Source of the DNA: Arthrobacter sp. NicSoilC5
GTDB lineage: Bacteria; Actinomycetota; Actinomycetes; Actinomycetales; Micrococcaceae
Reading direction: 5' to 3'
DNA length: 64,000 nucleotides
Assembly (NCBI RefSeq): GCF_019977395.1
Contig: NZ_AP024660.1
Location: 3,224,001 to 3,288,000 of the forward strand
The notes under the pieces are model-generated. The model made no database searches. It was given only the letters and a program-made list of their open reading frames with translations, and was not told the origin of the DNA. The position numbers and the translations under genes were made by a program. The stretch's first letter is position 1. The number at the start of each line of letters is the position of its first letter. Below, in pieces: positions 1 to 64,000 of this stretch.

Positions 1-1
1 C

Positions 2-1489
2 ATCGACGCCAGCGAGCAGATGCGGATCCGCATGGAAAAGCGCGCCAAACTTCTTGAGCGCGGCACGGAGGCGTACCCCGTGGGAGTGGAACGCACGCAC
101 TCCCTGGCCGAGATCCGGGAAAAGTACGCCCACCTCGAGGCGGACGACACCACCGGCGACATCGTAGGCGTCACCGGCCGCGTGGTCTTTGTCCGCAACA
201 CCGGAAAGCTTTGCTTCGCCACCCTGCAGGAAGGCGGCACCGACGGTAAGGGAACGCGCCTGCAGGCCATGCTGAGCCTGGCCAACGTGGGCGAGGAAGC
301 CCTCGCCGACTGGAAGGCCCTGGTTGACCTGGGCGACCACGTCTTCATCAAGGGCGAGGTCATCTCCTCCCGCCGCGGCGAACTGTCCATCATGGCCGAG
401 TCCTGGTCCATGGCCTCCAAGGCACTGCGCCCGCTGCCCGTCCTGCACGCGGAACTCAACGAGGAAACCCGCGTCCGCCAGCGCTACGTGGACCTGATGG
501 TCCGGGACGAGGCCCGCGAGATGGTCTACACCCGCGCGGCCATCACCCGGTCCATCCGCGAAACGCTGTTCCGGCACCGCTACGTGGAAGTGGAAACGCC
601 CATCCTGAACCTGGTCCACGGCGGCGCCCTGGCGCGTCCGTTCGAGACCCACATGAACGCCTTCGACCAGAAGATGACCCTCCGCATCGCCACCGAGCTG
701 TACCTCAAGCGCGCCGTGGTGGGCGGAATCGACCGCGTCTACGACATGGGCCGCGTGTTCCGCAACGAAGGCGTGGACTCCACCCACAGCCCCGAATTCA
801 CCACACTTGAGTGCTACGAGGCCTGGGCGGACCAGTTCGTCATGGCCGAGCGGATCAAGGAAATCATCCTCGACGCCGCGGACGCCGTGGGTGCCGGACG
901 CGTCCTGCAGACCGGGGCGGGGGAGATCAACCTCGACGGCGAGTGGACCTGGCTGGCCGTCTACCCCGGACTTTCCGACGCCGTTGGGCAGGAAATCACC
1001 CCGGACACCTCCGCTGAGGTGCTTAGGGAGCTTGCAGCCAAGCATGACGTCAAGGTGGATCCCAAGTGGGACGCCGAGAAGCTGGCAGTGGAGCTCTTCG
1101 GTGAAATCGTGGAGCCCACCCTGCTGAACCCCACCTTCGTCTACGACTACCCGCCCTCCGCGCAGCCGCTGGCCCGCCCGCACCGCGAGGACGGCCGCCT
1201 CATCGAAGCCTGGGACCTCATCATCGGCGGCATGGAGCGCGGCACCGCCTTCTCCGAACTGATCGACCCCGTCATCCAGCGCGAACGGCTCACCGAGCAG
1301 TCCCTGCACGCCGCTGCCGGCGACGTCGAGGCCATGCAGCTTGACGAGGACTTCCTGCGCGCCCTGGAATACGGCGCTCCTCCCATGGGCGGCATCGGCC
1401 TGGGCATCGACCGGCTGGTGATGCTCTTCACCGGAGCCGGCATCCGCGAAACCATCCTGTTCCCCCTGCTGAAGCCCGAAGGGCACTGA
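2..1489 (+). CDS. lysS: lysine--tRNA ligase, class II (5' end outside window)
   Basis: Charges tRNA-Lys with lysine in the cytoplasm. The open frame runs in from the window edge (frame of base 2) and reads IDASEQMRIRMEKRAKL before settling into the family sequence, so the true start lies upstream; the ATG at 20 is probably internal. An N-terminal OB-fold anticodon-binding part (about the first 130 residues, including VTGRVVFVRNTGKL) is followed by the class II catalytic core with motif 2 (FRNEGVDSTHSPEF) and motif 3 (GIGLGIDRLVML). The visible 495 residues are close to the usual ~500. A 58-residue membrane protein gene starts 2 bases after the stop. The lysS-lsr2-clpC order matches the Mycobacterium block Rv3598c-Rv3596c. 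Confidence 0.95.
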   Translation: MDASEQMRIRMEKRAKLLERGTEAYPVGVERTHSLAEIREKYAHLEADDTTGDIVGVTGRVVFVRNTGKLCFATLQEGGTDGKGTRLQAMLSLANVGEEALADWKALVDLGDHVFIKGEVISSRRGELSIMAESWSMASKALRPLPVLHAELNEETRVRQRYVDLMVRDEAREMVYTRAAITRSIRETLFRHRYVEVETPILNLVHGGALARPFETHMNAFDQKMTLRIATELYLKRAVVGGIDRVYDMGRVFRNEGVDSTHSPEFTTLECYEAWADQFVMAERIKEIILDAADAVGAGRVLQTGAGEINLDGEWTWLAVYPGLSDAVGQEITPDTSAEVLRELAAKHDVKVDPKWDAEKLAVELFGEIVEPTLLNPTFVYDYPPSAQPLARPHREDGRLIEAWDLIIGGMERGTAFSELIDPVIQRERLTEQSLHAAAGDVEAMQLDEDFLRALEYGAPPMGGIGLGIDRLVMLFTGAGIRETILFPLLKPEGH

Positions 1490-1491
1490 CC

Positions 1492-1668
1492 ATGGAATAC
1501 GTAGCAGTCATTCTTCCCTCCCTCGTGGTGGGCCTGCTTTTCTGGTTCGCCATGAAAGCAATCTTCAACGCGGACAAGGCAGAGCGGCAGGCGGAAGCCC
1601 GCGCCCAGGCCGAAGCGGATTCCCTCGCGGTGCAGCCCACGGAGCAACCGGGTTCGGAATCCAAATAG
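1492..1668 (+). CDS. small single-pass membrane protein, 58 aa
   Basis: The ATG lies two bases after the lysS stop, so the gene is probably co-transcribed and translationally coupled with lysS. The product starts MEYVAVILPSLVVGLLFWF, one hydrophobic helix (about residues 4-22). A short charged stretch rich in Ala, Glu and Arg follows (KAERQAEARAQAEAD), probably an amphipathic helix on the cytoplasmic side, then a polar tail. I recognise no domain and infer no function. The good membrane helix and the tight spacing to lysS argue that it is real rather than chance. Confidence 0.7.
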   Translation: MEYVAVILPSLVVGLLFWFAMKAIFNADKAERQAEARAQAEADSLAVQPTEQPGSESK

Positions 1669-1716
1669 ATAAACCCCCTGCTTTCCGGTTTTATCCCCAA
1701 GGAACCATTAGGCGCT

Positions 1717-1746
1717 TTGACGCGTTGCCAAGATAAGAGTCATACT
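1717..1746 (+). promoter_or_regulatory. lsr2 promoter
   Basis: TTGACG (1717-1722), an 18-base spacer and CATACT (1741-1746) form a sigma-70-type promoter in an AT-rich stretch unusual for this genome. Transcription would start near 1753, leaving a ~55-nt leader that carries AGAGGAAGA ahead of the lsr2 ATG. AT-rich DNA is the preferred target of Lsr2, so autoregulation is plausible; that is inference. Confidence 0.55.
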
Positions 1747-1807
1747 TTTTTATGGGAAACATCCTGCTTTTCTGAAAACCGAACTTTCCAGCAAGAGGAA
1801 GACCTAA

Positions 1808-2137
1808 ATGGCACAGAAAGTAAACATCATCCTCGTTGATGATCTGGATGGGGGATCCGCAGACGAGAATGTTAAGTTTGGCCTCGACGGGGTCAACTAT
1901 GAGATTGACCTGTCGGCAGCCAATGCCGCTGAACTCCGGTCTTCATTGGAGAGGTTCACCACTGCCGCGCGCAAGGCATCCGGAGGCCGCGTCCAGCGGG
2001 CCAAGGCAGCAACGGGTGGCCGCAGCCACGACTCGGCGCAAATCCGGCAATGGGCGCGGGATAACGGCTACACCGTTAACAGCCGCGGCCGAATTCAGGC
2101 CGAAATCCAGGAAGCCTACCAAAAGGCAAATTCCTAG
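1808..2137 (+). CDS. lsr2: Lsr2 family nucleoid-associated, DNA-bridging protein
   Basis: An H-NS-like actinobacterial protein that binds AT-rich DNA, bridges it and silences horizontally acquired genes. The 109-residue product has the typical two-part layout. The N-terminal dimerisation domain starts AQKVNIILVDDLDGGSAD and contains FGLDGVNYEIDLS. A basic linker leads to a C-terminal DNA-binding domain, IRQWARDNGYTVNSRGRI, whose Arg-Gly-Arg triplet inserts into the minor groove like an AT-hook. The RBS AGAGGAAG precedes the ATG. It has its own promoter and a strong terminator, so it is probably monocistronic, between lysS and clpC as in mycobacteria. Confidence 0.96.
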   Translation: MAQKVNIILVDDLDGGSADENVKFGLDGVNYEIDLSAANAAELRSSLERFTTAARKASGGRVQRAKAATGGRSHDSAQIRQWARDNGYTVNSRGRIQAEIQEAYQKANS

Positions 2138-2157
2138 GACTGCCTTTAGCTCCGCCG

Positions 2158-2194
2158 AAACCCCGCTACCGCCACCCGGCGGGGCGGGGTTTTT
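2158..2194 (+). terminator. rho-independent terminator of lsr2
   Basis: AAACCCCGC pairs with GCGGGGTTT, and the right arm runs on into TTTTT. This 9-bp stem plus T-run lies 20 bases after the lsr2 stop. Confidence 0.9.
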
Positions 2195-2482
2195 CATTTT
2201 CAGTAATTACTGCTACGCAAGGCCTTCGCACAGGGTCCTTTGGCCCAATTGTGCCGTTGCGCATGAACGGGTGCTGCCAGCCATTATTCGCTTGGCCGTG
2301 AGCGCTCCGGCCGGCGCCTTTGACCAGGGCTGCCCCGTCTTTGCTGGCCCGGTCCACGGGGCCGCGACTGGCCGCCGCCGTTATTCCCGCAAGGGGCGCG
2401 GTTTCCCCTGTGGCGAACACGCTCCACAACTCAGGGGCGGCCACGTAGCATCAAAGTACGTCGTAGCTAGGAGTGTGGCGAA
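2195..2482 (+). promoter_or_regulatory. clpC upstream region
   Basis: This stretch between the lsr2 terminator and clpC holds no convincing gene. CAGTAATTACTG (2201-2212) is a perfect 12-bp palindrome just after the terminator. CCCCTGTGGCGAAC (2405-2418) partly resembles the ClgR box (CGC-N5-GCG type) that controls clp genes in other actinobacteria, but one half-site is degenerate. TAGCAT at 2446-2451 could be a -10. AGGAG near 2470 is the clpC ribosome binding site. Confidence 0.35.
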
Positions 2483-4975
2483 ATGTTTGAGCGATTTACG
2501 GACCGTGCCCGTCGCGTAGTTGTGCTTGCCCAAGAAGAGGCACGCATGCTGAACCACAATTACATCGGTACCGAACACATCCTCTTGGGTCTGATCCATG
2601 AGGGTGAGGGCGTTGCCGCCAAAGCTCTTGAGTCTTTGAGCATTTCGCTCGACGGCGTTCGCGAGCAGGTGCAGGAGATCATCGGACAGGGCCAGCAGGC
2701 TCCCTCCGGCCACATCCCCTTCACCCCCCGTGCCAAGAAGGTACTGGAGCTCTCGCTGCGCGAAGCCCTCCAGCTGGGCCACAACTACATCGGCACGGAG
2801 CACATCCTGCTCGGCCTCATCCGCGAGGGTGAAGGCGTTGCCGCACAGGTTCTGGTCAAGCTCGGCGCCGACCTCAACCGGGTCCGCCAGCAGGTCATCC
2901 AGCTCCTCTCCGGCTACCAGGGCAAGGAAACCACCGGCGCAGGCGTCGGCGGCGGACAGCCTGAAGGTGCCCCTGCCGGTTCCGTGGTCCTGGACCAGTT
3001 CGGCCGCAACCTGACCCAGGCTGCGCGCGAGAACAAGCTGGACCCGGTCATCGGCCGTGAGCAGGAAATGGAACGCGTCATGCAGGTCCTTTCCCGCCGC
3101 ACCAAGAACAACCCGGTCCTCATTGGTGAGCCCGGCGTCGGCAAGACCGCCGTCGTCGAGGGCCTGGCCCAGGCGATCGTGCGCGGCGACGTCCCGGAGA
3201 CCATCCGCGACAAGCAGCTGTACACCCTGGACCTCGGTTCCCTGGTGGCAGGCTCCCGCTACCGCGGTGACTTCGAAGAGCGCCTGAAGAAGGTCCTCAA
3301 GGAGATCCGCACCCGCGGCGACATCATCCTGTTCATCGATGAGATCCACACCCTGGTGGGTGCTGGTGCCGCCGAAGGCGCCATTGACGCAGCCTCGATC
3401 CTGAAGCCCATGCTGGCCCGCGGCGAGCTGCAGACCATTGGCGCCACCACCCTGGATGAGTACCGCAAGCACATCGAGAAGGACGCCGCGCTGGAGCGCC
3501 GCTTCCAGCCGATCCAGGTCAAGGAACCCTCCGTGGCCCACGCCATCGAGATCCTTAAGGGCCTGCGCGACCGGTACGAGGCACACCACCGCGTCACCAT
3601 CACCGACGGCGCCCTGGCGTCCGCCGCCAGCCTGGCCGAGCGCTACATCTCTGACCGCTTCCTGCCGGACAAGGCCATCGACCTGATCGATGAAGCCGGT
3701 GCCCGACTGCGCATCCGCCGCATGACCGCTCCGCCGGAGCTCAAGGCCATGGACGAGCGCATCGCCAAGCTGAAGATGGAGAAGGAATCCGCCATCGACG
3801 CCCAGGACTTCGAAGGTGCAGCTTCGCTCCGCGACAAGGAGCAGAAGATGATCTCCGAGCGGGCGGAGAAGGAGCGCCACTGGAAGTCCGGCGGCATGGA
3901 TGACATCTCCGAGGTGGATGAGGATCTCATCGCCGAGGTGCTGGCCAACTCCACCGGCATCCCCGTCTTCAAGCTGACCGAGGAAGAGTCCTCGCGCCTG
4001 CTCAAGATGGAAGAGGAACTGCACAAGCGCGTGGTGGGCCAGGATGAGGCCATCAAGGCACTGTCCCAGGCCATCCGCCGCACCCGTGCAGGGCTGAAGG
4101 ACCCCAAGCGCCCCGGCGGCTCATTCATCTTCGCCGGCCCCACCGGCGTCGGCAAGACCGAGCTCGCCAAGGCACTCGCGGAGTTCCTGTTCGGTGAAGA
4201 GGACGCCCTCATCACGCTGGACATGTCCGAGTACTCCGAGAAGCACACCGTTTCGCGGCTCTTCGGTGCCCCTCCGGGCTACGTGGGCTACGAAGAGGGT
4301 GGCCAGCTGACCGAGAAGGTCCGCCGCCGTCCGTTCTCCGTGGTGCTGTTCGACGAAGTGGAGAAGGCCCACGCGGACCTCTTCAACTCGCTGCTGCAGA
4401 TCCTGGAAGACGGCCGCCTGACCGACTCCCAGGGCCGCGTGGTGGACTTCAAGAACACCGTGATCATCATGACCACCAACCTGGGTACCCGGGACATCTC
4501 CAAGAGCGTTGCCACCGGCTTCCAGTCCGGCACCGACACGCAGACCGGCTACAACCGCATGCGTGCCCGTGTCACGGAGGAACTGAAGCAGCACTTCCGC
4601 CCCGAGTTCCTGAACCGTGTTGACGACGTCGTGGTGTTCCCGCAGCTCACGCAGGACGAGATCATCGAGATCGTGGACCTGTTCGTGACCCGCCTGGAGA
4701 AGCGCCTCAAGGACAAGGACATGGGCATCGAGCTCACCAAGGCCGCCAAGGTGCTCCTCGCGACCCGCGGCTACGACCCCGCCATGGGTGCCCGGCCGCT
4801 GCGCCGCACCATCCAGCGCGAGATCGAGGACCAGCTCTCCGAGAAGATCCTCTTCGGCGAGATCCACACCGGCGACATCGTCGTGGTGGATGTCGAAGGC
4901 GAAGGCGACGACGCGAAGTTCACCTTCGCCGGCAACGCCAAGCCGCGCATCCCGGAAATCGCCCCGAGCGTCTAA
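2483..4975 (+). CDS. clpC: ATP-dependent Clp protease ATP-binding subunit ClpC
   Basis: Hexameric AAA+ unfoldase that feeds substrates into the ClpP peptidase; essential in many actinobacteria. The 830-residue product has the full ClpC layout. Two N-terminal Clp_N repeats each contain [13 protein letters not shown]. The D1 ATPase has Walker A GEPGVGKT near residue 215 and [14 protein letters not shown]-type coiled middle domain lies near residues 420-460. The D2 ATPase has Walker A GPTGVGKT near residue 552 and LFDEVEKAH. The C-terminal region is ordinary. The ATG is preceded by AGGAG, and a strong terminator follows. A ClgR-like site upstream would fit known regulation, but the match is weak. 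Confidence 0.97.
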
Positions 4976-4986
4976 GCGCCACAGCC

Positions 4987-5023
4987 AAAGCCCCGCCACT
5001 CCCGCAAGGAGAGGCGGGGCTTT
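4987..5023 (+). terminator. rho-independent terminator of clpC
   Basis: AAAGCCCCGCC (4987-4997) pairs perfectly with GGCGGGGCTTT (5013-5023) across a 15-base loop, 11 bases after the clpC stop. Confidence 0.88.
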
Positions 5024-5060
5024 CGCTTTGCCGCCTCTCGCCCGGCACAGGCGGCCCGTA

Positions 5061-5098
5061 CCCGCATAACCGGTGGTGTCCGGCAACGGTTATGCGGG
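5061..5098. repeat. 12-bp perfect inverted repeat, 14-base loop
   Basis: CCCGCATAACCG (5061-5072) is exactly complementary to CGGTTATGCGGG (5087-5098). It lies between the clpC terminator and the S9 peptidase gene. It is too far from clpC to be that gene's terminator and has no T-run. It could be an operator for the peptidase gene or a member of a dispersed palindrome family. No second copy was seen in this window. Confidence 0.6.
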
Positions 5099-5182
5099 CC
5101 AGGGCCGTCCATAGCGTTGGGCTGTCCGTGGAACTGAGAGTGGCGGCTGTGCTCCAGGCCACAAAGCGTGTTGAATCGGGGC

Positions 5183-7303
5183 ATGGCTAATCAGAATCCG
5201 GCGATCCCGGACGAGCAACCACTGACCCCTTTCCACGACCTCGACCACTACCTGTCCATCCCGCGGGTAAGCGGCCTCGCCCTGAGCCCGGACGGCTCCC
5301 GCTTGGTGACCACCGTCGCCACCCTGAACGGAAAGGGCACCGAGTTTGCCACCGCCCTGTGGGAGCTGGACCCGGCCGGCCAGAAGCACGCCCGGCGCAT
5401 CACCCGCAGCGCCAAGGGCGAAGCAGGCGCGGCTTTCGCCGCGAACGGCGACGTCTACTTCACGTCCGCGCGCCCCGACCCGGACAGCCCCGATGAAGAG
5501 GCGGTCAATGCACTGTGGCTCCTTCCAGCAGACGGTGGGGAAGCCCGCGTGGTCCTCAGCCGGCCCGGCGGCGTCAGCAAGGTGATGACCGCCAGGAACG
5601 CTGATGCGGCATTCGTGGCAGCCGAGGTACTGGCAGGGTCGGCCGATGAGGAGGACGACGCCGAACGGCGCAAATCCCGCAAGGACAGGAAGGTCTCCGC
5701 CATCCTGCACAGCGAATACCCGGTCCGCTACTGGGACGCCGACCTTGGCCCCGGCCAGCCGCGGATCTTCGCCGTGGAAGCCGGGGCAGACAAGGGGCCC
5801 GGCAAGCCCACAACCGTTGACGCCACAGCTCCCCTGGTCCTGCGCAACCTCACGCCCGACGCCGGCCCGCGGCTGAGGGAGGCCGAGACAGTGGTCAGCC
5901 CCGACGGGAAGACCGTCTACAGCAGCTTCACCAAACCCCTCGCCAAGGCGGACAGCCGCTCCGTCCTGGTGGCGGTGGATGTGGCATCGGGCAGCCTCAA
6001 AGTGCTCCTGGACCAGGAGGGCATGAGCTATTTCCCGGGTCCGGTCAGCCCGGACGGCAAGACCCTGGTGGTGATCAGTGAAAGCGACTCCACCCCGCAG
6101 CAGGCTCCAGAGGTCAGGATGCACCTCCTGGACGTCTCCGGGGGAGCAGGGGAGCCCGGCGGCCTCCAGCCACTGGCCCATGACTGGGACCGCTGGCCCA
6201 GGCCGGCAGCGTGGCTTCCGGACGGTTCCGCCCTCCTGGTCACGGCGGACGACGACGGCGCGGCGCCGGTCTTCCGGGTCAGCGTTCCGGCGGCTGCCGC
6301 CGAGGTGGGTGTTGCCCGGGTGACGCAGGACGCGGCGGCCTACTCCGACGTCGTTGTTTCGCCGGAGGGGCGCTATGCCTACGCGCTGCGCAGCTCCTAC
6401 GAATTCCCGCCCGAAGCTGTGCGGATCGATGTGGCCACCGGGGAAACCACCCGGCTTCCAGCCCCTGCCGACCGGCCGTCCCGCCCGGGCCGGCTGGAAC
6501 GGATCGCCGCCACGGCTCCGGACGGCTCCCGGGTTCCGGCCTACCTTGCCCTGCCCGAGGGCGCATCAGCAGAGGAGCCCGCGCCGATGCTGCTCTGGAT
6601 CCACGGCGGCCCCCTGGGATCCTGGAACGCCTGGACCTGGCGGTGGAATCCCTGGCTCCTGACGGCGAAGGGCTACGCGGTGCTGCTCCCGGACCCGGCA
6701 TTGTCCACGGGCTACGGCCAGGCCTTCATCCAGCGCGGCTGGGGTGCCTGGGGCAAGGCGCCGTTCACCGACCTCATGGCCGTCACGGACGCGGCGGTGG
6801 AGCGGTCGGACATTGATGAGGCCCGGACTGCTGCGATGGGCGGCTCCTTCGGCGGGTACATGGCCAACTGGGTGGCGGGCAACACGGACCGGTTCAAGGC
6901 CGTGGTCACCCACGCCAGCCTTTGGGCGCTGGACCAGTTCGGACCCACCACGGATGCCTCGCAGTACTGGCTGAAGGAAATGACCGAAGAGATGGCGCTG
7001 GAGAATTCACCGCACCTGCACGCCGGGAAGATCAGTTCGCCCATGCTGGTGATCCATGGCGACAAGGACTACAGGGTGCCCATCGGGGAGGGCCTGCGGC
7101 TCTGGTACGAGCTGCTGTCCAAGTCGCGGCTGGCGGCAGACCAGGACGGGCAGACCCCTCACAGGTTCCTCTACTTCCCGGACGAGAACCACTGGGTCCT
7201 CCAGCCGCAGCACGCCAAGGTCTGGTACCAGGTGGTGGAGTGGTTCCTGGCGAAGAACGTCCTGGGCAAGGAGACCGAGCTGCCGGCCGAGCTGGGGCTG
7301 TAA
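5183..7303 (+). CDS. S9 family prolyl oligopeptidase / acylaminoacyl peptidase
   Basis: Serine peptidase of the alpha/beta-hydrolase fold that trims short peptides, probably cytoplasmic since no signal peptide is visible. The N-terminal ~420 residues contain beta-propeller signatures (LSPDGSRL, VSPDGKTVY, VSPDGKTL). The C-terminal catalytic domain has the nucleophile motif GGSFGGY (Ser near residue 555), the acidic residue in HGDKDYRVP and the His in DENHWV. The GGPLGSW loop shapes the oxyanion hole. I chose ATG 5183 (MANQNPAIPDEQ); a GTG at 5168 would add five residues. Neither start has a strong ribosome binding site. Length (706 aa) is normal for the family. It appears to be transcribed alone. 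Confidence 0.9.
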   Translation: MANQNPAIPDEQPLTPFHDLDHYLSIPRVSGLALSPDGSRLVTTVATLNGKGTEFATALWELDPAGQKHARRITRSAKGEAGAAFAANGDVYFTSARPDPDSPDEEAVNALWLLPADGGEARVVLSRPGGVSKVMTARNADAAFVAAEVLAGSADEEDDAERRKSRKDRKVSAILHSEYPVRYWDADLGPGQPRIFAVEAGADKGPGKPTTVDATAPLVLRNLTPDAGPRLREAETVVSPDGKTVYSSFTKPLAKADSRSVLVAVDVASGSLKVLLDQEGMSYFPGPVSPDGKTLVVISESDSTPQQAPEVRMHLLDVSGGAGEPGGLQPLAHDWDRWPRPAAWLPDGSALLVTADDDGAAPVFRVSVPAAAAEVGVARVTQDAAAYSDVVVSPEGRYAYALRSSYEFPPEAVRIDVATGETTRLPAPADRPSRPGRLERIAATAPDGSRVPAYLALPEGASAEEPAPMLLWIHGGPLGSWNAWTWRWNPWLLTAKGYAVLLPDPALSTGYGQAFIQRGWGAWGKAPFTDLMAVTDAAVERSDIDEARTAAMGGSFGGYMANWVAGNTDRFKAVVTHASLWALDQFGPTTDASQYWLKEMTEEMALENSPHLHAGKISSPMLVIHGDKDYRVPIGEGLRLWYELLSKSRLAADQDGQTPHRFLYFPDENHWVLQPQHAKVWYQVVEWFLAKNVLGKETELPAELGL

Positions 7304-7347
7304 TTTCCCGCCAACAGGCGCAAGGCGTCGATCGCCGGGGAAGATTG

Positions 7348-7450
7348 CGAGGCGAAGGGGGCTGGGGCATTTACGTAGCGTGCGTCTAAGCGAGGAACGA
7401 GCGAGCACGCGGTATATGCCGCAGTCCCCGAGCCGGAAGCCTTCGCCTCG
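7348..7450. repeat. ~103-nt imperfect foldback (long inverted repeat)
   Basis: CGAGGCGAAGG (7348-7358) is perfectly complementary to 7440-7450. Moving inward, pairing resumes at GGCT, at GGGG, and at a near-continuous run ending in GCGTGC (7378-7383) with GCACGC (7405-7410), closed by a 21-base loop. The whole intergenic segment therefore folds into one long bulged hairpin that ends exactly where the argA -10 hexamer begins. It may be a terminator or processing structure for the peptidase mRNA, a structured RNA, or a MITE-like remnant. Confidence 0.6.
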
Positions 7451-7462
7451 TAGGATTGCCTT

Positions 7463-7972
7463 GTGACCGACTCCTTCCGCATCCGCCCAGCACGCACCAG
7501 CGACGTCCCCGCCATCAAGAAGCTGGTGGCGCCCCTGGCCGAGGAACGCATCCTCATGGCGAAGGAGACGGTGGCCTACTACGAGAGCCTGCAGGAGTTC
7601 CGCATCGCCGAGTCGAGCGACGGAGAAATGATCGGCTGCGGGGCGCTGCACGTCATGTGGGAGGACCTGGCTGAAATCCGCACCCTCGCGGCCTCCGGGC
7701 AATGGCGTGGCAAGGGCGTGGGCCACGTCCTGGTGGAGAGCTTGCTGGAGGAGGCCCGCGCCCTCGGCGTGTCCCGGGTCTTCTGCCTTACCTTCGAGGT
7801 GGACTTCTTCAAACGCCACGGGTTCGAGGTGATGGCGGACCAGTCCGCAGTGGACCCGGAAGTGTATTCGGAGCTTCTGCGTTCGCACGACGAAGGTGTG
7901 GCTGAATTCCTGGACCTGGCGCGGGTCAAGCCGAACACCTTGGGCAACACCCGGATGATCCGCACCCTTTAG
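7463..7972 (+). CDS. argA: amino-acid N-acetyltransferase, short ArgA (NAGS) type
   Basis: GNAT-fold enzyme of 169 residues resembling the short actinobacterial N-acetylglutamate synthase, which makes the first arginine-pathway intermediate. It begins MTDSFRIRPARTSDVPAIKKLV and contains GCGALHVMWEDLAEIRTLA, then the acetyl-CoA loop QWRGKGVGHVLV and the C-terminal FFKRHGFEVM. It has no amino-acid kinase domain, unlike classical ArgA. The GTG start lies 6 bases after TAGGAT (7451-7456) with no ribosome binding site, which suggests a leaderless mRNA. No arginine genes are adjacent. A generic GNAT acetyltransferase is the conservative alternative. Confidence 0.82.
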   Translation: MTDSFRIRPARTSDVPAIKKLVAPLAEERILMAKETVAYYESLQEFRIAESSDGEMIGCGALHVMWEDLAEIRTLAASGQWRGKGVGHVLVESLLEEARALGVSRVFCLTFEVDFFKRHGFEVMADQSAVDPEVYSELLRSHDEGVAEFLDLARVKPNTLGNTRMIRTL

Positions 7973-8004
7973 GCAGCCCTGGGGCCGCCCGAGGCATACC
8001 CCTC

Positions 8005-8033
8005 TTGGTTTTACTCGAATTGATGGATAAACT
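8005..8033 (+). promoter_or_regulatory. promoter upstream of dhaKLM leader
   Basis: TTGGTT (8005-8010), a spacer of exactly 17 bases and TAAACT (8028-8033) lie in a locally AT-rich stretch. Transcription would begin near 8040, just at the left arm of the first of two hairpins. Confidence 0.5.
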
Positions 8034-8037
8034 ACTG

Positions 8038-8093
8038 GAGGCCGATATGTGGGGGGCCTCAGGGAAGGGACAGTCATTGGGGGCTGTCCCTTT
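8038..8093 (+). terminator. two consecutive hairpins; second is terminator-like
   Basis: GAGGCC (8038-8043) pairs with GGCCTC (8055-8060). AAGGGACAG (8065-8073) pairs with CTGTCCCTT (8084-8092), followed by a short T-run. The pair starts right after a promoter-like sequence and ends ~130 bases before dhaK. It could be an attenuator-style leader or a ~55-nt small RNA. A 42-codon frame (ATG 8047, stop 8173-8175, GGAGG before it) overlaps the hairpins; I do not call it a gene. Confidence 0.5.
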
Positions 8094-8221
8094 GCTGCGT
8101 CCGGGACCCGCCGCCGGCGGACGCGGCCAGAAAACCCGGGCCGGAGGAACCTACCGCCACCTGCGATCCCGGTAGTAGGGTCGGAAACACATCCTTCAGG
8201 AGCACAGCCAGGAGCACCGCC

Positions 8222-9223
8222 ATGAAGAAACTCATCAACGATCCAAAAGCCGTTGTCCAGGAAGCTGTCCAGGGCTTTGGCCTGGCACACGCCGGACTTG
8301 TCACCGTCAGCGAAGACCCCATCTACATCACGCGCAAGGACGCGCCAGTGGCAGGCAAGGTGGGGCTGGTTTCAGGCGGCGGCAGCGGGCATGAGCCGCT
8401 GCATGCCGGCTATGTAGGGCGGGGAATGCTCGACGCCGCGGTGCCCGGGGCGGTGTTCACCTCACCTACCCCGGACCAGATCCTTCCCGCCACCCTCGCA
8501 GTCAACTCCGGTGCCGGCGTCGTGCATATCGTCAAGAACTACACCGGGGACGTCCTGAACTTCGAGACCGCCGGCGAACTGGCCGAGGCTGAGGGCGTAA
8601 GCGTCCGGACCGTACTGGTCAACGACGACGTCGCGGTGGAGGACTCGCTGTACACCGCCGGCCGCCGGGGAGTGGGCGGCACCGTGCTCGTGGAGAAGAT
8701 CGCCGGCGCCGCTGCCGAGCGTGGTGATGGCCTGGACGCCGTGGCCGCCATCGGCGAACGGGTCAACGCCAACGTCCGGACCATGGGCGTTGCGCTGTCA
8801 GCCTGCACTGTGCCGCATGCCGGCACGCCAAGCTTCGACCTCGCCGAGGATGAGATCGAGATCGGGATCGGCATCCACGGCGAACCCGGCAGGCACCGGA
8901 TCCCCATGGAAAATGCGGACAGCATCACCAACCGCCTGCTGGAACCCGTCCTGGCCGACCTCAAGATCAGTTCCGGCGACAAAGTACTGCTGTTCGTCAA
9001 CGGCATGGGCGGCACCCCGCTGAGCGAGCTCTACATCGTGTACCGGCGGGCGGTGCAGGTGCTGGCGGATGCCGGCGCCACGGTGGAACGTTCGCTGGTG
9101 GGCAACTACATCACGGCGCTGGAAATGCAGGGATGTTCCATCTCCGTCCTCCGGCTCGACGACGAGCTCACCGAACTCTGGGACGCCCCCGTGCACACCC
9201 CCGCCCTGCGCTGGGGCGTGTAG
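8222..9223 (+). CDS. dhaK: dihydroxyacetone kinase, DhaK substrate-binding subunit
   Basis: Binds dihydroxyacetone covalently through a histidine; the phosphate comes from the PTS through DhaM and ADP-loaded DhaL. The 333-residue product begins [19 protein letters not shown]. It shows the family motif [15 protein letters not shown], the NYTGDVLNF segment and the substrate-binding His in GIHGEPGRH (about residue 219). An AGGAG sits about 10 bases before the ATG. It leads a three-gene operon with dhaL and dhaM, spaced by 2 bases and then overlapping by 4, so subunits should be made in proportion. A TAGGGT at 8175-8180 could be a nearer -10. Confidence 0.95.
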
Positions 9224-9225
9224 CC

Positions 9226-9858
9226 GTGGTGCTGGATGCCAACTGGGCCGTCAAGTGGCTGACCTTGTGCGCGCAGGCCATGGCTGAACACCGCGTTGAA
9301 CTCATCGAACTGGACCGTGCCATCGGGGATTCGGACCACGGCGAGAACATGGACCGCGGCTTCCAGGCGGTCCTTGCCAAGCTCGGTGAATCCGCGCCCG
9401 AAACGCCGGGGGCGGCGCTGAAGATGACAGCCATGACGCTGATGTCCAAGGTAGGCGGCGCGGCCGGCCCGCTCTACGGGACAGCGTTCCTTCGCGCCGC
9501 CACCGCTCTGGGTGATTCCGCCGAGATTGACCCCGCTGCCTGGGCCGGCGCCCTGGAGGCCGCCAGGGACGGCATCGTGGCGCGCGGCAAGGCGGAATCC
9601 GGGGACAAGACCATGGTGGATGCGTGGACGCCGGCAGTTGATGCCGCCCGCGCCGCAGCCGACGGCGGCAGCAACGATGTGCTGGCCGTCCTGGTGGCAG
9701 CCGCTGAGGCAGCGGAGGCTGGGGCGGTGGCCACCGACCCGATGGTGGCACGGAAAGGCCGCGCGAGCTATCTTGGCGAACGCAGTGCGGGCCACCGTGA
9801 CCCGGGAGCAGTGTCCAGCGCGTTGATCCTGCGTGCTGCCGTTGGGGCGGCTGCGTGA
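9226..9858 (+). CDS. dhaL: dihydroxyacetone kinase, DhaL ADP-binding subunit
   Basis: Holds ADP/ATP as a fixed cofactor and passes phosphate from DhaM to the substrate on DhaK. The helical-barrel signature is clear: DRAIGDSDHGENMDRGF supplies the acidic and His residues that bind Mg-nucleotide, with GGAAGPLYGTAF, ESGDKTMVDAW and RKGRASYLGERSAGHRDPG downstream. The open frame extends upstream into dhaK, but family similarity begins at VLDANWAVKW. I therefore start at GTG 9226, two bases after the dhaK stop (another GTG follows at 9229). That gives ~210 aa, the usual size. The gene overlaps dhaM by 4 bases. Confidence 0.93.
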   Translation: MVLDANWAVKWLTLCAQAMAEHRVELIELDRAIGDSDHGENMDRGFQAVLAKLGESAPETPGAALKMTAMTLMSKVGGAAGPLYGTAFLRAATALGDSAEIDPAAWAGALEAARDGIVARGKAESGDKTMVDAWTPAVDAARAAADGGSNDVLAVLVAAAEAAEAGAVATDPMVARKGRASYLGERSAGHRDPGAVSSALILRAAVGAAA

Positions 9859-10595
9859 CTGTCAGCATCGTGGTGGTGTCGCACAGCGAAAAAATTGCCG
9901 ACGGCGCCGTGGAGCTTGCCGCCCAAATGGCACCGGATGTAGTGATCCTGCCAGCCGGGGGCACCGACGATGGCAGGATCGGCACCAGCCTGGAGAAAGT
10001 CCTCGCCGCCCTGGAAAAGGCCGGGGGACAGGCTGGCCGAGGAACGTCCGGGCAGGCCGGCGGGGATGGCGCCGGGGCAACTGGCACCGTGGTCCTGACA
10101 GACCTGGGATCAGCCGTGATGACCGCGGAATCGGCGCTCGAGTTTTTGGAGAATCCCGCCGGTGTCCTGCTTGCCGACGCGCCGCTGGTGGAAGGCCTGG
10201 TGGCCGCGGCCGTCGCCGCGCAAGGTGGTGCGGACGTCCATGCGGTCCTCAAAGCGGCCGAAGGCGTGCGCGGTCCGGCGCGCGAACCGGAGCGGGGCGG
10301 GGCGGGAGCCGAACACGAGCCTGTCAGCAGCGCCCCGCCGGACTTCACGGGCGACTTTGAGCTGGTGAACCAGGCCGGCATGCATGCCAGGCCTGCCGCG
10401 AAAGTGGCAGGGGGCCTGGCTTCGCTCGACGCTGAGGTCACCATCAACGGCGTGGATGGCGCGTCAATGACGGGCTTGATGACCCTGGGCGCGGGCAAGG
10501 GCACCGTGCTGCACGTGGAAGCGTGGGGCGCGGATGCTGAACGGGCTGTGGAGTATGTCGGCGGTCTGGTGGAGGCCGGCTTCGGCGAGCCCTGA
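9855..10595 (+). CDS. dhaM: PTS-dependent dihydroxyacetone kinase phosphotransferase DhaM (EIIA-HPr)
   Basis: Phosphoryl donor of the Dha system. The N-terminal ~130 residues are an EIIA-mannose-type domain with the phospho-acceptor His in VVVSHSEK (about residue 10) and LTDLGSAVMTAE. A low-complexity linker rich in Gly, Ala and Pro leads to an HPr domain with GMHARPAAKVA (His near residue 177). The EI-like third domain of E. coli DhaM is absent, so the protein must take phosphate from general Enzyme I or HPr encoded elsewhere. The GTG start overlaps the dhaL stop in GTGA. Length (246 aa) fits the actinobacterial two-domain form. Confidence 0.92.
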   Translation: MTVSIVVVSHSEKIADGAVELAAQMAPDVVILPAGGTDDGRIGTSLEKVLAALEKAGGQAGRGTSGQAGGDGAGATGTVVLTDLGSAVMTAESALEFLENPAGVLLADAPLVEGLVAAAVAAQGGADVHAVLKAAEGVRGPAREPERGGAGAEHEPVSSAPPDFTGDFELVNQAGMHARPAAKVAGGLASLDAEVTINGVDGASMTGLMTLGAGKGTVLHVEAWGADAERAVEYVGGLVEAGFGEP

Positions 10596-10630
10596 GCTCC
10601 CTGGCCGTTCCTGGGAATAAGCTCGATGGC

Positions 10631-10804
10631 ATGGAACGGCCGCTTGCAGACAACACCCCGGAAATCGAAGTGCTGGACGGCCAAATCTCCGTGGAGGAAC
10701 TGCTCGCCGAACTGGGCTTCAACTGGAGTGCTGAACCGGTGGGCAGCGGCCCCGCGGCCGGAGCTTCCGACGACGGGACCTTCACCCAGCCGGCGCTTTT
10801 CTAG
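10631..10804 (+). CDS. small acidic protein, 57 aa (hypothetical)
   Basis: An ATG-initiated frame encoding MERPLADNTPEIEVLDGQIS and then a likely amphipathic helix VEELLAELGFNW. TAAGCT (10618-10623) lies 7 bases before the ATG, consistent with a leaderless transcript. Its TAG shares the palindrome CTAG with the stop of the opposite-strand lipoprotein gene, so the two genes end tail to tail with overlapping stops. No domain recognised. Acidic composition and the -10 spacing support it, but it is short. Confidence 0.45.
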   Translation: MERPLADNTPEIEVLDGQISVEELLAELGFNWSAEPVGSGPAAGASDDGTFTQPALF

Positions 10805-11307
10805 CCCCGCGGCTTTTGGGATGCCGGCTGCTGATGCAGCCCGTCGCCGTCCAGCGTAAGTGATGCCGACAGGAACTTCCCGCACTGCTCACCGAACGGA
10901 TACAGCGCCTGCGGGCGGAACTCCAGGGTGCGGACGGCCAGCGCCGTCCCGTCAGGAGCCGTGCCGGAAGCGGTCACCGTCATGGGTGATTCCGTCAGGG
11001 CCTCCAGCATCAGCGTGGCCACCTTTGTGCCGTCGGGAGAAGCCGTGGCCGAGCAGGCGCCCTCCTTCGTGCACCCCTGGTCCACGGAGGAGCTGCCGGG
11101 GCGCAGTTCGACGCGGGACTCCTTGCAGGTGCCGTCCTGGCACGCCCGCAGATGCAGCGTCTGCACCTGGGAGGAGTAGCCGGCGGTGACTGTCACGGCC
11201 ACGGAGGTGGCCTGCGCAATCGCCGGGCAGGCGCTGCCGCCGGGCCCGCAGGCGGAAAGGCACACCGCAGCCATCCCCAATGCCACCAGCATTCCGGGCT
11301 TGTGCAT
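10801..11307 (-). CDS. putative lipoprotein, 168 aa
   Basis: The signal sequence MHKPGMLVALGMAAVCLSAC ends in a lipobox (LSAC), so the protein should be lipidated at that Cys and anchored on the outer face of the membrane. The mature part has several Cys pairs (RACQDGTC, DQGCTKEGAC) that may form disulfides, and a beta-rich, Thr/Ala-rich composition. No enzymatic motif seen. It is convergent with the 57-aa frame and lies in tandem with the DUF3592 gene upstream (29-base gap). Function unknown. Confidence 0.8.
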   Translation of the reverse strand: MHKPGMLVALGMAAVCLSACGPGGSACPAIAQATSVAVTVTAGYSSQVQTLHLRACQDGTCKESRVELRPGSSSVDQGCTKEGACSATASPDGTKVATLMLEALTESPMTVTASGTAPDGTALAVRTLEFRPQALYPFGEQCGKFLSASLTLDGDGLHQQPASQKPRG

Positions 11308-11336
11308 GCCTTCAGGCTACCGCGCCGGCGGCACAC

Positions 11337-11768
11337 TCAGCCCATTGGAAAAACGCCGATGAACCAGAACGAGGCGACGGCGAAGACCGCGAAAAATGCG
11401 ATCAGGCAGCCCATGGCCGTGCGCGGCTCCGAGGACACCTGAAGTGATTCGTTGGGGTTCGCCGGGTTGTAGGCCACCTCGATCAGCGAACCGGGAACGG
11501 GCTGCTCCACCCCGGAGATTTCGGACTTGCCCATGAAGAGGGTGCCCTGAGGATCCGTGAACTGGTACGTGGGGAAGTAGCGGAGGTTCCGGTTGGAGCC
11601 GCCCACGCCGCTGGTCCACCCGGTTGCGCTGCCGGTGACGGTTGCCTGCGCCTTGGGCCAGGATGCCATCTGTTGTTCCTGCCGCTTGGTCCGGCGCGAC
11701 GCATGGAGCAGCGAAAATATCGCCGCGGCAACAAACAGTGCCCAGACGATGTACAGAATGGTCTTCAT
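11337..11768 (-). CDS. DUF3592-type membrane protein, 143 aa
   Basis: An N-terminal membrane helix (ILYIVWALFVAAAIFSLLHA) and a C-terminal helix (CLIAFFAVFAVASFWFIGVF) flank a soluble beta-rich domain. That domain contains WPKAQATVTGS, YQFTDPQGTLFMG and GSLIEVAYNPANPNES, the typical DUF3592 pattern (a conserved VxYxPxNP end to the domain). Function of the family is unknown. Between the lipoprotein gene and mutY, all on the minus strand with short gaps. Confidence 0.8.
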   Translation of the reverse strand: MKTILYIVWALFVAAAIFSLLHASRRTKRQEQQMASWPKAQATVTGSATGWTSGVGGSNRNLRYFPTYQFTDPQGTLFMGKSEISGVEQPVPGSLIEVAYNPANPNESLQVSSEPRTAMGCLIAFFAVFAVASFWFIGVFPMG

Positions 11769-11828
11769 GGCTTCCCCCGGTTCCGGTCACCAAGAAGTAT
11801 GCCATCCCGGCCCCGCGCCGCCGGTGGG

Positions 11829-12806
11829 TCAGGCAGGAAGCCGGTAGCCGCCGTCGTGCATCTCTGCCAGCCCGTCCGCCAGCAGCCCCGCCAGCGCCCG
11901 CTCCAGCTGTTCAGGGGCGGAGTTGAGCCGGTGCAGCGCGGCCAGCGGCACCCCGATTCCTTCCGGGGCGAAGCCAAGGTCGGCAGGTTCACGCTCGAAC
12001 ATGTCCGGCGGCACGGGCGAGTCCGCCAGCCTGAGCACGGCCAGCACGGCGCCGCGGACCTGGCGGTCGGTGCCGTGCCAAGCCTGCCCCTTGGGAACGT
12101 ACGACGGCGGGGGCTCACCCGCCGCCAGCCACGCGCAGGAATCTTTGACCGGGCAGGCAGCGCACTTCGGCGCCCTGGCCGTGCACACCAAAGCCCCAAG
12201 CTCCATGACCGCAGCGTTCCAGCGCACGGAAGTTTCGTCGTCGTCCGGCAGCAGGGCGGCGGCCAGGCGCATCTCCGCCGCGGTCAGCGCCGGGGCGGGA
12301 AGCGCGACGCCGGAGACCAGCCGGGCGTGCACCCTGCGGATGTTGGTGTCCACCACTGTTTCCCGGCGGCCGTACGCGAACGCTGCCACTGCGGCGGCGG
12401 TGTAGCTGCCCACCCCGGGAAGGGCCAGCAGCTCGGCGTGGGTGTCCGGGACCCTGCCGCCATGGTCCTGCACGATCGCCGTGGCCGCGGCGTGCAGCCG
12501 AAGCGCGCGGCGGGGGTAGCCCAGCCGGCCCCACGAGCGGACGGCTTCCCCTGCCGGTTCGCCCGCCAGGCCGGCCGGGGTGGGCCAGCGCTTAAGCCAC
12601 TCATGCCAGACCGGAAGCACCCGGACCACGGGGGTTTGCTGCAGCATGATCTCGCTGACCAGGACGCCCCACGCGGAGCAGTCCGGTTCGCGCCAGGGCA
12701 GGTCACGGGCAATGCCGGCGAACCAGCCGTTGATCCGGTGGTGGAGCAGCTCCAGGTTTGCGGGGTCCGCCGGAGCGTGCTTTGCGGGGGAGGTTTGAGT
12801 GTCGAT
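11829..12806 (-). CDS. mutY: A/G-specific adenine glycosylase MutY (start codon unresolved)
   Basis: Removes adenine mispaired with 8-oxoguanine. The HhH-GPD core LPGVGSYTAAAVAAFAYG is followed by the catalytic aspartate region VVDTNIRRVHARL, then a four-Cys iron-sulfur motif (CTARAPKCAACPVKDSC). Upstream of the first Met (12647) the same frame encodes the conserved stretch LPWREPDCSAWGVLVSEI, so the gene clearly starts earlier. Back to the in-frame stop at about 12903-12905 there is no ATG, GTG or TTG. I place the start at ATC 12806 only because TACAGT (12818-12813) lies 6 bases before it. A CTG start or a frameshift from the GTG at 12814 is equally possible. Synteny mutY-disA-radA matches mycobacteria. 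Confidence 0.88.
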   Translation of the reverse strand: MDTQTSPAKHAPADPANLELLHHRINGWFAGIARDLPWREPDCSAWGVLVSEIMLQQTPVVRVLPVWHEWLKRWPTPAGLAGEPAGEAVRSWGRLGYPRRALRLHAAATAIVQDHGGRVPDTHAELLALPGVGSYTAAAVAAFAYGRRETVVDTNIRRVHARLVSGVALPAPALTAAEMRLAAALLPDDDETSVRWNAAVMELGALVCTARAPKCAACPVKDSCAWLAAGEPPPSYVPKGQAWHGTDRQVRGAVLAVLRLADSPVPPDMFEREPADLGFAPEGIGVPLAALHRLNSAPEQLERALAGLLADGLAEMHDGGYRLPA

Positions 12807-12921
12807 GCCAACACTGTAGTGGATGGGTTCCGGCAGCCCGCAAACCGGTTGTGACCAGCGCGATGGGCCTGCGGCGGCGTGGTGGCAGCGCAGATCCGGC
12901 GGGTTTCCCTAGCCTAGGAGG

Positions 12922-13620
12922 ATGGGCAGGCAAGGCAATTCATCAGCGCGCGGCACGGCATCGGGTTCCAGCAGCGTCCGGAAGCCCAGCGCCGCTGTGT
13001 ACCGCCGGCGACGGATGGTTGTCGGTGGTGCGCTCCTGCTGGTGATCGCGCTGGTGGCGGGCGGGTTCGCGCTCGCCGCAGCCTTCACGGGCGGGTCCCA
13101 AAAGGCATCCTCCACCCAGCCTTCGTCCACCGAAACCGCTTCGAACCCGGCCGCATCCCCGTCTGCTGCCGCCACGCCCTCCGCCTCCGCGGCGTCCGCC
13201 ACGCCGTCGCCCACGGCCCCGGCGACGCCCACCTGCAACCAGAACCTGGTGACTGTCTCGGCCGCCACGGACAAACCCGCCTACGGCCCGGGGGAAAACC
13301 CGCTGCTCACCCTGAAAGTGACCAATGGCGGCACCGTGCCCTGTGAGGTCAACATCGGAACCTCCCAGATGGAGTTCCTGGTGACCAGTGGCTCTGACCG
13401 GATCTTTTCTTCGAAGGACTGCCAGGCCTCCAGCGAGGACCTGGTGAAGGTGATTGCGCCCGGTGCCAGCGAAACCGCCAACTTCCCGTGGAGCCGTAAC
13501 CGCAGCGCCGATGGCTGCAAGGCCGTTGCTGCGGCCCCCGGCGGCGGCGGGGCGTACTACATCTTCACCGCCAAGCTGGGTTCCCGGGCCAGCCCCAAGG
13601 CCGTCTTCCAGCTGAACTGA
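12922..13620 (+). CDS. membrane-anchored extracytoplasmic protein, 232 aa (hypothetical)
   Basis: A short basic cytoplasmic N-terminus (YRRRRM) precedes one membrane helix (VVGGALLLVIALVAGGFALA, about residues 33-52). A Ser/Ala/Pro/Thr-rich linker of ~50 residues follows, then a compact beta-rich domain with two pairs of cysteines: one near CNQNLVTVS and CEVNIGT, one near DCQASS and DGCKA. It resembles a wall-spanning stalk with a small Ig-like head. TAGCCT (12910-12915) lies 6 bases before the ATG, so the mRNA is probably leaderless, although AGGAGG also abuts the start. Function unknown. Confidence 0.82.
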   Translation: MGRQGNSSARGTASGSSSVRKPSAAVYRRRRMVVGGALLLVIALVAGGFALAAAFTGGSQKASSTQPSSTETASNPAASPSAAATPSASAASATPSPTAPATPTCNQNLVTVSAATDKPAYGPGENPLLTLKVTNGGTVPCEVNIGTSQMEFLVTSGSDRIFSSKDCQASSEDLVKVIAPGASETANFPWSRNRSADGCKAVAAAPGGGGAYYIFTAKLGSRASPKAVFQLN

Positions 13621-13630
13621 GCTGGCTCTT

Positions 13631-13692
13631 CATCGATTGCTGCGTAACTGTCGTTTTCAGGCTTCATAACGACAACTACGGAGCACTCGATG
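13631..13692. repeat. dispersed palindromic repeat, copy 1
   Basis: A ~62-bp imperfect palindrome with ends CATCGA and TCGATG. The left arm (13631-13656) and the inverted right arm differ at about five of 26 positions; shared blocks are TGCT, CGTA and TGTCGTT. It fills the space between two convergent gene ends. A second copy with the same arms lies at 58638-58698, so this is a repeat family rather than a plain terminator. Confidence 0.75.
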
Positions 13693-13716
13693 AGCGGGTG
13701 TCCCACGGATGGGAAT

Positions 13717-14793
13717 TTAGAGGAAGCGGTCCAGGAGGCTGGCCTCGGCCATGCGGCTGAGGCCTTCGCGGACGGTACGGGCGCGCTGGTCGCCGATCCC
13801 GTCAACGGTCATGAGGTCATCAATGGTGGCGGCCATGAGGTATTGCAGGCCTCCGAAATGGTCCACCAGGCGGTCCGCCACGGCCTTGGGGACTGCCTTG
13901 AGGCCGGACAGCAGCCGGTAGCCGCGGGGCTGGACCACCGCGTCGAGATTGGCTTCGCCGCCCGCAAACCCCACAATCGCGGAGATCTTGCCAAGGTCGA
14001 TCAGTTCCGTGGGGCCCAGGCTGACAAGTTCATGGACGGCCTTGTCGATGTCGTCCGCGGAGGCATTGGGGCTGGCGTAGTCACGGATGATCACGTCGCT
14101 GCCGGGGCCCCTGCCCACGGTGAGTTCGTCGAGCTGCAGGGAGAGGAGCCTGCCGTCCTCGCCCAGTTCCAGCACATACTGCGAGATTTCCTCGGAGATG
14201 CGGCGGACCATTTCCTGCCGCTGGAGGGTCACGGCCACGTCCCGCACCGTCACCATCGCCTCGATTTCCAGCGCAGACAGCGAACTGGTGACCTGGTCCA
14301 GCCGGGCGCGGTAGCGCTCCAGGGTGGCCAGGGCCTGGTTGGCGCGGGCAAGAACGTTCTCCGAGCCCTCCAGGACGTGGCGGAGACCGTTGACGTAAAG
14401 GGCAATGATTTGCATGGATTGGCTGACGGAGATGACCGGGACCCCGGTCTGCTTGGCTACCCGTTCCGCGGTGCGGTGGCGGGTGCCTGACTCCTGGGTT
14501 TCGATGCTTGAGTCCGGGACCAGCTGGACCGCCGCGCGCAGGATGTTGCCCGCGTCCTTGTCGCAGATGATGGCACCGTCCATCTTGGCCAGTTCCCGCA
14601 GCCGGGTGGGCGAGAACTCGATGCCGATATCGAATCCGCCGGAACAGATGGAATCGATGGTGCGGTCGGAGCCCAGGACGATCAGTGCGCCGGTCCGCCC
14701 GCGGAGGATCCGTTCCAGGCCGTCCCGAAGCGGTGTTCCGGGTGCAACCCTGCCCAGAGTGGCCTTCAGCGACTCTTCGGGGCTCCGCGCCAT
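13717..14793 (-). CDS. disA: DNA integrity scanning diadenylate cyclase DisA
   Basis: Synthesises c-di-AMP from two ATP and halts when bound to branched DNA, linking DNA damage to signalling. The N-terminal diadenylate cyclase domain has the DGA motif (LAKMDGAIICD) and the RHR motif (ESGTRHRTAERVAKQTG). A helical spine follows. The C-terminal helix-hairpin-helix part (LMTVDGIGDQRARTVREGL) binds DNA. At 358 residues it is full length. GAAGGGAAA precedes the ATG. In mycobacteria disA neighbours radA; here they are separated by ~6.8 kb that includes prfC and a sensor kinase. Confidence 0.96.
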   Translation of the reverse strand: MARSPEESLKATLGRVAPGTPLRDGLERILRGRTGALIVLGSDRTIDSICSGGFDIGIEFSPTRLRELAKMDGAIICDKDAGNILRAAVQLVPDSSIETQESGTRHRTAERVAKQTGVPVISVSQSMQIIALYVNGLRHVLEGSENVLARANQALATLERYRARLDQVTSSLSALEIEAMVTVRDVAVTLQRQEMVRRISEEISQYVLELGEDGRLLSLQLDELTVGRGPGSDVIIRDYASPNASADDIDKAVHELVSLGPTELIDLGKISAIVGFAGGEANLDAVVQPRGYRLLSGLKAVPKAVADRLVDHFGGLQYLMAATIDDLMTVDGIGDQRARTVREGLSRMAEASLLDRFL

Positions 14794-15041
14794 AGGTGTT
14801 TCCCTTCAAAGGTGCGGACCGCCGCCCGCAGGAATGCCGGCATCTGCAGGTGGCCGGCAGGATCAAAAAAGTGCTCTGATTCCCGCAAGCTCAATGATAG
14901 GGGTAAGAAGCCCAAGTTCCGCACGGGCAAGCCCCAAAGTGCCCCATTAGGGGGTAACCGGACAGGCCGCAAAAGTGCCCCCTGGATGTCATGCGGGGCA
15001 GGCGCTTTCGCTCCGTTCAGCCGCGGTTCCTGCCGCCCGGC

Positions 15042-15542
15042 TCAGGCAGCCCCTGCCAGGAGCGTGACCGTTTTGGTGCTGCTGTCCCACAGCCGGGCTG
15101 CCGTACAGCGGCCCTCCACGCGAAGGTCCAGCAGGTCCATGGCCGTCCCGAGTTGATGGCCGGGGATGCGGCGGGAGATGGTGACGTGCGGTGTCCATGC
15201 CCCCGGCAGGGTGAGCGGCAGTGCACCTGCAAGCCCTTGGTGCAGGTGGCGGTGCAGATCCAGCAGGGGAGCGGTCAGCAGGACAGACCGGGCCAGCACG
15301 TACCTGCCGGCTCCGGCGGGAAAGATGATGGCGCCGGAAAGGATCATGTCCAGGGGCAGCGCCTGCCAGGGCCCTTCCTGGCCGGCCTGCAGGTCCGCTC
15401 CTGCGGCAAGCGTGATGTGTGGACTGTTGCTGGGTGAGGTGTGCGCTGCCAGGCTGGGCAGGCCGGCGGCTTCGAGGCGCGCCCAGTCGGCCCTGATAAG
15501 GGCGTCCGTGCGGTCATCAAAGACCAGTTCGATGCTGCGCAT
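15042..15542 (-). CDS. 2'-5' RNA ligase family / 2H phosphoesterase
   Basis: Two His-x-Thr motifs, SPHITLAAG near residue 42 and TPHVTISRR near residue 122, give the catalytic pair of the 2H phosphoesterase superfamily, which acts on 2'-5' linkages or cyclic phosphates in RNA. The product begins MRSIELVFDDRTDALIRADW; a GTG at 15548 would add two residues. Length ~166 is normal. The natural substrate cannot be told from sequence. It stands alone upstream of disA on the same strand. Confidence 0.8.
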   Translation of the reverse strand: MRSIELVFDDRTDALIRADWARLEAAGLPSLAAHTSPSNSPHITLAAGADLQAGQEGPWQALPLDMILSGAIIFPAGAGRYVLARSVLLTAPLLDLHRHLHQGLAGALPLTLPGAWTPHVTISRRIPGHQLGTAMDLLDLRVEGRCTAARLWDSSTKTVTLLAGAA

Positions 15543-15625
15543 AAGCACATCATGCCGTTACCCGCTGCCCCTTTCCGCGACGTGGTGTGCGCGCCGGGAA
15601 AGCCGGGCCGCGGCCGCGGGGTGTT

Positions 15626-15856
15626 TCAGCGCGTGCGCTCCCTGAGCATCCGCTCCAGATCCCTGCTGACTTTCGAGAGGGACGCGGCTCGGAGCGCCTT
15701 GTGTTCCGCCGCCGTCTGGACGCCCCGTTTCCGCAGCGGGGCGGAGGGAATGGCGCCGCCGGGCCCCTGCGCACCCGCACCAGACGGGCCGGCGGCCAGG
15801 TTGGTGGCCAGCGGATCAAAGAAAAGATTCCCGGAGAAAGTGGCGCCATGCATCAT
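15626..15856 (-). CDS. small conserved-type hypothetical protein, 76 aa
   Basis: Encodes MMHGATFSGNLFFDPLATNL, a Gly/Ala/Pro linker, and a basic helical C-terminus (HKALRAASLSKVSRDLERML). Of the three overlapping frames here it alone has balanced composition; the others are Arg/Pro-rich shadows. TAGCGT (15868-15863 on the minus strand) lies exactly 6 bases before the ATG, the leaderless pattern seen for other genes nearby. It is divergent from prfC. No domain recognised. Confidence 0.5.
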   Translation of the reverse strand: MMHGATFSGNLFFDPLATNLAAGPSGAGAQGPGGAIPSAPLRKRGVQTAAEHKALRAASLSKVSRDLERMLRERTR

Positions 15857-16053
15857 GCGCCCACGCTAACCGTCCGGCATTTCGCGGCTTTGAACGGCCG
15901 GTTTCGCCTGCGTTAAGCGCAGCCCATGCCGGTTTGCCGCCCTGCGATAAACTTGTACTTTGGCCGTTTGCCAATCCTGATTCCCCGCCCTCGAGTCGCA
16001 GCGCAGAACCCGAATGGCCCCTGGGCAGCCACAACCGCAGCGAAAGTAGCACC

Positions 16054-17667
16054 GTGTCCCAAGATGTCCTGACCCCCGCCCGGATCTCCGAGATTCACAA
16101 GCAGGCGGGCCGCCGCAGGACCTTCGCCGTCATCTCCCACCCGGACGCCGGTAAGTCCACGCTCACCGAGGCGCTGGCCCTGCACGCGAAAGTGATCGGC
16201 ACCGCGGGTGCCTCCAGCGGCAAGGCCAACCGGAAGGAAACGGTCTCGGACTGGATGCAGATGGAGAAGGACCGCGGCATCTCCATCAGCTCCGCAGCCC
16301 TGCAGTTCTCCTACCGGGACACTGTCATCAACCTCCTGGACACCCCCGGCCACGCCGACTTCTCCGAGGACACCTACCGCGTGCTCGCCGCCGTGGACTG
16401 TGCCGTGATGCTGGTGGACGCCGCCAAGGGCCTGGAAACCCAGACCATGAAGCTCTTCGAGGTCTGCAAGCAGCGCAACCTGCCCATCATCACAGTCATC
16501 AACAAGTGGGACCGGCCGGGCCTGGACGCCCTGGCGCTGATGGACGAGATCACCGAACGCACCGGACTGCAGCCCATGCCGCTGACCTGGGCCGTGGGCA
16601 TCTCCGGCGACTTCCGGGGCGTGTGGGACCTGCGGAAGGACCGCTTCGCCCGGTTCCAGCGCAACAACGCCGGCGCGCAGATCGCCATCACCGAATACTT
16701 CACGCCGGAGGAAGCCGCCGAGAGCCAGGGCAGCAACTGGTCCGACGCCGTGGACGAGGCAGGCCTGGTGATCGAGTCCAACCTCGAGTTCGACGTCGAA
16801 GCCTTCCACGCGGGAAAGGCCACCCCCATCCTGTTCAGCTCCGCCGCACTGAACTTCGGCGTCAAGGAGCTGCTGGACGCCCTGGTGGACTTCGCTCCGC
16901 CGGCGTCCCCGCGCCCCGACGTGGACGGTGCGGCCCGCCCGGTTGAGTCGCCGTTTTCCGGCTTCGTCTTCAAGGTGCAGGCCGGCATGAACAAGGCGCA
17001 CCGCGACCACGTGGCCTTCATCCGGGTCTGCTCAGGCGTCTTCGAGCGCGGCATGGTGGTCACCCAGACCCGCACCGGCAAGTCCTTCGCCACCAAGTAC
17101 GCACAGCAGGTGTTCGGCCGGGAACGCGAAGTCATCGACGAGGCGTATCCCGGCGACGTGGTGGGGCTGGTCAACGCGTCATCACTGCGCGTAGGCGACA
17201 GCCTGTTCCTTGAGGAACCGGTGGAATACCCGGCCATCCCGCTGTTCGCCCCCGAGCACTTCCAGGTGGCCCGGTCCAAGGACCCCAGCAAGTTCAAGCA
17301 GTTCCGCCGCGGCATCGAGCAGCTCGAGCACGAGGGCGTCATCCAGGTGCTCCGCTCCGACGTCCGCGGCGACCAGGCGCCGGTGCTTGCCGCCGTCGGA
17401 CCCATGCAGTTCGAAGTGGTGGAGGACCGCATGGCCCACGACTTCAGCGCCCCCATGCGCCTGGAACGCCTGCCCTACTCGCTGGCCAGGATTTCGACGG
17501 CGGACGCCATGCCCGCGCTGGCCAACGTACCGGGTGCGGAGGTGCTTTTGCGGTCCGACGGCGAATACCTCGCCTTGTTCAACGACGTCTGGGCGCTCCG
17601 GCGGATCGAGAAGAACCACCCGGACCTGACACTCGTGCCCATCGGCACGCACAACCCGGCGAAATAA
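16054..17667 (+). CDS. prfC: peptide chain release factor 3
   Basis: GTPase that recycles release factors 1 and 2 from the ribosome after termination. The product starts MSQDVLTPARISEIHKQAGR and has the P-loop HPDAGKST near residue 30. SEVERAL further GTPase features follow: the switch region RGISISSAALQF, DTPGHADFSED and NKWD. Domains II and III follow with FVFKVQAGMNKAHRDHVAFIRVCSG. The open frame extends 40 codons further upstream but that part lacks family similarity, so I chose GTG 16054 (537 aa, normal length). The KAS II-like gene starts 7 bases after the stop, implying co-transcription. Confidence 0.95.
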   Translation: MSQDVLTPARISEIHKQAGRRRTFAVISHPDAGKSTLTEALALHAKVIGTAGASSGKANRKETVSDWMQMEKDRGISISSAALQFSYRDTVINLLDTPGHADFSEDTYRVLAAVDCAVMLVDAAKGLETQTMKLFEVCKQRNLPIITVINKWDRPGLDALALMDEITERTGLQPMPLTWAVGISGDFRGVWDLRKDRFARFQRNNAGAQIAITEYFTPEEAAESQGSNWSDAVDEAGLVIESNLEFDVEAFHAGKATPILFSSAALNFGVKELLDALVDFAPPASPRPDVDGAARPVESPFSGFVFKVQAGMNKAHRDHVAFIRVCSGVFERGMVVTQTRTGKSFATKYAQQVFGREREVIDEAYPGDVVGLVNASSLRVGDSLFLEEPVEYPAIPLFAPEHFQVARSKDPSKFKQFRRGIEQLEHEGVIQVLRSDVRGDQAPVLAAVGPMQFEVVEDRMAHDFSAPMRLERLPYSLARISTADAMPALANVPGAEVLLRSDGEYLALFNDVWALRRIEKNHPDLTLVPIGTHNPAK

Positions 17668-17674
17668 GGCATCC

Positions 17675-18904
17675 GTGAACACTCCTGCACCCCGCGCCGT
17701 CGTCACCGGTGCCGGCACCATCAACCCGCTCGGCACCACGGTCAAGGAGACCTGGGAGGCCCTGCTTGAGGGGCGCTCCGGGATCACCGCCCTGCACCAG
17801 GACTGGGCGGAGCAGCTGCCGGTCAAAATTGCCGGGCAAATTACTGCCGACCTTTCGGAGCACCTCAGCACCCGCGAAATGAAGCGGATGGACCGTTGCG
17901 GCCAGCTCGCCCTGGTCGCAGCCCGTGAGGCGTGGACGCAGGCCGGGAGCCCCGAGGTTGACCCCGAGCGGTTTGCGGTGGTGATCGGTTCCGCATACGG
18001 CGGCCTGGGTTCCACCATCGAGCAGGACCGCACGCTGAACCAGTCCGGGCCGCGGAAGGTTTCCCCGCACACCCTTACCCGGCTGATGGCCAACGGTCCC
18101 GCCGCCTGGGTCTCCATCGACCTTGGCGCCCGCGGCGGCGCACGGACGCCGGTCAGCGCCTGCGCCTCAGGGGCTGAGGCGATTGTCCAGGCAGCCGAGC
18201 TGATCCGCTCCGGTGCCGCCGACGTCGTTATTGCCGGCGGCGTCGATGCCTCCGTCAATGACCTGGTGATCAGCGGCTTCGCGCAGATCCGTGCACTGTC
18301 CACCCGTTCGGATGACCCGCAGCGGGCCGCGCGCCCGTTCGACGGCGGCCGGGACGGGTTTGTGCTCGCCGAGGGAGCCGCGGTGGTGGTGCTGGAGAGC
18401 GAAGAGCACGCCCGTGCCCGCGGCGCCATCATCCTTGGTGCCGTCGCCGGGGGAGCGGTGACCTCCGATGCCAACGACATCGTGGCGGCAGATCCTGCGA
18501 TGCAGCGCCGCGTCATGCAGAAGGCGCTGGACTCGGCCGGGATGGAACCGGCGGGGATTGGGTTTGTCCACGCCCACGCCACGTCCACCCCCGTGGGTGA
18601 CCGGCTGGAAGGCCAGGCGATCAATGCCGTCTTCGGCGCCTCCGTACCGGTGACGTCCACGAAGGGTCACACCGGACACCTGCTGGGCGGCGCCGGCGCG
18701 CTGGCCGCCGTCGTGGTCCTCGAAGCCCTCCGCACCGGCCACCTTCCCGGGACGCTGAACGTGGAGGCACTGGACCCGGAAGTGGACCTTAACGTCGTCA
18801 CCGAAAACGCACACCAGCTTCCGCCCGGGTATGCCCAGGCGGGCCTGGTGAATGCGTTCGGCTTCGGCGGCCACAGCGTGGCTCTGGTGCTCACCGGCGC
18901 GTAG
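17675..18904 (+). CDS. fabF: beta-ketoacyl-ACP synthase, FabF/KAS II type
   Basis: Condenses malonyl-ACP with acyl-ACP in fatty-acid elongation. The Cys-His-His active site is complete: Cys in VSACASGAEA (about residue 163), His in HAHATSTPVGD and His in KGHTGHLLGGAG. The N-terminus VVTGAGTINPLGTT and the C-terminal NAFGFGGHSVALVL loop fit thiolase-fold KAS II enzymes; 409 residues is normal. It sits directly behind prfC and away from any visible fabD, fabH or acpP, so it may be a second, specialised synthase. The GTG start follows the prfC stop by 7 bases. Confidence 0.9.
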   Translation: MNTPAPRAVVTGAGTINPLGTTVKETWEALLEGRSGITALHQDWAEQLPVKIAGQITADLSEHLSTREMKRMDRCGQLALVAAREAWTQAGSPEVDPERFAVVIGSAYGGLGSTIEQDRTLNQSGPRKVSPHTLTRLMANGPAAWVSIDLGARGGARTPVSACASGAEAIVQAAELIRSGAADVVIAGGVDASVNDLVISGFAQIRALSTRSDDPQRAARPFDGGRDGFVLAEGAAVVVLESEEHARARGAIILGAVAGGAVTSDANDIVAADPAMQRRVMQKALDSAGMEPAGIGFVHAHATSTPVGDRLEGQAINAVFGASVPVTSTKGHTGHLLGGAGALAAVVVLEALRTGHLPGTLNVEALDPEVDLNVVTENAHQLPPGYAQAGLVNAFGFGGHSVALVLTGA

Positions 18905-18949
18905 CCAAACGCTGGAAAACGCCGATGCAGCAGCGCGTTAAGCGGGGGT

Positions 18950-19438
18950 CTAGCTGCCCGCCATGTCCTCAACCAGTGCATCGAGGATGGGCAGCTGGCC
19001 CTTGACGAGTTTGAGCCGGGCCTCCTGCTCAGGGAACCAGCGGGCGTCGTCGATCTCGGGGTAGTGCTGGATTTTGCCGGACCCCTTGGGCCATTCCAGC
19101 GGGAAAGTGTTGCTGTTGATCGCCTCCGGGGCGAACTCAGCCTGCGCCGCGTAGGCGGTGATGAGCTTTCCGGAGGACTGCCGGAACTCGCCGAGCAGCC
19201 GGTATTCAGCCTCCGGGGCCGCAGTCCCCATTTCCTCTGCGAACTCCCGCAGTGCAGCAGCCAGCGGGTCCTCGCCGTCGGCGTACTCACCTTTGGGAAT
19301 GGACCAGGCGTGCGTGTCCTTGCGTGCCCAAAACGGACCGCCCATGTGGGCTATCCATACCTGCAGCCCGTCCGGGGCGCCGCCGGGGGTGGCCGGGGCC
19401 TGTCGGTACAGCAGGATGCCTGCGCTTCGAATGGGCAT
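18950..19438 (-). CDS. Nudix hydrolase
   Basis: Hydrolyses nucleoside diphosphates linked to another moiety. The Nudix box is intact as GEYADGEDPLAAALREFAEE followed by MG, with the metal-binding glutamates in REFAEE. The product begins MPIRSAGILLYRQ and includes WSIPKGEYADGEDP. Length (162 aa) fits single-domain members. The substrate is unknown; this sub-type (SAGILLYR, WSIPKGE) is often annotated as bis(5'-nucleosyl)-tetraphosphatase-like. GGAG lies before the ATG. It is convergent with the KAS II gene. Confidence 0.88.
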   Translation of the reverse strand: MPIRSAGILLYRQAPATPGGAPDGLQVWIAHMGGPFWARKDTHAWSIPKGEYADGEDPLAAALREFAEEMGTAAPEAEYRLLGEFRQSSGKLITAYAAQAEFAPEAINSNTFPLEWPKGSGKIQHYPEIDDARWFPEQEARLKLVKGQLPILDALVEDMAGS

Positions 19439-19557
19439 TGGGTCTCCGGATCGTCAGGAAGTGCAGTTGCCGTCCGCCGTTAACGTGGAGTTCACGGCGC
19501 TGCTCTAGGTTATTCCTTCAGGCACCCTGCCAGGCACTCCGCTCGAAAGGAGCACTC

Positions 19558-19797
19558 ATGGCCAACATTGCTGAGGTTTTGGGACGGCTCACCCCGGAAG
19601 AAGTGGAAGAACTCCGCAGCCTTGGTCCCCAGGGCCACCTGCCGCGGCATCTGGTGGATGCCCTGGACCGCGCGGCCGGGGGAACGGGGTCGGGCCGCGG
19701 GTATTACGTTGCCAACGGCAATGTGAGCGCCACCGGCGGCCCGCTGCTGGTGCTGCGCAGCGACGTTTCCAGCTGGCTGGCCGGCGCCGCTTCCTGA
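19558..19797 (+). CDS. small hypothetical protein, 79 aa
   Basis: Preceded by GAAAGGAG at a good distance from the ATG. The product MANIAEVLGRLTPEEVEELR and onward has an acidic N-terminal helix (TPEEVEELRSL), a Gly-rich hinge (GGTGSGRGYYVANG) and a C-terminal segment LLVLRSDVSSWLAG. The frame is open far upstream into the Nudix gene's antisense, but the ribosome binding site fixes this start. No domain recognised. It is divergent from the Nudix gene and convergent with the sensor kinase gene. Confidence 0.65.
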   Translation: MANIAEVLGRLTPEEVEELRSLGPQGHLPRHLVDALDRAAGGTGSGRGYYVANGNVSATGGPLLVLRSDVSSWLAGAAS

Positions 19798-19810
19798 CTG
19801 CCCGGAGCTG

Positions 19811-21499
19811 TCAGCGTAACGGCAGGATGAAGGTCGCAGTGGTGCCCACACCGGGCTCACTGTCCAGGCTGATGGATCCACCGTGGCCTTCAACGATGGT
19901 CTTGCTGACGGGCAACCCCAGGCCCGCGCCCGGGATGGCCGTTTCCCGCGACCGGGCCGAGCGGAAGAACTTGGTGAATGCCTGTTCCTGCTCTTCCTGC
20001 GTCATTCCCACGCCCGTATCGGTGACGGAACAGACCAGGCCCGCATCGGTCCTGACGGCCCCGGCAGTGATGAGGCCGCCGCTGGGGGAGTACTTGATGG
20101 CGTTCGAGAGCAGGTTCCTGACCACCTGGCCGATTCGCTCCGGATCCACCCTTGCCGGCAGCGGCTGCTCCACGTCAAGGACCAGCTGCAGCCCGTTGCC
20201 GGCGGCCTTGGGGAGTGCGGCATCCACTTCCAGGGCCAGCAGCCGGGCCAGGTCCGTTTCCTCCAGCGACAGGTCCATCCGCTCGGATGCCACAGCGATC
20301 AGGTCATTGACCAGGCTCAGCAAGTGTTCCGAGTTCCGGCGCACCACCAAAAGCTCCTCCCGGATGTCCTCATGCCCGGGTTCGTCCAAGACCAGTTCCA
20401 GGTAGCCCAGGATGGACGTGAGCGGTGTCCGCAGCTCGTGCGAGACAGTGGCAACGAAGTCGTCCTTGGCCGCCAGCGCACTGACCAGGGTGGTGACGTC
20501 CACAAAGGTGATGACGGCCCCACCTTCCTGGCCGCCGGCGGGAGGGAAGCTATGCGAGCTCACGGAGTAGGCACGCTGGCGGTCTGCGGGGCCGGCCCAA
20601 TACAACTCGTCCGTGAAGGCATCGCCGGCTGCGGCCCGGGCTGCGGGAAGCAGGCCTGACGGTACCGGTGTACAGCGGTCCGCCAGCATCAGCGCGCCCG
20701 GCCCTTCGGCAGGGCCCATCACGCCGCCGAGGGCGGGGTCCGTGCGCATCGCCCTGTTGGCCAGCACGGTGTGGCCCCAGGTGTCCACCACCCAGACGCC
20801 CACCCCAACAGCCTTCAGCACTGCATCAAGCAGGGCCTGCCGGCGGACGCTTTCCGCCAGCGTGCGGGCCAGATCCTGTTCGTTTTCAACAAGCCTGACG
20901 CGATGGCGGCGGATGGTGGTGGCCACCACGTGGGCGGTCACCGCGATGACAGACATGACCAGGGGAAGGATGAGGGTGCGGATCATGGATCCCCCGGCCG
21001 GGGACGAGCCCTGCACGGCAGCGGGAACAACGATGCTGAGGACCGTCCCAGCAATGGCCAGGACCGGCATGTACGGCCGGACCTGCGCAGAGAGCCAGAT
21101 GACGGGAAATACCAGCATTACGCTCAGCACGCTGAAGGTAGGTCCACCCGCCTGCCGGGTGAGCCCGATGGCGATGCAATCCATAAGCGGGATCACGGCA
21201 AACGTCGCCGCCGGGATCCGGGCCCAGGGCGTGGCCACGCACAAGGCGGCGATTGCAAGATGGAACAGCAGGGCTGCCATAAAGAGCTTGCTGTTGAATG
21301 TCTCTGGGCTGAAGACGGCCGTGGCAACCACCACGAGGACCATGGCCAACGTGACCGGCGATTGACTGGCGGCCACCCGCATGCGGGGACTAAGGCTCAC
21401 CAACAGGCCATCGAGTCGGTCGGACACCACCGGCTGTACCTGCGCCGTGCGTTCATGGTTCACCGCACTGGCGGTCCCCTGCTTTTCCCCGATTACCAC
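19811..21499 (-). CDS. membrane sensor histidine kinase (orphan)
   Basis: The N-terminal ~190 residues form several membrane helices (LAMVLVVVATAVF, FMAALLFHLAIAALCVA, LILPLVMSVIAVTAHVVATTI). A PAS-like domain follows (LDAVLKAVGVGVWVVDTWGHTVLANRAM). Then comes the HisKA box KDDFVATVSHELRTPLTSIL with the phospho-acceptor His. The ATPase domain has N-box LLSNAIKYSP, G1 DTGVGM, and F/G2 AGLGLPVSKTIVEGHGG. No response regulator gene is adjacent, so partner and signal are unknown. The GTG start at 21499 is accepted by default. It is 117 bases downstream of radA on the same strand. Confidence 0.92.
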   Translation of the reverse strand: MVIGEKQGTASAVNHERTAQVQPVVSDRLDGLLVSLSPRMRVAASQSPVTLAMVLVVVATAVFSPETFNSKLFMAALLFHLAIAALCVATPWARIPAATFAVIPLMDCIAIGLTRQAGGPTFSVLSVMLVFPVIWLSAQVRPYMPVLAIAGTVLSIVVPAAVQGSSPAGGSMIRTLILPLVMSVIAVTAHVVATTIRRHRVRLVENEQDLARTLAESVRRQALLDAVLKAVGVGVWVVDTWGHTVLANRAMRTDPALGGVMGPAEGPGALMLADRCTPVPSGLLPAARAAAGDAFTDELYWAGPADRQRAYSVSSHSFPPAGGQEGGAVITFVDVTTLVSALAAKDDFVATVSHELRTPLTSILGYLELVLDEPGHEDIREELLVVRRNSEHLLSLVNDLIAVASERMDLSLEETDLARLLALEVDAALPKAAGNGLQLVLDVEQPLPARVDPERIGQVVRNLLSNAIKYSPSGGLITAGAVRTDAGLVCSVTDTGVGMTQEEQEQAFTKFFRSARSRETAIPGAGLGLPVSKTIVEGHGGSISLDSEPGVGTTATFILPLR

Positions 21500-21616
21500 G
21501 CTGCCCCCAGCACAGAAATGTAAGCCTCCGTCTGCGAGAAGGTTCTGGACTTAGAGTACCCGCCGGGAACCAGTGCTCTGCCCGCTGCCCCCGCACCGGC
21601 CCCCGGAAGCAGGCTG

Positions 21617-22990
21617 CTAGCCAATCAGGAGGCTGAGCGCCTCCGTGAGGTGCTCTACTTCACGCACCGAGAATCCCGCCGGCACGGGACCGGGCCCGGT
21701 GTGGCTGGCCGGAACCACGGCGTGGGTGAATCCCAGCCGGTGGGCTTCCTGGATGCGCTGGTTGATGCCCGGTACGGGCCGGACCTCGCCTGCCAGCCCC
21801 ACCTCGCCGAAGGCAATAAGCCGGATGGGCAAAGGCTTGCGGGCCTTGGCCGACGCCACGGCAAGGGCCACCGCCAGGTCCGTGGCCGGTTCACTGAGCT
21901 TCACCCCGCCCACGGTGGCAACGTAGGAATCATCCTTGTGCAGCATGGTCCCTGCGCGCTGCTGCAGTACGGCCAACAGCATGGACACGCGTGAACTGTC
22001 CAGGCCGCTGGTGGCGCGGCGGGGCTGCGAGTTGGGGCTTTCGGCGAGCAGCGACTGCACTTCCGCAAGCAACGGGCGGCGCCCCTCCATGGTGACGGTG
22101 ATGCAGGTCCCGGAAACCGGGTCCTTGGTGCGGCTGACGAACAGCCCGCTGGGATCCGCCAGTCCCTCGATGCCGTTCTCATTGAGGTCGAAGCAGCCGA
22201 CGTCGTCGGTGGGCCCGTACCGGTTCTTCACGGCGCGCAGCAACCGCAGGCGGGAGTGCCGCTCGCCCTCGAACTGGCACACCACATCCACCAGGTGCTC
22301 CAGCAGGCGGGGCCCGGCAATGGAACCGTCCTTGGTAACGTGCCCCACCAGCAGGGTGGTCATGTTCCGCCGCTTGGCGGCCGCGATGATGGATGCGGCC
22401 ACCTCGCGGACCTGCGACACGCCGCCCGCGCTGCCGTCAACATCGGCGCTGCTGAGCGTCTGCACCGAGTCCACGATCAGCAGCCGCGGCTCGATCTTCT
22501 CCACCTGGCCCAAGGCCTGGCCGAGGTCCGTCTCCGCGGACAGGTACAGGGATTCGGCGACGGCGTCGATCCGTTCGGCCCGCAGTTTGACCTGGGCGGC
22601 CGATTCCTCGCCAGTGACATAGAGGACGTCCTGGGCGGTGCGGGCGAACTTGGCAGCGACGTCCAGCAGCAGCGTGGATTTGCCGACGCCGGGTTCGCCG
22701 GCCAGCAGGATGACGGCGCCCGGAACCAGGCCGCCGCCCAGCACCCGGTCCAGTTCGTCCACGCCGGTGGGCAGGAAAGCTGCCGTAGTGGCATCGACGT
22801 CGGCAATCCGGCGCGCGGGCTCCGCGACTGTTGTAGCCGCCGTCGTCCGTGCCACGGCAGTACCCGTTTCCTCCACCGTGCCCCACGCCTGGCACTCGCC
22901 GCAGCGGCCCACCCACTTGGCCGTGGTCCAGCCGCACTCGGCGCATTTGTACGCGGGCGCCTTGGATGCCCGGGAAGTCTTTGTTGCCAT
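21617..22990 (-). CDS. radA: DNA repair protein RadA (branch-migration ATPase)
   Basis: RecA-related helicase that drives branch migration in recombinational repair. An N-terminal four-Cys zinc finger (CAECGW...CGECQAW) is followed by the RecA core with Walker A GEPGVGKST and Walker B LLIVDSVQTL. The RadA signature appears as KNRYGPTDDVG. A C-terminal Lon-protease-like domain begins near GGVKLSEPATDLAVALAVASAKA. I chose ATG 22990 (MATKTSRASKAPAYKC) over 23020 because the zinc finger follows at the usual distance. Length 457 is normal. It belongs with disA and mutY to a conserved genome-integrity neighbourhood. Confidence 0.95.
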   Translation of the reverse strand: MATKTSRASKAPAYKCAECGWTTAKWVGRCGECQAWGTVEETGTAVARTTAATTVAEPARRIADVDATTAAFLPTGVDELDRVLGGGLVPGAVILLAGEPGVGKSTLLLDVAAKFARTAQDVLYVTGEESAAQVKLRAERIDAVAESLYLSAETDLGQALGQVEKIEPRLLIVDSVQTLSSADVDGSAGGVSQVREVAASIIAAAKRRNMTTLLVGHVTKDGSIAGPRLLEHLVDVVCQFEGERHSRLRLLRAVKNRYGPTDDVGCFDLNENGIEGLADPSGLFVSRTKDPVSGTCITVTMEGRRPLLAEVQSLLAESPNSQPRRATSGLDSSRVSMLLAVLQQRAGTMLHKDDSYVATVGGVKLSEPATDLAVALAVASAKARKPLPIRLIAFGEVGLAGEVRPVPGINQRIQEAHRLGFTHAVVPASHTGPGPVPAGFSVREVEHLTEALSLLIG

Positions 22991-23019
22991 GCGTCCAACC
23001 CTAGCGGCGGGCACCGACA

Positions 23020-24147
23020 CTACAGCGCCGGCAGCACGTCCCTGGCCTCGGCCGCATCCATGCCGGTGGCTTCCAGCAGGTCCACCATCAGCGGCCGGAA
23101 CAGCATGACCACAGTTTCGCCCTCCAGCCGCGTCACCTCCAGGAGCTTGGGATGCAGGCGAAGAGCGATCTCGCTCAGGTCCCGCCGGGCAGTGCGCAAG
23201 TGGGCGCGGCGGACGCCTTCGTGCGTCTCCGCAAGGCCCAGGGAAAGCTCGTCAATGGCGGCAGCTGTCTCCTGCAGCACCCCCGCGATGCTGTCCGTCG
23301 CCTCGTCCGAGAGCGCCGTGTGGTTGATGGCGCTGGTCAACCGCCGCGCAAACACGCGGCTGTTCCTCAGGGCGAGGTCGATAAAATCCAGCGACTGCTT
23401 CAGCCGGTCCAGTTCATCGCGGTGCCGCCGGTAGGCGGGCGCCAGCGTGGCCACCTCGCCGGACGCCCGGAGGGACTGGCGCATGGCATCCACCAGCGGC
23501 TGGCAGTTCCGGCCGCGGATCAGCGCATGCCAGGCCTGGGTGGAATCACTGTTGGCCAGCGCCCCGGCACATTCCCGCAGCACCTCCGCCAGTTCATGCA
23601 GCAGTTTCTGCACATCCCGGCGCGGCTCCTGGCGCGGGTCCTTGGGTACCAGGATGGTCACCAGCAGGGCGCACATTCCGCCCACCACGGCATCGATGCT
23701 CCGGGTGAACGGGCCCCCGGACGGTGCCGGCAGCAAGACCACCAGCAGCGATTGAAGCGCCAGCTGCGTGGTGAAGATATTCCCGCTGTCCAGGAAACGG
23801 GCCAGCAGGATCGAGAAGAGGAGCACGACGGCGGCCACCCAGATATCGCCGCCCAGCCAGTGCAGGAGCAGGTCACCGACAGCAATGCCGATGGTGCAGC
23901 CCAGGCCCACTTCCATCACGCGCCGCAGCCGCGGCTCCCGGGAAAACCCGAGGGCGATCAGCGACGAGGTGGCAGCGAACAGGGGGCCGGAGTGGCCCAG
24001 GACGTACTCGGCGAACGCATAGGCGCCCACCGCGCACACGGTCATCTGGATGGCGGGCACAAAGGAGTTGCGGCTTCGGATCAACCCGGTCCGGATCCGG
24101 CTGCGCAGGAACCGCCTGGTCGCTGAGAGTCCTGCTGGGATGGCCAT
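23020..24147 (-). CDS. FUSC-like aromatic acid exporter family membrane protein
   Basis: The N-terminal half has about six membrane helices in two hairpins (AIQMTVCAVGAYAFAEYVL, PLFAATSSLIALGF, VGLGCTIGIAVGDLLL, IWVAAVVLLFSILLARF, LALQSLLVVLLPA, VVGGMCALLVTILV). The C-terminal half is a soluble helical region rich in Leu, Arg and Glu, probably a coiled coil (LDRLKQSLDFIDLALRNSR). This layout fits FUSC/ArAE half-transporters; the substrate is unknown. ATG 24147 (MAIPAGLSATRRF) is preferred to the far upstream alternative. It sits 29 bases upstream of radA. Confidence 0.8.
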   Translation of the reverse strand: MAIPAGLSATRRFLRSRIRTGLIRSRNSFVPAIQMTVCAVGAYAFAEYVLGHSGPLFAATSSLIALGFSREPRLRRVMEVGLGCTIGIAVGDLLLHWLGGDIWVAAVVLLFSILLARFLDSGNIFTTQLALQSLLVVLLPAPSGGPFTRSIDAVVGGMCALLVTILVPKDPRQEPRRDVQKLLHELAEVLRECAGALANSDSTQAWHALIRGRNCQPLVDAMRQSLRASGEVATLAPAYRRHRDELDRLKQSLDFIDLALRNSRVFARRLTSAINHTALSDEATDSIAGVLQETAAAIDELSLGLAETHEGVRRAHLRTARRDLSEIALRLHPKLLEVTRLEGETVVMLFRPLMVDLLEATGMDAAEARDVLPAL

Positions 24148-24257
24148 GGGTCCAAGTCTATTCAGTGCCGATCCACTGCCCGGCGCAGGTGCACTACGAC
24201 TGCGCATGTGATCTGCGCAATGGTGACCCGGCATTTGTCAGCCAATATCCCGCCGTC

Positions 24258-24279
24258 GTTAATCCTCCGTTCACTTTGG
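24258..24279 (+). promoter_or_regulatory. PHO-box-like direct repeat upstream of pstS
   Basis: Two adjacent 11-base units, GTTAATCCTCC and GTTCACTTTGG, resemble the GTTCACC-type repeats bound by PhoP in actinobacteria. A looser GTTACC unit follows at 24292, one base out of phase. The location 120-140 bases before pstS fits phosphate-starvation control. Confidence 0.45.
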
Positions 24280-24398
24280 ACAGCCCATCCCGTTACCTGC
24301 GGCCCTTAACTTTCTTGAAGGTACAAAACGTACGCATCGCGCAGCAGGGTTCTCCGTCCCTGTCCCGCACCTGAATAACCCTGGAAGGGGTACATCTA

Positions 24399-25520
24399 GT
24401 GAAGGCACTCCGCTTCGGCCGCCACGCGGCTATCGCTGTTATCGCAGCCGGCGCACTCGCGCTCTCCGCCTGCGGTTCAGACAACGCCACGGGCACCGCC
24501 CCTGCCGGCTCCCAGTCCGCCGGCGGCACCAAGGTGACCGGTACGCTGACTGGCATCGGTTCCTCCGCCCAGGGCGCCGCCATGGACGCCTGGAAGACGA
24601 ACTTCGCCTCCGCCAACTCCGGCGCCAGCGTGCAGTACTCCCCGGACGGCTCCGGCGCAGGCCGCAAGGCCATCCTGGACGGCTCGGCACAGTTCGCCGG
24701 CTCGGACGCCTACCTGAAGGATGAGGAATACGCCTCGTCCAAGTCCGTCTGCGGCCCCGAGGGCGCCATCAACGTCCCCGTCTACATCTCCCCGATCGCC
24801 GTGGCCTTCAACGTTCCCGGCGTCACCGACCTGAAGCTGGACGCCACCACCGTGGCCAAGATCTTCCGTGGCCAGATCGCCAAGTGGAACGACCCCGCCA
24901 TCGCCGCCCTGAACGCCGGCGTCTCGCTGCCCGACCTGAAGGTCACCCCGGTGAACCGCTCCGACGACTCGGGCACCACGCAGAACTTCACTGACTACCT
25001 GGCCGCCGCCGCCTCCGACGTCTGGACCGACAAGGCCGCCGGTGTGTGGCCCGCCAGCCTCCAGGGCGAAAACGCCAAGGGCACCTCCGGCGTGGTCAAG
25101 ACCGTCACGGACACCCCCGGTGCCGTGACCTACGCCGACGACTCCGCCGTCAGCGGCAAGCTGGGCGTTGCCCAGATCAAGGTGGGCGACTCCTTCACCA
25201 AGATCTCCGCCGATGCTGCTGCCAAGGCAGTGGACGCCGGCAAGCCCGTCGAGGGCCGCGCCGCCAACGATCTCTCCATCAAGCTGGACCGCAAGACCAC
25301 CATCGCGGGCGCCTACCCGATCGTCCTGGTGTCCTTCCACGTCCTGTGCACCACCTACGACAAGCAGGAGACCGTTGACCTGGTCAAGGCCTTCGAGCAC
25401 TACGTAGTTTCCGCAGAGGGCCAGAAGGCCGCAGCAGAGTCGGCCAAGTCCGCCCCGCTGTCCTCGGACCTCGCAGCCAAGGCCGCCAAGGCCATCGACT
25501 CGATCAAGGTCAAGTCCTAG
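24399..25520 (+). CDS. pstS: phosphate ABC transporter, substrate-binding lipoprotein PstS
   Basis: Captures inorganic phosphate outside the membrane for PstCAB. The signal peptide ends in a lipobox (ALALSAC, Cys about residue 26). The mature protein has the PstS signatures GIGSSAQGAAMDAW, YSPDGSGAGRKAILDGSAQFAGSD (split here across helix 1) and NRSDDSGTTQNFTDYL, whose Ser, Asp and Thr residues bind phosphate. The GTG start is preceded by GGAAGGGG. 373 residues is normal. It heads the pstSCAB operon behind a PHO-box-like repeat, and a strong hairpin separates it from pstC. Confidence 0.95.
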   Translation: MKALRFGRHAAIAVIAAGALALSACGSDNATGTAPAGSQSAGGTKVTGTLTGIGSSAQGAAMDAWKTNFASANSGASVQYSPDGSGAGRKAILDGSAQFAGSDAYLKDEEYASSKSVCGPEGAINVPVYISPIAVAFNVPGVTDLKLDATTVAKIFRGQIAKWNDPAIAALNAGVSLPDLKVTPVNRSDDSGTTQNFTDYLAAAASDVWTDKAAGVWPASLQGENAKGTSGVVKTVTDTPGAVTYADDSAVSGKLGVAQIKVGDSFTKISADAAAKAVDAGKPVEGRAANDLSIKLDRKTTIAGAYPIVLVSFHVLCTTYDKQETVDLVKAFEHYVVSAEGQKAAAESAKSAPLSSDLAAKAAKAIDSIKVKS

Positions 25521-25539
25521 CCAACGCTGTAAAACCGGG

Positions 25540-25572
25540 TTCCCCGCCTGCCGGACGGCAGTGCGGGGAACT
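25540..25572 (+). terminator. nested hairpin between pstS and pstC
   Basis: GTTCCCCGC (25540-25548) pairs with GCGGGGAAC (25564-25572), and inside it CTGCC pairs with GGCAG. There is no T-run. Hairpins at this position commonly protect the upstream binding-protein message or cause partial termination, so PstS is made in excess over the permease; that role is inferred. Confidence 0.65.
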
Positions 25573-25621
25573 TGGCTTTGCACCGCATCCTTAATCCAGC
25601 TACGAATCGAAGGGCCGTCGA

Positions 25622-26554
25622 ATGACCGCCACCTCCCTGACCAGTACCCAGGGCGCCGGGCGCGCCGGGGACAAAGTCTTCTCCGGCGCCACGCTGGCAG
25701 CCGGGTGCCTGATCCTCGCCGTCCTTTTCGGCGTCGCGCTTTTCCTGGTAGTCCAGGCAATCCCCGCGCTGACCGCGCCCGCAGACAAGATCCAGGGCGG
25801 CCAGGGCTTCTTCGCCTACATCTGGCCCATCGTGATCGGCACGCTCATCGCCGCTGCCATTGCGCTGGTGATCGCCACACCTGTCGCCATCGGCGTGGCG
25901 CTGTTCATCTCCCACTTCGCACCCCGCCGCCTGGCGTCCGGCCTCGGCTACGTGGTGGACCTGCTCGCCGCCATCCCCTCCGTTGTCTACGGCGCCTGGG
26001 GTGCCGCTTTCCTTGCCAAGGAGATCGCGCCGGCGTACGGCTGGCTCGCAACCAACATGGGCTGGCTCCCCATTTTCCAGGGCCCGGCCTCCACCACCGG
26101 CAAGACCATCCTCACCGCCGGGATCGTCCTGGCGGTCATGGTCCTGCCCATCATCACCTCGCTGTCCCGCGAGATCTTCCTGCAGACCCCCAAGCTGCAT
26201 GAGGAAGCTGCGCTGGCACTCGGTGCCACCCGCTGGGAAATGATCAAGATGGCCGTGCTGCCCTTCGCCCGCCCCGGCATCATCAGCGCCATCATGCTGG
26301 GCCTGGGCCGCGCCCTGGGTGAGACCATGGCCGTTGCCCTGGTGCTCTCCTCCGGTGCCCTGACCGCCAGCCTGATCCAGTCCGGCAACCAGACCATCGC
26401 CGCCGAGATCGCCCTGAACTTCCCCGAAGCCAGCGGCCTCAAGGTCAGCACCCTGATCGCCGCCGGCCTGGTGCTGTTCGTCATCACCCTGGCCGTGAAC
26501 ATGATCGCGCGCTGGGTCATCACCCGGCACAAAGAATTCTCGGGAGCCAACTAA
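25622..26554 (+). CDS. pstC: phosphate ABC transporter permease PstC
   Basis: One of two membrane subunits of the Pst phosphate importer. About six membrane helices are visible. The cytoplasmic EAA coupling loop is PKLHEEAALALGATRWEMIK, which contacts PstB. The family stretch LLAAIPSVVYGAWGAAFL and the C-terminal LGRALGETMAVALVLSS are present. At 310 residues it has the normal length. Its stop codon is immediately followed by the pstA ATG. Confidence 0.95.
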   Translation: MTATSLTSTQGAGRAGDKVFSGATLAAGCLILAVLFGVALFLVVQAIPALTAPADKIQGGQGFFAYIWPIVIGTLIAAAIALVIATPVAIGVALFISHFAPRRLASGLGYVVDLLAAIPSVVYGAWGAAFLAKEIAPAYGWLATNMGWLPIFQGPASTTGKTILTAGIVLAVMVLPIITSLSREIFLQTPKLHEEAALALGATRWEMIKMAVLPFARPGIISAIMLGLGRALGETMAVALVLSSGALTASLIQSGNQTIAAEIALNFPEASGLKVSTLIAAGLVLFVITLAVNMIARWVITRHKEFSGAN

Positions 26555-27667
26555 ATGACCTCCACGCTTACCCCCGTCCGCAGCAAGCGGTCGGCGCTCA
26601 CCAAGGGCCAGCTGCCCAAGTACGCACCCTACGCGGTGCTCGGTGGAGCCCTGATCGTCGGCGCTGCCATCCTTGCCCTGATCGGCTTCAACCCGTTCGG
26701 CTGGGGCCTGGTCTCCGCGATCCTGTTCGCTGTGGGCCTGGTGTCCTGGAGCGCCGCGGTGGAAGGCTCCCGCAAGGCAAAGGACAAGCTGGCCACCTGC
26801 CTGGTGGTCGGCTCGTTCCTGGTGGCGCTGCTGCCCCTGGTTTCGGTGATCTGGACCGTGCTGATCAACGGCATCCCCGGCCTCATCGACCCCGGCTTCC
26901 TCACCACCTCCATGAACGGCGTTACGGGCGCGTTCGACAACAAGGCCGTGGAAAGCGGAGGCCCGGTGATGGGCGGCATCTACCACGCCCTCCTGGGCAC
27001 CGTGCAGATCACGCTGCTGGCCACCGTAATCTCCGTTCCCGTGGGGCTGCTCACGGCCATTTACCTGGTGGAGTATGGCAACGACGGCCGCCTGGCCAAG
27101 GCCATCACGTTCTTTGTGGACGTCATGACCGGCATCCCCTCCATCGTGGCCGGCCTGTTCGCTGCCGCGTTCTTCTTCGTGGTGGTGGGCCCGGGCACCA
27201 AGACCGGTGCGGTGGCCGCCGTCGCGCTTTCCGTGCTGATGATCCCCGTGGTGGTCCGCTCCAGCGAGGAAATGCTCAAGATCGTCCCCAACGAGCTCCG
27301 CGAGGCCGCCTACGCCCTGGGCGTCCGCAAGTGGCGGACCATCCTCAAGGTGGTTATCCCGACGGCGATCTCCGGCATCGCGTCCGGCGTCACCCTGGCG
27401 ATCGCCAGGGTCATCGGCGAGACGGCGCCCATTTTGGTCACCGCCGGCTTTGCCACCAGCATCAACTCCAACGTGTTCGGCGGCTGGATGGCCTCGCTGC
27501 CCACGTTCATCTACACCCAGATCCTCAATCCCACCTCGCCGTCCAACCCGGACCCGTCCTCCCAGCGGGCCTGGGGTGCGGCCCTGGTCCTGATCATCCT
27601 GGTGATGGTCCTGAACCTGGTGGCACGCCTGATCGCCAGGATCTTCGCCCCCAAAACCGGCCGGTAA
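26555..27667 (+). CDS. pstA: phosphate ABC transporter permease PstA
   Basis: Second membrane subunit of the Pst importer. The C-terminal ~270 residues carry the permease fold, with the EAA loop PNELREAAYALGVRKWRTIL and the motifs GIPSIVAGLFAAAFF and IARVIGETAPILVTAGF. The N-terminal ~100 residues add two extra hydrophobic segments (VLGGALIVGAAILALIGF, AILFAVGLVSWSAAVEG), an extension relative to the ~300-residue enterobacterial protein that I believe is common in actinobacteria. The ATG directly abuts the pstC stop. Confidence 0.94.
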   Translation: MTSTLTPVRSKRSALTKGQLPKYAPYAVLGGALIVGAAILALIGFNPFGWGLVSAILFAVGLVSWSAAVEGSRKAKDKLATCLVVGSFLVALLPLVSVIWTVLINGIPGLIDPGFLTTSMNGVTGAFDNKAVESGGPVMGGIYHALLGTVQITLLATVISVPVGLLTAIYLVEYGNDGRLAKAITFFVDVMTGIPSIVAGLFAAAFFFVVVGPGTKTGAVAAVALSVLMIPVVVRSSEEMLKIVPNELREAAYALGVRKWRTILKVVIPTAISGIASGVTLAIARVIGETAPILVTAGFATSINSNVFGGWMASLPTFIYTQILNPTSPSNPDPSSQRAWGAALVLIILVMVLNLVARLIARIFAPKTGR

Positions 27668-27738
27668 CCAGGCCCTCCTTCCGCCATACCGCGGCGGATC
27701 CTAGACTTCAATCCATACCCAGTAAGTGAAGGAACACC

Positions 27739-28518
27739 ATGTCTAAGCGCATCGACGTCAAGGACCTGAACGTGTACTACGGCGACTTCCTCGCCGTTGA
27801 GGACGTCAGCATCAACATCGAGGCCAAGTCCGTGACCGCGTTCATCGGCCCCTCCGGCTGCGGAAAGTCCACCTTCCTCCGCACCCTGAACCGCATGCAC
27901 GAGGTCATCCCCGGCGCGCGCGTTGAGGGCGAGGTCCTGCTGGACGGCGACAACCTTTACGGCCCCGGCGTGGACCCCGTAACCGTGCGCTCGCAGATCG
28001 GCATGGTCTTCCAGCGGCCCAACCCGTTCCCCACGATGTCCATCCGGGACAACGTTCTGGCGGGCGTGAAGCTGAACAACAAGAAGATCTCCAAGGGCGA
28101 GGCAGATGTCCTGGTGGAACGCTCCCTCAAGGGCGCCAACCTCTGGAACGAGGTCAAGGACCGGCTGGAGAAGCCCGGTTCCGGCCTCTCGGGCGGCCAG
28201 CAGCAGCGCCTCTGCATCGCCCGCGCCATTGCCGTGGAGCCGCAGGTGATCCTCATGGATGAGCCCTGTTCCGCCCTGGACCCGATTTCCACCCTGGCCA
28301 TTGAGGACCTCATCAACGAGCTCAAGGACCAGTACACCGTGGTGATCGTTACCCACAACATGCAGCAGGCCGCGCGCGTATCCGACAAGACCGCCTTCTT
28401 CAACATTGCAGGCACCGGCAAGCCGGGCAAGCTGATCGAGTACGGCGACACCCACACCATCTTCAGCAACCCCGTACAGAAGGCCACGGAAGACTACGTC
28501 TCCGGACGCTTCGGGTAA
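27739..28518 (+). CDS. pstB: phosphate ABC transporter ATP-binding protein PstB
   Basis: ATPase that powers PstCA. All ABC motifs are intact: Walker [11 protein letters not shown]-loop [13 protein letters not shown], signature LSGGQQQR, Walker [14 protein letters not shown] and H-loop VTHNM. At 259 residues it is full length. A 71-base gap follows pstA, with GAAGGAA before the ATG. No phoU gene follows directly; the DUF47 gene at 30789-31406 belongs with pit instead. Confidence 0.96.
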
Positions 28519-28611
28519 GCCGCTGTTCCCGTTGGCGATCTACTGACGCGTTTAGTACGCTAATCGAGATACTTTCGGAACTAGTAGTAAGCCCGCTTAA
28601 GGAGTTTTGCC

Positions 28612-29040
28612 ATGACGCAGACGGCCAGTGAACCCCTGGGCCCCCAGCTTACTGTTTCCGTACCCGGGGTGGACGCAGTCCAGGACGCTGTCGAACCGGC
28701 GCAGGCTTTCGCGGCTGCGGCGGGACTGGCGGGACCCCTGGCTGCCGGTCCGCTGGCGCCGGAGCTCGAACCGCACCTCGCCCTGGCCGCGGCCGGCGTT
28801 GAGGAAGCCATCGAGGAAGAGGACGTCCTGGCCGAGGTCTGGCGCACCAGCTCACGCCTCGAAAGCATGCAGTGGGAACTGGACACGGCCCAGGAGTCCC
28901 TGCGGCAGGCTGTCCGCAAGGCCTCCGCTGCCGGAGTGGCGGACGGCGAACTGTGCACCGCCGCCAACCTCACCCCGGAGGAGCTCTCCACCGTCCTGAT
29001 GGCCGCCGCCGTCGTCAGCCCTGTGGCCCTGGAGCTCTAG
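28612..29040 (+). CDS. hypothetical acidic helical protein, 142 aa
   Basis: Begins MTQTASEPLGPQLTVSVPGV, continues with an Ala/Pro/Leu-rich acidic stretch, and ends in a helical region with coiled-coil character (SSRLESMQWELDTAQESLRQAVRKA). AAGGAG precedes the ATG at good spacing. No signal peptide or catalytic motif is seen and I recognise no family. The gene follows pstB but an AT-rich 93-base gap with promoter-like sequence suggests its own transcription. Confidence 0.72.
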   Translation: MTQTASEPLGPQLTVSVPGVDAVQDAVEPAQAFAAAAGLAGPLAAGPLAPELEPHLALAAAGVEEAIEEEDVLAEVWRTSSRLESMQWELDTAQESLRQAVRKASAAGVADGELCTAANLTPEELSTVLMAAAVVSPVALEL

Positions 29041-29068
29041 CAAACCCGCAAAGCACGCCGTGCCCAAC

Positions 29069-29121
29069 GATGGCCCGGTTCGATGCGCAGGGACGGCTCC
29101 TGCACATCGAGCCGGGCCATC
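29069..29121. terminator. 23-bp near-perfect hairpin between convergent genes
   Basis: Positions 29069-29091 pair with 29099-29121 with only two mismatches (one a G-U pair in RNA) around a 7-base loop. It lies between the stops of two convergent genes and would form in either transcript, so it probably acts as a bidirectional terminator or 3'-end stabiliser. There is no T-run. Confidence 0.65.
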
Positions 29122-29152
29122 ATTGCGCCTGCCCGCCATTGCGCCTGCCCGT
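29121..29152. repeat. tandem duplication, 16-bp unit x2
   Basis: CATTGCGCCTGCCCG occurs at 29121-29135 and again at 29137-29151, giving two 16-base units that differ only in their last base. It abuts the right arm of the preceding hairpin. Probably a replication-slippage product. Confidence 0.7.
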
Positions 29153-29185
29153 CACAGTGCAGCGCGCGGTAAGAGTGCGCGGTGC

Positions 29186-29593
29186 CTATTCCGGGACCTC
29201 CAGCTGGAACCCGCAGTGGCAGCGCAGGACCCGGGTGGGCAGGGATACGGCGTTGAGCCCGCTGCCTGACCTGTTGCTGCGGTAGCAGAGCCGCTCAACT
29301 TCGAACTCCGCCTCCTCCATGGGGAAGCCGCAGTGGATGTAGTCGTCGCCGAAGAGGACCACCTGGGCCATCCAGCGGACCTGGTTCAGTGCGGCCGCGA
29401 CGTCGGTGGCGTAGGCCGTGTGTTCCTGGAACAGGTCGCAGTCGTTGCAGGTGTAGGACACTGTGACCAGGTCCCCGCCGGCAGCGCCGATGGCAGTGAT
29501 GGCGTGGATGGTCAGCTGGTGCTCGGTTCCGCAGGCCTCGCACTGGGGTTGCCGGGGCTGTGGAAGGTGGCGCCGGGAATAGGAGTGGGACAT
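29186..29593 (-). CDS. zinc-ribbon-like hypothetical protein
   Basis: The product (MSHSYSRRHLPQPRQ...) has two Cys-pair knuckles, CEACGTEH and CNDCDLF, and later single motifs IHCGF and CHCGF. This suggests a small zinc-binding protein in the cytoplasm. A start at 29623 would add ten residues; I prefer 29593 because AGCAGG lies 7 bases before it. No known domain recognised. It is convergent with the 142-aa gene and downstream of pit on the same strand. Confidence 0.7.
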   Translation of the reverse strand: MSHSYSRRHLPQPRQPQCEACGTEHQLTIHAITAIGAAGGDLVTVSYTCNDCDLFQEHTAYATDVAAALNQVRWMAQVVLFGDDYIHCGFPMEEAEFEVERLCYRSNRSGSGLNAVSLPTRVLRCHCGFQLEVPE

Positions 29594-29776
29594 GGCGCGC
29601 CTGCTCTTTTCCGCGTTGTGCATCCAAGCCGCCGGGTGGCTGCAGCGGCACCTGGTCCGCAGCCCTGCACACGGCGCGGACGCCGGTCCCCGGCACCGTT
29701 GACCGGGGGCGCACTCTCGAATCTACGTCACGGCGGATTCCCTGTACAGGGCAGCGCCGCCCCCGGGTGGGCCTGC

Positions 29777-30787
29777 CTAGACGGAAATGGGGGAGAGGGC
29801 CAGCGCAAGCACGAAGCCCAGGGCGCACGTCGCCAGCGGGGTCAGCCCCCAGAGCCACAGGATCCGGATGACCAGTTTCCGGTTGGTGACCGAAAAGTGC
29901 TGGTTTTCCCCGGCGCCGAGGGCCCCTGCCGTGACGGTGTGGGTAGTGGAAAGCGGCCAGTGCAGCCCGATGGCCCCCACGAAGAGCATCAGCGCGCTGA
30001 AGGTCTGGGCCACGGAACCACGAAGAGGATCGATCCTGGTGATCTTGTATCCAATGGTGTGGGAGATCCGCCATCCCCCGAAGAGCGTCCCGGCGGTCAT
30101 CATCACCGCGGACAGCGCCGCAACCCAGGTGGGGATCCCGCCGTCGGAATAGCCTCCTGCCAGCAGGGCCAGCAGCAGTACCGCGCTGACGCGCTGCCCG
30201 TCCTGCAGGCCGTGGCCAAAGGCCACCGCGCCGGCTGCAACAGCCTGGCCCCGGCGGAAGCGCTGGTTCACCACGTTGGGCTGGGTGTAGCGGGCCACCC
30301 ATGTGGCCGGATACACCAGGAGGAAGGAGCCGCTGTAGGCCACGAGCGGGGACAGCACCAGCGGCAGGACCACCTGGAACAGGAGCGACTGGTCCACGCC
30401 TGCCACTCCCGGGCCTCCGATCGCCAGGCTGGCGAGGCCTGCGCCGGCGAGCCCGCCCACCAGGGCGTGGGTGGAGGAGGCGGGGATGCCGCGCCACCAC
30501 ATCAGCACGCCCCAGGCGCAGGCGCTGGCCAGGCCCGCCACCAGGATGGCCAGGCCGTCGGTGCCGGACGGAAGGTTGATCCAGGTCCGGCTGACGGCGA
30601 CGGCGAGCAGGGCGCTCAGGAGGGCGCCGACAAAGTTGAAGAACGCGGCGAGGAGCACGCCGACGCTGGGGGTGAGGGCCCGGTTGCGCACGGCCAGGGC
30701 CACCGAGGTGGACGCGTCGCGGAAACCGTTCAGGAAGGCAAACGCCGCGGCCAGCAGGACCACCGCGCCGAAGATGACTGCGGTCAC
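29777..30787 (-). CDS. pit: inorganic phosphate transporter, PiT family
   Basis: Low-affinity proton- or cation-coupled phosphate permease. About ten membrane helices are visible. The duplicated PiT signature is present as FLNGFRDASTSVALAV near the N-terminus and GFGHGLQDGQR-like FGHGLQDGQRVSAVLLLAL in the second half. GIPASSTHALVGGLAGAG and PLSTTHTVTAGALGAG are the paired Ser-Thr-His loops. At 336 residues it is a normal bacterial PiT. The GTG start comes one base after the DUF47 stop, so the pair is coupled. Confidence 0.92.
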   Translation of the reverse strand: MTAVIFGAVVLLAAAFAFLNGFRDASTSVALAVRNRALTPSVGVLLAAFFNFVGALLSALLAVAVSRTWINLPSGTDGLAILVAGLASACAWGVLMWWRGIPASSTHALVGGLAGAGLASLAIGGPGVAGVDQSLLFQVVLPLVLSPLVAYSGSFLLVYPATWVARYTQPNVVNQRFRRGQAVAAGAVAFGHGLQDGQRVSAVLLLALLAGGYSDGGIPTWVAALSAVMMTAGTLFGGWRISHTIGYKITRIDPLRGSVAQTFSALMLFVGAIGLHWPLSTTHTVTAGALGAGENQHFSVTNRKLVIRILWLWGLTPLATCALGFVLALALSPISV

Positions 30788-30788
30788 G

Positions 30789-31406
30789 TCAGGATTCCTT
30801 GACGATGATGCTGCCTACCTGGGTGGCCACCCGCCGCATGTCCTTGGTGACCTCCACCAGCTGGTTGGCGATGTCCCGGTTGCGGGAGTACTGGGCCCAC
30901 TTCATGTCCGCGATCATGTCCGCCACCCAGACGCGGTGGGTCCGTTCTGCCCGTTTGGCGAGGCGCAGGATCTCGATCCAGTAGTCCTCGAGGTCATCCA
31001 GGTCATTGAGCCTGCGCATGGCGTCAACGGTCAGTTCGGCCTGCCTGCTGATGATCTCCAGCTGGTCTGCGGCGCGCTTCGGGAGGCGGTCCAGCCGGTA
31101 GAGGGCCACCAGCTCTGCCGCGGCGTCCATCTTTTCCATGGCTTCGTTGAGGTACCGGGAGAGGGCGTACATGTCCTCGCGGGGCAGGGGATTCACAAAG
31201 CTGGTGCGCATGTGCGTCAGCAGCGCGAAATGCAGTTCGGCGGACTTGGCCTCGATGTTGTGCATGTCCTCAACGAGCTTGCCGTGCTCGTCCGCGGGTA
31301 CGCCAAGGATCTCGGCCAGGGTGGCGGTGGCCAGCACGATCTGTTGTGCCATCTGTGAGAGCAGGTTCAGCCCTGCGGGCTCCTGTGGAAAAAGGCGCAG
31401 CTTCAC
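30789..31406 (-). CDS. DUF47 family protein (PhoU-like Pit accessory protein)
   Basis: All-helical PhoU-related protein of 205 residues, with segments such as LLSQMAQQIVLATATLAEIL and MHNIEAKSAELHFALLTHM. DUF47 genes are typically found upstream of pit and are thought to modulate the transporter; here the stop is one base before the pit start. The GTG start follows GGAGA. It provides a PhoU-like function next to the low-affinity system, while pstSCAB in this window has no adjacent phoU. Confidence 0.88.
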   Translation of the reverse strand: MKLRLFPQEPAGLNLLSQMAQQIVLATATLAEILGVPADEHGKLVEDMHNIEAKSAELHFALLTHMRTSFVNPLPREDMYALSRYLNEAMEKMDAAAELVALYRLDRLPKRAADQLEIISRQAELTVDAMRRLNDLDDLEDYWIEILRLAKRAERTHRVWVADMIADMKWAQYSRNRDIANQLVEVTKDMRRVATQVGSIIVKES

Positions 31407-31536
31407 GTGTTTACCGGTCTCCAGGACGTATCAAGGCGGGGGTTGCTGCCGCGTGACTTGACGGCGGCGCGCAACTGACGCTTACTCTACCGGCCCGTAA
31501 CTGCACCCTCTGAATCGGCCACCTGGAAGAGGGCAG

Positions 31537-31626
31537 AAAAATGGTGCCGAACCGGATACGCCTCTCGGCGGTAGGCCGCTCTAGGCGGCTAATTGTTGAA
31601 GCCCGGGGGTTTCGCGGCTCGGCACC
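31537..31626 (-). ncRNA. candidate small RNA, ~90 nt
   Basis: On the minus strand GGTGCCGA (31626-31619) pairs with TCGGCACC (31550-31543), closing a ~75-base interior. The closing stem is followed by ATTTTT (31542-31537), a terminator-like tail. The interior has GCCGC/GCGGC with a 5-base loop, and CGCC-GAGA-GGCG, a stem capped by a GNRA tetraloop on this strand only. TTGACT, a 17-base spacer and AAGACT end 6 bases before the first paired base. I recognise no known RNA family: it is not a tRNA, and the 6C motif is absent. No gene of plausible composition covers it. Confidence 0.55.
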
Positions 31627-31632
31627 GGTTTC

Positions 31633-31661
31633 AGTCTTCTACTTCACCCGGCCCAAGTCAA
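31633..31661 (-). promoter_or_regulatory. promoter of candidate small RNA
   Basis: On the minus strand, TTGACT (31661-31656), exactly 17 bases, then AAGACT (31638-31633). The predicted start (31626) coincides with the first base of the closing stem. The -35 lies inside GTCAA-TC-TTGAC, an inverted repeat (31657-31668) that could be an operator. Confidence 0.5.
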
Positions 31662-31720
31662 TCTTGACAGCGGGGGCTTGGTTCGTCCCGGAAATCCGGT
31701 CCGCCGGGGGAAAAGACGCC

Positions 31721-32380
31721 TCAGTCCAGTTCGCCCAGGCGCCACGCGTTGGCCGCGTGTTCAAGGTCCTCGGCGGTCTTGACCAGCTGGTGGGAGTTGC
31801 GGGTCAGTTTGCTGGCGTGGGCCTCGTTGGCATGCTCGGCGCCGTCGGCGAGGGTGGCCTGGCCGAGCGCCACCACGCGGCAGAAGGCGGCGGAACGTTC
31901 CAGCGCGACGTCGAAATCGCCGTCGAACGCGCCGGAAAGGATGGCGTCCGCCATGGTGCGCATTTCGTCGGCGCCGGGCGGCTCAGCCGCGCCGGCCACC
32001 ACGTTGGATACCTGGGCGGTGTCCCTGCCCGCGCGGAAGTAGACGCTGATGCGTTCGGGGTCCTGGACGGTGGCGGCACGCAGTGCGTAGAGCCGCCAGA
32101 GGGCGCCGGGAAGGGAGCGGGCAGGGCTCTCCGCCCACATCTCGGCGATGGCGTCCAGGCCCTGTTCGTCCGCGAGCTTCACCAGGCGTTCGGTGATCAC
32201 CGGATCGTCGCTGTCGCGGCCATGGCGGACCAGGGCCTGCGCGGCAAGGTGGGCAGCCTCTGATACCCGGGCGGGATCGGCACCGCCTGCGAAGGGCTCG
32301 AAATCCATCGGAGCGAAGGGCTTGGGCTTATGGTGCCGGTTGCTGCCGCCGTACGGAGTTGTTCCTGCTTGCTCGCTCAT
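31721..32380 (-). CDS. conserved-type hypothetical protein, 219 aa
   Basis: Begins MSEQAGTTPYGGSNRHHKPKPFAPMDFEPF, then an Ala/Glu/Arg-rich helical body (VSEAAHLAAQALVRHGRDSDD, ALWRLYALRAATVQDPERIS). No signal peptide, no membrane helix and no motif I can name. TAGCGT lies 7 bases before ATG 32380 on the minus strand, so the mRNA is probably leaderless; a GTG at 32389 is the alternative start. It stands alone between the small-RNA candidate and tRNA-Lys. Confidence 0.75.
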   Translation of the reverse strand: MSEQAGTTPYGGSNRHHKPKPFAPMDFEPFAGGADPARVSEAAHLAAQALVRHGRDSDDPVITERLVKLADEQGLDAIAEMWAESPARSLPGALWRLYALRAATVQDPERISVYFRAGRDTAQVSNVVAGAAEPPGADEMRTMADAILSGAFDGDFDVALERSAAFCRVVALGQATLADGAEHANEAHASKLTRNSHQLVKTAEDLEHAANAWRLGELD

Positions 32381-32591
32381 GCCCCCCACGCTACTCCTGT
32401 GCCACAGCGGAAATCGAGCGTCCGCGGGGCTTGTCCGGTGACGGCGGCAGGGGCCCGGACCGCGGGGTGAAAACGTACGACGGCGGCGCCCGGGGCGTGT
32501 GCGAAGTGTCCGGAACCATGGGTTAGAGTATTAACGTCCAGAAATGGATTGGGCCGTACGGGCAAAACACAGCGTGTTTGGCCGGCGGCAG

Positions 32592-32664
32592 GGGCCTTTA
32601 GCTCAGTTGGTAGAGCATCGGACTTTTAATCCGTGGGTCGTGGGTTCGAGCCCCACAGGGCCCA
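32592..32664 (+). tRNA. tRNA-Lys (anticodon TTT)
   Basis: Complete 73-base cloverleaf. The acceptor stem GGGCCTT pairs with AGGGCCC (one G-U). The D arm is GCTCAGTTGGTAGAGC. The anticodon stem-loop is TCGGA-CTTTTAA-TCCGT with anticodon TTT; its outermost pair is mismatched. The T arm is GTGGG-TTCGAGC-CCCAC. The CCA end is not encoded (ACCC follows). Reads AAA and AAG lysine codons. Confidence 0.97.
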
Positions 32665-32730
32665 CCCATCAAGACCACGAGGGTCCGCCGCGAACGTGCA
32701 GGCGGGCCCCATGCTTTTAAGCAGCCACGG

Positions 32731-33348
32731 TCAGGCAGCCACAACAGCCCCGTTCCGCGGCAGTCCGCCCGCGAAAGAGACGGGAACCGCGGAAGCCTGT
32801 CCAGGGTCTGCCGAGTCCATGGCCTGCACGTGCACGTGCGGTTCCGTGCTGTTGCCCGAGTTGCCGCACAGTCCCACCGGCTCCCCGCAACCCACCATCT
32901 GGCCCGGCTGGACGCAGACGCTCCCGCGTTTGAGATGGCACAGCGCGATGAACACCCCGCCGGACTCGATGATCACGTGGTTGCCGGCCAAGCCCAGCCA
33001 CCCCTCCCGCACGCGCCGGGCCTGGGTTGCGGCATAACCGATCGAAGGAAAACCGCGGAAAGCTGCGTGGTCAGGTTCCCCGTCATGGGCGGCGCACACC
33101 ACGCCGGACGCCGGCGCCGTCACAGTCCTGCCGAACCCTGCGAAGCGTTCCGGCGGCTCGGGCCGGAACAGGGAGGCCAGGGTGAGCGGTGCCGACTGCC
33201 CGCTGGCATCCACCGGCGTGAAATCGATGGCGAAGCTCGTGGCAAAGAGCCGCGTCCCGTGGCTGGGGACCCGGTCCGCCGGTGAGTTCTGCACCAGCCA
33301 GGTGCCCGTGAAGGGATAGGCCAGGTCAACCGGGCCTGCCGGATTCAC
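32731..33348 (-). CDS. M23 family metallopeptidase-like protein
   Basis: LysM-less peptidase M23 (lysostaphin/LytM type) of 205 residues with no signal peptide. The zinc ligands are visible as His and Asp in SHGTRLFATSFAIDF and the HxH in TEPHVHVQ. GNHVIIESGGVFIALCHL forms the core strands and GCGEPVGLCGNSGNS the substrate loop. Absence of a leader suggests an intracellular or non-classical role, unusual for a wall hydrolase. The GTG start lies 3 bases after the YCII gene stop, so the two are likely coupled. Confidence 0.85.
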   Translation of the reverse strand: MNPAGPVDLAYPFTGTWLVQNSPADRVPSHGTRLFATSFAIDFTPVDASGQSAPLTLASLFRPEPPERFAGFGRTVTAPASGVVCAAHDGEPDHAAFRGFPSIGYAATQARRVREGWLGLAGNHVIIESGGVFIALCHLKRGSVCVQPGQMVGCGEPVGLCGNSGNSTEPHVHVQAMDSADPGQASAVPVSFAGGLPRNGAVVAA

Positions 33349-33351
33349 GGT

Positions 33352-33687
33352 TCAGCCGGCGGGATCGTACTGGAAGGCGCGCAGCTCCTGCGGGCAGCGG
33401 CAGGCCACCGCGATCTTCGCAGCCCACTGCACCGCGGCGTCGTATGCGGGCAGTTCCAGCACCGTGTAGCCGCCCTCGATCTGCGCGCTCTGGGGGTAGG
33501 TGCCCGCACGTACCGATCCGTCGCCGCTGACGGGCGGGACACTCTCGTCAATGCCGCCCCCGAAAACCCATACTCCGGCGTCTTTGGCCTCCTGGACCAC
33601 GGCGTGGGCGGCGTCCGCTACTTCCTGCAGGCCGCCGTCGGGGATGTCCATGGCGCCGCTGGGAAACGAGATCAGGTACTTGGTCAT
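33352..33687 (-). CDS. YCII-related domain protein (DGPF type)
   Basis: A 111-residue ferredoxin-like-fold protein. It begins MTKYLISFPSGAMDIPDGGL and contains VVQEAKDAGVWVFGGGIDES and GGYTVLELPAYDAAVQWAAK, the pattern of YCII/DGPF proteins often found beside ECF sigma factors. Here the SigK-like sigma gene is 3 kb away on the other strand and probably unrelated. AAGGAG lies 10 bases before the ATG. Biochemical role unknown. Confidence 0.85.
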   Translation of the reverse strand: MTKYLISFPSGAMDIPDGGLQEVADAAHAVVQEAKDAGVWVFGGGIDESVPPVSGDGSVRAGTYPQSAQIEGGYTVLELPAYDAAVQWAAKIAVACRCPQELRAFQYDPAG

Positions 33688-33848
33688 TCCGCCGGCTCCT
33701 TCTTCGCAAACGGTGGATCACCCTTATCCTTCCCATTGGTCAGCTGCCGCGCAAGGATTCAGCCGCACTCTTCACGGGCGCCCAAGCCCGCGGCACCAGC
33801 GGGCGCAACACGGGGAGCTGCGGAGGCGGCAGCAGGCACAATAGGCAC

Positions 33849-34868
33849 ATGGTAAAAACCAGCAAGGGCCGGATGCCGCGCCTGGAAGACGTGGCCAAGG
33901 TGGCCGGCGTCTCCCACCAGACCGTCTCCCGCGTGGTGAACAACCACCCCAACGTGAGCAAGGCGACCCGGGAAAAGGTGGAGGCAGCCATTGCCGAGCT
34001 GGGGTACCGCCGCAACACCGCGGCCCGGAGCCTGGTCACGCGGCGCTCGCAGACCATCGGCGTGCTGGCCAGTGAACTCTCCCAGTACGGGCCCGCCAAC
34101 ACCCTGCTGGGGGTGGAACATGCGGCCCGCAACGCCGGCTACTTTGTCAGCATCGCGGCGTTGCGGGAAGTGAGCAGGGACGCCATCGCCGACGCGGTGG
34201 GCCACTTCATGGACCAGGCCGTGGACGGGATTGCGGTACTGGTCCCGCACGCGGACACCCTGGCCGTGCTGGAGCAGCTGAACCTTCCGGTGCCCGTGGT
34301 GGCCGTGGGCTCCGCCGGCAGCGCCTCCGTCAGCGGGGCCATGGTGGACCAGCGCGCGGGCGCCAGGCTCGCCGTCGAACATCTGGTCAAGGAGGGCCAC
34401 CTGCGGATCGGGCATATCGCCGGCCCTCCCGACTGGACGGACGGTGCCGAGCGCGCGGAGGGCTGGCGCGCGGTGCTTCGGGAGGCAGGGCTGGACGAAT
34501 CACTCATGGTGGAAGGGGACTGGAGTGCGGGGAGCGGCTATGCAATCGGCCGCCGGCTGGCGTCCGGACTCACGGCCACGGCCATCTTTGTGGGGAACGA
34601 CCAGATGGCCCTGGGCCTCCTGCGCGCGTTCACCGAGGCGGGCGTCAGGGTGCCCGACGACGTCTCCGTGGTGGGCTTCGACGACCAGCCCGAAGCGGGC
34701 TACTTCACGCCGCCGCTGACAACCGTACGCCAGGACTTCGAGGAACTGGGGCGCCGCTGCATGGACATCATGCTCGCTGAAATTGAGTCAGGTGCCGCGG
34801 TGAGCTCCACGGTGGTGCCGCCGCAGCTTGTCCTCCGCGCCAGCACCGCCGCCCCGGCGTCCGGTTAG
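33849..34868 (+). CDS. LacI family transcriptional regulator
   Basis: The N-terminal helix-turn-helix is RLEDVAKVAGVSHQTVSRVVNN, with hinge helix NTAARSLVTRRSQTIGVLA. A periplasmic-binding-protein-like ligand domain follows, with FVGNDQMALGLLRAF and VSVVGFDDQPEAGYFTPPLTTVRQDF. At 339 residues it is complete. It is divergent from the YCII/M23 pair, and the next gene downstream is a surface protein, so its target genes and sugar ligand are not evident. Confidence 0.92.
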   Translation: MVKTSKGRMPRLEDVAKVAGVSHQTVSRVVNNHPNVSKATREKVEAAIAELGYRRNTAARSLVTRRSQTIGVLASELSQYGPANTLLGVEHAARNAGYFVSIAALREVSRDAIADAVGHFMDQAVDGIAVLVPHADTLAVLEQLNLPVPVVAVGSAGSASVSGAMVDQRAGARLAVEHLVKEGHLRIGHIAGPPDWTDGAERAEGWRAVLREAGLDESLMVEGDWSAGSGYAIGRRLASGLTATAIFVGNDQMALGLLRAFTEAGVRVPDDVSVVGFDDQPEAGYFTPPLTTVRQDFEELGRRCMDIMLAEIESGAAVSSTVVPPQLVLRASTAAPASG

Positions 34869-34939
34869 AGGCTCACGGGGTGCCTGGAGGGGCGGCCTAA
34901 ACCCCGACGGAAGAAAAGTTAAAAAATCTCCATGAATCT

Positions 34940-34967
34940 GCATCCAAATCCGGGCCTGCGCCGGTAG
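34940..34967 (+). promoter_or_regulatory. putative ECF (SigK-type) promoter
   Basis: GCATCC (34940-34945), a 16-base spacer and CGGTAG (34962-34967) precede the DUF4397 gene. Mycobacterial SigK promoters are described as CCATCC with a CCGAAT-like -10, so the -35 resembles that type. Because the operon ends in a SigK/RskA-like pair, self-control is plausible but unproven. Confidence 0.35.
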
Positions 34968-35018
34968 TAGGGGTGTCAGCAAAAACGCCCGGCAGCCGGG
35001 CCGTTCAAGGAGATGGAC

Positions 35019-35855
35019 ATGCGCAACACAATCTTTACCGCAGGTGCCGGGGCGGCAGTCATTGCAGCCGCAATCGCCCTGGCCGGCCCCGCCAACGCAG
35101 CAGAGGGAGACGCCCAGCTCTCAGTGCTGCACGGCGTTCCCGGACTCACCGTGGACGTCTGGGTCAACGGCGACCGGACGCTGGACGATTTCACCCCGGG
35201 AACCCTCGCCGGTCCGCTGGCCCTTCCCGCGGGCACCTACGAAATTGCCATCACGGCAGCCGACGCACCCGACGCGTCCGCCCCCGCCATCGGTCCCGTC
35301 AGCGTCACCCTGGCCGCCAACGGAAACTACACAGCAGCCGCCCACCTCGGCGCAGACGGCAAGCCCACGGCAAGCCTGTTCACCAATGACGTCTCCCGGA
35401 TCGAGGCCGGCAAGGGCAAACTGACCGTCCGGCATGCCGCCGCCGCACCCGCCGTCGATGTCCTGGCCGGCGGCACCGCCGTCGTCACCAACCTGGCCAA
35501 CCCGAACGAACAAACCCTGACCCTCGATCCCGGCACGGTCCCGGCCGCAGTTGCCGCCGCCGGCACCACCACCCCCGTGATCGGCCCGGCGGACGTCACG
35601 GTGGCCGAAGGGACGCACACCATTGTCTACGCCTGGGGCAGCCTGGCGGACCAGAACCTGAAGCTGGCCGTTCAGACCATCGAGGGCCTGCACACCGCTC
35701 CGGCCTCGGTGCCCGGCGCCCTTGACGGTTCCGCAAAGACCGGCGGGGCGGGTCCCGCAGTTGCCACCGCCGGGTTCGGCCTGGCAGCGCTGGCCCTGCT
35801 GGCCGGGGCGGTGGGCGTAGGCCGCGCCGTCCGCGCCCGGCGGGCCGAACTGTAG
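35019..35855 (+). CDS. secreted, membrane-tethered DUF4397 protein
   Basis: A signal peptide (MRNTIFTAGAGAAVIAAAIA, cleavage near ANAAEGD) is followed by tandem beta-sandwich DUF4397 units starting LSVLHGVPGLTVDVWVNGD and LTVRHAAAAPAVDVLAGG. A C-terminal membrane helix (GFGLAALALLAGAVGVG) with an Arg-rich tail (RAVRARRAEL) follows. No clear LPxTG motif is visible, although a class F sortase is encoded next door. Start 35019 is fixed by AAGGAG six bases upstream; the ATG at 35013 abuts it. Likely a surface adhesin-like protein. Confidence 0.85.
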   Translation: MRNTIFTAGAGAAVIAAAIALAGPANAAEGDAQLSVLHGVPGLTVDVWVNGDRTLDDFTPGTLAGPLALPAGTYEIAITAADAPDASAPAIGPVSVTLAANGNYTAAAHLGADGKPTASLFTNDVSRIEAGKGKLTVRHAAAAPAVDVLAGGTAVVTNLANPNEQTLTLDPGTVPAAVAAAGTTTPVIGPADVTVAEGTHTIVYAWGSLADQNLKLAVQTIEGLHTAPASVPGALDGSAKTGGAGPAVATAGFGLAALALLAGAVGVGRAVRARRAEL

Positions 35856-35879
35856 CCGCCCGGCTGCAGGACCATCAGT

Positions 35880-35917
35880 GCAGGGGCCCGTCCGCACACC
35901 CGCGGTCGGGCCCCTGC
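35880..35917 (+). terminator. strong hairpin after the DUF4397 gene
   Basis: GCAGGGGCCCG (35880-35890) pairs perfectly with CGGGCCCCTGC (35907-35917) around a 16-base loop. There is no immediate T-run. It lies 25 bases after the stop and probably limits read-through into the sortase-sigma-anti-sigma genes. Confidence 0.7.
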
Positions 35918-35968
35918 GCGGGCCCCCTTTGTTCCCCAACCGATGTCTTCTTTGGAAGGAGGCCAGTC

Positions 35969-36682
35969 ATGAACGCACTTACGACGCCGGAAGGCCGGTC
36001 CCGCAGTCGGCCTGCCTCAAGGGGTGCGGCAGCAGCGCTGGTGGCTGGAGTGCTGGTTCTCTCCGGCTGCGGTTCCGCCGGCCCGTCCAATTCCGGGCAG
36101 GCACCGCCGGCTTCCCTGCTGCCGCAGGCGACCGCCCCTTCCAGCGCCGCCGCCTCCACCCCAAACCCTTCCAGTCCTGGCAGCACGCGGCCGGGGGGCA
36201 TCCCGCTCCGGCCAGCCACCCTGCCGGTGAACGCTCCAGCCCCGGTACCCACGTCGCTCACCGTGGCCGGCACGGCCATTGATATGCCGGTGGTGCCCGG
36301 GGGAGTGTCCACCGCAGCAGCGATGGAGATCCCGGACGTGTTCGACCGTGCCGCCTGGTACAGGTTCGGCCCCGCCCCCGGGGCGGCCGAAGGCGCCGCC
36401 GTCATCGCCGGACATATCGACACCACCTCGGACCGCGCGCCCTTCTCCGCCCTGAAGTCGCTCCCGGCGGGAACCATTATCCGCGTGGGAAGGGACGGCG
36501 CCCCCTCCCTCAGCTACCGGGTGGTGGGCGTGGAGCTGATGGCCAAGGACAGGTTCGACGGCGCGTCCCTTTTCAGGCGGTCAGGGCCCCATGAACTCAA
36601 GCTGGTCACCTGCGGCGGCAAATGGCTGGACGAGCGGATGGACTACAGCGACAATGTGATTGTCACCGCAGTCCCTGCCTGA
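35969..36682 (+). CDS. class F sortase (lipoprotein-like)
   Basis: Cysteine transpeptidase domain of ~150 residues after a signal/lipobox region (VAGVLVLSGC) and a Pro/Ser/Thr-rich linker. The sortase signature is LVTCGG with the catalytic Cys; the His is in IAGHIDTT, and Arg is probably that of DERMDY. Class F enzymes are frequent in actinobacteria and often act as housekeeping or specialised anchors. GGAAGGAGG precedes the ATG. A lipobox on a sortase is uncommon and would tether it by lipid rather than by a helix. Confidence 0.87.
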   Translation: MNALTTPEGRSRSRPASRGAAAALVAGVLVLSGCGSAGPSNSGQAPPASLLPQATAPSSAAASTPNPSSPGSTRPGGIPLRPATLPVNAPAPVPTSLTVAGTAIDMPVVPGGVSTAAAMEIPDVFDRAAWYRFGPAPGAAEGAAVIAGHIDTTSDRAPFSALKSLPAGTIIRVGRDGAPSLSYRVVGVELMAKDRFDGASLFRRSGPHELKLVTCGGKWLDERMDYSDNVIVTAVPA

Positions 36683-36694
36683 ACCGGTCCCCGC

Positions 36695-37342
36695 ATGAAC
36701 CAGTTCCTGCACAGCCGGTGGCCAGCCATGTATCTCGTCGCCGAAGCCGGGAGGGAGCCGCCCGTGACCCTCCCCGGCCGCGCGTCCCCTGGATGGGATG
36801 ACGGGCTCACCGACTCTTTCCTGTCCGGCGATGAGCGCGCACTGGCGGCGGCCTACCGCGAGTTCGCGCCGCTGGTGCATACGCTGGCCCTCCGCTCCCT
36901 CGCGGACCGCGCGGCGGCGGACGACGTGACCCAGGAGGTCTTCATTCGGGTGTGGCGCTCCCGGAGCACCTTCAACCCGCAGGTTGCCCGGCTCCCGGCG
37001 TGGATTGTTGGCATCACGCGCAATGCCATCGCGGATGCCCAGCAGTCCTCGGCCCGCGAAGCGCGCAAAGCTTACGCTGCCGCGGGCGCCGGCCTGGCCG
37101 GGGACGCGGGGGCAGGAACGGAGGCCGCGGAAACGCTGGCGGACCGGCTGCTCCTGGACGGTGAACTGGAAAGGCTGGGTGAGCCCCAGGGGTCCATCAT
37201 GAAGCTTGCCTTCTACGAGGACCTGACGCACGAACAGATTTCGCGGAAACTGGACCTTCCCCTTGGTACCGTCAAGAGCCACATCCGCCGCAGCCTGACG
37301 CACCTGAGAAGCAGATTGGAGGTAGACCATGCCGCATCTTGA
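36695..37342 (+). CDS. sigK: ECF RNA polymerase sigma factor, SigK-like
   Basis: Sigma region 2 is visible in LVHTLALRSLADRAAADDVTQEVFIRVWRSR (read here in part) and region 4 in LTHEQISRKLDLPLGTVKSH. The product is 215 residues; a shorter start at ATG 36728 (MYLVAEAG) is possible. The gene overlaps the downstream anti-sigma gene by 14 bases, the standard arrangement for a co-regulated pair. The partner carries an RskA domain, which places this sigma with the SigK/SigL group. It likely directs the upstream DUF4397-sortase genes. Confidence 0.88.
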   Translation: MNQFLHSRWPAMYLVAEAGREPPVTLPGRASPGWDDGLTDSFLSGDERALAAAYREFAPLVHTLALRSLADRAAADDVTQEVFIRVWRSRSTFNPQVARLPAWIVGITRNAIADAQQSSAREARKAYAAAGAGLAGDAGAGTEAAETLADRLLLDGELERLGEPQGSIMKLAFYEDLTHEQISRKLDLPLGTVKSHIRRSLTHLRSRLEVDHAAS

Positions 37343-38225
37343 TCCGGAACAGTTGAGCCTCCTGGCGCTGTACGACGACTGGGACGACCCGGGCGGCCGG
37401 GAGCACCTCCTGGCCTGCCCGCAGTGCGCCGCCGACTACGCCGCCCTGCGGCGGGCGGTGGACGCGGTGAAGACGACGCCGGACACCAGCCTGCTCTCCG
37501 TGCCCGGGCCCCAGGTCTGGGCCGGAATCCACCGCGAACTGGGCTTGGGCGATTACGTCCGGGAGGACCCGCTTGCGGCGGGGGTGCCGGCGGAACCCGG
37601 GCCTGTGGAAGACGTTTCAGGGGAACGCGGGGCTGAACGTCGCGGGGCTGACGGAGGTGCCGCAGCTCCCGCCGGCACGCCCGCACCCGGGGACATTCCG
37701 ACGTCGAACGTTGTCTCTCTCGGTGACAAAACAAGCGGCAGCCGGACAAGGCGAACCCCGACAGGGGGTGCCGGAACGGACAGTGCCCGGACGAGGGGCG
37801 CGTGGCAGCGACCCGGAACGTGGCTGGCAACGGCGGCAGCTGCTGTCCTGGTGGTTTTCGGCGCCGTCTGGGCCTTCAACCGCCCGCCCCAGCCCCAGGA
37901 GCTGGCGGCAACCCAGCTGACCCCGCTGCCGCAGCACTCCGCGGCGGGATCGGCCAAAGTGGTGGAGGCCAAGGATGGTTCCCGCAGCCTGGAGGTCAGC
38001 CTGGACAAGGATGAAGCCAAGGGTTACCAGGAGGTGTGGCTGATCGCGCCGGACCTTTCCAAGCTGGTCAGCCTGGGCGTCATGAACTCCACATCAGGAA
38101 CGTTCCCGGTGCCTGCCGGACTTGACCTGTCCCAGTACCCGGTGGTGGATGTATCGGACGAGCCCATGGACGGCAACCCGGCCCACTCCACCATCAGTAT
38201 TGCCCGGGGCACCCTCACATCCTGA
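37329..38225 (+). CDS. rskA: anti-sigma factor, RskA-like
   Basis: The N-terminal cytoplasmic part carries a zinc anti-sigma-like motif, REHLLACPQCAADY (His and CxxC). A long disordered linker leads to one membrane helix (TWLATAAAAVLVVFGAVWAF). The extracytoplasmic domain, with KGYQEVWLIAPDLSKLVSLGV and FPVPAGLDLSQYPVVDVSDEP, matches the RskA C-terminal domain. Such proteins hold the sigma factor until regulated proteolysis removes them. It overlaps the sigma gene by 14 bases. Confidence 0.88.
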   Translation: MPHLDPEQLSLLALYDDWDDPGGREHLLACPQCAADYAALRRAVDAVKTTPDTSLLSVPGPQVWAGIHRELGLGDYVREDPLAAGVPAEPGPVEDVSGERGAERRGADGGAAAPAGTPAPGDIPTSNVVSLGDKTSGSRTRRTPTGGAGTDSARTRGAWQRPGTWLATAAAAVLVVFGAVWAFNRPPQPQELAATQLTPLPQHSAAGSAKVVEAKDGSRSLEVSLDKDEAKGYQEVWLIAPDLSKLVSLGVMNSTSGTFPVPAGLDLSQYPVVDVSDEPMDGNPAHSTISIARGTLTS

Positions 38226-38272
38226 TTCGGGCCCGCGGGCGCACCCGCCAACCAGGCTGGACCGGCAGCGGG

Positions 38273-39226
38273 TCAGCGGCCGAAGTGTGAGTGCGGAGCA
38301 CCTTCCGGAAGCCGCTCCAGGATGTCCTCGGCCACCTTGCGCACCTTGATGTTCCGGTGGCTTGACGCCTTGGCGAGGATGGCGAACGCCTCCTGGTAGG
38401 AGCACCTGTTCTGGGCCATTATCACGCCGCAGGCCACATTGATGGACGTGCGGCTGTCCAGGGCCGAGCGGAGGTCCGTGGCCAGCGACCGCGCAGTGTG
38501 CAGGTTGATGGCCATCTGCAGGCTTTTGGTTGCCAGCATCGCGAAGGTACGTGCCTCCGCGATGACCTGGAGCGGGAAGGCCTTCGAGTCCTGGGCGAAG
38601 AAGGCGAGGGCGGCCCTTGACTGGCCGAGTTCGCTGTTGCCGGGGATCCCGTCGTCGGCGGGAAGTTCTGCGTCCAGGCGGAGCCTGACCGCGAGGGCGC
38701 TGCCGAAGCCGGCCGCCTGCAGTTGGCTGGAATAGTGGCGCCAGCGGAAGTCCCCGTTCCTTTGGAGGACGGCCACGGGGTGGCCGCCTGCCATGACGTC
38801 GGTCACCGGTCCTTCGGCCGTTTCCCGTTCCCACTCCAGCAGGGTGACTACCTCGTCGGTGGTGCCGGTGACGGCGGGACCGCGTTTGGGCTGGTGAAGC
38901 ACCAGGCCGCAGCCGACGTCGATGCCGGCGGTCCTGACCACGTGCGCGGCCGATGCCGCCACCAGCAGGTCCAGGGAGTCTGCCAGGGTCCGGGCGCCAT
39001 TGACCAGGTCCAGCAGGAGAGCCGTGTTCTGTGGGTTTGCGTGCTCATGGCTGCCCTCCCCGGGCAGCGGTGTATTGCCCCTCCGGGAGAGCGGACGGGC
39101 AAGAGGGCCGGCGACGGCTGGGGGAGAGTCCTTGGTCTCGAAGGACTCCTCGTCGCCGGCCCCGCCTATCACCCGGGTCCGATGGACCGGGAAGCCTGCG
39201 CGGCCTATGTGTGGTGAACGATGCAT
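38273..39226 (-). CDS. GAF and ANTAR domain RNA-binding antiterminator-type protein
   Basis: A GAF-like sensor domain occupies roughly residues 65-220 (LVNGARTLADSLDLLVAASA, GCGLVLHQPKRGPAV). A C-terminal ANTAR domain follows (TDLRSALDSRTSINVACGVI, then MAQNRCSYQEAFAILAKASS). ANTAR proteins bind paired hexaloop hairpins in RNA to prevent termination. The N-terminus is uncertain: ATG 39226 gives a ~50-residue low-complexity leader before the GAF domain and a later start may be used. No partner kinase gene is next to it. Confidence 0.82.
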   Translation of the reverse strand: MHRSPHIGRAGFPVHRTRVIGGAGDEESFETKDSPPAVAGPLARPLSRRGNTPLPGEGSHEHANPQNTALLLDLVNGARTLADSLDLLVAASAAHVVRTAGIDVGCGLVLHQPKRGPAVTGTTDEVVTLLEWERETAEGPVTDVMAGGHPVAVLQRNGDFRWRHYSSQLQAAGFGSALAVRLRLDAELPADDGIPGNSELGQSRAALAFFAQDSKAFPLQVIAEARTFAMLATKSLQMAINLHTARSLATDLRSALDSRTSINVACGVIMAQNRCSYQEAFAILAKASSHRNIKVRKVAEDILERLPEGAPHSHFGR

Positions 39227-39464
39227 TGCCGGTCTCACACCCCCCTAGTGAGCCAAGTACCGAGAGCCTGAAGGTCTTGTCTCTGTGAAAAAACCTAATG
39301 GGCCTCCGGTCCCCGGTGAATGCGTAGCTGGTACCTGTTTTTTCGATTAGGTAGTACTTGGAGGTTCCGGGTCCTGCGCTGTTTGGAGCGTCGCCGCAGG
39401 TGGGCGCGCCGCGGGGTCCTCCGGCCCCGGCTGGAACCTCGCGGCGGCGCCGCAGGCCAAACCC

Positions 39465-39511
39465 TTGACTCCCGGAGCGGGGCAACAAACAATATCTTCT
39501 ATAACGTTGTA
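39465..39511 (+). promoter_or_regulatory. abfA promoter with LacI-type operator
   Basis: The gap 39239-39533 holds no gene. TTGACT at 39465-39470 is a -35 candidate with CAATAT (39490-39495) or TATCTT (39493-39498) as -10, both at non-ideal spacing. TATAACGTTGTA (39500-39511) is a near-palindrome centred on AACGTT, typical of LacI-family operators, placed at the start-site region and 23 bases before the abfA GTG. Confidence 0.45.
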
Positions 39512-39533
39512 AAAACTACCCGAGGATATCCCT

Positions 39534-41060
39534 GTGACCCAGCCACAACCAGCCGCAGCCAAAATCACCATCGATCCGTCGTTCACCGTGGGCCCCGTCC
39601 GCCGTCGAACCTTTGGCGCGTTCGTTGAGCACCTGGGCCGGTGCGTCTACACCGGGATCTTCGAACCCGGACACCCGGACGCCGATGAGGACGGCTTCCG
39701 CAAGGACGTCCTGGAACTGACCCGTGAACTTGGCGTTTCCACCGTGCGCTACCCCGGCGGCAACTTCGTCTCCGGCTACCGCTGGGAGGACGGCGTGGGC
39801 CCGGTGGACCAGCGTCCCGCGCGCCTGGACCTGGCCTGGCACTCAACCGACCCCAATACCGTGGGCGTAGACGAGTTCGCCAGGTGGTCGGCCAAGGCGG
39901 GCGTGGAACCCATGATGGCCGTCAACCTGGGCACCCGCGGCGTGCAGGAGGCACTGGACCTCGTGGAGTACTGCAACATCGACGGCGGGACCGCCCTCTC
40001 CGAGCAACGCCGCAGCAACGGGGCAGGCAACGGCTACGGCATCAAGATGTGGTGCCTGGGCAACGAAATGGACGGCCCCTGGCAGATCGGCCACAAGAAC
40101 GCCCTGGAGTACGGCCGGCTCGCGGCGGACACAGCCCGCGCGATGCGCATGATCGACCCGGACCTGGAACTCGTGGCCTGCGGCAGCTCCGGGCCCAGCA
40201 TGCCCACCTTTGGGGAGTGGGAGCGCGTGGTCCTGGCGGAAACCTACGACCTGGTGGACCTGATCTCGGCGCACCAGTACTTCGAGGACTTCGGCGACCT
40301 GCAGGAACACCTGGCTGCCGGGCACAAGATGGAGGCCTTCATCCGCGACATCGTGAGCCACATCGACCACGTGAAGTCAGTCAAGAAGTCCAGCAGGCAG
40401 GTGAACATCTCCTTCGACGAGTGGAACGTCTGGCACATGAGCCGTGACGAGTCCAAGGTGCCCACAGGCAAGGACTGGCCAGTGGCCCCCGTCCTGCTGG
40501 AGGACACCTACACAGTGGCGGACGCCGTAGTGGTGGGGGACCTCCTGGTCACGCTGCTCCGGAACACCGACCGCGTCCACTCGGCAAGCCTGGCGCAGCT
40601 GGTGAACGTCATCGCACCCATCATGACCGAACCCGGAGGCCGGTCCTGGAAGCAGACCACCTTCCACCCCTTCGCCCTGACCTCCCGGCACGCCTCCGGC
40701 ACGGTGCTGCAGCTCGCCGTCGAATCCCCCTTGGTCAACGGCGGCACCACGACCGGCTTCGCGGCACTGTCCGCCGTCGCCACCTACGACCCGGACAAGG
40801 GTGAGGCCACAGTGTTCGCAGTGAACCGATCGGCCGCCGATGCCCTCGCACTGGATGCTGCCGTGGCAGGCCTGGGCGATGTCCGGGTGGTGGAGGCCGT
40901 CACCTACGCCAACAAGGACCCCTACTGGCAGGCCAGCGCCGACGATTCCACCTCCGTCCTGCCCTCGGAAAACGGCACGGTGAAGGTGGAAGGCGGCCGG
41001 CTCACCGCTGAGCTTCCGGCCGTGTCCTGGTCCATGATCCGGCTGGCCGTGGAGTCCTGA
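39534..41060 (+). CDS. abfA: alpha-N-arabinofuranosidase, GH51
   Basis: Releases terminal L-arabinofuranose from arabinan or arabinoxylan oligosaccharides; no signal peptide, so it acts on imported oligosaccharides. GH51 hallmarks: FGAFVEHLGRCVYTGIFEP at the N-terminus, the acid/base Glu in WCLGNEMDGPWQ (about residue 178) and the nucleophile Glu in ISFDEWNVWH (about residue 296). A C-terminal beta-sandwich is present. At 508 residues it is complete. GAGGATA precedes the GTG start. A LacI-type operator overlaps the promoter; a LacI gene lies two genes downstream. Confidence 0.95.
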   Translation: MTQPQPAAAKITIDPSFTVGPVRRRTFGAFVEHLGRCVYTGIFEPGHPDADEDGFRKDVLELTRELGVSTVRYPGGNFVSGYRWEDGVGPVDQRPARLDLAWHSTDPNTVGVDEFARWSAKAGVEPMMAVNLGTRGVQEALDLVEYCNIDGGTALSEQRRSNGAGNGYGIKMWCLGNEMDGPWQIGHKNALEYGRLAADTARAMRMIDPDLELVACGSSGPSMPTFGEWERVVLAETYDLVDLISAHQYFEDFGDLQEHLAAGHKMEAFIRDIVSHIDHVKSVKKSSRQVNISFDEWNVWHMSRDESKVPTGKDWPVAPVLLEDTYTVADAVVVGDLLVTLLRNTDRVHSASLAQLVNVIAPIMTEPGGRSWKQTTFHPFALTSRHASGTVLQLAVESPLVNGGTTTGFAALSAVATYDPDKGEATVFAVNRSAADALALDAAVAGLGDVRVVEAVTYANKDPYWQASADDSTSVLPSENGTVKVEGGRLTAELPAVSWSMIRLAVES

Positions 41061-41126
41061 CCCGGCGAAATTTCCCTGGGGGCGTGCTTATGACGACGGC
41101 GGTCCGCAGGTGGGAGGATGGACGGC

Positions 41127-41705
41127 ATGGAACTGCACATCACGGGTGATCCCGTCGCGGACAAGTTGTTGAGTGAGGACGATTTTGCCCTCCTGACCGG
41201 CATGCTGCTGGACCAGCAGGTAACGATGGAATCCGCGTTCGCCGGGCCGGAAAAGATCCGGACCCGGATCGGGTCGCTCAAGCCCGGGGCCATTGCGGCG
41301 CATGATCCTGCGGCGTTCGTGGAGATGTTCAAGGAACGGCCCGCCGTCCACCGTTTTCCGGGCTCCATGGCTGCGCGCGTGCAGGCGCTCGCCGAGGCGG
41401 TCCAGAACGAGTGGGACGGTGACGCCGCCGCCATCTGGACCAAAGGCTCGCCGGACGGTGCCGAGGTGCTGCGGCGGCTCAAAGCGCTGCCCGGTTTCGG
41501 GGAGCAAAAGGCGAAGATCTTCCTTGCCTTGCTGGGCAAGCAGCGGGGCCTGGAGGCTCCGGGCTGGCGCGAAGCGGCAGGACACTACGGTGAGGATGGC
41601 GCCTACCTGTCGGTGGCCGACATCGTGGACCCGGAATCCCTGGTCAAGGTGCGGGCCAGCAAGCAGGCTGCCAAGGCGGCGGCAAAGGCAGGAAAAGAAC
41701 GTTAA
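41127..41705 (+). CDS. HhH-GPD-type base-excision repair family protein (uncharacterised)
   Basis: Small DNA-glycosylase-like protein of ~192 residues. Early motif LLTGMLLDQQVTMESAFAGP matches the HhH-GPD family's conserved QQ segment. The hairpin LKALPGFGEQKAKIFLALLG is the helix-hairpin-helix. The downstream catalytic Asp pattern is less clear than in Nth or MutY, so activity is uncertain. GGAGG lies nine bases before ATG 41127; the ATG at 41118 abuts it. The stop overlaps the next ATG in TAATG, coupling it to the LacI gene. Confidence 0.85.
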   Translation: MELHITGDPVADKLLSEDDFALLTGMLLDQQVTMESAFAGPEKIRTRIGSLKPGAIAAHDPAAFVEMFKERPAVHRFPGSMAARVQALAEAVQNEWDGDAAAIWTKGSPDGAEVLRRLKALPGFGEQKAKIFLALLGKQRGLEAPGWREAAGHYGEDGAYLSVADIVDPESLVKVRASKQAAKAAAKAGKER

Positions 41706-42709
41706 TGGCAGTCACCATGAACGACGTCGCGAGGGCGGCAGGCGTCTCCCTCAAAACCGTTTCGAACGTCCTGAACGACTATGAATTCATCCGTCCCGCC
41801 ACCAAGCAACGGGTGCAGGATGCCATCGCGGAGCTGGGCTACGAGGCCAACCTCACCGCCCGCAGCCTGCGGTCCGGCAAGACGTCCATGCTGGGCCTGG
41901 TCCTGTCCGACCTTTCCGCCCCCTACTATGCCGAGCTGGCGTCCAGGCTGATGAAGGCTGCCGCCCGGCACGGGTACCGGGTGATGGTGGAGCAGTCCGA
42001 CGCCGAAGCCTCCGCTGAACTTGGCGCCCTCCAGGGGACCTTCCGGCAGCTCACCGACGGCCTCCTGTTCACGCCGCTGGTGGTGGACGCGGATGCTATT
42101 GCCGCGCGGGCGGGCAAAAAACCGGTGGTGATGCTCGGCGAGCACATCGTGGATCCCCGGTTCGATCTGGTGACCATGAAGAATGAGGAAGCCGCGGCTG
42201 CGCTGACCAGGCATCTGCTGGCCGGCGGCCGCCGTCGTATCGCCGTGGTGGGAGCGAACGCGGGGGAGTCCGCCGGGACTGCGGGCCTGCGCCTGAACGG
42301 GTACCGGAGTGCGCTGGCGGAAGCAGGCATCCCCTTCGACGCCGCGCTCGTGGCACCGGCTGAATGGCGGCGCGATACGGGTGCTGCCGCCGTCGCCGGC
42401 CTGCTGGATAAGGGCGTGGAGTTCGACGCCGTCTTCGGGCTGAATGACGTACTGGCGCTGGGGGCCATGCACGAGCTGCTGATCCGCGGCGTCAAGGTGC
42501 CGCAGGACGTGGCGGTGGCCGGTTTTGACGACATCGACGAGGCGCGGTTCGCGTCCCCCTCCCTGACCACCGTCTCGCCGGGCATGGATGAGATCGCGGA
42601 GCGGTCCATCCATCTGCTGCTGGAGCGGATCGCCGGCAGGGAGCCCTCGGAACAGGGCGTGCACGTGGAAGCCGGGTTCGAACTGAAGGTCAGGGAATCC
42701 GCACCCTAG
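41705..42709 (+). CDS. LacI family transcriptional regulator
   Basis: The DNA-binding head is MNDVARAAGVSLKTVSNVLNDYEF with hinge LTARSLRSGKTSMLGLVLSDLS. The ligand domain has AVFGLNDVLALGAMHELL and VAVAGFDDIDEARFASPSLTTVSPGM. At 334 residues it is complete. It is translationally coupled to the HhH-GPD gene by a one-base overlap, which is an odd pairing. The nearest sugar gene is abfA, ~650 bases upstream of it, whose promoter carries an AACGTT-centred operator, so arabinoside control is a reasonable guess. Confidence 0.92.
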   Translation: MAVTMNDVARAAGVSLKTVSNVLNDYEFIRPATKQRVQDAIAELGYEANLTARSLRSGKTSMLGLVLSDLSAPYYAELASRLMKAAARHGYRVMVEQSDAEASAELGALQGTFRQLTDGLLFTPLVVDADAIAARAGKKPVVMLGEHIVDPRFDLVTMKNEEAAAALTRHLLAGGRRRIAVVGANAGESAGTAGLRLNGYRSALAEAGIPFDAALVAPAEWRRDTGAAAVAGLLDKGVEFDAVFGLNDVLALGAMHELLIRGVKVPQDVAVAGFDDIDEARFASPSLTTVSPGMDEIAERSIHLLLERIAGREPSEQGVHVEAGFELKVRESAP

Positions 42710-42783
42710 GGTTTCGCCGCGCTCCACGCGGGTAACTTTTCCTCACCACCCGGCCCACCGGTTCAACGAGGAAAGGTGCCCAC

Positions 42784-43341
42784 ATGATTGCCCTCCTGGT
42801 CATCGACATGCAGAACGCATTCTTCGAAACGCCCGAACTGGCGGCCCAGCAGGACCGGGTGGTGAGTGAGTGCAACCGGCTGCTGGAAGGGTTCAAGGCC
42901 GCCGGGCACGCCGCGCTCCTGGTCGGCACCGAACACGAGCGGGACAAGTCCACCTGGACCCTCAGCATGCTGGACGATGACCAGGGCTTCATCTTCCGCG
43001 GGAGCGGGCAGGCCCAGTCGGTGCCCGGCCTCATCAGGAAGGATCTGCCCCAGTTGAACAAGACCAGGGACAGCGCCTTCGTGGGAACCAACCTGCTGGC
43101 GCGGCTGCGGAACTGGGACGCCGGCGAGGTGGTGCTCGCCGGCGTCTCCACGCACAACTGCATCGCCCAGACCGCAGCCGACGCATTCGCGCACAACATC
43201 CGGGTCACCTACGCCAAGGACGCGATGGCCTCCGAAGCCGACCAGGACGCTGCCGACATGCTCCGCATCCTCTCCGCCACTTACCGGCAGCCCATCCAGT
43301 CCAGCGACGAGATCCTTGCCCGGCTCAGCGGGGCAAACTAG
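42784..43341 (+). CDS. cysteine hydrolase, isochorismatase-like family
   Basis: Alpha/beta hydrolase of 185 residues with the catalytic triad of the family: Asp in LLVIDMQNAFF, Lys in NKTRDSAFVGTN and Cys in GVSTHNCIAQTAADAF. Members include nicotinamidases, N-carbamoylsarcosine amidases and ureidoacrylate amidases. Proximity to the urease operon 110 bases downstream suggests a nitrogen-releasing amidase, but a terminator-like hairpin separates them and the substrate is unknown. GAAAGGTG precedes the ATG. Confidence 0.88.
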   Translation: MIALLVIDMQNAFFETPELAAQQDRVVSECNRLLEGFKAAGHAALLVGTEHERDKSTWTLSMLDDDQGFIFRGSGQAQSVPGLIRKDLPQLNKTRDSAFVGTNLLARLRNWDAGEVVLAGVSTHNCIAQTAADAFAHNIRVTYAKDAMASEADQDAADMLRILSATYRQPIQSSDEILARLSGAN

Positions 43342-43351
43342 CCTTCCCACC

Positions 43352-43374
43352 GTTGGGGCATATCCCCAGCTTTT
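43352..43374 (+). terminator. hairpin plus T-run before ureA
   Basis: GTTGGGG (43352-43358) pairs with CCCCAGC (43364-43370, one G-U) around CATAT, followed by TTTT. Likely terminator of the cysteine hydrolase gene, so urease has its own promoter in the remaining ~75 bases. Confidence 0.65.
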
Positions 43375-43451
43375 GTTGATACTCCTGAAACCTGGCGGAA
43401 ACGTGACCCGCTTACGCTGGCAGCACGCCGCAGGCCGTCGAAGGGAACCCC

Positions 43452-43754
43452 ATGCATCTTATGCCGCGTGAGCAGGAGAAACTCCTGATCGTGGTGGCCG
43501 CCGACCTGGCCCGCCGAAGGCAGTCCCGCGGCCTCAAGCTCAACTACCCCGAGGCCGTGGCCATCATCAGCTATGAACTGATCGAAGGCGCCCGCGACGG
43601 CAGGAGCGTGGCCGACCTCATGAGCTACGGCACCACCCTGCTCACCCGGGCGGACGTGATGGAAGGCGTGCCGGAGATGATCCACGACGTCCAGATCGAG
43701 GCCACCTTCCCGGACGGCACCAAGCTGGTCACCGTCCACAACCCCATCCGTTAA
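43452..43754 (+). CDS. ureA: urease subunit gamma
   Basis: Small structural subunit of nickel urease, which hydrolyses urea to ammonia and carbamate. The 100-residue product has the classic sequence [20 protein letters not shown] and [20 protein letters not shown]. It opens the gene set ureABCEFGD plus a nickel permease, all on one strand with short gaps or overlaps. GAAGGGAA precedes the ATG. Confidence 0.97.
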
Positions 43755-43765
43755 GGAGCGCGGCA

Positions 43766-44115
43766 ATGATTCCAGGCGAGTACGTCCTCCGGCCGGAGCC
43801 CGTGACCGCGAATGCGGGCCGTAAGGCCATCGAGGTGGCCGTGACCAACACGGGCGACCGGCCCGTCCAGGTGGGGTCGCATTTCCATTTTGCCGAGGCC
43901 AACGCGGCCCTGGCCTTCGACCGCGAAGCAGCTTACGGCCGGCGCCTGGACATCCCCGCGGGAACGGCAGCCAGGTTCGAGCCGGGGGATTCGCGGAGCG
44001 TGAGGCTTATTGAACTGGCCGGGACCCGGGAGGTCTACGGGCTCAGCAACGCGGTCAATGGAAGGCTCGACGGCGGCACGCGCCAAAGCGGGCCCCTTAC
44101 GGAAGGGGAAGGCGA

Positions 44116-44119
<4 letters not shown>
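43766..44119 (+). CDS. ureB: urease subunit beta
   Basis: Second small subunit of the trimer-of-trimers urease. [20 protein letters not shown] opens it, and [20 protein letters not shown] is the family signature. At 117 residues it is a normal separate beta subunit (not fused with gamma). It starts 12 bases after ureA and its stop overlaps the ureC GTG by four bases. Confidence 0.97.
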
Positions 44120-45846
<1,727 letters not shown>

Positions 45847-45879
45847 AACCGCGAATTCCAAACCCCCGAAAGCAACCAC

Positions 45880-46365
45880 ATGATCATCGACAAAGTCCTG
45901 GGCAACCTGCACGACCTGCCGGACTCCGACCTCGCAGCCTACGCCGGCCTGCACCGCGAAAAAGTCGTCCTGCCCAGCGCCCAGCTGGTCAAACGCATCC
46001 AGCGCGCCACCACCGACCACGGCAAGGAAATCGGCATCCGCCTCCCCGCCGGCTCCGGCGACCTCCGCGACGGCGACATCCTCCACGTCGAAGAAGCCAA
46101 CATGATCGTGGTGTCCGTCCTGCCCACCGACGTCCTGGTCATCGCGCCCCGCACCATCCACGAAATGGGCGTCACTGCGCACTCCCTCGGCAACCGCCAC
46201 CTCCAGGCTCAATTCTTCGACGCGGACAGCGAGTATGGGGCGGCCGTCATGGTGTGCGCCTACGACCACACCGTCGAGGACTACCTCACCCATGCCGGTG
46301 TGCCCTACTCCCGCCAGGAACGCGTCATGCCCGTGCCTTTTCGCCATGCTGAACACTCGCACTAA
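45880..46365 (+). CDS. ureE: urease accessory protein UreE (nickel metallochaperone)
   Basis: Delivers nickel to the UreDFG-apourease complex. It has an N-terminal peptide-binding domain (MIIDKVLGNLHDLPDSDLAA, KVVLPSAQLVKRIQR) and a metal-binding domain with HSLGNRHLQAQFF, whose His binds nickel. The C-terminal tail FRHAEHSH is a short His-rich extension rather than the long poly-His of Klebsiella. 161 residues is typical. Confidence 0.95.
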   Translation: MIIDKVLGNLHDLPDSDLAAYAGLHREKVVLPSAQLVKRIQRATTDHGKEIGIRLPAGSGDLRDGDILHVEEANMIVVSVLPTDVLVIAPRTIHEMGVTAHSLGNRHLQAQFFDADSEYGAAVMVCAYDHTVEDYLTHAGVPYSRQERVMPVPFRHAEHSH

Positions 46366-46410
46366 CTCTCACGCGCTGCGCGCTCTTACTGGTGCGTCGG
46401 CGGGGGCTTC

Positions 46411-46474
46411 GGCGGGTGATAGGGGCCGTGCCCGCTTCGCGGTGCCCGCCACGCCGCGGCCCCTATCACCCGCC
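46411..46474. repeat. 18-bp perfect inverted repeat between ureE and ureF
   Basis: GGCGGGTGATAGGGGCCG (46411-46428) is exactly complementary to 46457-46474, with a 28-base loop that contains a further CGC/GCG mini-hairpin and a repeated GTGCCCGC. There is no T-run. It lies inside the urease operon and could cause partial termination or mRNA processing between the ureABCE and ureFGD messages. Confidence 0.8.
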
Positions 46475-46515
46475 TCCGCCGGGTTGGGCAGGTACGTCGC
46501 CTTGGGAGCGCGGTT

Positions 46516-47181
46516 ATGAGTTACCAGCTTGCTCTTCAGCAGCTCACTGACTCTGCTCTTCCTACTGGGGCTTTTGCTCACTCTTTTGGGTTTGAGACCT
46601 ACATCGATCGGGAGCTCGTTTTTGATGAAGGGTCTTTCGGGCTCTGGCTCGGTGCCTTCGTCGGCCAGCAGCTGACCTATTCCGATGGGCTTGCTGTTCG
46701 GCTGCTCTATGAGGGGGCTGATCTTGGGGAGCTGGACTCGCTTTTGTCCGCTTCCCTTTTGCCGCGGCAGGTCCGGGAGGCCAGTGTGAAGATGGGCGGC
46801 CGGCTGCTCGAGATTGGGGCTGAGGTGTTTCCCTCGCCCGCGCTGGAACTGTACCGGGACCTGGTGGCCACGGGCCGCGCCGCCGGGCACCAGCCGCTGG
46901 CGTTCGCCGTCGTCGCCCGCTCCCTGGGCGTACCGCTGCAGGAGGCGCTCGCCGCCTACCTCTTCGCCACCGTCACGTCCCTCACCCAGAACGCCGTCCG
47001 CGCCATCCCGCTCGGCCAGAACGCCGGGCAGCGCGTGCTGCGGAAAGCGCACGACGACGTCGCTGCCGCCATCGACGCGGTCGCGCACCTCACGGCGGAC
47101 GACCTCGGCGCCGTCAGCCCCGGACTGGAAATTTCGCAAATGCGGCACGAACGCCAGCGTGCCCGGATGTTCATGAGCTGA
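46516..47181 (+). CDS. ureF: urease accessory protein UreF
   Basis: Acts with UreD and UreG in GTP-dependent nickel insertion. All-helical 221-residue protein with LTDSALPTGAFAHSFGFETY at the N-terminus, the family signature, and AVRAIPLGQNAGQRVL near the C-terminus. The first ~95 codons use many T-ending codons and are visibly less GC-rich than the rest of the gene and the neighbours. Translation is preceded by GGGAG. A large hairpin lies just upstream. Confidence 0.94.
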   Translation: MSYQLALQQLTDSALPTGAFAHSFGFETYIDRELVFDEGSFGLWLGAFVGQQLTYSDGLAVRLLYEGADLGELDSLLSASLLPRQVREASVKMGGRLLEIGAEVFPSPALELYRDLVATGRAAGHQPLAFAVVARSLGVPLQEALAAYLFATVTSLTQNAVRAIPLGQNAGQRVLRKAHDDVAAAIDAVAHLTADDLGAVSPGLEISQMRHERQRARMFMS

Positions 47182-47207
47182 CAGGGCTCGTGACCTAGGA
47201 GGAAACC

Positions 47208-47822
47208 ATGACTGAACCCATCAAAATCGGCATCGGCGGGCCCGTCGGCGCCGGTAAAACCCAGCTCGTGGAACGCCTCACCCGGCACATGAGCGGCGAC
47301 ATCTCCATGGCCGCCATCACCAACGACATCTACACCATCGAGGACGCCAAAATCCTCGCCGCCAACGGCATCCTGCCCGTGGACCGCATCATCGGCGTCG
47401 AAACCGGGGGCTGCCCGCACACCGCCATCCGCGAAGACACCTCCATGAACACCGCCGCCATCGAGGAACTCAAAACCCGGCACCCGGACCTGCAGGTCAT
47501 CTTCGTCGAATCCGGCGGCGACAACCTCTCTGCCACCTTCAGCCCCGAACTGGTGGACTTCTCCATCTACATCATCGACGTGGCCCAAGGCGAAAAGATC
47601 CCCCGCAAAGCCGGCCAGGGCATGATCAAATCCGACCTCTTCATCATCAACAAAACCGACCTCGCACCCCACGTCGGCGCCGACCTGTCCGTCATGGAAC
47701 GGGACTCCAAGGAATTCCGTGGCAACAAGCCGTTCTGCTTCACCAACCTCAAAACCGACGAAGGCCTCGAGAAGGTCATCGAATGGATCCGGCACGACGT
47801 CCTGATGCTCGACCTGGCATGA
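47208..47822 (+). CDS. ureG: urease accessory GTPase UreG
   Basis: SIMIBI-class GTPase that couples GTP hydrolysis to nickel transfer. P-loop GGPVGAGKT near residue 10, the metal-binding Cys-Pro-His in [30 protein letters not shown] and the base-recognition NKTD are all present. At 204 residues it is complete. AGGAGG lies upstream of the ATG. The stop overlaps the ureD ATG by four bases (ATGA). Confidence 0.97.
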
Positions 47823-48724
47823 GTACGACGGCGGCAGCAAGTTCCGCGCGTCCGTCACCGGGGCTTCCACCCGCGTCCGCTGATCGGCCCCCGATGGGCG
47901 AGCTTGAGCTTCGGGTCGCCGTTCGTGGTCGGCGATCCTTTGCCGAGCATCAGTACCATCGGGGTGCCTTGAGGGTTATGCGGCCGCATTACCTCGATGA
48001 CTCCGGGCAGGTTTGTTATGTGGTCGTGAATCCTGGCGGGGCTTATCTTGGGGCGGACCTGTTCCTGCTCGATATTGAAGTCCAGGATGGGGCTGACCTG
48101 CTGCTGACGACGCAGTCCGCTACGAAGGTCTATCGGACTCCGGGCTCTTTTGCCGAGCAGCGGATGGTTTTGCGGCTGGGGGAGGGGGCGCGGCTGGAAC
48201 TCATGCCGGACCAGCTCATCGCCTACCGGGAAGCCAGCTACCGGCAGCGCACGTCCGTGACCCTGCGGCCGTCGTCGTCGCTGGTCATGGCCGAGGTTGT
48301 GACGCCCGGATGGTCGCCCGACGGCGCCGCCTTCCGGTATGAGGAAGTGCGCCTGAGGAACCACATCTGTGTGGAAACCGGGGCGGGGACCGAACTGCTG
48401 GCGCTGGACAACCTGCTGATCCGGCCGCCGCTCCACGACGTCACCGGGCTGGGATTCATGGAAGGCTCCAGCCACCTCGGATCGCTGGTGGTGGTGGATC
48501 CCCGGGCGGACCAGGCGCTTGCCGACGAACTGCACCTGCTGACCACTGACCACCAGGCCCTGACCGGCATCTCGCTGACTCGCACTGTTGCGGGGACCAC
48601 CGGGCTGGTGCTGCGGAGCCTCTCCAACAGCACCGACGAACTGAACCGCCTGCTTCGATCCTGCACGGACCTGCTGCGCGGACGCTGGTACGGCCAGGGA
48701 CCGCTGGACCTGAGGAAGCACTGA
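47819..48724 (+). CDS. ureD: urease accessory protein UreD
   Basis: Scaffold that binds apourease and recruits UreF/UreG. Beta-rich 301-residue protein with [20 protein letters not shown] and [20 protein letters not shown], then [20 protein letters not shown], characteristic of the family. The in-frame region upstream of ATG 47819 belongs to ureG, so I start at the ATGA overlap. As in ureF, roughly codons 20-120 have markedly more T in third positions than flanking DNA. The stop overlaps the permease ATG by one base. Confidence 0.93.
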
Positions 48725-49761
48725 TGGCCGGCATCGCCGCGCTCTACCGGGACCGGGACTCGCTGCCGCTCCGGACCCGGGCGCTCTTCACCTTTGGTGC
48801 CGTGGCCGCGCTGCACGCTGCCGCCGTCGTCCTTTTGCTTGCCGGAACCCGGACCGGGGGCGGCGGGGCGCTCTCCTGGGGTCTTGTCCTTACCGCCTAC
48901 CTGGCCGGGGTGAAGCACAGCTACGACTGGGACCACCTGGCCGCCATCGACAACTCGACCCGGAAGTTCGTGGCACAGCGGCAGCATCCGGTGAGCGTGG
49001 GCTTCGCGTTCAGCCTGGGGCACAGCTCGGTGGTGACCCTGGCGGGGGTGCTGGTAATCGCCGGTGCGTCCATGGTTGGCGGCCTGATGGAGGACGGTAC
49101 GGCCGGGAACCTGGTGCTGGGGCTGATCGGCAGCGGTGCATCCGGGCTGTTCCTGCTGGCCATGGGGCTGTTCAACGGCTCGGCCTTCACCCGCTCGGCC
49201 GCTGCCTTCCGGCGTTCCCGGGCCGGAGCAGCCATTGATCCCCGCGACCTGGAACCGCAGGGACTGGTGGCGCGGCTGCTGGCCAAACCCCTCGCCAGGG
49301 TGCGCCGGCCGCGGAACATCTACGTGATTGGCTTCCTCTTTGGGCTGGGTTTCGATACCGCCACCACCATCGGGCTGCTGATGATGACGACGGCGGCGTC
49401 CCTGGCCGGGGTGCCCCCGTTCGCCCTGCTCGCCCTGCCGCTCGCCTTCGCAGCCGCGATGACACTGTGTGACTCGGTGAACGGGATGGCGATGATGCGG
49501 ATGTACCGCTCGGCACTGGCCGACCCGCGGCGGAAGCTTGGCTTCAATGCTGCGGTGACGGGCATCTCGGCGGTCTCGGCCCTGTTCATTGCCGTGATCA
49601 CTTTGGCCGGCTTCTTTCACGCCGCATTCGGTTTGCATGATCCGGTGACGGCGTGGCTTTCATCGATCGACCTGGGCGACGCCGGCCTGCTTCTGGTGGC
49701 GCTGCTGCTGGCCGTCTGGGGCGGGGCCGCGCTGGCGTGGAGGCAGGCCCGGAACGGATAG
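48724..49761 (+). CDS. nickel/cobalt permease, NiCoT (HoxN/NixA) family
   Basis: Imports nickel for urease. Eight or so membrane helices. The metal-binding signature in helix 2 is KHSYDWDHLAAIDNSTRK, a variant of the usual H-A-V/F-D-A-D-H pattern keeping His-x4-Asp-His. Further family motifs are FSLGHSSVVTLAGVLV, FLFGLGFDTATTIGLL and LFAAAMTLCDSVNGMAM (here PLAFAAAMTLCDSVNG). The third motif ends TATT rather than the common TATE. 345 residues is normal. The ATG overlaps the ureD stop (TGATG), making it the last gene of the urease operon. Confidence 0.93.
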   Translation: MAGIAALYRDRDSLPLRTRALFTFGAVAALHAAAVVLLLAGTRTGGGGALSWGLVLTAYLAGVKHSYDWDHLAAIDNSTRKFVAQRQHPVSVGFAFSLGHSSVVTLAGVLVIAGASMVGGLMEDGTAGNLVLGLIGSGASGLFLLAMGLFNGSAFTRSAAAFRRSRAGAAIDPRDLEPQGLVARLLAKPLARVRRPRNIYVIGFLFGLGFDTATTIGLLMMTTAASLAGVPPFALLALPLAFAAAMTLCDSVNGMAMMRMYRSALADPRRKLGFNAAVTGISAVSALFIAVITLAGFFHAAFGLHDPVTAWLSSIDLGDAGLLLVALLLAVWGGAALAWRQARNG

Positions 49762-49817
49762 GGGCGCGGAGCCGGCATCCACTGCCGGCGCCGCGCCCCC
49801 GTTGTGATGGGCGGCTC

Positions 49818-51734
49818 CTAGCCGAAATCGGCCACGTAGCTGGGAACTCCGACGGCGTCCGTGGACACCGGCGCTCCGGTGTCATTGACCACGTGGTCCA
49901 ATGTCCCGGCGCCAAGATTCACGGTCAGCAGGCTGTGCAGCTTCACGCCGGGCGTCACCGGCACCTCGAAGCCGCGGGTGGCGTGGATGGTGGGGTCCAC
50001 GTTGTTGTACACATAGCTGCCGCCGCCCCAGAGTTCATGGGTTTTGACGGAGTCCGAGACCTTGTAGCCGGCCCAGCCGAGAATCCCGTCATGCTGCCAC
50101 GCTGCCTGGTTGGGGGCGTCGTAGGGCAGTTCGTTCTGGAAGAAGACCGTTTTGCCGTTTTCGCCGTTCCAGATGACGTTGTACTCCTGGTAGTGCTCCA
50201 CGAACAGCCCGGTGGCGGTGACGTTGTTGCCGTTGACGATCACGCCGTTCCTGCCGGTGTTGGTGGTCCAACCGACACCGTTCCCGTGGTCTGCGCGCCA
50301 GGCCCAGATGTGGTCCAGGAGGACGTTGTCGCTGTTGACTTCCAGGCTGACCGAGGCCTTGCCCACATGGGGCCCGCCGATGCGGAAGAACACATCGTGG
50401 AGGGTGGTGGGATTGGCCGGATCGCTGCGGACGGCAGAGTTGGCCGCTCCGCCCCCTGCGCCCGGGATTGCCTTGCCGATGCGCATCAGGGCGGGTGAGT
50501 TGACCTCACCGGCATCCACGGTGACGGCAGCAATGTCCACGCCGGGGACATCCGCGACTGTCAGGGGAACCGATCCGTTGACGGCGGAAAGTGTTGCCAT
50601 TCCAAGTCCAAGCACCACTGTTCCTGCGCGCTTGACCTCGATGCTGCGGTCAATGTCGTAGACCCCGGGGGTAAGGAGCAGGTTCTTTCCACGGGCCAGT
50701 TGCGTGTTGATGGTCTGCACTGAATCGCCGGGCGATGCGACGTAGAAGTCGGCCAGCGGGATGCTGCGGCCTTCCGTAGGGCCGTTTTCCCACGTGGTCC
50801 CCGCTGAGTCCTGGTGCACGGAGGGCACGAACACGCTGTACTGCCCGGCGGGGTCCACCGTCAGGTAGGGCTTCTCGCGGCTGATAGGAGTCGTGTCCAG
50901 GGTGGTGTACGGCGGGTCCGGGAAGGAATCTGCAGGTGCCCCGTTGACGCCCGAGAACACCTGGTTCCAGACTCCGTTGGACCAGCTTCCAATGCTGCAG
51001 TTGCGCACCAGGTACTGCTGCTGGGAACCGTTGATGACGGCGCCCGTCTTGGAATCAGCGATGAAGCCGCCGCTGGCGTACTGCGGGCCGGCGGTGCAGT
51101 AGTCCATCAGGGAAAGGTTGCCGCCGGTGATGTTGACCCGGCGCATCGGCGAAGCCTGGGAGGCTGCCCAGAAGTTTGCCGAGCTGCGGCAGCCTTCGAG
51201 GCCGGTGACATTGATGGTGAGGTTGGACAGGGAGCGCCAGAAGTTGTTCAGGGCGATGCAGTTGTCCGCGGTGAGACAGCGGTTGTAGACGTCGACGTGT
51301 CCATTGATGGTGACGTCGGTGGGTGCAGCACCCAGTCCGGCGACTTCCGTGGAATAGCCCACCTGGACAATCAGCGGCTCCTCGGGGGTGCCGTAGGTGC
51401 CGGGCTTGAACAGCAGGGAGTAGCGCTTGGTCCCCATTTCGTCATCCACCTGCTGCGCCGCAATGGCGTCCACCGTGGCCTGGATCTGCGCCACGGGCAT
51501 GCCGGGATCGAAGACGTAGGTGTTGGACCCGAACGGGTTTTGCGGCGCCGGCGGTGGCGACGCCGGAACCTGAACTGCGGGCTGCGCGGCTGAGGGTGCG
51601 GCCTGTGCCGGAACGGTCGCGCCGGCGGCGAAAAGCCCGATGAGGAGGGCGGTGCTTGCGGCAACGATGCCATGGTGGTGCCGGCGCTGCGGCGGAAGGG
51701 GTCTGGGTGCATCAGGGCGTGAGGATAGCGGCAT
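49818..51734 (-). CDS. secreted right-handed beta-helix (pectin-lyase-fold) protein, GH55-like
   Basis: A Sec signal peptide (HHHGIVAASTALLIGLFAAG, cleavage near AQAAPS) precedes a ~600-residue repeat-rich body with FKPGTYGTPEEPLIVQVGYS, NLTINVTGLEGCRSS, then after a middle section RGKNLLLTPGVYDIDRSIEV and DNVLLDHIWAWRADHGNG. Two beta-helix halves are implied, as in GH55 exo-beta-1,3-glucanases; homologues are often annotated only as coagulation factor 5/8 or adenylyl cyclase. The frame extends far upstream through the divergent LacI gene, but the signal peptide fixes ATG 51734. Two CebR-type palindromes upstream suggest beta-glucan control. Catalytic activity is inferred. Confidence 0.8.
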   Translation of the reverse strand: MPLSSRPDAPRPLPPQRRHHHGIVAASTALLIGLFAAGATVPAQAAPSAAQPAVQVPASPPPAPQNPFGSNTYVFDPGMPVAQIQATVDAIAAQQVDDEMGTKRYSLLFKPGTYGTPEEPLIVQVGYSTEVAGLGAAPTDVTINGHVDVYNRCLTADNCIALNNFWRSLSNLTINVTGLEGCRSSANFWAASQASPMRRVNITGGNLSLMDYCTAGPQYASGGFIADSKTGAVINGSQQQYLVRNCSIGSWSNGVWNQVFSGVNGAPADSFPDPPYTTLDTTPISREKPYLTVDPAGQYSVFVPSVHQDSAGTTWENGPTEGRSIPLADFYVASPGDSVQTINTQLARGKNLLLTPGVYDIDRSIEVKRAGTVVLGLGMATLSAVNGSVPLTVADVPGVDIAAVTVDAGEVNSPALMRIGKAIPGAGGGAANSAVRSDPANPTTLHDVFFRIGGPHVGKASVSLEVNSDNVLLDHIWAWRADHGNGVGWTTNTGRNGVIVNGNNVTATGLFVEHYQEYNVIWNGENGKTVFFQNELPYDAPNQAAWQHDGILGWAGYKVSDSVKTHELWGGGSYVYNNVDPTIHATRGFEVPVTPGVKLHSLLTVNLGAGTLDHVVNDTGAPVSTDAVGVPSYVADFG

Positions 51735-51802
51735 TGCTGGTCCTGTCAGTGGTGGGGCTGGACGACCATAACGGCTGCGACAGGCAGCCGGGGTCGAGTG
51801 GT

Positions 51803-51814
51803 GGGAGCGCTCCC
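51803..51814. promoter_or_regulatory. CebR-type LacI operator, copy 1
   Basis: GGGAGCGCTCCC, a perfect 12-bp palindrome with T before it. The published CebR operator of Streptomyces is TGGGAGCGCTCCCA, so this matches 13 of 14 positions. It lies 69 bases before the beta-helix gene start. Confidence 0.8.
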
Positions 51815-51860
51815 GTCGGGGAAGCGTAGCATCGGGTTTTTGCCGGGGCAAGGGTTTCGC

Positions 51861-51872
51861 GGGAGCGCTCCC
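51861..51872. promoter_or_regulatory. CebR-type LacI operator, copy 2
   Basis: Second identical GGGAGCGCTCCC, followed by A, 58 bases from copy 1. It sits just upstream of the -10 hexamer TATTGT (51890-51895) of the lacI gene, where bound repressor would block that promoter. Confidence 0.8.
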
Positions 51873-51902
51873 ACGGAGCGGCGGTGTCGTATTGTCGGTG
51901 TA

Positions 51903-52955
51903 ATGAACGAAAAGACCAGCCGGGCCGCTCCGGCCGGCCCCGCGCGGCCCAGCCCCACGCTGGAGGACCTGGCATCGGCCGCTGGGGTGTCCCGCTCCAC
52001 GGCATCCCGCGCCATCAACGGCGGCTCCAAGGTGAGTGCGCAGGCCCAGGCTGCGGTTGATGCCGCGATCGTGGCACTCGGCTACACCCCAAACCGTGCC
52101 GCGCGAAGCCTGGTCACCCGGCGCACGGGTTCGGTGGCGCTGGTCATCCCCGAACCCGACGCCCGGGTCATGATGGACCCGTACTTCGCCGCAGTCATTA
52201 CGGGAGTCAATGAAGCACTGCGTGAGACGGACCTGCAGCTGGTACTGCTGATGTCCCGGGCCGGCGACGACTCGGCGCGGACCATCCGCTACCTGCGCGG
52301 GGGCCACGTTGACGGCGCGATCGTGGTATCCCACCACCGTGCTGACGACTGGGTGGAGACCCTGGGCGCCACCGGTTTGCCCACCGTCTTCATCGGAAGG
52401 CCGTGGGACACGGAATCCGGGATTCCCTACGTGGACCTGGACAACGTCGAGGGCGGGCGGCTGGCGGCACGGCACCTGGCGGGAACCGGCCGCACCCGGC
52501 TCGCCACTGTCGCCGGCCCCACGGACATGACGGCCGCCGTCGACCGCTTGGAAGGATGGCTGCAGGGGCTCAGGGAAGCCGGCCTTGAGCCCGGACCGGT
52601 GATGCACGGGGACTTCACGACGGCGGGAGGTGCCGCCGCTGCCAAGAGCCTGCTGGCCGGGACGCCCGGCGTGGACGGGATATTCGCCGCATCAGACCTC
52701 ATGGCGCTCGGCGTGGTGGACACTCTTCGCGGAAGCGGACGGCGGGTGCCGGACGACGTCGCGGTGGTGGGCTTCGACAACCACCCCATCCAGGCGGCAA
52801 ACGGCCTGGGGCTCACCACCGTGGCCCATCCCGTGGCGGACATCGCGGCTGCGGCGGGGAAGCTGCTGGTCAGCGCCATCGGAAACCCCGGAGAGGCCTG
52901 GGAGCCCGTCATTTATCCGGCGGAGCTCGTGGTACGCGGAAGCACTGCGGGCTGA
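51903..52955 (+). CDS. LacI family regulator, CebR/BglR-like
   Basis: HTH head TLEDLASAAGVSRSTASRAINGGSK with hinge NRAARSLVTRRTGSVALVIP, then a sugar-binding domain with FAASDLMALGVVDTL and VAVVGFDNHPIQAANGLGLTT. I start at ATG 51903 (MNEKTSRAAPAGPARPSP): TATTGT ends 7 bases before it, so the mRNA is probably leaderless; the longer frame adds only low-complexity residues. 350 residues. Divergent from the beta-helix gene with two CebR-type palindromes between, so it very likely represses both promoters and responds to a glucan-derived oligosaccharide. Confidence 0.92.
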   Translation: MNEKTSRAAPAGPARPSPTLEDLASAAGVSRSTASRAINGGSKVSAQAQAAVDAAIVALGYTPNRAARSLVTRRTGSVALVIPEPDARVMMDPYFAAVITGVNEALRETDLQLVLLMSRAGDDSARTIRYLRGGHVDGAIVVSHHRADDWVETLGATGLPTVFIGRPWDTESGIPYVDLDNVEGGRLAARHLAGTGRTRLATVAGPTDMTAAVDRLEGWLQGLREAGLEPGPVMHGDFTTAGGAAAAKSLLAGTPGVDGIFAASDLMALGVVDTLRGSGRRVPDDVAVVGFDNHPIQAANGLGLTTVAHPVADIAAAAGKLLVSAIGNPGEAWEPVIYPAELVVRGSTAG

Positions 52956-52984
52956 CCCCTGAGCTTACGCATGGCGCCCGCAAC

Positions 52985-53434
52985 CTAGGCGGCCAGGCCG
53001 CCCTTCGCCTTGCGGTGCGTCCGGTGCCGGGCGGGTGCCAGGCGTGAATGGGCGCCCGCGAGAACTTCGCTGCCGTCCGGCACGGTGCTGTCCGAATCCA
53101 GGTGCACGCCGTGCTCGATCAGGACGCTGGAGCCAATGCGCGAGTGGCTGCCAATGTGGACGCGGTTGCCGATCACCGTGCCCCGGCCGATGCGCACGCC
53201 GTCGCCGATGACCGTCCGGTCACCGATGGTCGCGCCGCGGTCGATCCAGCTGCCGTGTCCAATCCGGCAGCCTGAACCCACCTGCGCGCCGTGCTCAACG
53301 TAGGTCATGGGGCCGATCCGGGCGCTCTCCGCCACGCTGGCTCCCGGAGCGATGAGGCCGCCGCCGTTGTCATGGCGGCTGTACCGGGTGACCTTTCCGG
53401 CGTCGTCCTCGACTGACACAAACTTTGCGGTCAT
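52985..53434 (-). CDS. left-handed beta-helix (hexapeptide repeat) protein, transferase-like
   Basis: About 150 residues dominated by hexapeptide repeats of the [LIV]-G-x4 type: IGPMTYVEHGAQVGSGCRIG, GSWIDRGATIGDRTVIGDGV, RIGRGTVIGNRVHIGSHSRI. This predicts a triangular prism as in LbH acyltransferases and gamma-carbonic anhydrases. I see no clear catalytic His or acceptor loop. The C-terminus is basic (RHRTHRKAKGG). ATG 53434 has GAGGG upstream; a GTG at 53452 is the alternative. An ACCGCG/CGCGGT hairpin (53453-53469) lies in its promoter region. Confidence 0.8.
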   Translation of the reverse strand: MTAKFVSVEDDAGKVTRYSRHDNGGGLIAPGASVAESARIGPMTYVEHGAQVGSGCRIGHGSWIDRGATIGDRTVIGDGVRIGRGTVIGNRVHIGSHSRIGSSVLIEHGVHLDSDSTVPDGSEVLAGAHSRLAPARHRTHRKAKGGLAA

Positions 53435-53525
53435 ACCATCCCTCGTTACCACCGCGGTTATTTACCGCGCAGTAGGTTAACGGCCGGGAGGCCGCGAGGA
53501 TTCCCTGGACAGGGCCGCGAAGGGG

Positions 53526-54185
53526 CTACGCCACCAGGTTGGCGGCGGCGGTATCCATGTGTTCCAGGATGGTCTTCCGGGCCAGGGTGGCATCCCCGGT
53601 GTCGATGGCGCCCACGATGTCCTTGTGGCGGTCAACGCTCATGTTGCTGACGCCCTTTTCCAGGCCCGCGAACATGATGGACATCCGGATGGACCCTTCC
53701 AATGACTCCCAGGAGTGGAGCAGGGTTTCATTGCCCGTGAGCCGGCAGAGGGTTCGGTGGAATTCGAGGTCGGATTCGATCCGCTCCTCCAGGCTTCCGT
53801 TCGTGGCCTCCGTCATGGCGTCGATGGCTTTGTGGAGGGATTCGGTGACGTGCTGCCGGTCCGGGAGCTCGCAGAGTGTCCGGGCGGCGAGGGATTCCAG
53901 GGCGGCGCGGACGGCGTAGATGTCCCGGATTTCCTTTTCGTCCAGGTGGCGGACGGAGAGGCGGCCACGGGGTCCGGCGGACAGCAGGCCCTCCTGTTCC
54001 AGCTGGCGGAGGGCTTCGCGGAGCGTGCCGCGGCTGATCTGCAGCATCTCGGACAGTTCGGTTTCCACCAGGTGCCGGCCCGGTTCCAGCTCGCCGCTGG
54101 TGATGGCGGTCCTCAGTGCCGAGAGCGCCTGCTCGCGCAGGCTTTTCTTTTCCAGTCCCAGCAGCGGGGCGGTCAGTCCGGCCAT
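53526..54185 (-). CDS. GntR family regulator, FadR/FCD subfamily
   Basis: N-terminal winged helix LREQALSALRTAITSGELEP with GRHLVETELSEMLQISRGTL and LRQLEQEGLLSAGPRGRLSV; C-terminal all-helical FCD domain (EIRDIYAVRAALESLAARTL, FHRTLCRLTGNETLLHSWES) whose Asp and His residues bind metal and acid ligand. Start 54185 is set by GAGGACAG upstream; longer starts at 54206 or 54257 are possible. A CGACTGT/ACAGTCG palindrome lies in its own promoter and three more lie in the divergent sugar-gene promoter region, so it most likely autoregulates and controls the catabolic genes. Confidence 0.92.
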   Translation of the reverse strand: MAGLTAPLLGLEKKSLREQALSALRTAITSGELEPGRHLVETELSEMLQISRGTLREALRQLEQEGLLSAGPRGRLSVRHLDEKEIRDIYAVRAALESLAARTLCELPDRQHVTESLHKAIDAMTEATNGSLEERIESDLEFHRTLCRLTGNETLLHSWESLEGSIRMSIMFAGLEKGVSNMSVDRHKDIVGAIDTGDATLARKTILEHMDTAAANLVA

Positions 54186-54210
54186 GGCTTCTGTCCTCAA
54201 TGTCATAAGT

Positions 54211-54226
54211 CGACTGTTTACAGTCG
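54211..54226. promoter_or_regulatory. GntR operator at its own promoter
   Basis: CGACTGT-TT-ACAGTCG, two perfect 7-base arms around 2 bases, ~25 bases upstream of the gntR start. It shares its half-site with three sites at 57659-57747. Confidence 0.75.
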
Positions 54227-54246
54227 GTAGTGGTTTCGATATTACG

Positions 54247-54290
54247 GCAGAAAGCACGGCACCGGAGGGGACCGGTGCCGTGCTTTCTGC
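54247..54290 (-). terminator. 19-bp perfect hairpin ending the transketolase operon
   Basis: GCAGAAAGCACGGCACCGG (54247-54265) is exactly complementary to 54272-54290 around a 6-base loop. It lies 15 bases beyond the stop of the transketolase C-terminal subunit gene (minus strand) and ahead of gntR, so it insulates gntR from that operon. Confidence 0.85.
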
Positions 54291-54304
54291 ATTGGTTTCG
54301 TGCC

Positions 54305-55324
54305 CTAGCCGAGCTCGGCGAGGACTTTGGCCACGATGCGGTCCACGGCAAGGCCGTACCGGTCGTGCAGGGTGGGCAGGGCGCCGGCGTCCAGGAACTG
54401 GTCCGGCAGCGCCACGGGCACCACGCGCTTGCCCACACCGGCGGTGACGACGGCGGAGGCCACGGTTTCGAACAGCCCACCCACCACGGAGTGGTTCTCC
54501 AGGGTGACGGCGAGGCGGTCCGTGTTGATTTCCTTGAGGACGGTTTCGGCGTCGAACGGCTTGATGGTGGGGGTATGCACGACGGCGACGTCCACGTTGT
54601 GTGCCGCCAGGGCCTTGGCTGCCTGCAGGGCGCGCATGGTCATCAGGCCGGAGGAAATGAACACCACGTCGTTGCCGCCGCGCAGCACCTTGGCCTTGCC
54701 GAGCTCGAACGTGTAGTCGTACTCGTCCAGGACGGTGGGCACGTTGCCGCGCAGCAGGCGCAGGTAGGTGGGGCCCTCCGAGGCGGCGAGCTGCGGCACG
54801 GCCTGTTCGATGTCGATCGAGTCGCAGGGGTCAACGATGGTCAGGTTGGGCATGCCGCGGAAGATCGCCATGTCCTCGGTGGCCTGGTGGCTGGGGCCGT
54901 ACCCGGTGGTCAGGCCGGGCAGACCGCCCACGATGTTGACGTTCAGGTTCGGTTCGGCCGCGTCCAGGCAGAGGAAGTCGTACGCGCGGCGCGCGGCGAA
55001 CACCGAGTAGGTGGACGCGAAGGGCACCAGCCCCGTCTCGGCGAGCCCGGCGGCTGCGCCGAAGAGCAGCTGCTCGGCCATGCCCATCTGGAAGAACCGC
55101 TCCGGGAAGGCCTGGGCGAAGATGTGCATGTCCGTGTACTTGCCCAGGTCCGCGGTCAGGCCCACGATCTTGTCGTTCTCCTGTGCGGCCTTGACCAGGG
55201 CGTGCCCGAACGGTGCGTTGGAGGTCTTCTGGCCCGGGTCGGCAAACGATGCGATCATCGCCGAGGTCTTCAGCTTCGGCTTGGCCGCTGCTGCGGTGTC
55301 GGGGGCCTCGGTGGTGGTGCTCAT
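54305..55324 (-). CDS. transketolase, C-terminal (pyrimidine-binding) subunit
   Basis: Second half of a split thiamine-diphosphate transketolase. Contains the Pyr domain (KTSNAPFGHALVKAAQENDK, then LTADLGKYTDMHIF) with the catalytic Glu region FQMGMAEQLLFGAAAGLAET, followed by the transketolase C-terminal domain (VVFISSGLMTMRALQAAKAL). 339 residues. The start MSTTTEAPDTAAAAKPKL overlaps the N-terminal subunit stop (ATGA). Splitting into two subunits is typical of catabolic, DXS-like or apulose-phosphate transketolases rather than the housekeeping enzyme. Confidence 0.92.
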   Translation of the reverse strand: MSTTTEAPDTAAAAKPKLKTSAMIASFADPGQKTSNAPFGHALVKAAQENDKIVGLTADLGKYTDMHIFAQAFPERFFQMGMAEQLLFGAAAGLAETGLVPFASTYSVFAARRAYDFLCLDAAEPNLNVNIVGGLPGLTTGYGPSHQATEDMAIFRGMPNLTIVDPCDSIDIEQAVPQLAASEGPTYLRLLRGNVPTVLDEYDYTFELGKAKVLRGGNDVVFISSGLMTMRALQAAKALAAHNVDVAVVHTPTIKPFDAETVLKEINTDRLAVTLENHSVVGGLFETVASAVVTAGVGKRVVPVALPDQFLDAGALPTLHDRYGLAVDRIVAKVLAELG

Positions 55325-56277
55325 GCTGAAGCCTTTCCTTCGTAGCCGGCGGTGAGCTGCCCGCGGCAGATCTGCCATTCGTTCTCTTCGATGCGCATGA
55401 AGTGCGCCTTTTCGCGGTTCTCCAGCAGCGGCACGCCCCGGCCCACCCTCGTGTCGCACAGGATCACGGAAGGACGGCCGACGGCGGCGGCCTGGTTTGC
55501 TGCGTTGTCGAACGCTGCGAGCAGCGCACCGACGTCGTTCCCGTCCACGCGCTGGGTGTACCAGCCGAAGGATTCCCACTTCTCGGTGACCGGCTCGGTC
55601 CGCAGGACGGTTTCGGTCTTGCCGTCTGCCTGCAGGGCGTTGATGTCCACCATCGCCGTGAGGTTGCCCAGTTGGTGGTGGTGCGCGCCCATGGCGGCCT
55701 CCCAGGTGGAGCCTTCGTCGAGTTCGCCGTCGGAGAGGAAGTTGAACACCCGGGCGGACGAGCCCTGGTAGCGCAGGCCCAGGGCCATGCCGACGGCGAT
55801 GGTCAGGCCGTGGCCCAAGGAGCCCCCCGAGATTTCCATCCCGGGCGTATAGGTGGACATCCCGGACATCGGCAGACGGGAATCGTCCGAGCCGTAGGTT
55901 TCGAGTTCCTCCACCGGGACAATCCCGGCTTCGGCGAGAGCGGCATAGTGGCCGATGGCGTAGTGGCCGGTGGAGAGCAGGAACCGGTCGCGGGCTTCCC
56001 AGTGCGGGTCCCCGGCGCGGAAGCGGAGCTGGTCACCGTAGACGGTGGCGAGCATGTCCGCGGCACCCAGGGCCTGGCCCACGTACCCCTGGCCCTGGAC
56101 CTCGCCCATGTTCAGGGCGTGGTGCCGGATCCGGTAGGCGGCGGCACTGATCTTCTCCAGCCGTTCGGGCGTCACTGCGGTCTGCGGTGCTTGTCCCTGC
56201 AGTGTTTGTCCCTGCGGCGCGTCCTGGACGGTATCTGTAGGCATTACTGGCTCCGTGGTCGTGTGCGTGGTGGTCAT
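55321..56277 (-). CDS. transketolase, N-terminal (diphosphate-binding) subunit
   Basis: First half of the split transketolase. TPP-binding segment SDGELDEGSTWEAAMGAHHH through NLTAMVDINALQADG binds Mg and the cofactor diphosphate. AYRIRHHALNMGEVQGQGYV and STGHYAIGHYAALAEAG are the substrate-side motifs, and GGSLGHGLTIAVGMALG follows. The N-terminal ~35 residues are a disordered Gln/Thr/Pro stretch. Its start directly abuts the transporter gene stop with no gap and its stop overlaps the C-terminal subunit start, so transporter and both subunits form one tight operon. Confidence 0.93.
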   Translation of the reverse strand: MTTTHTTTEPVMPTDTVQDAPQGQTLQGQAPQTAVTPERLEKISAAAYRIRHHALNMGEVQGQGYVGQALGAADMLATVYGDQLRFRAGDPHWEARDRFLLSTGHYAIGHYAALAEAGIVPVEELETYGSDDSRLPMSGMSTYTPGMEISGGSLGHGLTIAVGMALGLRYQGSSARVFNFLSDGELDEGSTWEAAMGAHHHQLGNLTAMVDINALQADGKTETVLRTEPVTEKWESFGWYTQRVDGNDVGALLAAFDNAANQAAAVGRPSVILCDTRVGRGVPLLENREKAHFMRIEENEWQICRGQLTAGYEGKASA

Positions 56278-57615
56278 TCAGGCGTTGACGGTGTTCGGGG
56301 TGCTTTTGGTGGCCTCGTCAGCCAGCTCACGTTCCCGCTTGCCCCAGGTTTCCCGGGTGGCGACGGCGGCCCAGAGGCCGATCAGGGCGTACGCGCCGAA
56401 GAGCAGCGCGGGGCCCATCCAGCCGAAGCTGACGAACAGCAGCGTGGTGATGAACGGGGTGAAGCCGGACACCATGGCCGAAATCTGGTACGCCAGGCTG
56501 GCGCCGGAGGCGCGGGTCTTGGCCTGGAAGAGCTCCGGGAACCAGGCGCCCTGGGCGCCGGCCAGGGAGTTCTGGCATACCGCGTAGGAGATCACGATGG
56601 TCAGGATGATGGCGATGAACAGGCCGGTGTTGACCAGCAGGAACATCGGGATGGCGAACAGTGCGGCGAAAGCGGTGGACCAGATGTAGAGCGGGCGGCG
56701 GCCGATGCGGTCCGTCATTGCTGCCCAGGCCTGGGTGGCAAAGATGCCGATGGCCGAAGCGATGCAGAGGGCGATCAGGGTCTGGCTCTTGTCCGCCAGG
56801 TGCTGGCTGTTGATGTAGGAAATCATGTAGGTGATGGAGACGGCGTAGCCGGCGGTCTCGGCGATGCGGAGGCCGATGCCCTTGACGATGTTGCGCCAGT
56901 CCGTCTTGATGACCTCCACGATGGGGGCCTTCACGATGGCGCCGCTGTCCTTGACCTCATCGAACACCGGGGACTCGGGGACCTTGGAACGGATGACCAG
57001 GCCCACGATGACCAGCAGGATGCTGGCGAGGAACGGGATGCGCCAGGCGAGCTCGCCACCCAGCTGGACGCTGAACAGGAAGGTCAGGTTGGCCAGCAGC
57101 AGGCCCACGGGGAAGCCGGCCTGGACAATGCCGGTGTACTTGCCTTTGGCCTTCCAGGGTGCGTGCTCGTAGCTCATCAGGATCGCGCCGCCCCACTCAG
57201 CGCCGAAGGCCAGGCCCTGGATGATGCGGACGAAGACCAGCAGTGCCGGGGCCAGCAGTCCGACTGCCGCGTAGGTGGGGAGCAGGCCGATGGCGAAGGT
57301 GGCCAGGCCCATCAGGATGAGGGAGGCGACCAGGACCGGCTTGCGGCCCACCTTGTCGCCGAGGTGGCCGCCGATGATGCCGCCAAGGGGGCGGGCTGCG
57401 AATCCGACGCCGAGGGTGGCGAAGGAGGCCAGGGTGCCGGTCACGGGATCGCTTCCGGGGAAGAATGCAGTGCCGAAGTACAGTGCGGCAGCGGTGCCGA
57501 AGCCGATGAAGTCATACGTCTCAATCACGGCCCCCACGCCGGATCCGATGGCAACTCGCCGGGCGTCCTTGGTGCCGTGGACCGGGCCGCGCATGGTCAG
57601 AGCATCTTTGCTCAT
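56278..57615 (-). CDS. MFS transporter, metabolite:H+ symporter (MHS) type
   Basis: Twelve predicted membrane helices. The MHS signatures are GAVIETYDFIGFGTAAALYF at the start of helix 1 and the loop motifs GDKVGRKPVLVASLILMG and TDRIGRRPLYIWSTAF. RIIQGLAFGAEWGGAILMSY is helix 5. 445 residues from ATG 57615 (MSKDALTMRGPVHGTKDARR); the longer frame would read through an operator. First gene of the minus-strand operon, so it probably imports the sugar, polyol or acid that the locus degrades. Confidence 0.92.
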   Translation of the reverse strand: MSKDALTMRGPVHGTKDARRVAIGSGVGAVIETYDFIGFGTAAALYFGTAFFPGSDPVTGTLASFATLGVGFAARPLGGIIGGHLGDKVGRKPVLVASLILMGLATFAIGLLPTYAAVGLLAPALLVFVRIIQGLAFGAEWGGAILMSYEHAPWKAKGKYTGIVQAGFPVGLLLANLTFLFSVQLGGELAWRIPFLASILLVIVGLVIRSKVPESPVFDEVKDSGAIVKAPIVEVIKTDWRNIVKGIGLRIAETAGYAVSITYMISYINSQHLADKSQTLIALCIASAIGIFATQAWAAMTDRIGRRPLYIWSTAFAALFAIPMFLLVNTGLFIAIILTIVISYAVCQNSLAGAQGAWFPELFQAKTRASGASLAYQISAMVSGFTPFITTLLFVSFGWMGPALLFGAYALIGLWAAVATRETWGKRERELADEATKSTPNTVNA

Positions 57616-57658
57616 GGTGGTTCCCTTTCGAAAAGCGGCTGAAGGAGGTCGGCCGCTG

Positions 57659-57676
57659 TCGACTGTTAACAATTGA
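57659..57676. promoter_or_regulatory. GntR-type operator A
   Basis: TCGACTGTTAACAATTGA; the left half matches the consensus exactly and the right half differs at two positions. It covers the predicted transcription start of the transporter operon. Confidence 0.65.
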
Positions 57677-57683
57677 TGGATCC

Positions 57684-57712
57684 AGTGTGACCCAGATCAT
57701 TCTCACTGTCAA
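57684..57712 (-). promoter_or_regulatory. promoter of the transporter-transketolase operon
   Basis: On the minus strand TTGACA (57712-57707), exactly 17 bases, CACACT (57689-57684). Start predicted near 57677, immediately before operator A. The -35 lies within operator B. Confidence 0.6.
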
Positions 57713-57720
57713 CAGTCGAC
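57705..57720. promoter_or_regulatory. GntR-type operator B
   Basis: ACTGT-CA-ACAGTCGAC; the right half-site is complete and the left half keeps only ACTGT. It overlaps the -35 of the minus-strand promoter. Confidence 0.6.
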
Positions 57721-57727
57721 TTTTAGA

Positions 57728-57747
57728 GTTGACTGTTGACAGTTAAC
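57728..57747. promoter_or_regulatory. GntR-type operator C
   Basis: GTTGACTGTTGACAGTTAAC, 9-base arms with one mismatch around TG. It covers the -35 TTGACT of the plus-strand promoter. Confidence 0.7.
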
Positions 57748-57758
57748 GTCCGTATTGT
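57729..57758 (+). promoter_or_regulatory. promoter of the isomerase-SDR-kinase operon
   Basis: TTGACT (57729-57734), 18-base spacer, TATTGT (57753-57758). Start predicted near 57765, ~36 bases before the isomerase gene. Confidence 0.6.
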
Positions 57759-57800
57759 GGTCCCCATCACTACAGCCCGGCACGAACCAAAGGATCAATG

Positions 57801-58625
57801 ATGTTCCATTCCAGACTTGGGTGCTCGTCCATCAGCTTCCGGCACCAGGACCTGGGCACCGCCCTGCGCACCATGAAGGGGCTGGGCTTCGAGGAAATCG
57901 ACCTGGGCGCGCTGCCCGGCGTGTGCGACCACGTGCCCTGCGAGCTGAACGCGGCCGCGGTGGACACTGTCTCCGCCGAGGTCAACGCTTCGGGCCTGCG
58001 CGTCCGTTCCGTGAACGGCGACATCGGGGACCTGAACAAAGTGCTCGACGACGTGGGCCGGGCCGGGCGGGAGCGCCACCTTGACGCCCTGCTGACCCTG
58101 ACGTCCAACATCGGTGCGAAGGCACTGGTCCTGCCGTGCGGCGCCCTGGACCACGCCCCGGTCCGGAGCGTTGACGAGGACCTGGACCTCGTTGCCGCCC
58201 AGCTCATAGGTGGCGGGCGGCGGGCGGCGGAGTTCGGCGTCGAACTCTGGACCGAATCCCTGCACTTCCTGCGGTTCTGCTGGAACCTGGAGCGCGCGGG
58301 ACTCCTGGCCGACCGCCTTGCCGGTTCCGGCGTCGGGATCGTCATGGACTTCAGCCACATTGTGGCCTCCGGCGAGGACATCCAGGCTTACCTGGACCGG
58401 CACCAGGGCCGCATCAGCCACGTCCACCTGCGCGACGCCGTGCCGGGGAACATCAACCTCAGCATCGGCAACGGGGACGCCGACTTCGCCGGCGGCCTGA
58501 AGCGGCTCGCCGCCGACGGCTACACCGGCCACTTCTCGCTCGAACTGGAAACCCGGGACGTCACCAATGACGAACGCCCGGCCGCCGCCGCCAAGGCAGC
58601 AAGCTTCATCACCGACCTCATCTGA
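57801..58625 (+). CDS. TIM-barrel sugar (phosphate) isomerase/epimerase, hydroxypyruvate-isomerase-like
   Basis: Xylose-isomerase-like TIM barrel of ~274 residues. Metal-site motifs typical of the fold are visible: GVELWTESLHFLRFCWN (Glu), GIVMDFSHIVASGED (Asp, His), HVHLRDAVPGNINLSIGNGD (His, Asp) and FSLELETRD (final Glu). The N-terminal FHSRLGCSSISFRHQDLG is usual. AAAGGA favours ATG 57801 over 57798. As first gene of the plus-strand half of the locus it may epimerise or isomerise a tetrulose (phosphate) or, alternatively, convert apiose to apulose. The substrate cannot be read from sequence. Confidence 0.85.
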   Translation: MFHSRLGCSSISFRHQDLGTALRTMKGLGFEEIDLGALPGVCDHVPCELNAAAVDTVSAEVNASGLRVRSVNGDIGDLNKVLDDVGRAGRERHLDALLTLTSNIGAKALVLPCGALDHAPVRSVDEDLDLVAAQLIGGGRRAAEFGVELWTESLHFLRFCWNLERAGLLADRLAGSGVGIVMDFSHIVASGEDIQAYLDRHQGRISHVHLRDAVPGNINLSIGNGDADFAGGLKRLAADGYTGHFSLELETRDVTNDERPAAAAKAASFITDLI

Positions 58626-58637
58626 ACCCACCCCCTC

Positions 58638-58698
58638 CATCGACTGCTGAGTAAGTGTCGTTTTGAACGTCCAAAACGACACTTACGGAGCAATCGAT
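58638..58698. repeat. dispersed palindromic repeat, copy 2
   Basis: A ~61-bp imperfect palindrome with the same arm blocks as copy 1 at 13631-13692: CATCGA, TGCTG, GTAA, TGTCGTTTT, then AACGACA, TACGGAGCA and TCGAT. The arms differ from each other at only three or four positions. It begins 12 bases after the isomerase stop and ends 28 bases before the SDR gene, within the operon. Confidence 0.8.
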
Positions 58699-58726
58699 CC
58701 ATCAAAACAATTCAAGGAGCACCACC

Positions 58727-59500
58727 ATGACCACCATCCAGCGCACCGCCGTCCTCACCGGAGCAACCTCAGACCGCGGCATCGGCATCACCACCGCCCG
58801 CCGCTACGCCCGTGACGGCTGGGGCATCGTCATCCTTGACCTCGACGGCGAGAAGTCCGCCAAGGTCGCAGCTGAAATCGGCAACGAATTCAACGTCCCC
58901 GCCTTCGGCCACGAGATCGACGTCGCTAACGAAGCCTCCGTGATTGCCGCCCAGGCCGCCGTCGCCGCCGAAGTGGCCGCCGGCAACCTCCCGCCCGTCG
59001 GCGCCCTGGCCAACATCGCCGGCATCACCTCGCCCATCCCGTTCCTGGAGACCACCCTTGAGCTGTGGCACAAGGTCATGGACGTCAATGCCACCGGCAC
59101 CTACCTGGTGACCAAGGCCTTCCTGCCGGACATGATCGACAACGGCTGGGGCCGGATCGTCAACATGTCCTCCGTCTCTGCCCAGCGAGGCGGCGGCGTC
59201 TTCGGCAAGGTCCCCTACTCCGCCGCAAAGGCAGCCATCCTGGGCTTCACCAAGGCCCTGGCCCGTGAACTGGGCACCACCGGCGTCACCGTCAACGCCA
59301 TCACCCCCGGCGCCGTGGACACCAACATCCGCGTAGGCAGCACCGAGGAGCAGGAAGCGGCCATCAACGCCGGCATCCCGCTGGGCCGCAACGCCACCAC
59401 CGAGGAAGTGGCCGCCGTGATCGCCTTCCTCTCCTCCGAGGACTCGGCCTACCTCACCGGCACCACCATCGACATCAATGGCGGCAGCCACATCCACTAG
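58727..59500 (+). CDS. SDR family dehydrogenase, probably polyol (threitol-type) dehydrogenase
   Basis: Classical short-chain dehydrogenase of 257 residues. NAD-binding glycine motif TGATSDRGIGITTARRYA, ANIAGITSPIPF (the NAG-equivalent), catalytic Ser in NMSSVSAQRGGG, and YSAAKAA with Tyr and Lys. LDLDGEKSA after strand 2 has an Asp that favours NAD over NADP. Followed by a DAK kinase and an RpiB-like isomerase; as I recall, the D-threitol pathway of Mycobacterium smegmatis uses this same trio (DthD, DerK, DerI). Other polyol or sugar substrates remain possible. CAAGGAG precedes the ATG. Confidence 0.88.
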   Translation: MTTIQRTAVLTGATSDRGIGITTARRYARDGWGIVILDLDGEKSAKVAAEIGNEFNVPAFGHEIDVANEASVIAAQAAVAAEVAAGNLPPVGALANIAGITSPIPFLETTLELWHKVMDVNATGTYLVTKAFLPDMIDNGWGRIVNMSSVSAQRGGGVFGKVPYSAAKAAILGFTKALARELGTTGVTVNAITPGAVDTNIRVGSTEEQEAAINAGIPLGRNATTEEVAAVIAFLSSEDSAYLTGTTIDINGGSHIH

Positions 59501-59553
59501 CAGCCCCTGACAGCCCCCAGCACTGACAGCACCCGGACGCCGGAGAACCCACC

Positions 59554-61302
59554 ATGACCAAAATCTTCAACGACCCCTCAGAGTTCGCCGAGGAGGCCCT
59601 GGCAGGCTTCTGCGACGTCCACTCGGACCTGGTCCGCCAGGTCCCCGGCGGCGCCGTCCGCCGCTACCGGCCTGCGCAGCCCAAGGTTGCCGTCCTGGCC
59701 GGCGGTGGCTCCGGGCACTACCCGGCGTTCGCCGGGGTGATCGGCACCGGCTTCGCGGACGGCGCGGTGGTGGGCAACATCTTCACCTCGCCGTCCGCCC
59801 AGCAGGCCTACTCGGTGGCCAAGGCCGCAGAGTCCGGCGCCGGCGTCGTCTTCACCTACGGCAACTACGCCGGCGACGTGATGAACTTCGGCATGGCCAG
59901 CGAGCGCCTGGCCGCCGAGGGCATCGCCGTGGAGAACGTCCTGGTGACGGACGACATCGCCAGCGCCCCGCCGTCGGAATCCGGAAAGCGCCGGGGGATC
60001 GCCGGTGACTTCACCGTCTTCAAGGTGATGGGGGCCGCCGCCGAGAACGGCGTGGACCTGGCCGAGGTGGTCCGCCTGGGCCGGAAGGCCAATGACCTGA
60101 CCCGCACCATCGGCAGCGCGTTCGCCGGCTGCACGTTCCCCGGCGCCGACGCCCCGCTGTTCACCCTTCCGGAGGGGCAGATGGGCCTGGGCCTTGGCAT
60201 CCACGGCGAGCCGGGACTGCACGATACCGACCTGCCGTCGGCGAAGGAACTGGGCCGGGAACTGGTGGCCCGGGTACTCTCCGAAACCCCTCCGGATGCC
60301 GGCAGCAGGATCGCCGTCATCCTCAACGGGCTCGGGTCCACCAAGCATGAGGAACTGTTCGTCCTCTGGGGAACCATTGCGCCGCTGCTGCGCGCCGCCG
60401 GCTACACGCTGGTGATGCCTGAGGTCGGCGAGCTGGTCACCAGCCTGGACATGGCCGGCGTCTCGCTGACCATCACCTGGCTGGATGAGGAGCTGGAACC
60501 GCTGTGGGTTGCCCCTGCCGAGACTCCGGCCTACCGCCGGGGTGCCGTGATCACCCCGGCGGGAACTTCCGCCGGGGAAGAAGCGGCCGACGCCGGCGCC
60601 TCCGCGGAGGCGTTCGTCGCCACTGACGCCTCCCGTGGGTATGCCGCGGCCTGCGTCGAGGCCATCGGTGCCGCGCGCACCCTGCTGCACGGGGCCGAGG
60701 AACGGCTGGGCCGGATGGACGCCATCGCCGGCGACGGCGACCACGGCCGCGGCATGGTCCGCGGGGTGGACGCCGCCGCTGCCGCAGCATCCGCCGCCCT
60801 CACCGCCGGTGCAGGTGCCGGCGACGTGCTGGCTGCCGCTGGCGACGCCTGGGCGGACAAGGCCGGCGGAACCTCCGGTGTGCTCTGGGGAGCGGGCCTG
60901 CGCGCCTTCGGTGAGACGGTGGGAAACTCCTCCCCACCCGGGGCTCCCGTCCTCGCGGCCGGCGTGACCGCATTCGCGGACCGCATCGTCCAGCTGGGCA
61001 AGGCCGAAATCGGCGACAAGACCATGGTGGACGCCCTGCTGCCGTTCGCTTCAACATTCAGCCGCGCGGTGGCTGACGGTGCCGAGCCAGGCCTGGCCTG
61101 GCAGGACGCCGCCCGCGAAGCGGCAGCCGCGGCGGAGGCAACCGCCGATTTGCTGCCGCTCAAGGGCCGCGCCCGCCCGCTGGCCGAGAAAAGCCTGGGC
61201 ACCGCCGACCCCGGCGCCACGTCCCTTGCCATGGTCTTCGCCGTGATGGGGCCCCATTTCACCACCACTACAGCTGGCGCTCCGCCGGCGGGAGCCAAGT
61301 AA
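59554..61302 (+). CDS. derK: DAK-family kinase, fused DhaK-DhaL type (tetrulose kinase candidate)
   Basis: ATP-dependent single-chain ketose kinase of 582 residues. The DhaK half has GGGSGHYPAFAGVIGTGFAD and the substrate-binding His in GIHGEPGLHD (about residue 217). The DhaL half has DAIAGDGDHGRGMVRG, EIGDKTMVDALLPF and KGRARPLAEKSLGTADPGAT. Unlike the PTS-type dhaKLM earlier in the window it is one polypeptide and keeps its own nucleotide domain, so it uses ATP. Neighbours (SDR, RpiB-like, transketolase) favour erythrulose or apulose over dihydroxyacetone. The stop overlaps a possible upstream start of the next gene. Confidence 0.88.
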   Translation: MTKIFNDPSEFAEEALAGFCDVHSDLVRQVPGGAVRRYRPAQPKVAVLAGGGSGHYPAFAGVIGTGFADGAVVGNIFTSPSAQQAYSVAKAAESGAGVVFTYGNYAGDVMNFGMASERLAAEGIAVENVLVTDDIASAPPSESGKRRGIAGDFTVFKVMGAAAENGVDLAEVVRLGRKANDLTRTIGSAFAGCTFPGADAPLFTLPEGQMGLGLGIHGEPGLHDTDLPSAKELGRELVARVLSETPPDAGSRIAVILNGLGSTKHEELFVLWGTIAPLLRAAGYTLVMPEVGELVTSLDMAGVSLTITWLDEELEPLWVAPAETPAYRRGAVITPAGTSAGEEAADAGASAEAFVATDASRGYAAACVEAIGAARTLLHGAEERLGRMDAIAGDGDHGRGMVRGVDAAAAAASAALTAGAGAGDVLAAAGDAWADKAGGTSGVLWGAGLRAFGETVGNSSPPGAPVLAAGVTAFADRIVQLGKAEIGDKTMVDALLPFASTFSRAVADGAEPGLAWQDAAREAAAAAEATADLLPLKGRARPLAEKSLGTADPGATSLAMVFAVMGPHFTTTTAGAPPAGAK

Positions 61303-61322
61303 TGACGACGGAAGGACACACC

Positions 61323-61793
61323 ATGGGGCTGCGGCTCATTGTCGGCGCGGACGAAGCCGGCGTTGATTACAAGGACAAGGTCCTGGCGGATCTCCGCAAC
61401 GACCCCCGCGTCAGCGAGGTGATCGACATCGGCGTCAACCGGACCGACGCCGCGGACGACTTCACCAGGCCCTACCCCTACGTGGGCATCGCGGCCGGCG
61501 AGATGATCCGCGACGGCCGGGCCGACCGGGCCATCCTCTTCTGCGGCACGGGCATCGGGGTGGCCATCGCCGCGAACAAGGTGGAAGGCATCCGCGCCAC
61601 CGCGGCGCACGACTCGTTCTCGGTTGAGCGTTCCATCCTGTCCAACGACTGCCAGGTCCTCACCATGGGCCAGCGCGTGGTGGGCGTCGAACTCGCCCGC
61701 CGCCTGGCAAAGGAATGGATCGGGTACACGTTCGATCCGTCGTCGGCCTCGGCGGGCAAGGTCAAGGTCCTCACCGACTTCGAGGGCTGCTAA
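61323..61793 (+). CDS. derI: RpiB/LacAB family sugar-phosphate isomerase (erythrulose-4-phosphate isomerase candidate)
   Basis: Ribose-5-phosphate isomerase B fold. The product begins MGLRLIVGADEAGVDYKDKV and has the catalytic Cys in LFCGTGIGVAIAANKV plus the phosphate-binding motif THE family calls GIRAxxxHD (GIRATAAHDSFSVERS). Residues GADEAG replace the common GxDHAG, suggesting altered ring-opening chemistry or substrate, as in tetrulose-phosphate isomerases. GGAAGG lies 6 bases before ATG 61323; an ATG at 61302 overlaps the kinase stop and would add 7 residues. Product D-erythrose 4-phosphate would feed the local transketolase. Confidence 0.85.
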   Translation: MGLRLIVGADEAGVDYKDKVLADLRNDPRVSEVIDIGVNRTDAADDFTRPYPYVGIAAGEMIRDGRADRAILFCGTGIGVAIAANKVEGIRATAAHDSFSVERSILSNDCQVLTMGQRVVGVELARRLAKEWIGYTFDPSSASAGKVKVLTDFEGC

Positions 61794-61813
61794 GGAGCGT
61801 CCCGGCGCGGGAC

Positions 61814-61839
61814 GGCGGCTGTTCGGCAACACAGCCGCC
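61814..61839 (+). terminator. hairpin after the RpiB-like gene
   Basis: GGCGGCTGT (61814-61822) pairs perfectly with ACAGCCGCC (61831-61839) around 8 bases, 20 bases after the stop, with no T-run. It probably ends the isomerase-SDR-kinase operon. Confidence 0.65.
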
Positions 61840-61871
61840 GCCCCGTTGCGCGGTGCTCCTAGACTGGGGTG

Positions 61872-62312
61872 ATGATCACAGTCACCGGAAGTGTGGAAAC
61901 CAACCTGTCCGCCGAGAAGGCCTTTGCCTTCATGCGTGAGTTCGAAAACACCACCAAGTGGGACCCCAACACCCCTGTCATGGACAAAATCACGCCGGGA
62001 CCCGTAGCTGTGGGGCACAAGTACCACGCCGAGTCCGAGTTCCGCGGGAAACGCCAGACCCTGGTCTATGAGGTCATCGAACTGACGGACAACCACATCA
62101 AGCTGCGCGGCGAGAACAAGACCGTCACCTCGTTCGATTCCATCGATGTCATCCCCAACGGGACAGGCTCGGTGGTGAAGTACACGGCCGAGTTCAGCAT
62201 CCACGGGCCGGCCAAGATCATCCAGCCGCTCCTGAAGCCTGCCTTCAATTCCCTGCGCGATCCCGCGCTGAACGGGATCCGGGACACGCTTAACGCGCTG
62301 GCAGCGGCCTGA
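61872..62312 (+). CDS. SRPBCC family protein (START-like lipid/ligand-binding fold)
   Basis: A ~146-residue helix-grip protein. It opens MITVTGSVETNLSAEKAFAF and shows the family pattern of N-terminal strand, helix (AFAFMREFENTTKWDP), curved sheet (GHKYHAESEFRGKRQTLVYE) and long C-terminal helix (PALNGIRDTLNALAAA). Ligand unknown. TAGACT (61860-61865) lies 6 bases before ATG 61872, the leaderless pattern. Its last 23 bases overlap the end of the opposite-strand carboxylesterase gene. Confidence 0.85.
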   Translation: MITVTGSVETNLSAEKAFAFMREFENTTKWDPNTPVMDKITPGPVAVGHKYHAESEFRGKRQTLVYEVIELTDNHIKLRGENKTVTSFDSIDVIPNGTGSVVKYTAEFSIHGPAKIIQPLLKPAFNSLRDPALNGIRDTLNALAAA

Positions 62313-63861
62313 CGGCTTCGAAGAACTCCCGGAGCTCCCGGCGCGGATCGTCCTCCAGCCGGATTTCGTCGCCCAGCACCAGGGTGCTGCGCGCCTCCCC
62401 ATACTCGGGCCACTCCAGCCCCGCAGTTGCCGGGTTTCCGGTGCCGGCGAAGGCCGCCCAGGCCCCGCTCATGGCGTCGCCGAGGGCTTCCGGTGCCTTG
62501 CCCCTGGTGAGGAACGCAGCCTCCGTTGCGTCCAGGTGCCGGAAGACGAAGGGGATGTCCAGTGCGTGGCAGGCACCAAGTTTTCCGCCCATCGCCGGGC
62601 TGCGCCACGTGAACAGGTAGGCAAAGGTCTTCCCGGCGCCGCCTTGTGCTGTTGAACCGTCCTCTGCAGCCAGTTGGCGCGCTGCCAGGAGCCGGTTGCT
62701 GGGTTGGCGGTAGACGGTATCGGCGATGGCGGCCTCCAGCAGTTCCTTGCCGCCAGGCTCGCGGAACAGCACCCGGGCGAGCGCCTGCGGGTAGCCCGAG
62801 GCCTGCGCCGACGGCACCCCCGCACCCGCCAGGACGGCGGCGGCGCGGCCAGGGTAGTCCGGATCGCCGGCGGCAGGAGGCCGCATCTCGACCGCGAAGG
62901 AGCCCTCGTTGAGGTTGGTCCCGATCAGCAGGTCCACACCGCTGTTGAGCCCGGCCCGGACGCTGTCCAGCGGCGGCACGGGCAGGGACGGCGTCCCCAC
63001 CGTGGGCTGGAAGGGCAGCGGCACGGCGAAGGTTTCGGCTGCGAGCCGCCGTTCCAGGGCGGCCTGGGCCTCCAGCAGCCGCTCCACAGGGAGGGTGAGC
63101 AGCTCCTTCGCGGTCGATTCGTCCAGGCCACACAGCCCCAGGAACCCGGCGCTGATGCGGGCCGAGTCCTCCGGCCGGCGGTACCGTTCCGCCGTGCCGC
63201 TCTGCATGATGGCCCGGCGGAGGAGCCCGTCCGACGCCGGCATGCCCAGCAGGGTGCCGATCGCTGCCGCGCCTGCGGACTCACCGAACACGGTGACGTT
63301 GTCCGGGTCGCCGCCGAACGCGCCGATGTTCCGGCGCACCCAGCGGAGGGCCTCCAGCTGGTCCAGCAGGGCGAGGTTTCCGGAGTCTTCATACCCGGCA
63401 CCCAAAAGATCAGCCAGGTGCAGGAAGCCCAGCGCGCCCAGGCGGTAGTTGATGGACACCAGCACCACGCCCGCCGCGGCGGCGAGCCGGGCGCCGTCGT
63501 ACATGCCGTCACTGTTGGCGCCCAGAAGGTACGCGCCGCCATGGACCCAAACCATGACCGGCCTGGCGGGACCGTCCGTCCCCGGTGTCCAGATGTTCAG
63601 GTTGAGGCAGCCTTCCTCGCTCCAGGTGCGCGGCCTGGCGCCCGGGGGCGCGGGGGATTCGGGGTTCTGCGGCGCAGCGGGTCCCGGTGCCGTGCAGTCC
63701 AGCGCTTCGGTCCACGGCGGCACCGGGACCGGGGGCCGGAAGCGGTGGGCGCCCGACGGCGGCGCGGCGTAGGGGATGCCAAGGAACCGGTGGACGGTGG
63801 TCCCGTCAGCTTCCAGGGAGCTGCCATGGACGGGTCCGCTGGGCGTGGAGAGGCGCGTCAT
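62290..63861 (-). CDS. carboxylesterase, type B family
   Basis: Alpha/beta hydrolase of 523 residues. Oxyanion loop PVMVWVHGGAYLLGANSDG, nucleophile elbow VTVFGESAGAAAIGTLLGMP, acidic residue probably in TNLNEGSFAVEM, and catalytic His in LGACHALDIPFVF. TWSEEGCLNLNIWTP is the family N-terminal signature with a Cys. No signal peptide from ATG 63861 (MTRLSTPSGPVHGSSLEADG), so it is cytoplasmic; the longer frame to 63945 is not supported. TAACCT lies 7 bases before the ATG, suggesting a leaderless mRNA. Substrate unknown. Confidence 0.92.
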   Translation of the reverse strand: MTRLSTPSGPVHGSSLEADGTTVHRFLGIPYAAPPSGAHRFRPPVPVPPWTEALDCTAPGPAAPQNPESPAPPGARPRTWSEEGCLNLNIWTPGTDGPARPVMVWVHGGAYLLGANSDGMYDGARLAAAAGVVLVSINYRLGALGFLHLADLLGAGYEDSGNLALLDQLEALRWVRRNIGAFGGDPDNVTVFGESAGAAAIGTLLGMPASDGLLRRAIMQSGTAERYRRPEDSARISAGFLGLCGLDESTAKELLTLPVERLLEAQAALERRLAAETFAVPLPFQPTVGTPSLPVPPLDSVRAGLNSGVDLLIGTNLNEGSFAVEMRPPAAGDPDYPGRAAAVLAGAGVPSAQASGYPQALARVLFREPGGKELLEAAIADTVYRQPSNRLLAARQLAAEDGSTAQGGAGKTFAYLFTWRSPAMGGKLGACHALDIPFVFRHLDATEAAFLTRGKAPEALGDAMSGAWAAFAGTGNPATAGLEWPEYGEARSTLVLGDEIRLEDDPRRELREFFEAVRPLPAR

Positions 63862-63962
63862 GGTTGACAGGTTACGGGGTCCGCACAGGTAGGCTGTCAT
63901 CACCGTTCGGCAGTGGGCGGCCACGATGCTGTGGCGTTTAACCATTGTCCGGAGGTAGACCC

Positions 63963-64000
63963 GTGCTGAACGCCGGCGTCCCTGAATACAGGGACTTCGC
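63963..64000 (+). CDS. 5' end of an unidentified gene (cut by window end)
   Basis: A GTG at 63963 with GGAGG nine bases upstream opens a frame reading MLNAGVPEYRDF to the window edge. It is divergent from the carboxylesterase gene. Too short to identify. Confidence 0.45.
   Translation, partial: MLNAGVPEYRDF

Follow-up and report, generated by a model that had tools for sequence, protein, structure and literature searches.

A stretch of about 90 nt on the minus strand of the window (the 64,000 nucleotides of Arthrobacter sp. NicSoilC5 DNA analysed here) very probably constitutes a genuine small-RNA gene. Sequence comparison indicates that it belongs to an RNA family present across much of the class Actinomycetes, in both soil and host-associated bacteria. 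The initial annotation had proposed a self-contained minus-strand gene of no known RNA family; 35 genus loci and covariance models back that proposal, which had understated the case. No general sRNA chaperone is known to be established for this class, and the RNA offers a testable way into post-transcriptional control in Actinomycetes. It may also connect such control with the redox sigma factors found in mycobacteria and in antibiotic producers.

Promoter, RNA and U-tract in the window and its genus

The promoter with its spacing, the six-base gap, the 8-base closing helix, the ATTTTT run and the inner stems all lie where the initial annotation had placed them (Table 1). A 17-nt spacer separates the -35 from the -10, six bases lead from the -10 to the start of the closing helix P1, and the outer eight bases of P1, GGTGCCGA (31626-31619), are complementary to TCGGCACC (31550-31543). 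The -35 does lie within a GTCAA/TTGAC inverted repeat, as had been noted; this palindrome is absent from all five other-genus loci examined. The covariance model R1, described below, matches 31626-31543 on the minus strand at 101.7 bits, against 24.4 bits on the opposite strand. The U-tract following P1 is not general outside the genus.

Table 1. Predicted elements of the small-RNA locus, in window coordinates, with the comparative evidence bearing on each
Feature	Position	Strand	Evidence
Predicted small RNA, P1 to U-tract, ~90 nt	31537..31626	-	97.5% identity across genus loci
P1, 5' strand	31615..31626	-	12 pairs with 31554-31543; both-side changes in 11/12 pairs (n=64)
P1, 3' strand	31543..31554	-	Covariation in 64 sequences
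C-rich single strand CCCCCGGGCTTCA	31597..31609	-	Many columns invariant or nearly so in the unfitted alignment (A1); consensus in the fitted alignment (A3)
HP1, hairpin GCCGC/GCGGC	31575..31589	-	Cells paired 99.7%; C-G to U-A at one pair in 15/64
HP2, hairpin CGCC-GAGA-GGCG, GNRA loop	31559..31570	-	Cells paired 99.6%
U-tract ATTTTT 3' of P1, probable terminator	31537..31542	-	94.1% genus identity; GGCACC-N-TTTT in 33/35
-35 TTGACT	31656..31661	-	Inside 15-nt block of 92.0% identity
-10 AAGACT	31633..31638	-	Inside block of 86.9% identity
Palindrome GTCAA-N2-TTGAC overlapping the -35, possible regulator site	31657..31668	-	35/35 genus loci
Neighbour gene, uncharacterised 222-aa protein	31721..32389	-	RNA-linked in many lineages

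A strict promoter scan did not flag the promoter of this unit, whose -10 carries, by our own count, three of the six consensus letters where the scan needs four, and a strict terminator scan, which permits loops of 3-8, did not flag its terminator. The case for an RNA gene therefore stands on comparison. The genus set comprised 35 of the 36 loci recovered by blastn, the window's own included and one left out, and identities are means of the 34 other loci against the window. Mean identity is 47.8% over the 25 nt before the palindrome, 92.0% over the palindrome and -35, 64.5% in the promoter spacer, 86.9% from about 31641 to P1, 97.5% over the RNA with 94.1% in the six-nt U-tract, and 55.8% over the 30 nt that follow. 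Conservation that sets in with the palindrome and -35, weakens across the spacer and is lost beyond the U-tract is the pattern of one predicted transcription unit.

Conserved fold and phyletic distribution

The predicted conserved fold consists of the 12-pair helix P1 closing a junction that contains a C-rich unpaired segment, the hairpin HP1, and the hairpin HP2 with a mostly GNRA loop (GAGA, GTGA or GCGA in 55 of 64 sequences). A 92-nt stretch of the window folds at -43.5 kcal/mol; its shuffled versions give -29.15 (sd 3.43), and none of 200 does as well (z -4.18). The optimum fold of the single sequence retains P1 and pairs the HP1 region differently, without the GCCGC/GCGGC hairpin, so that the evidence for HP1 is comparative.

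That evidence was drawn largely from an alignment of 64 sequences (A3), which had been fitted to the structure of R1 and is biased toward it. Here, 98.2% of cells are paired against 85.7 when shuffled, 158 cells are changed on both sides against 32.1 (sd 5.5) in shuffles, and the covariation score reaches 0.411, compared with 0.154 for shuffled and 0.041-0.105 for slid versions; none of 500 shuffles was as high on any of five measures. Changes on both sides affect 15 of the 21 pairs. The initial annotation had named stem-breaking substitutions in relatives as the outcome that would speak against the RNA; the opposite was found, with compensation in all but one pair of the closing stem (Table 1). 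In an unfitted alignment of 20 sequences (A1), both-side changes occur in 5 of 21 pairs, all within P1, HP1 and HP2 are wholly invariant, and the measure of further pair types is indistinct from controls (89 of 500 shuffles equally high). Taken together, the genus footprint and the covariation back the strand, closing helix, hairpins, GNRA loop, promoter and U-tract of the original description. Unit length is 80-89 nt in 62 of the 64 sequences. Longer copies, in which HP1 is swapped for a larger hairpin, were seen in locus L130 (3001-3109) and twice in L131 (3001-3115 and 4175-4296), and several genomes of family f37 carry both the usual and the longer form.

Blastn recovered the RNA from 36 of the 37 genus genomes, counting the source genome itself, and from 9 of the 22 other genomes of the order. 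The model R1, built from 20 sequences, matched 244 of 248 genomes across the order, usually at a single place. Of the four genomes without a match, two belong to one genus and measure 0.8-0.9 Mb, and two are 75-76% complete. Across the class, R1 matched 151 of 246 genomes at E<=0.1, and a second model built from 64 matches (R2) matched 161 at E<=0.01, leaving 85 without a match. In a sample of the phylum, R2 matched 22 of 296 genomes, every one within Actinomycetes, where four of the eight genomes of family f22 had no match. Four misses from the class are listed ahead of other classes, so that about 270 genomes of other classes, by our own count among the misses listed, are without a match under the stricter filters of these large scans, in which weak matches are lost. 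Most genomes have a single copy, and from this distribution we infer that inheritance has been largely vertical. Members of family f14 (G049, G067, G083, G113, G127 and others) carry two to four copies, most other genomes one. In one f22 locus (L108), WhiB and helix-turn-helix proteins are encoded near the RNA.

Relation to known RNAs and promoters in relatives

Rfam 15, applied at gathering score to 30 loci, returned only tRNAs and no family at the RNA. When the threshold was relaxed to E<=10, isrK alone overlapped the RNA in the window; at 12.7 bits, where gathering requires 50, and on the opposite strand, it is not credible. At that same threshold the Streptomyces locus L113 yielded nothing beyond weak chance matches. 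The initial statement that no known family could be assigned thus held for the window and for all 30 loci. A description as a class-wide RNA family was not found in open-access literature text; the excerpted text of a GC-IGR survey of 50 genomes includes S. avermitilis, and the RNA may be among the unnamed material of that survey. A structured RNA carried by nearly every genome of its order, yet unmatched by Rfam 15 in the scanned loci, represents a basic annotation gap.

Among characterized RNAs, 6S and Ms1, which are decoys for RNA polymerase, are likewise widespread small RNAs of bacteria or actinobacteria. Both differ in length, at about 160 nt or more in the excerpted text of PMC9130861, from the conserved unit described here, whose ends are predicted. 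The same excerpt places Ms1 of S. coelicolor (~230 nt) between sco3558 and sco3559, neighbours that differ from the helicase and malic enzyme flanking this RNA in Streptomyces. The 6C RNA (RF01066) is likewise small and actinobacterial with C-rich unpaired parts, and takes its name, as excerpted from PMC4046766, from two stem-loops with C runs. The Rfam searches of the window and 30 loci gave no 6C match at the RNA; 6C matches in G328, G505 and G443 (the last just under the cut-off) lie at other places, and G000 has only weak 6C matches away from it.

A scan of named genomes with a pattern that includes GGAAT-N17-19-GTT returned at least 119 stretches, of which 80 were examined. The 80 matches listed come from Streptomyces and relatives, Mycobacterium, Mycolicibacterium, Nocardia, Rhodococcus and Antrihabitans, and 56 of them carry the Streptomyces-type RNA; an L113-related helicase lies upstream in 54 of these 56 and malic enzyme downstream in 49. 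A terminator-like hairpin with a T-rich tail follows in 45 of the 55 Streptomyces-type loci with enough sequence, a count without shuffled control. These flanks point to the SCO2952-SCO2951 interval, SCO2952 presumably being the helicase, and hence to scr2952, a transcript without known function with which the RNA is possibly identical. In excerpts of the respective papers, SCO2951 is a malic enzyme (PMC7244524), scr numbers are taken from a flanking gene (PMC3765725), and scr2952 is counted among 11 expression-confirmed sRNAs and among five conserved in more than half of the tested Streptomyces (PMC8388888). The likeness is one of flanks, drawn from neighbours in other Streptomyces rather than from the scr2952 or S. 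coelicolor sequence. According to the excerpted PMC8388888, scr2952 has an Rfam entry, whereas L113-L115 were matched by no Rfam family, which is a point against identity. The excerpts make no mention of a class-wide distribution for scr2952. The Rfam entry RF02827, considered as a candidate for scr2952, is Scr6106 and is located elsewhere.

The promoters of relatives fall into more than one type. Among 71 upstream regions, nine, the window's among them, have TTGAC 35-37 nt ahead of P1, and an ECF-type motif, GGAA[TC]-N15-19-GTT within 35 nt upstream, occurs in 27, in 22 of which it ends 7-14 nt before P1; mononucleotide shuffles give a mean of 0.2 and a maximum of 2. The motif is absent from the other 44 regions, and these counts are non-independent, the loci being related. 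Spacers among the 80 matches listed above are of 18 (44), 19 (35) and 17 (1), within a pattern that allowed 17 to 19 only, and the excerpted PMC9205884 quotes SigR promoters as GGAAT-N18-19-GTT. That SigR-type sequence precedes the RNA in Streptomyces and Mycobacteriaceae relatives, though not in every one, and has no counterpart in the window, which has TTGAC at the -35 instead. Neither SCO2951 nor SCO2952 is named in the main text of PMC9205884.

Mode of action and neighbouring genes

We give about an even chance to the reading in which the RNA is a noncoding, structured Actinomycetes sRNA that acts in trans, its C-rich strand pairing with G-rich stretches of mRNAs. On comparative evidence it has the features of a trans-acting sRNA, namely its own promoter and terminator and no fixed downstream gene; the lack of fixed downstream genes makes cis-control unlikely, and trans action would be the most likely mode, with mRNA pairing our first choice and protein binding a close second. 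P1 and the hairpins would keep the C-rich strand CCCCGGGNYYCA, the best conserved of the unpaired parts, open as a working surface, which would pair with short G-rich stretches of several mRNAs, in the manner in which other C-rich actinobacterial sRNAs are thought to act. In Streptomyces and Mycobacteriaceae the RNA would probably be made under thiol-oxidative stress via SigR/SigH-type sigma factors; in the window's own genus a housekeeping-type promoter with the added palindrome would drive it. A search of 31 genus genomes for a perfect 12-nt complement of the C-rich strand gave 49 further hits, and the reversed pattern gave 37 (our own sums, with one hit per genome set aside as the RNA gene itself). 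This weighs against a single long, fixed target but does not bear on short seeds.

Protein binding is a tentative but serious alternative: the RNA would act mainly within an RNP, or as a decoy like 6S or Ms1, and the adjacent 222-aa protein, where present, would be its partner or the controller of that partner. Sequence conservation in unpaired parts and loops, together with the lack of a conserved long antisense partner, is consistent with this, as is the distribution of the neighbour gene. A relative of that gene occurs in 43 of 71 loci, mostly directly adjoining the RNA; this set is not quite identical to the 71 promoter regions, and its 3-kb loci may hide a neighbour. Across the class the gene is present in 76 of 246 genomes, all 76 of which carry the RNA (Fisher p 3e-18, kinship ignored). 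By our own reading, it lies within 1 kb of the RNA in 56 of these and at about 2-5 kb in 10; in the remaining 10 it is farther off, on other contigs or, in G286, not locatable. Adjacency survives a reversed orientation in L038 and L141, and in family f4 two reduced genomes without the RNA also lack the gene, which four other f4 genomes have. Against a general partnership, 85 of the 161 RNA-positive class genomes, including every f37 genome, are without the gene, G241 (75% complete) has it with no RNA detected, and vertical inheritance alone could explain its nestedness among RNA carriers. The 222-aa protein itself has no Pfam or NCBIfam match, and its closest named relatives are from Pseudarthrobacter and Arthrobacter. 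The modelled structure consists entirely of helices (mean pLDDT 78). Solved structures gave no match to it by fold at E<=0.001 and none by sequence at E<=1, and RNA binding is therefore not indicated. Some UniRef entries of the family are labelled as RNA polymerase subunit.

A bolder form of the protein-binding reading, which we think doubtful, is a housekeeping-grade, class-level RNP of the RNA with a dedicated 222-aa helical protein in about half of the carriers, under SigR/SigH-type stress control in several families. If true, its reach inside Actinomycetes would be comparable to that of 6S or tmRNA in bacteria.

A role in cis, as leader or attenuator of the pit operon that follows, is very improbable for the RNA. 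The operon lies on the same strand, 130 nt downstream in the window; for its two genes, clustering ORFs recur in 18 and 20 of the loci compared, and in 8 of 15 loci direct matches to the pair follow the RNA. Nevertheless, the RNA occurs elsewhere with different neighbours, on which ground a pit-operon partnership as a rule was rejected; within the genus, the operon begins anywhere between about 160 and 1100 nt away, and the RNA is followed by a U-tract or, in Streptomyces, by the terminator-like hairpin. Of the DUF47-pit label given initially, the pit part stands (PF01384); the protein at 30789-31406, labelled DUF47, precedes pit but has no Pfam match at E<=0.001.

It is equally improbable that the RNA is a 3'-UTR product of the 222-aa gene with no gene of its own: although it often follows that gene closely in the same orientation, it has its own conserved promoter block in the genus, L038 and L141 have the two on opposite strands, and the Streptomyces RNA, without the 222-aa gene, has a SigR-type motif in front. 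A small ORF, or chance inverted repeats in GC-rich DNA, we consider negligible: stems are cheap at high GC and some start codon occurs in 56 of the 64 sequences, but no frame is open in all 64 and none in more than 47, other classes sampled gave no match, and covariation exceeds both shuffled and slid controls.
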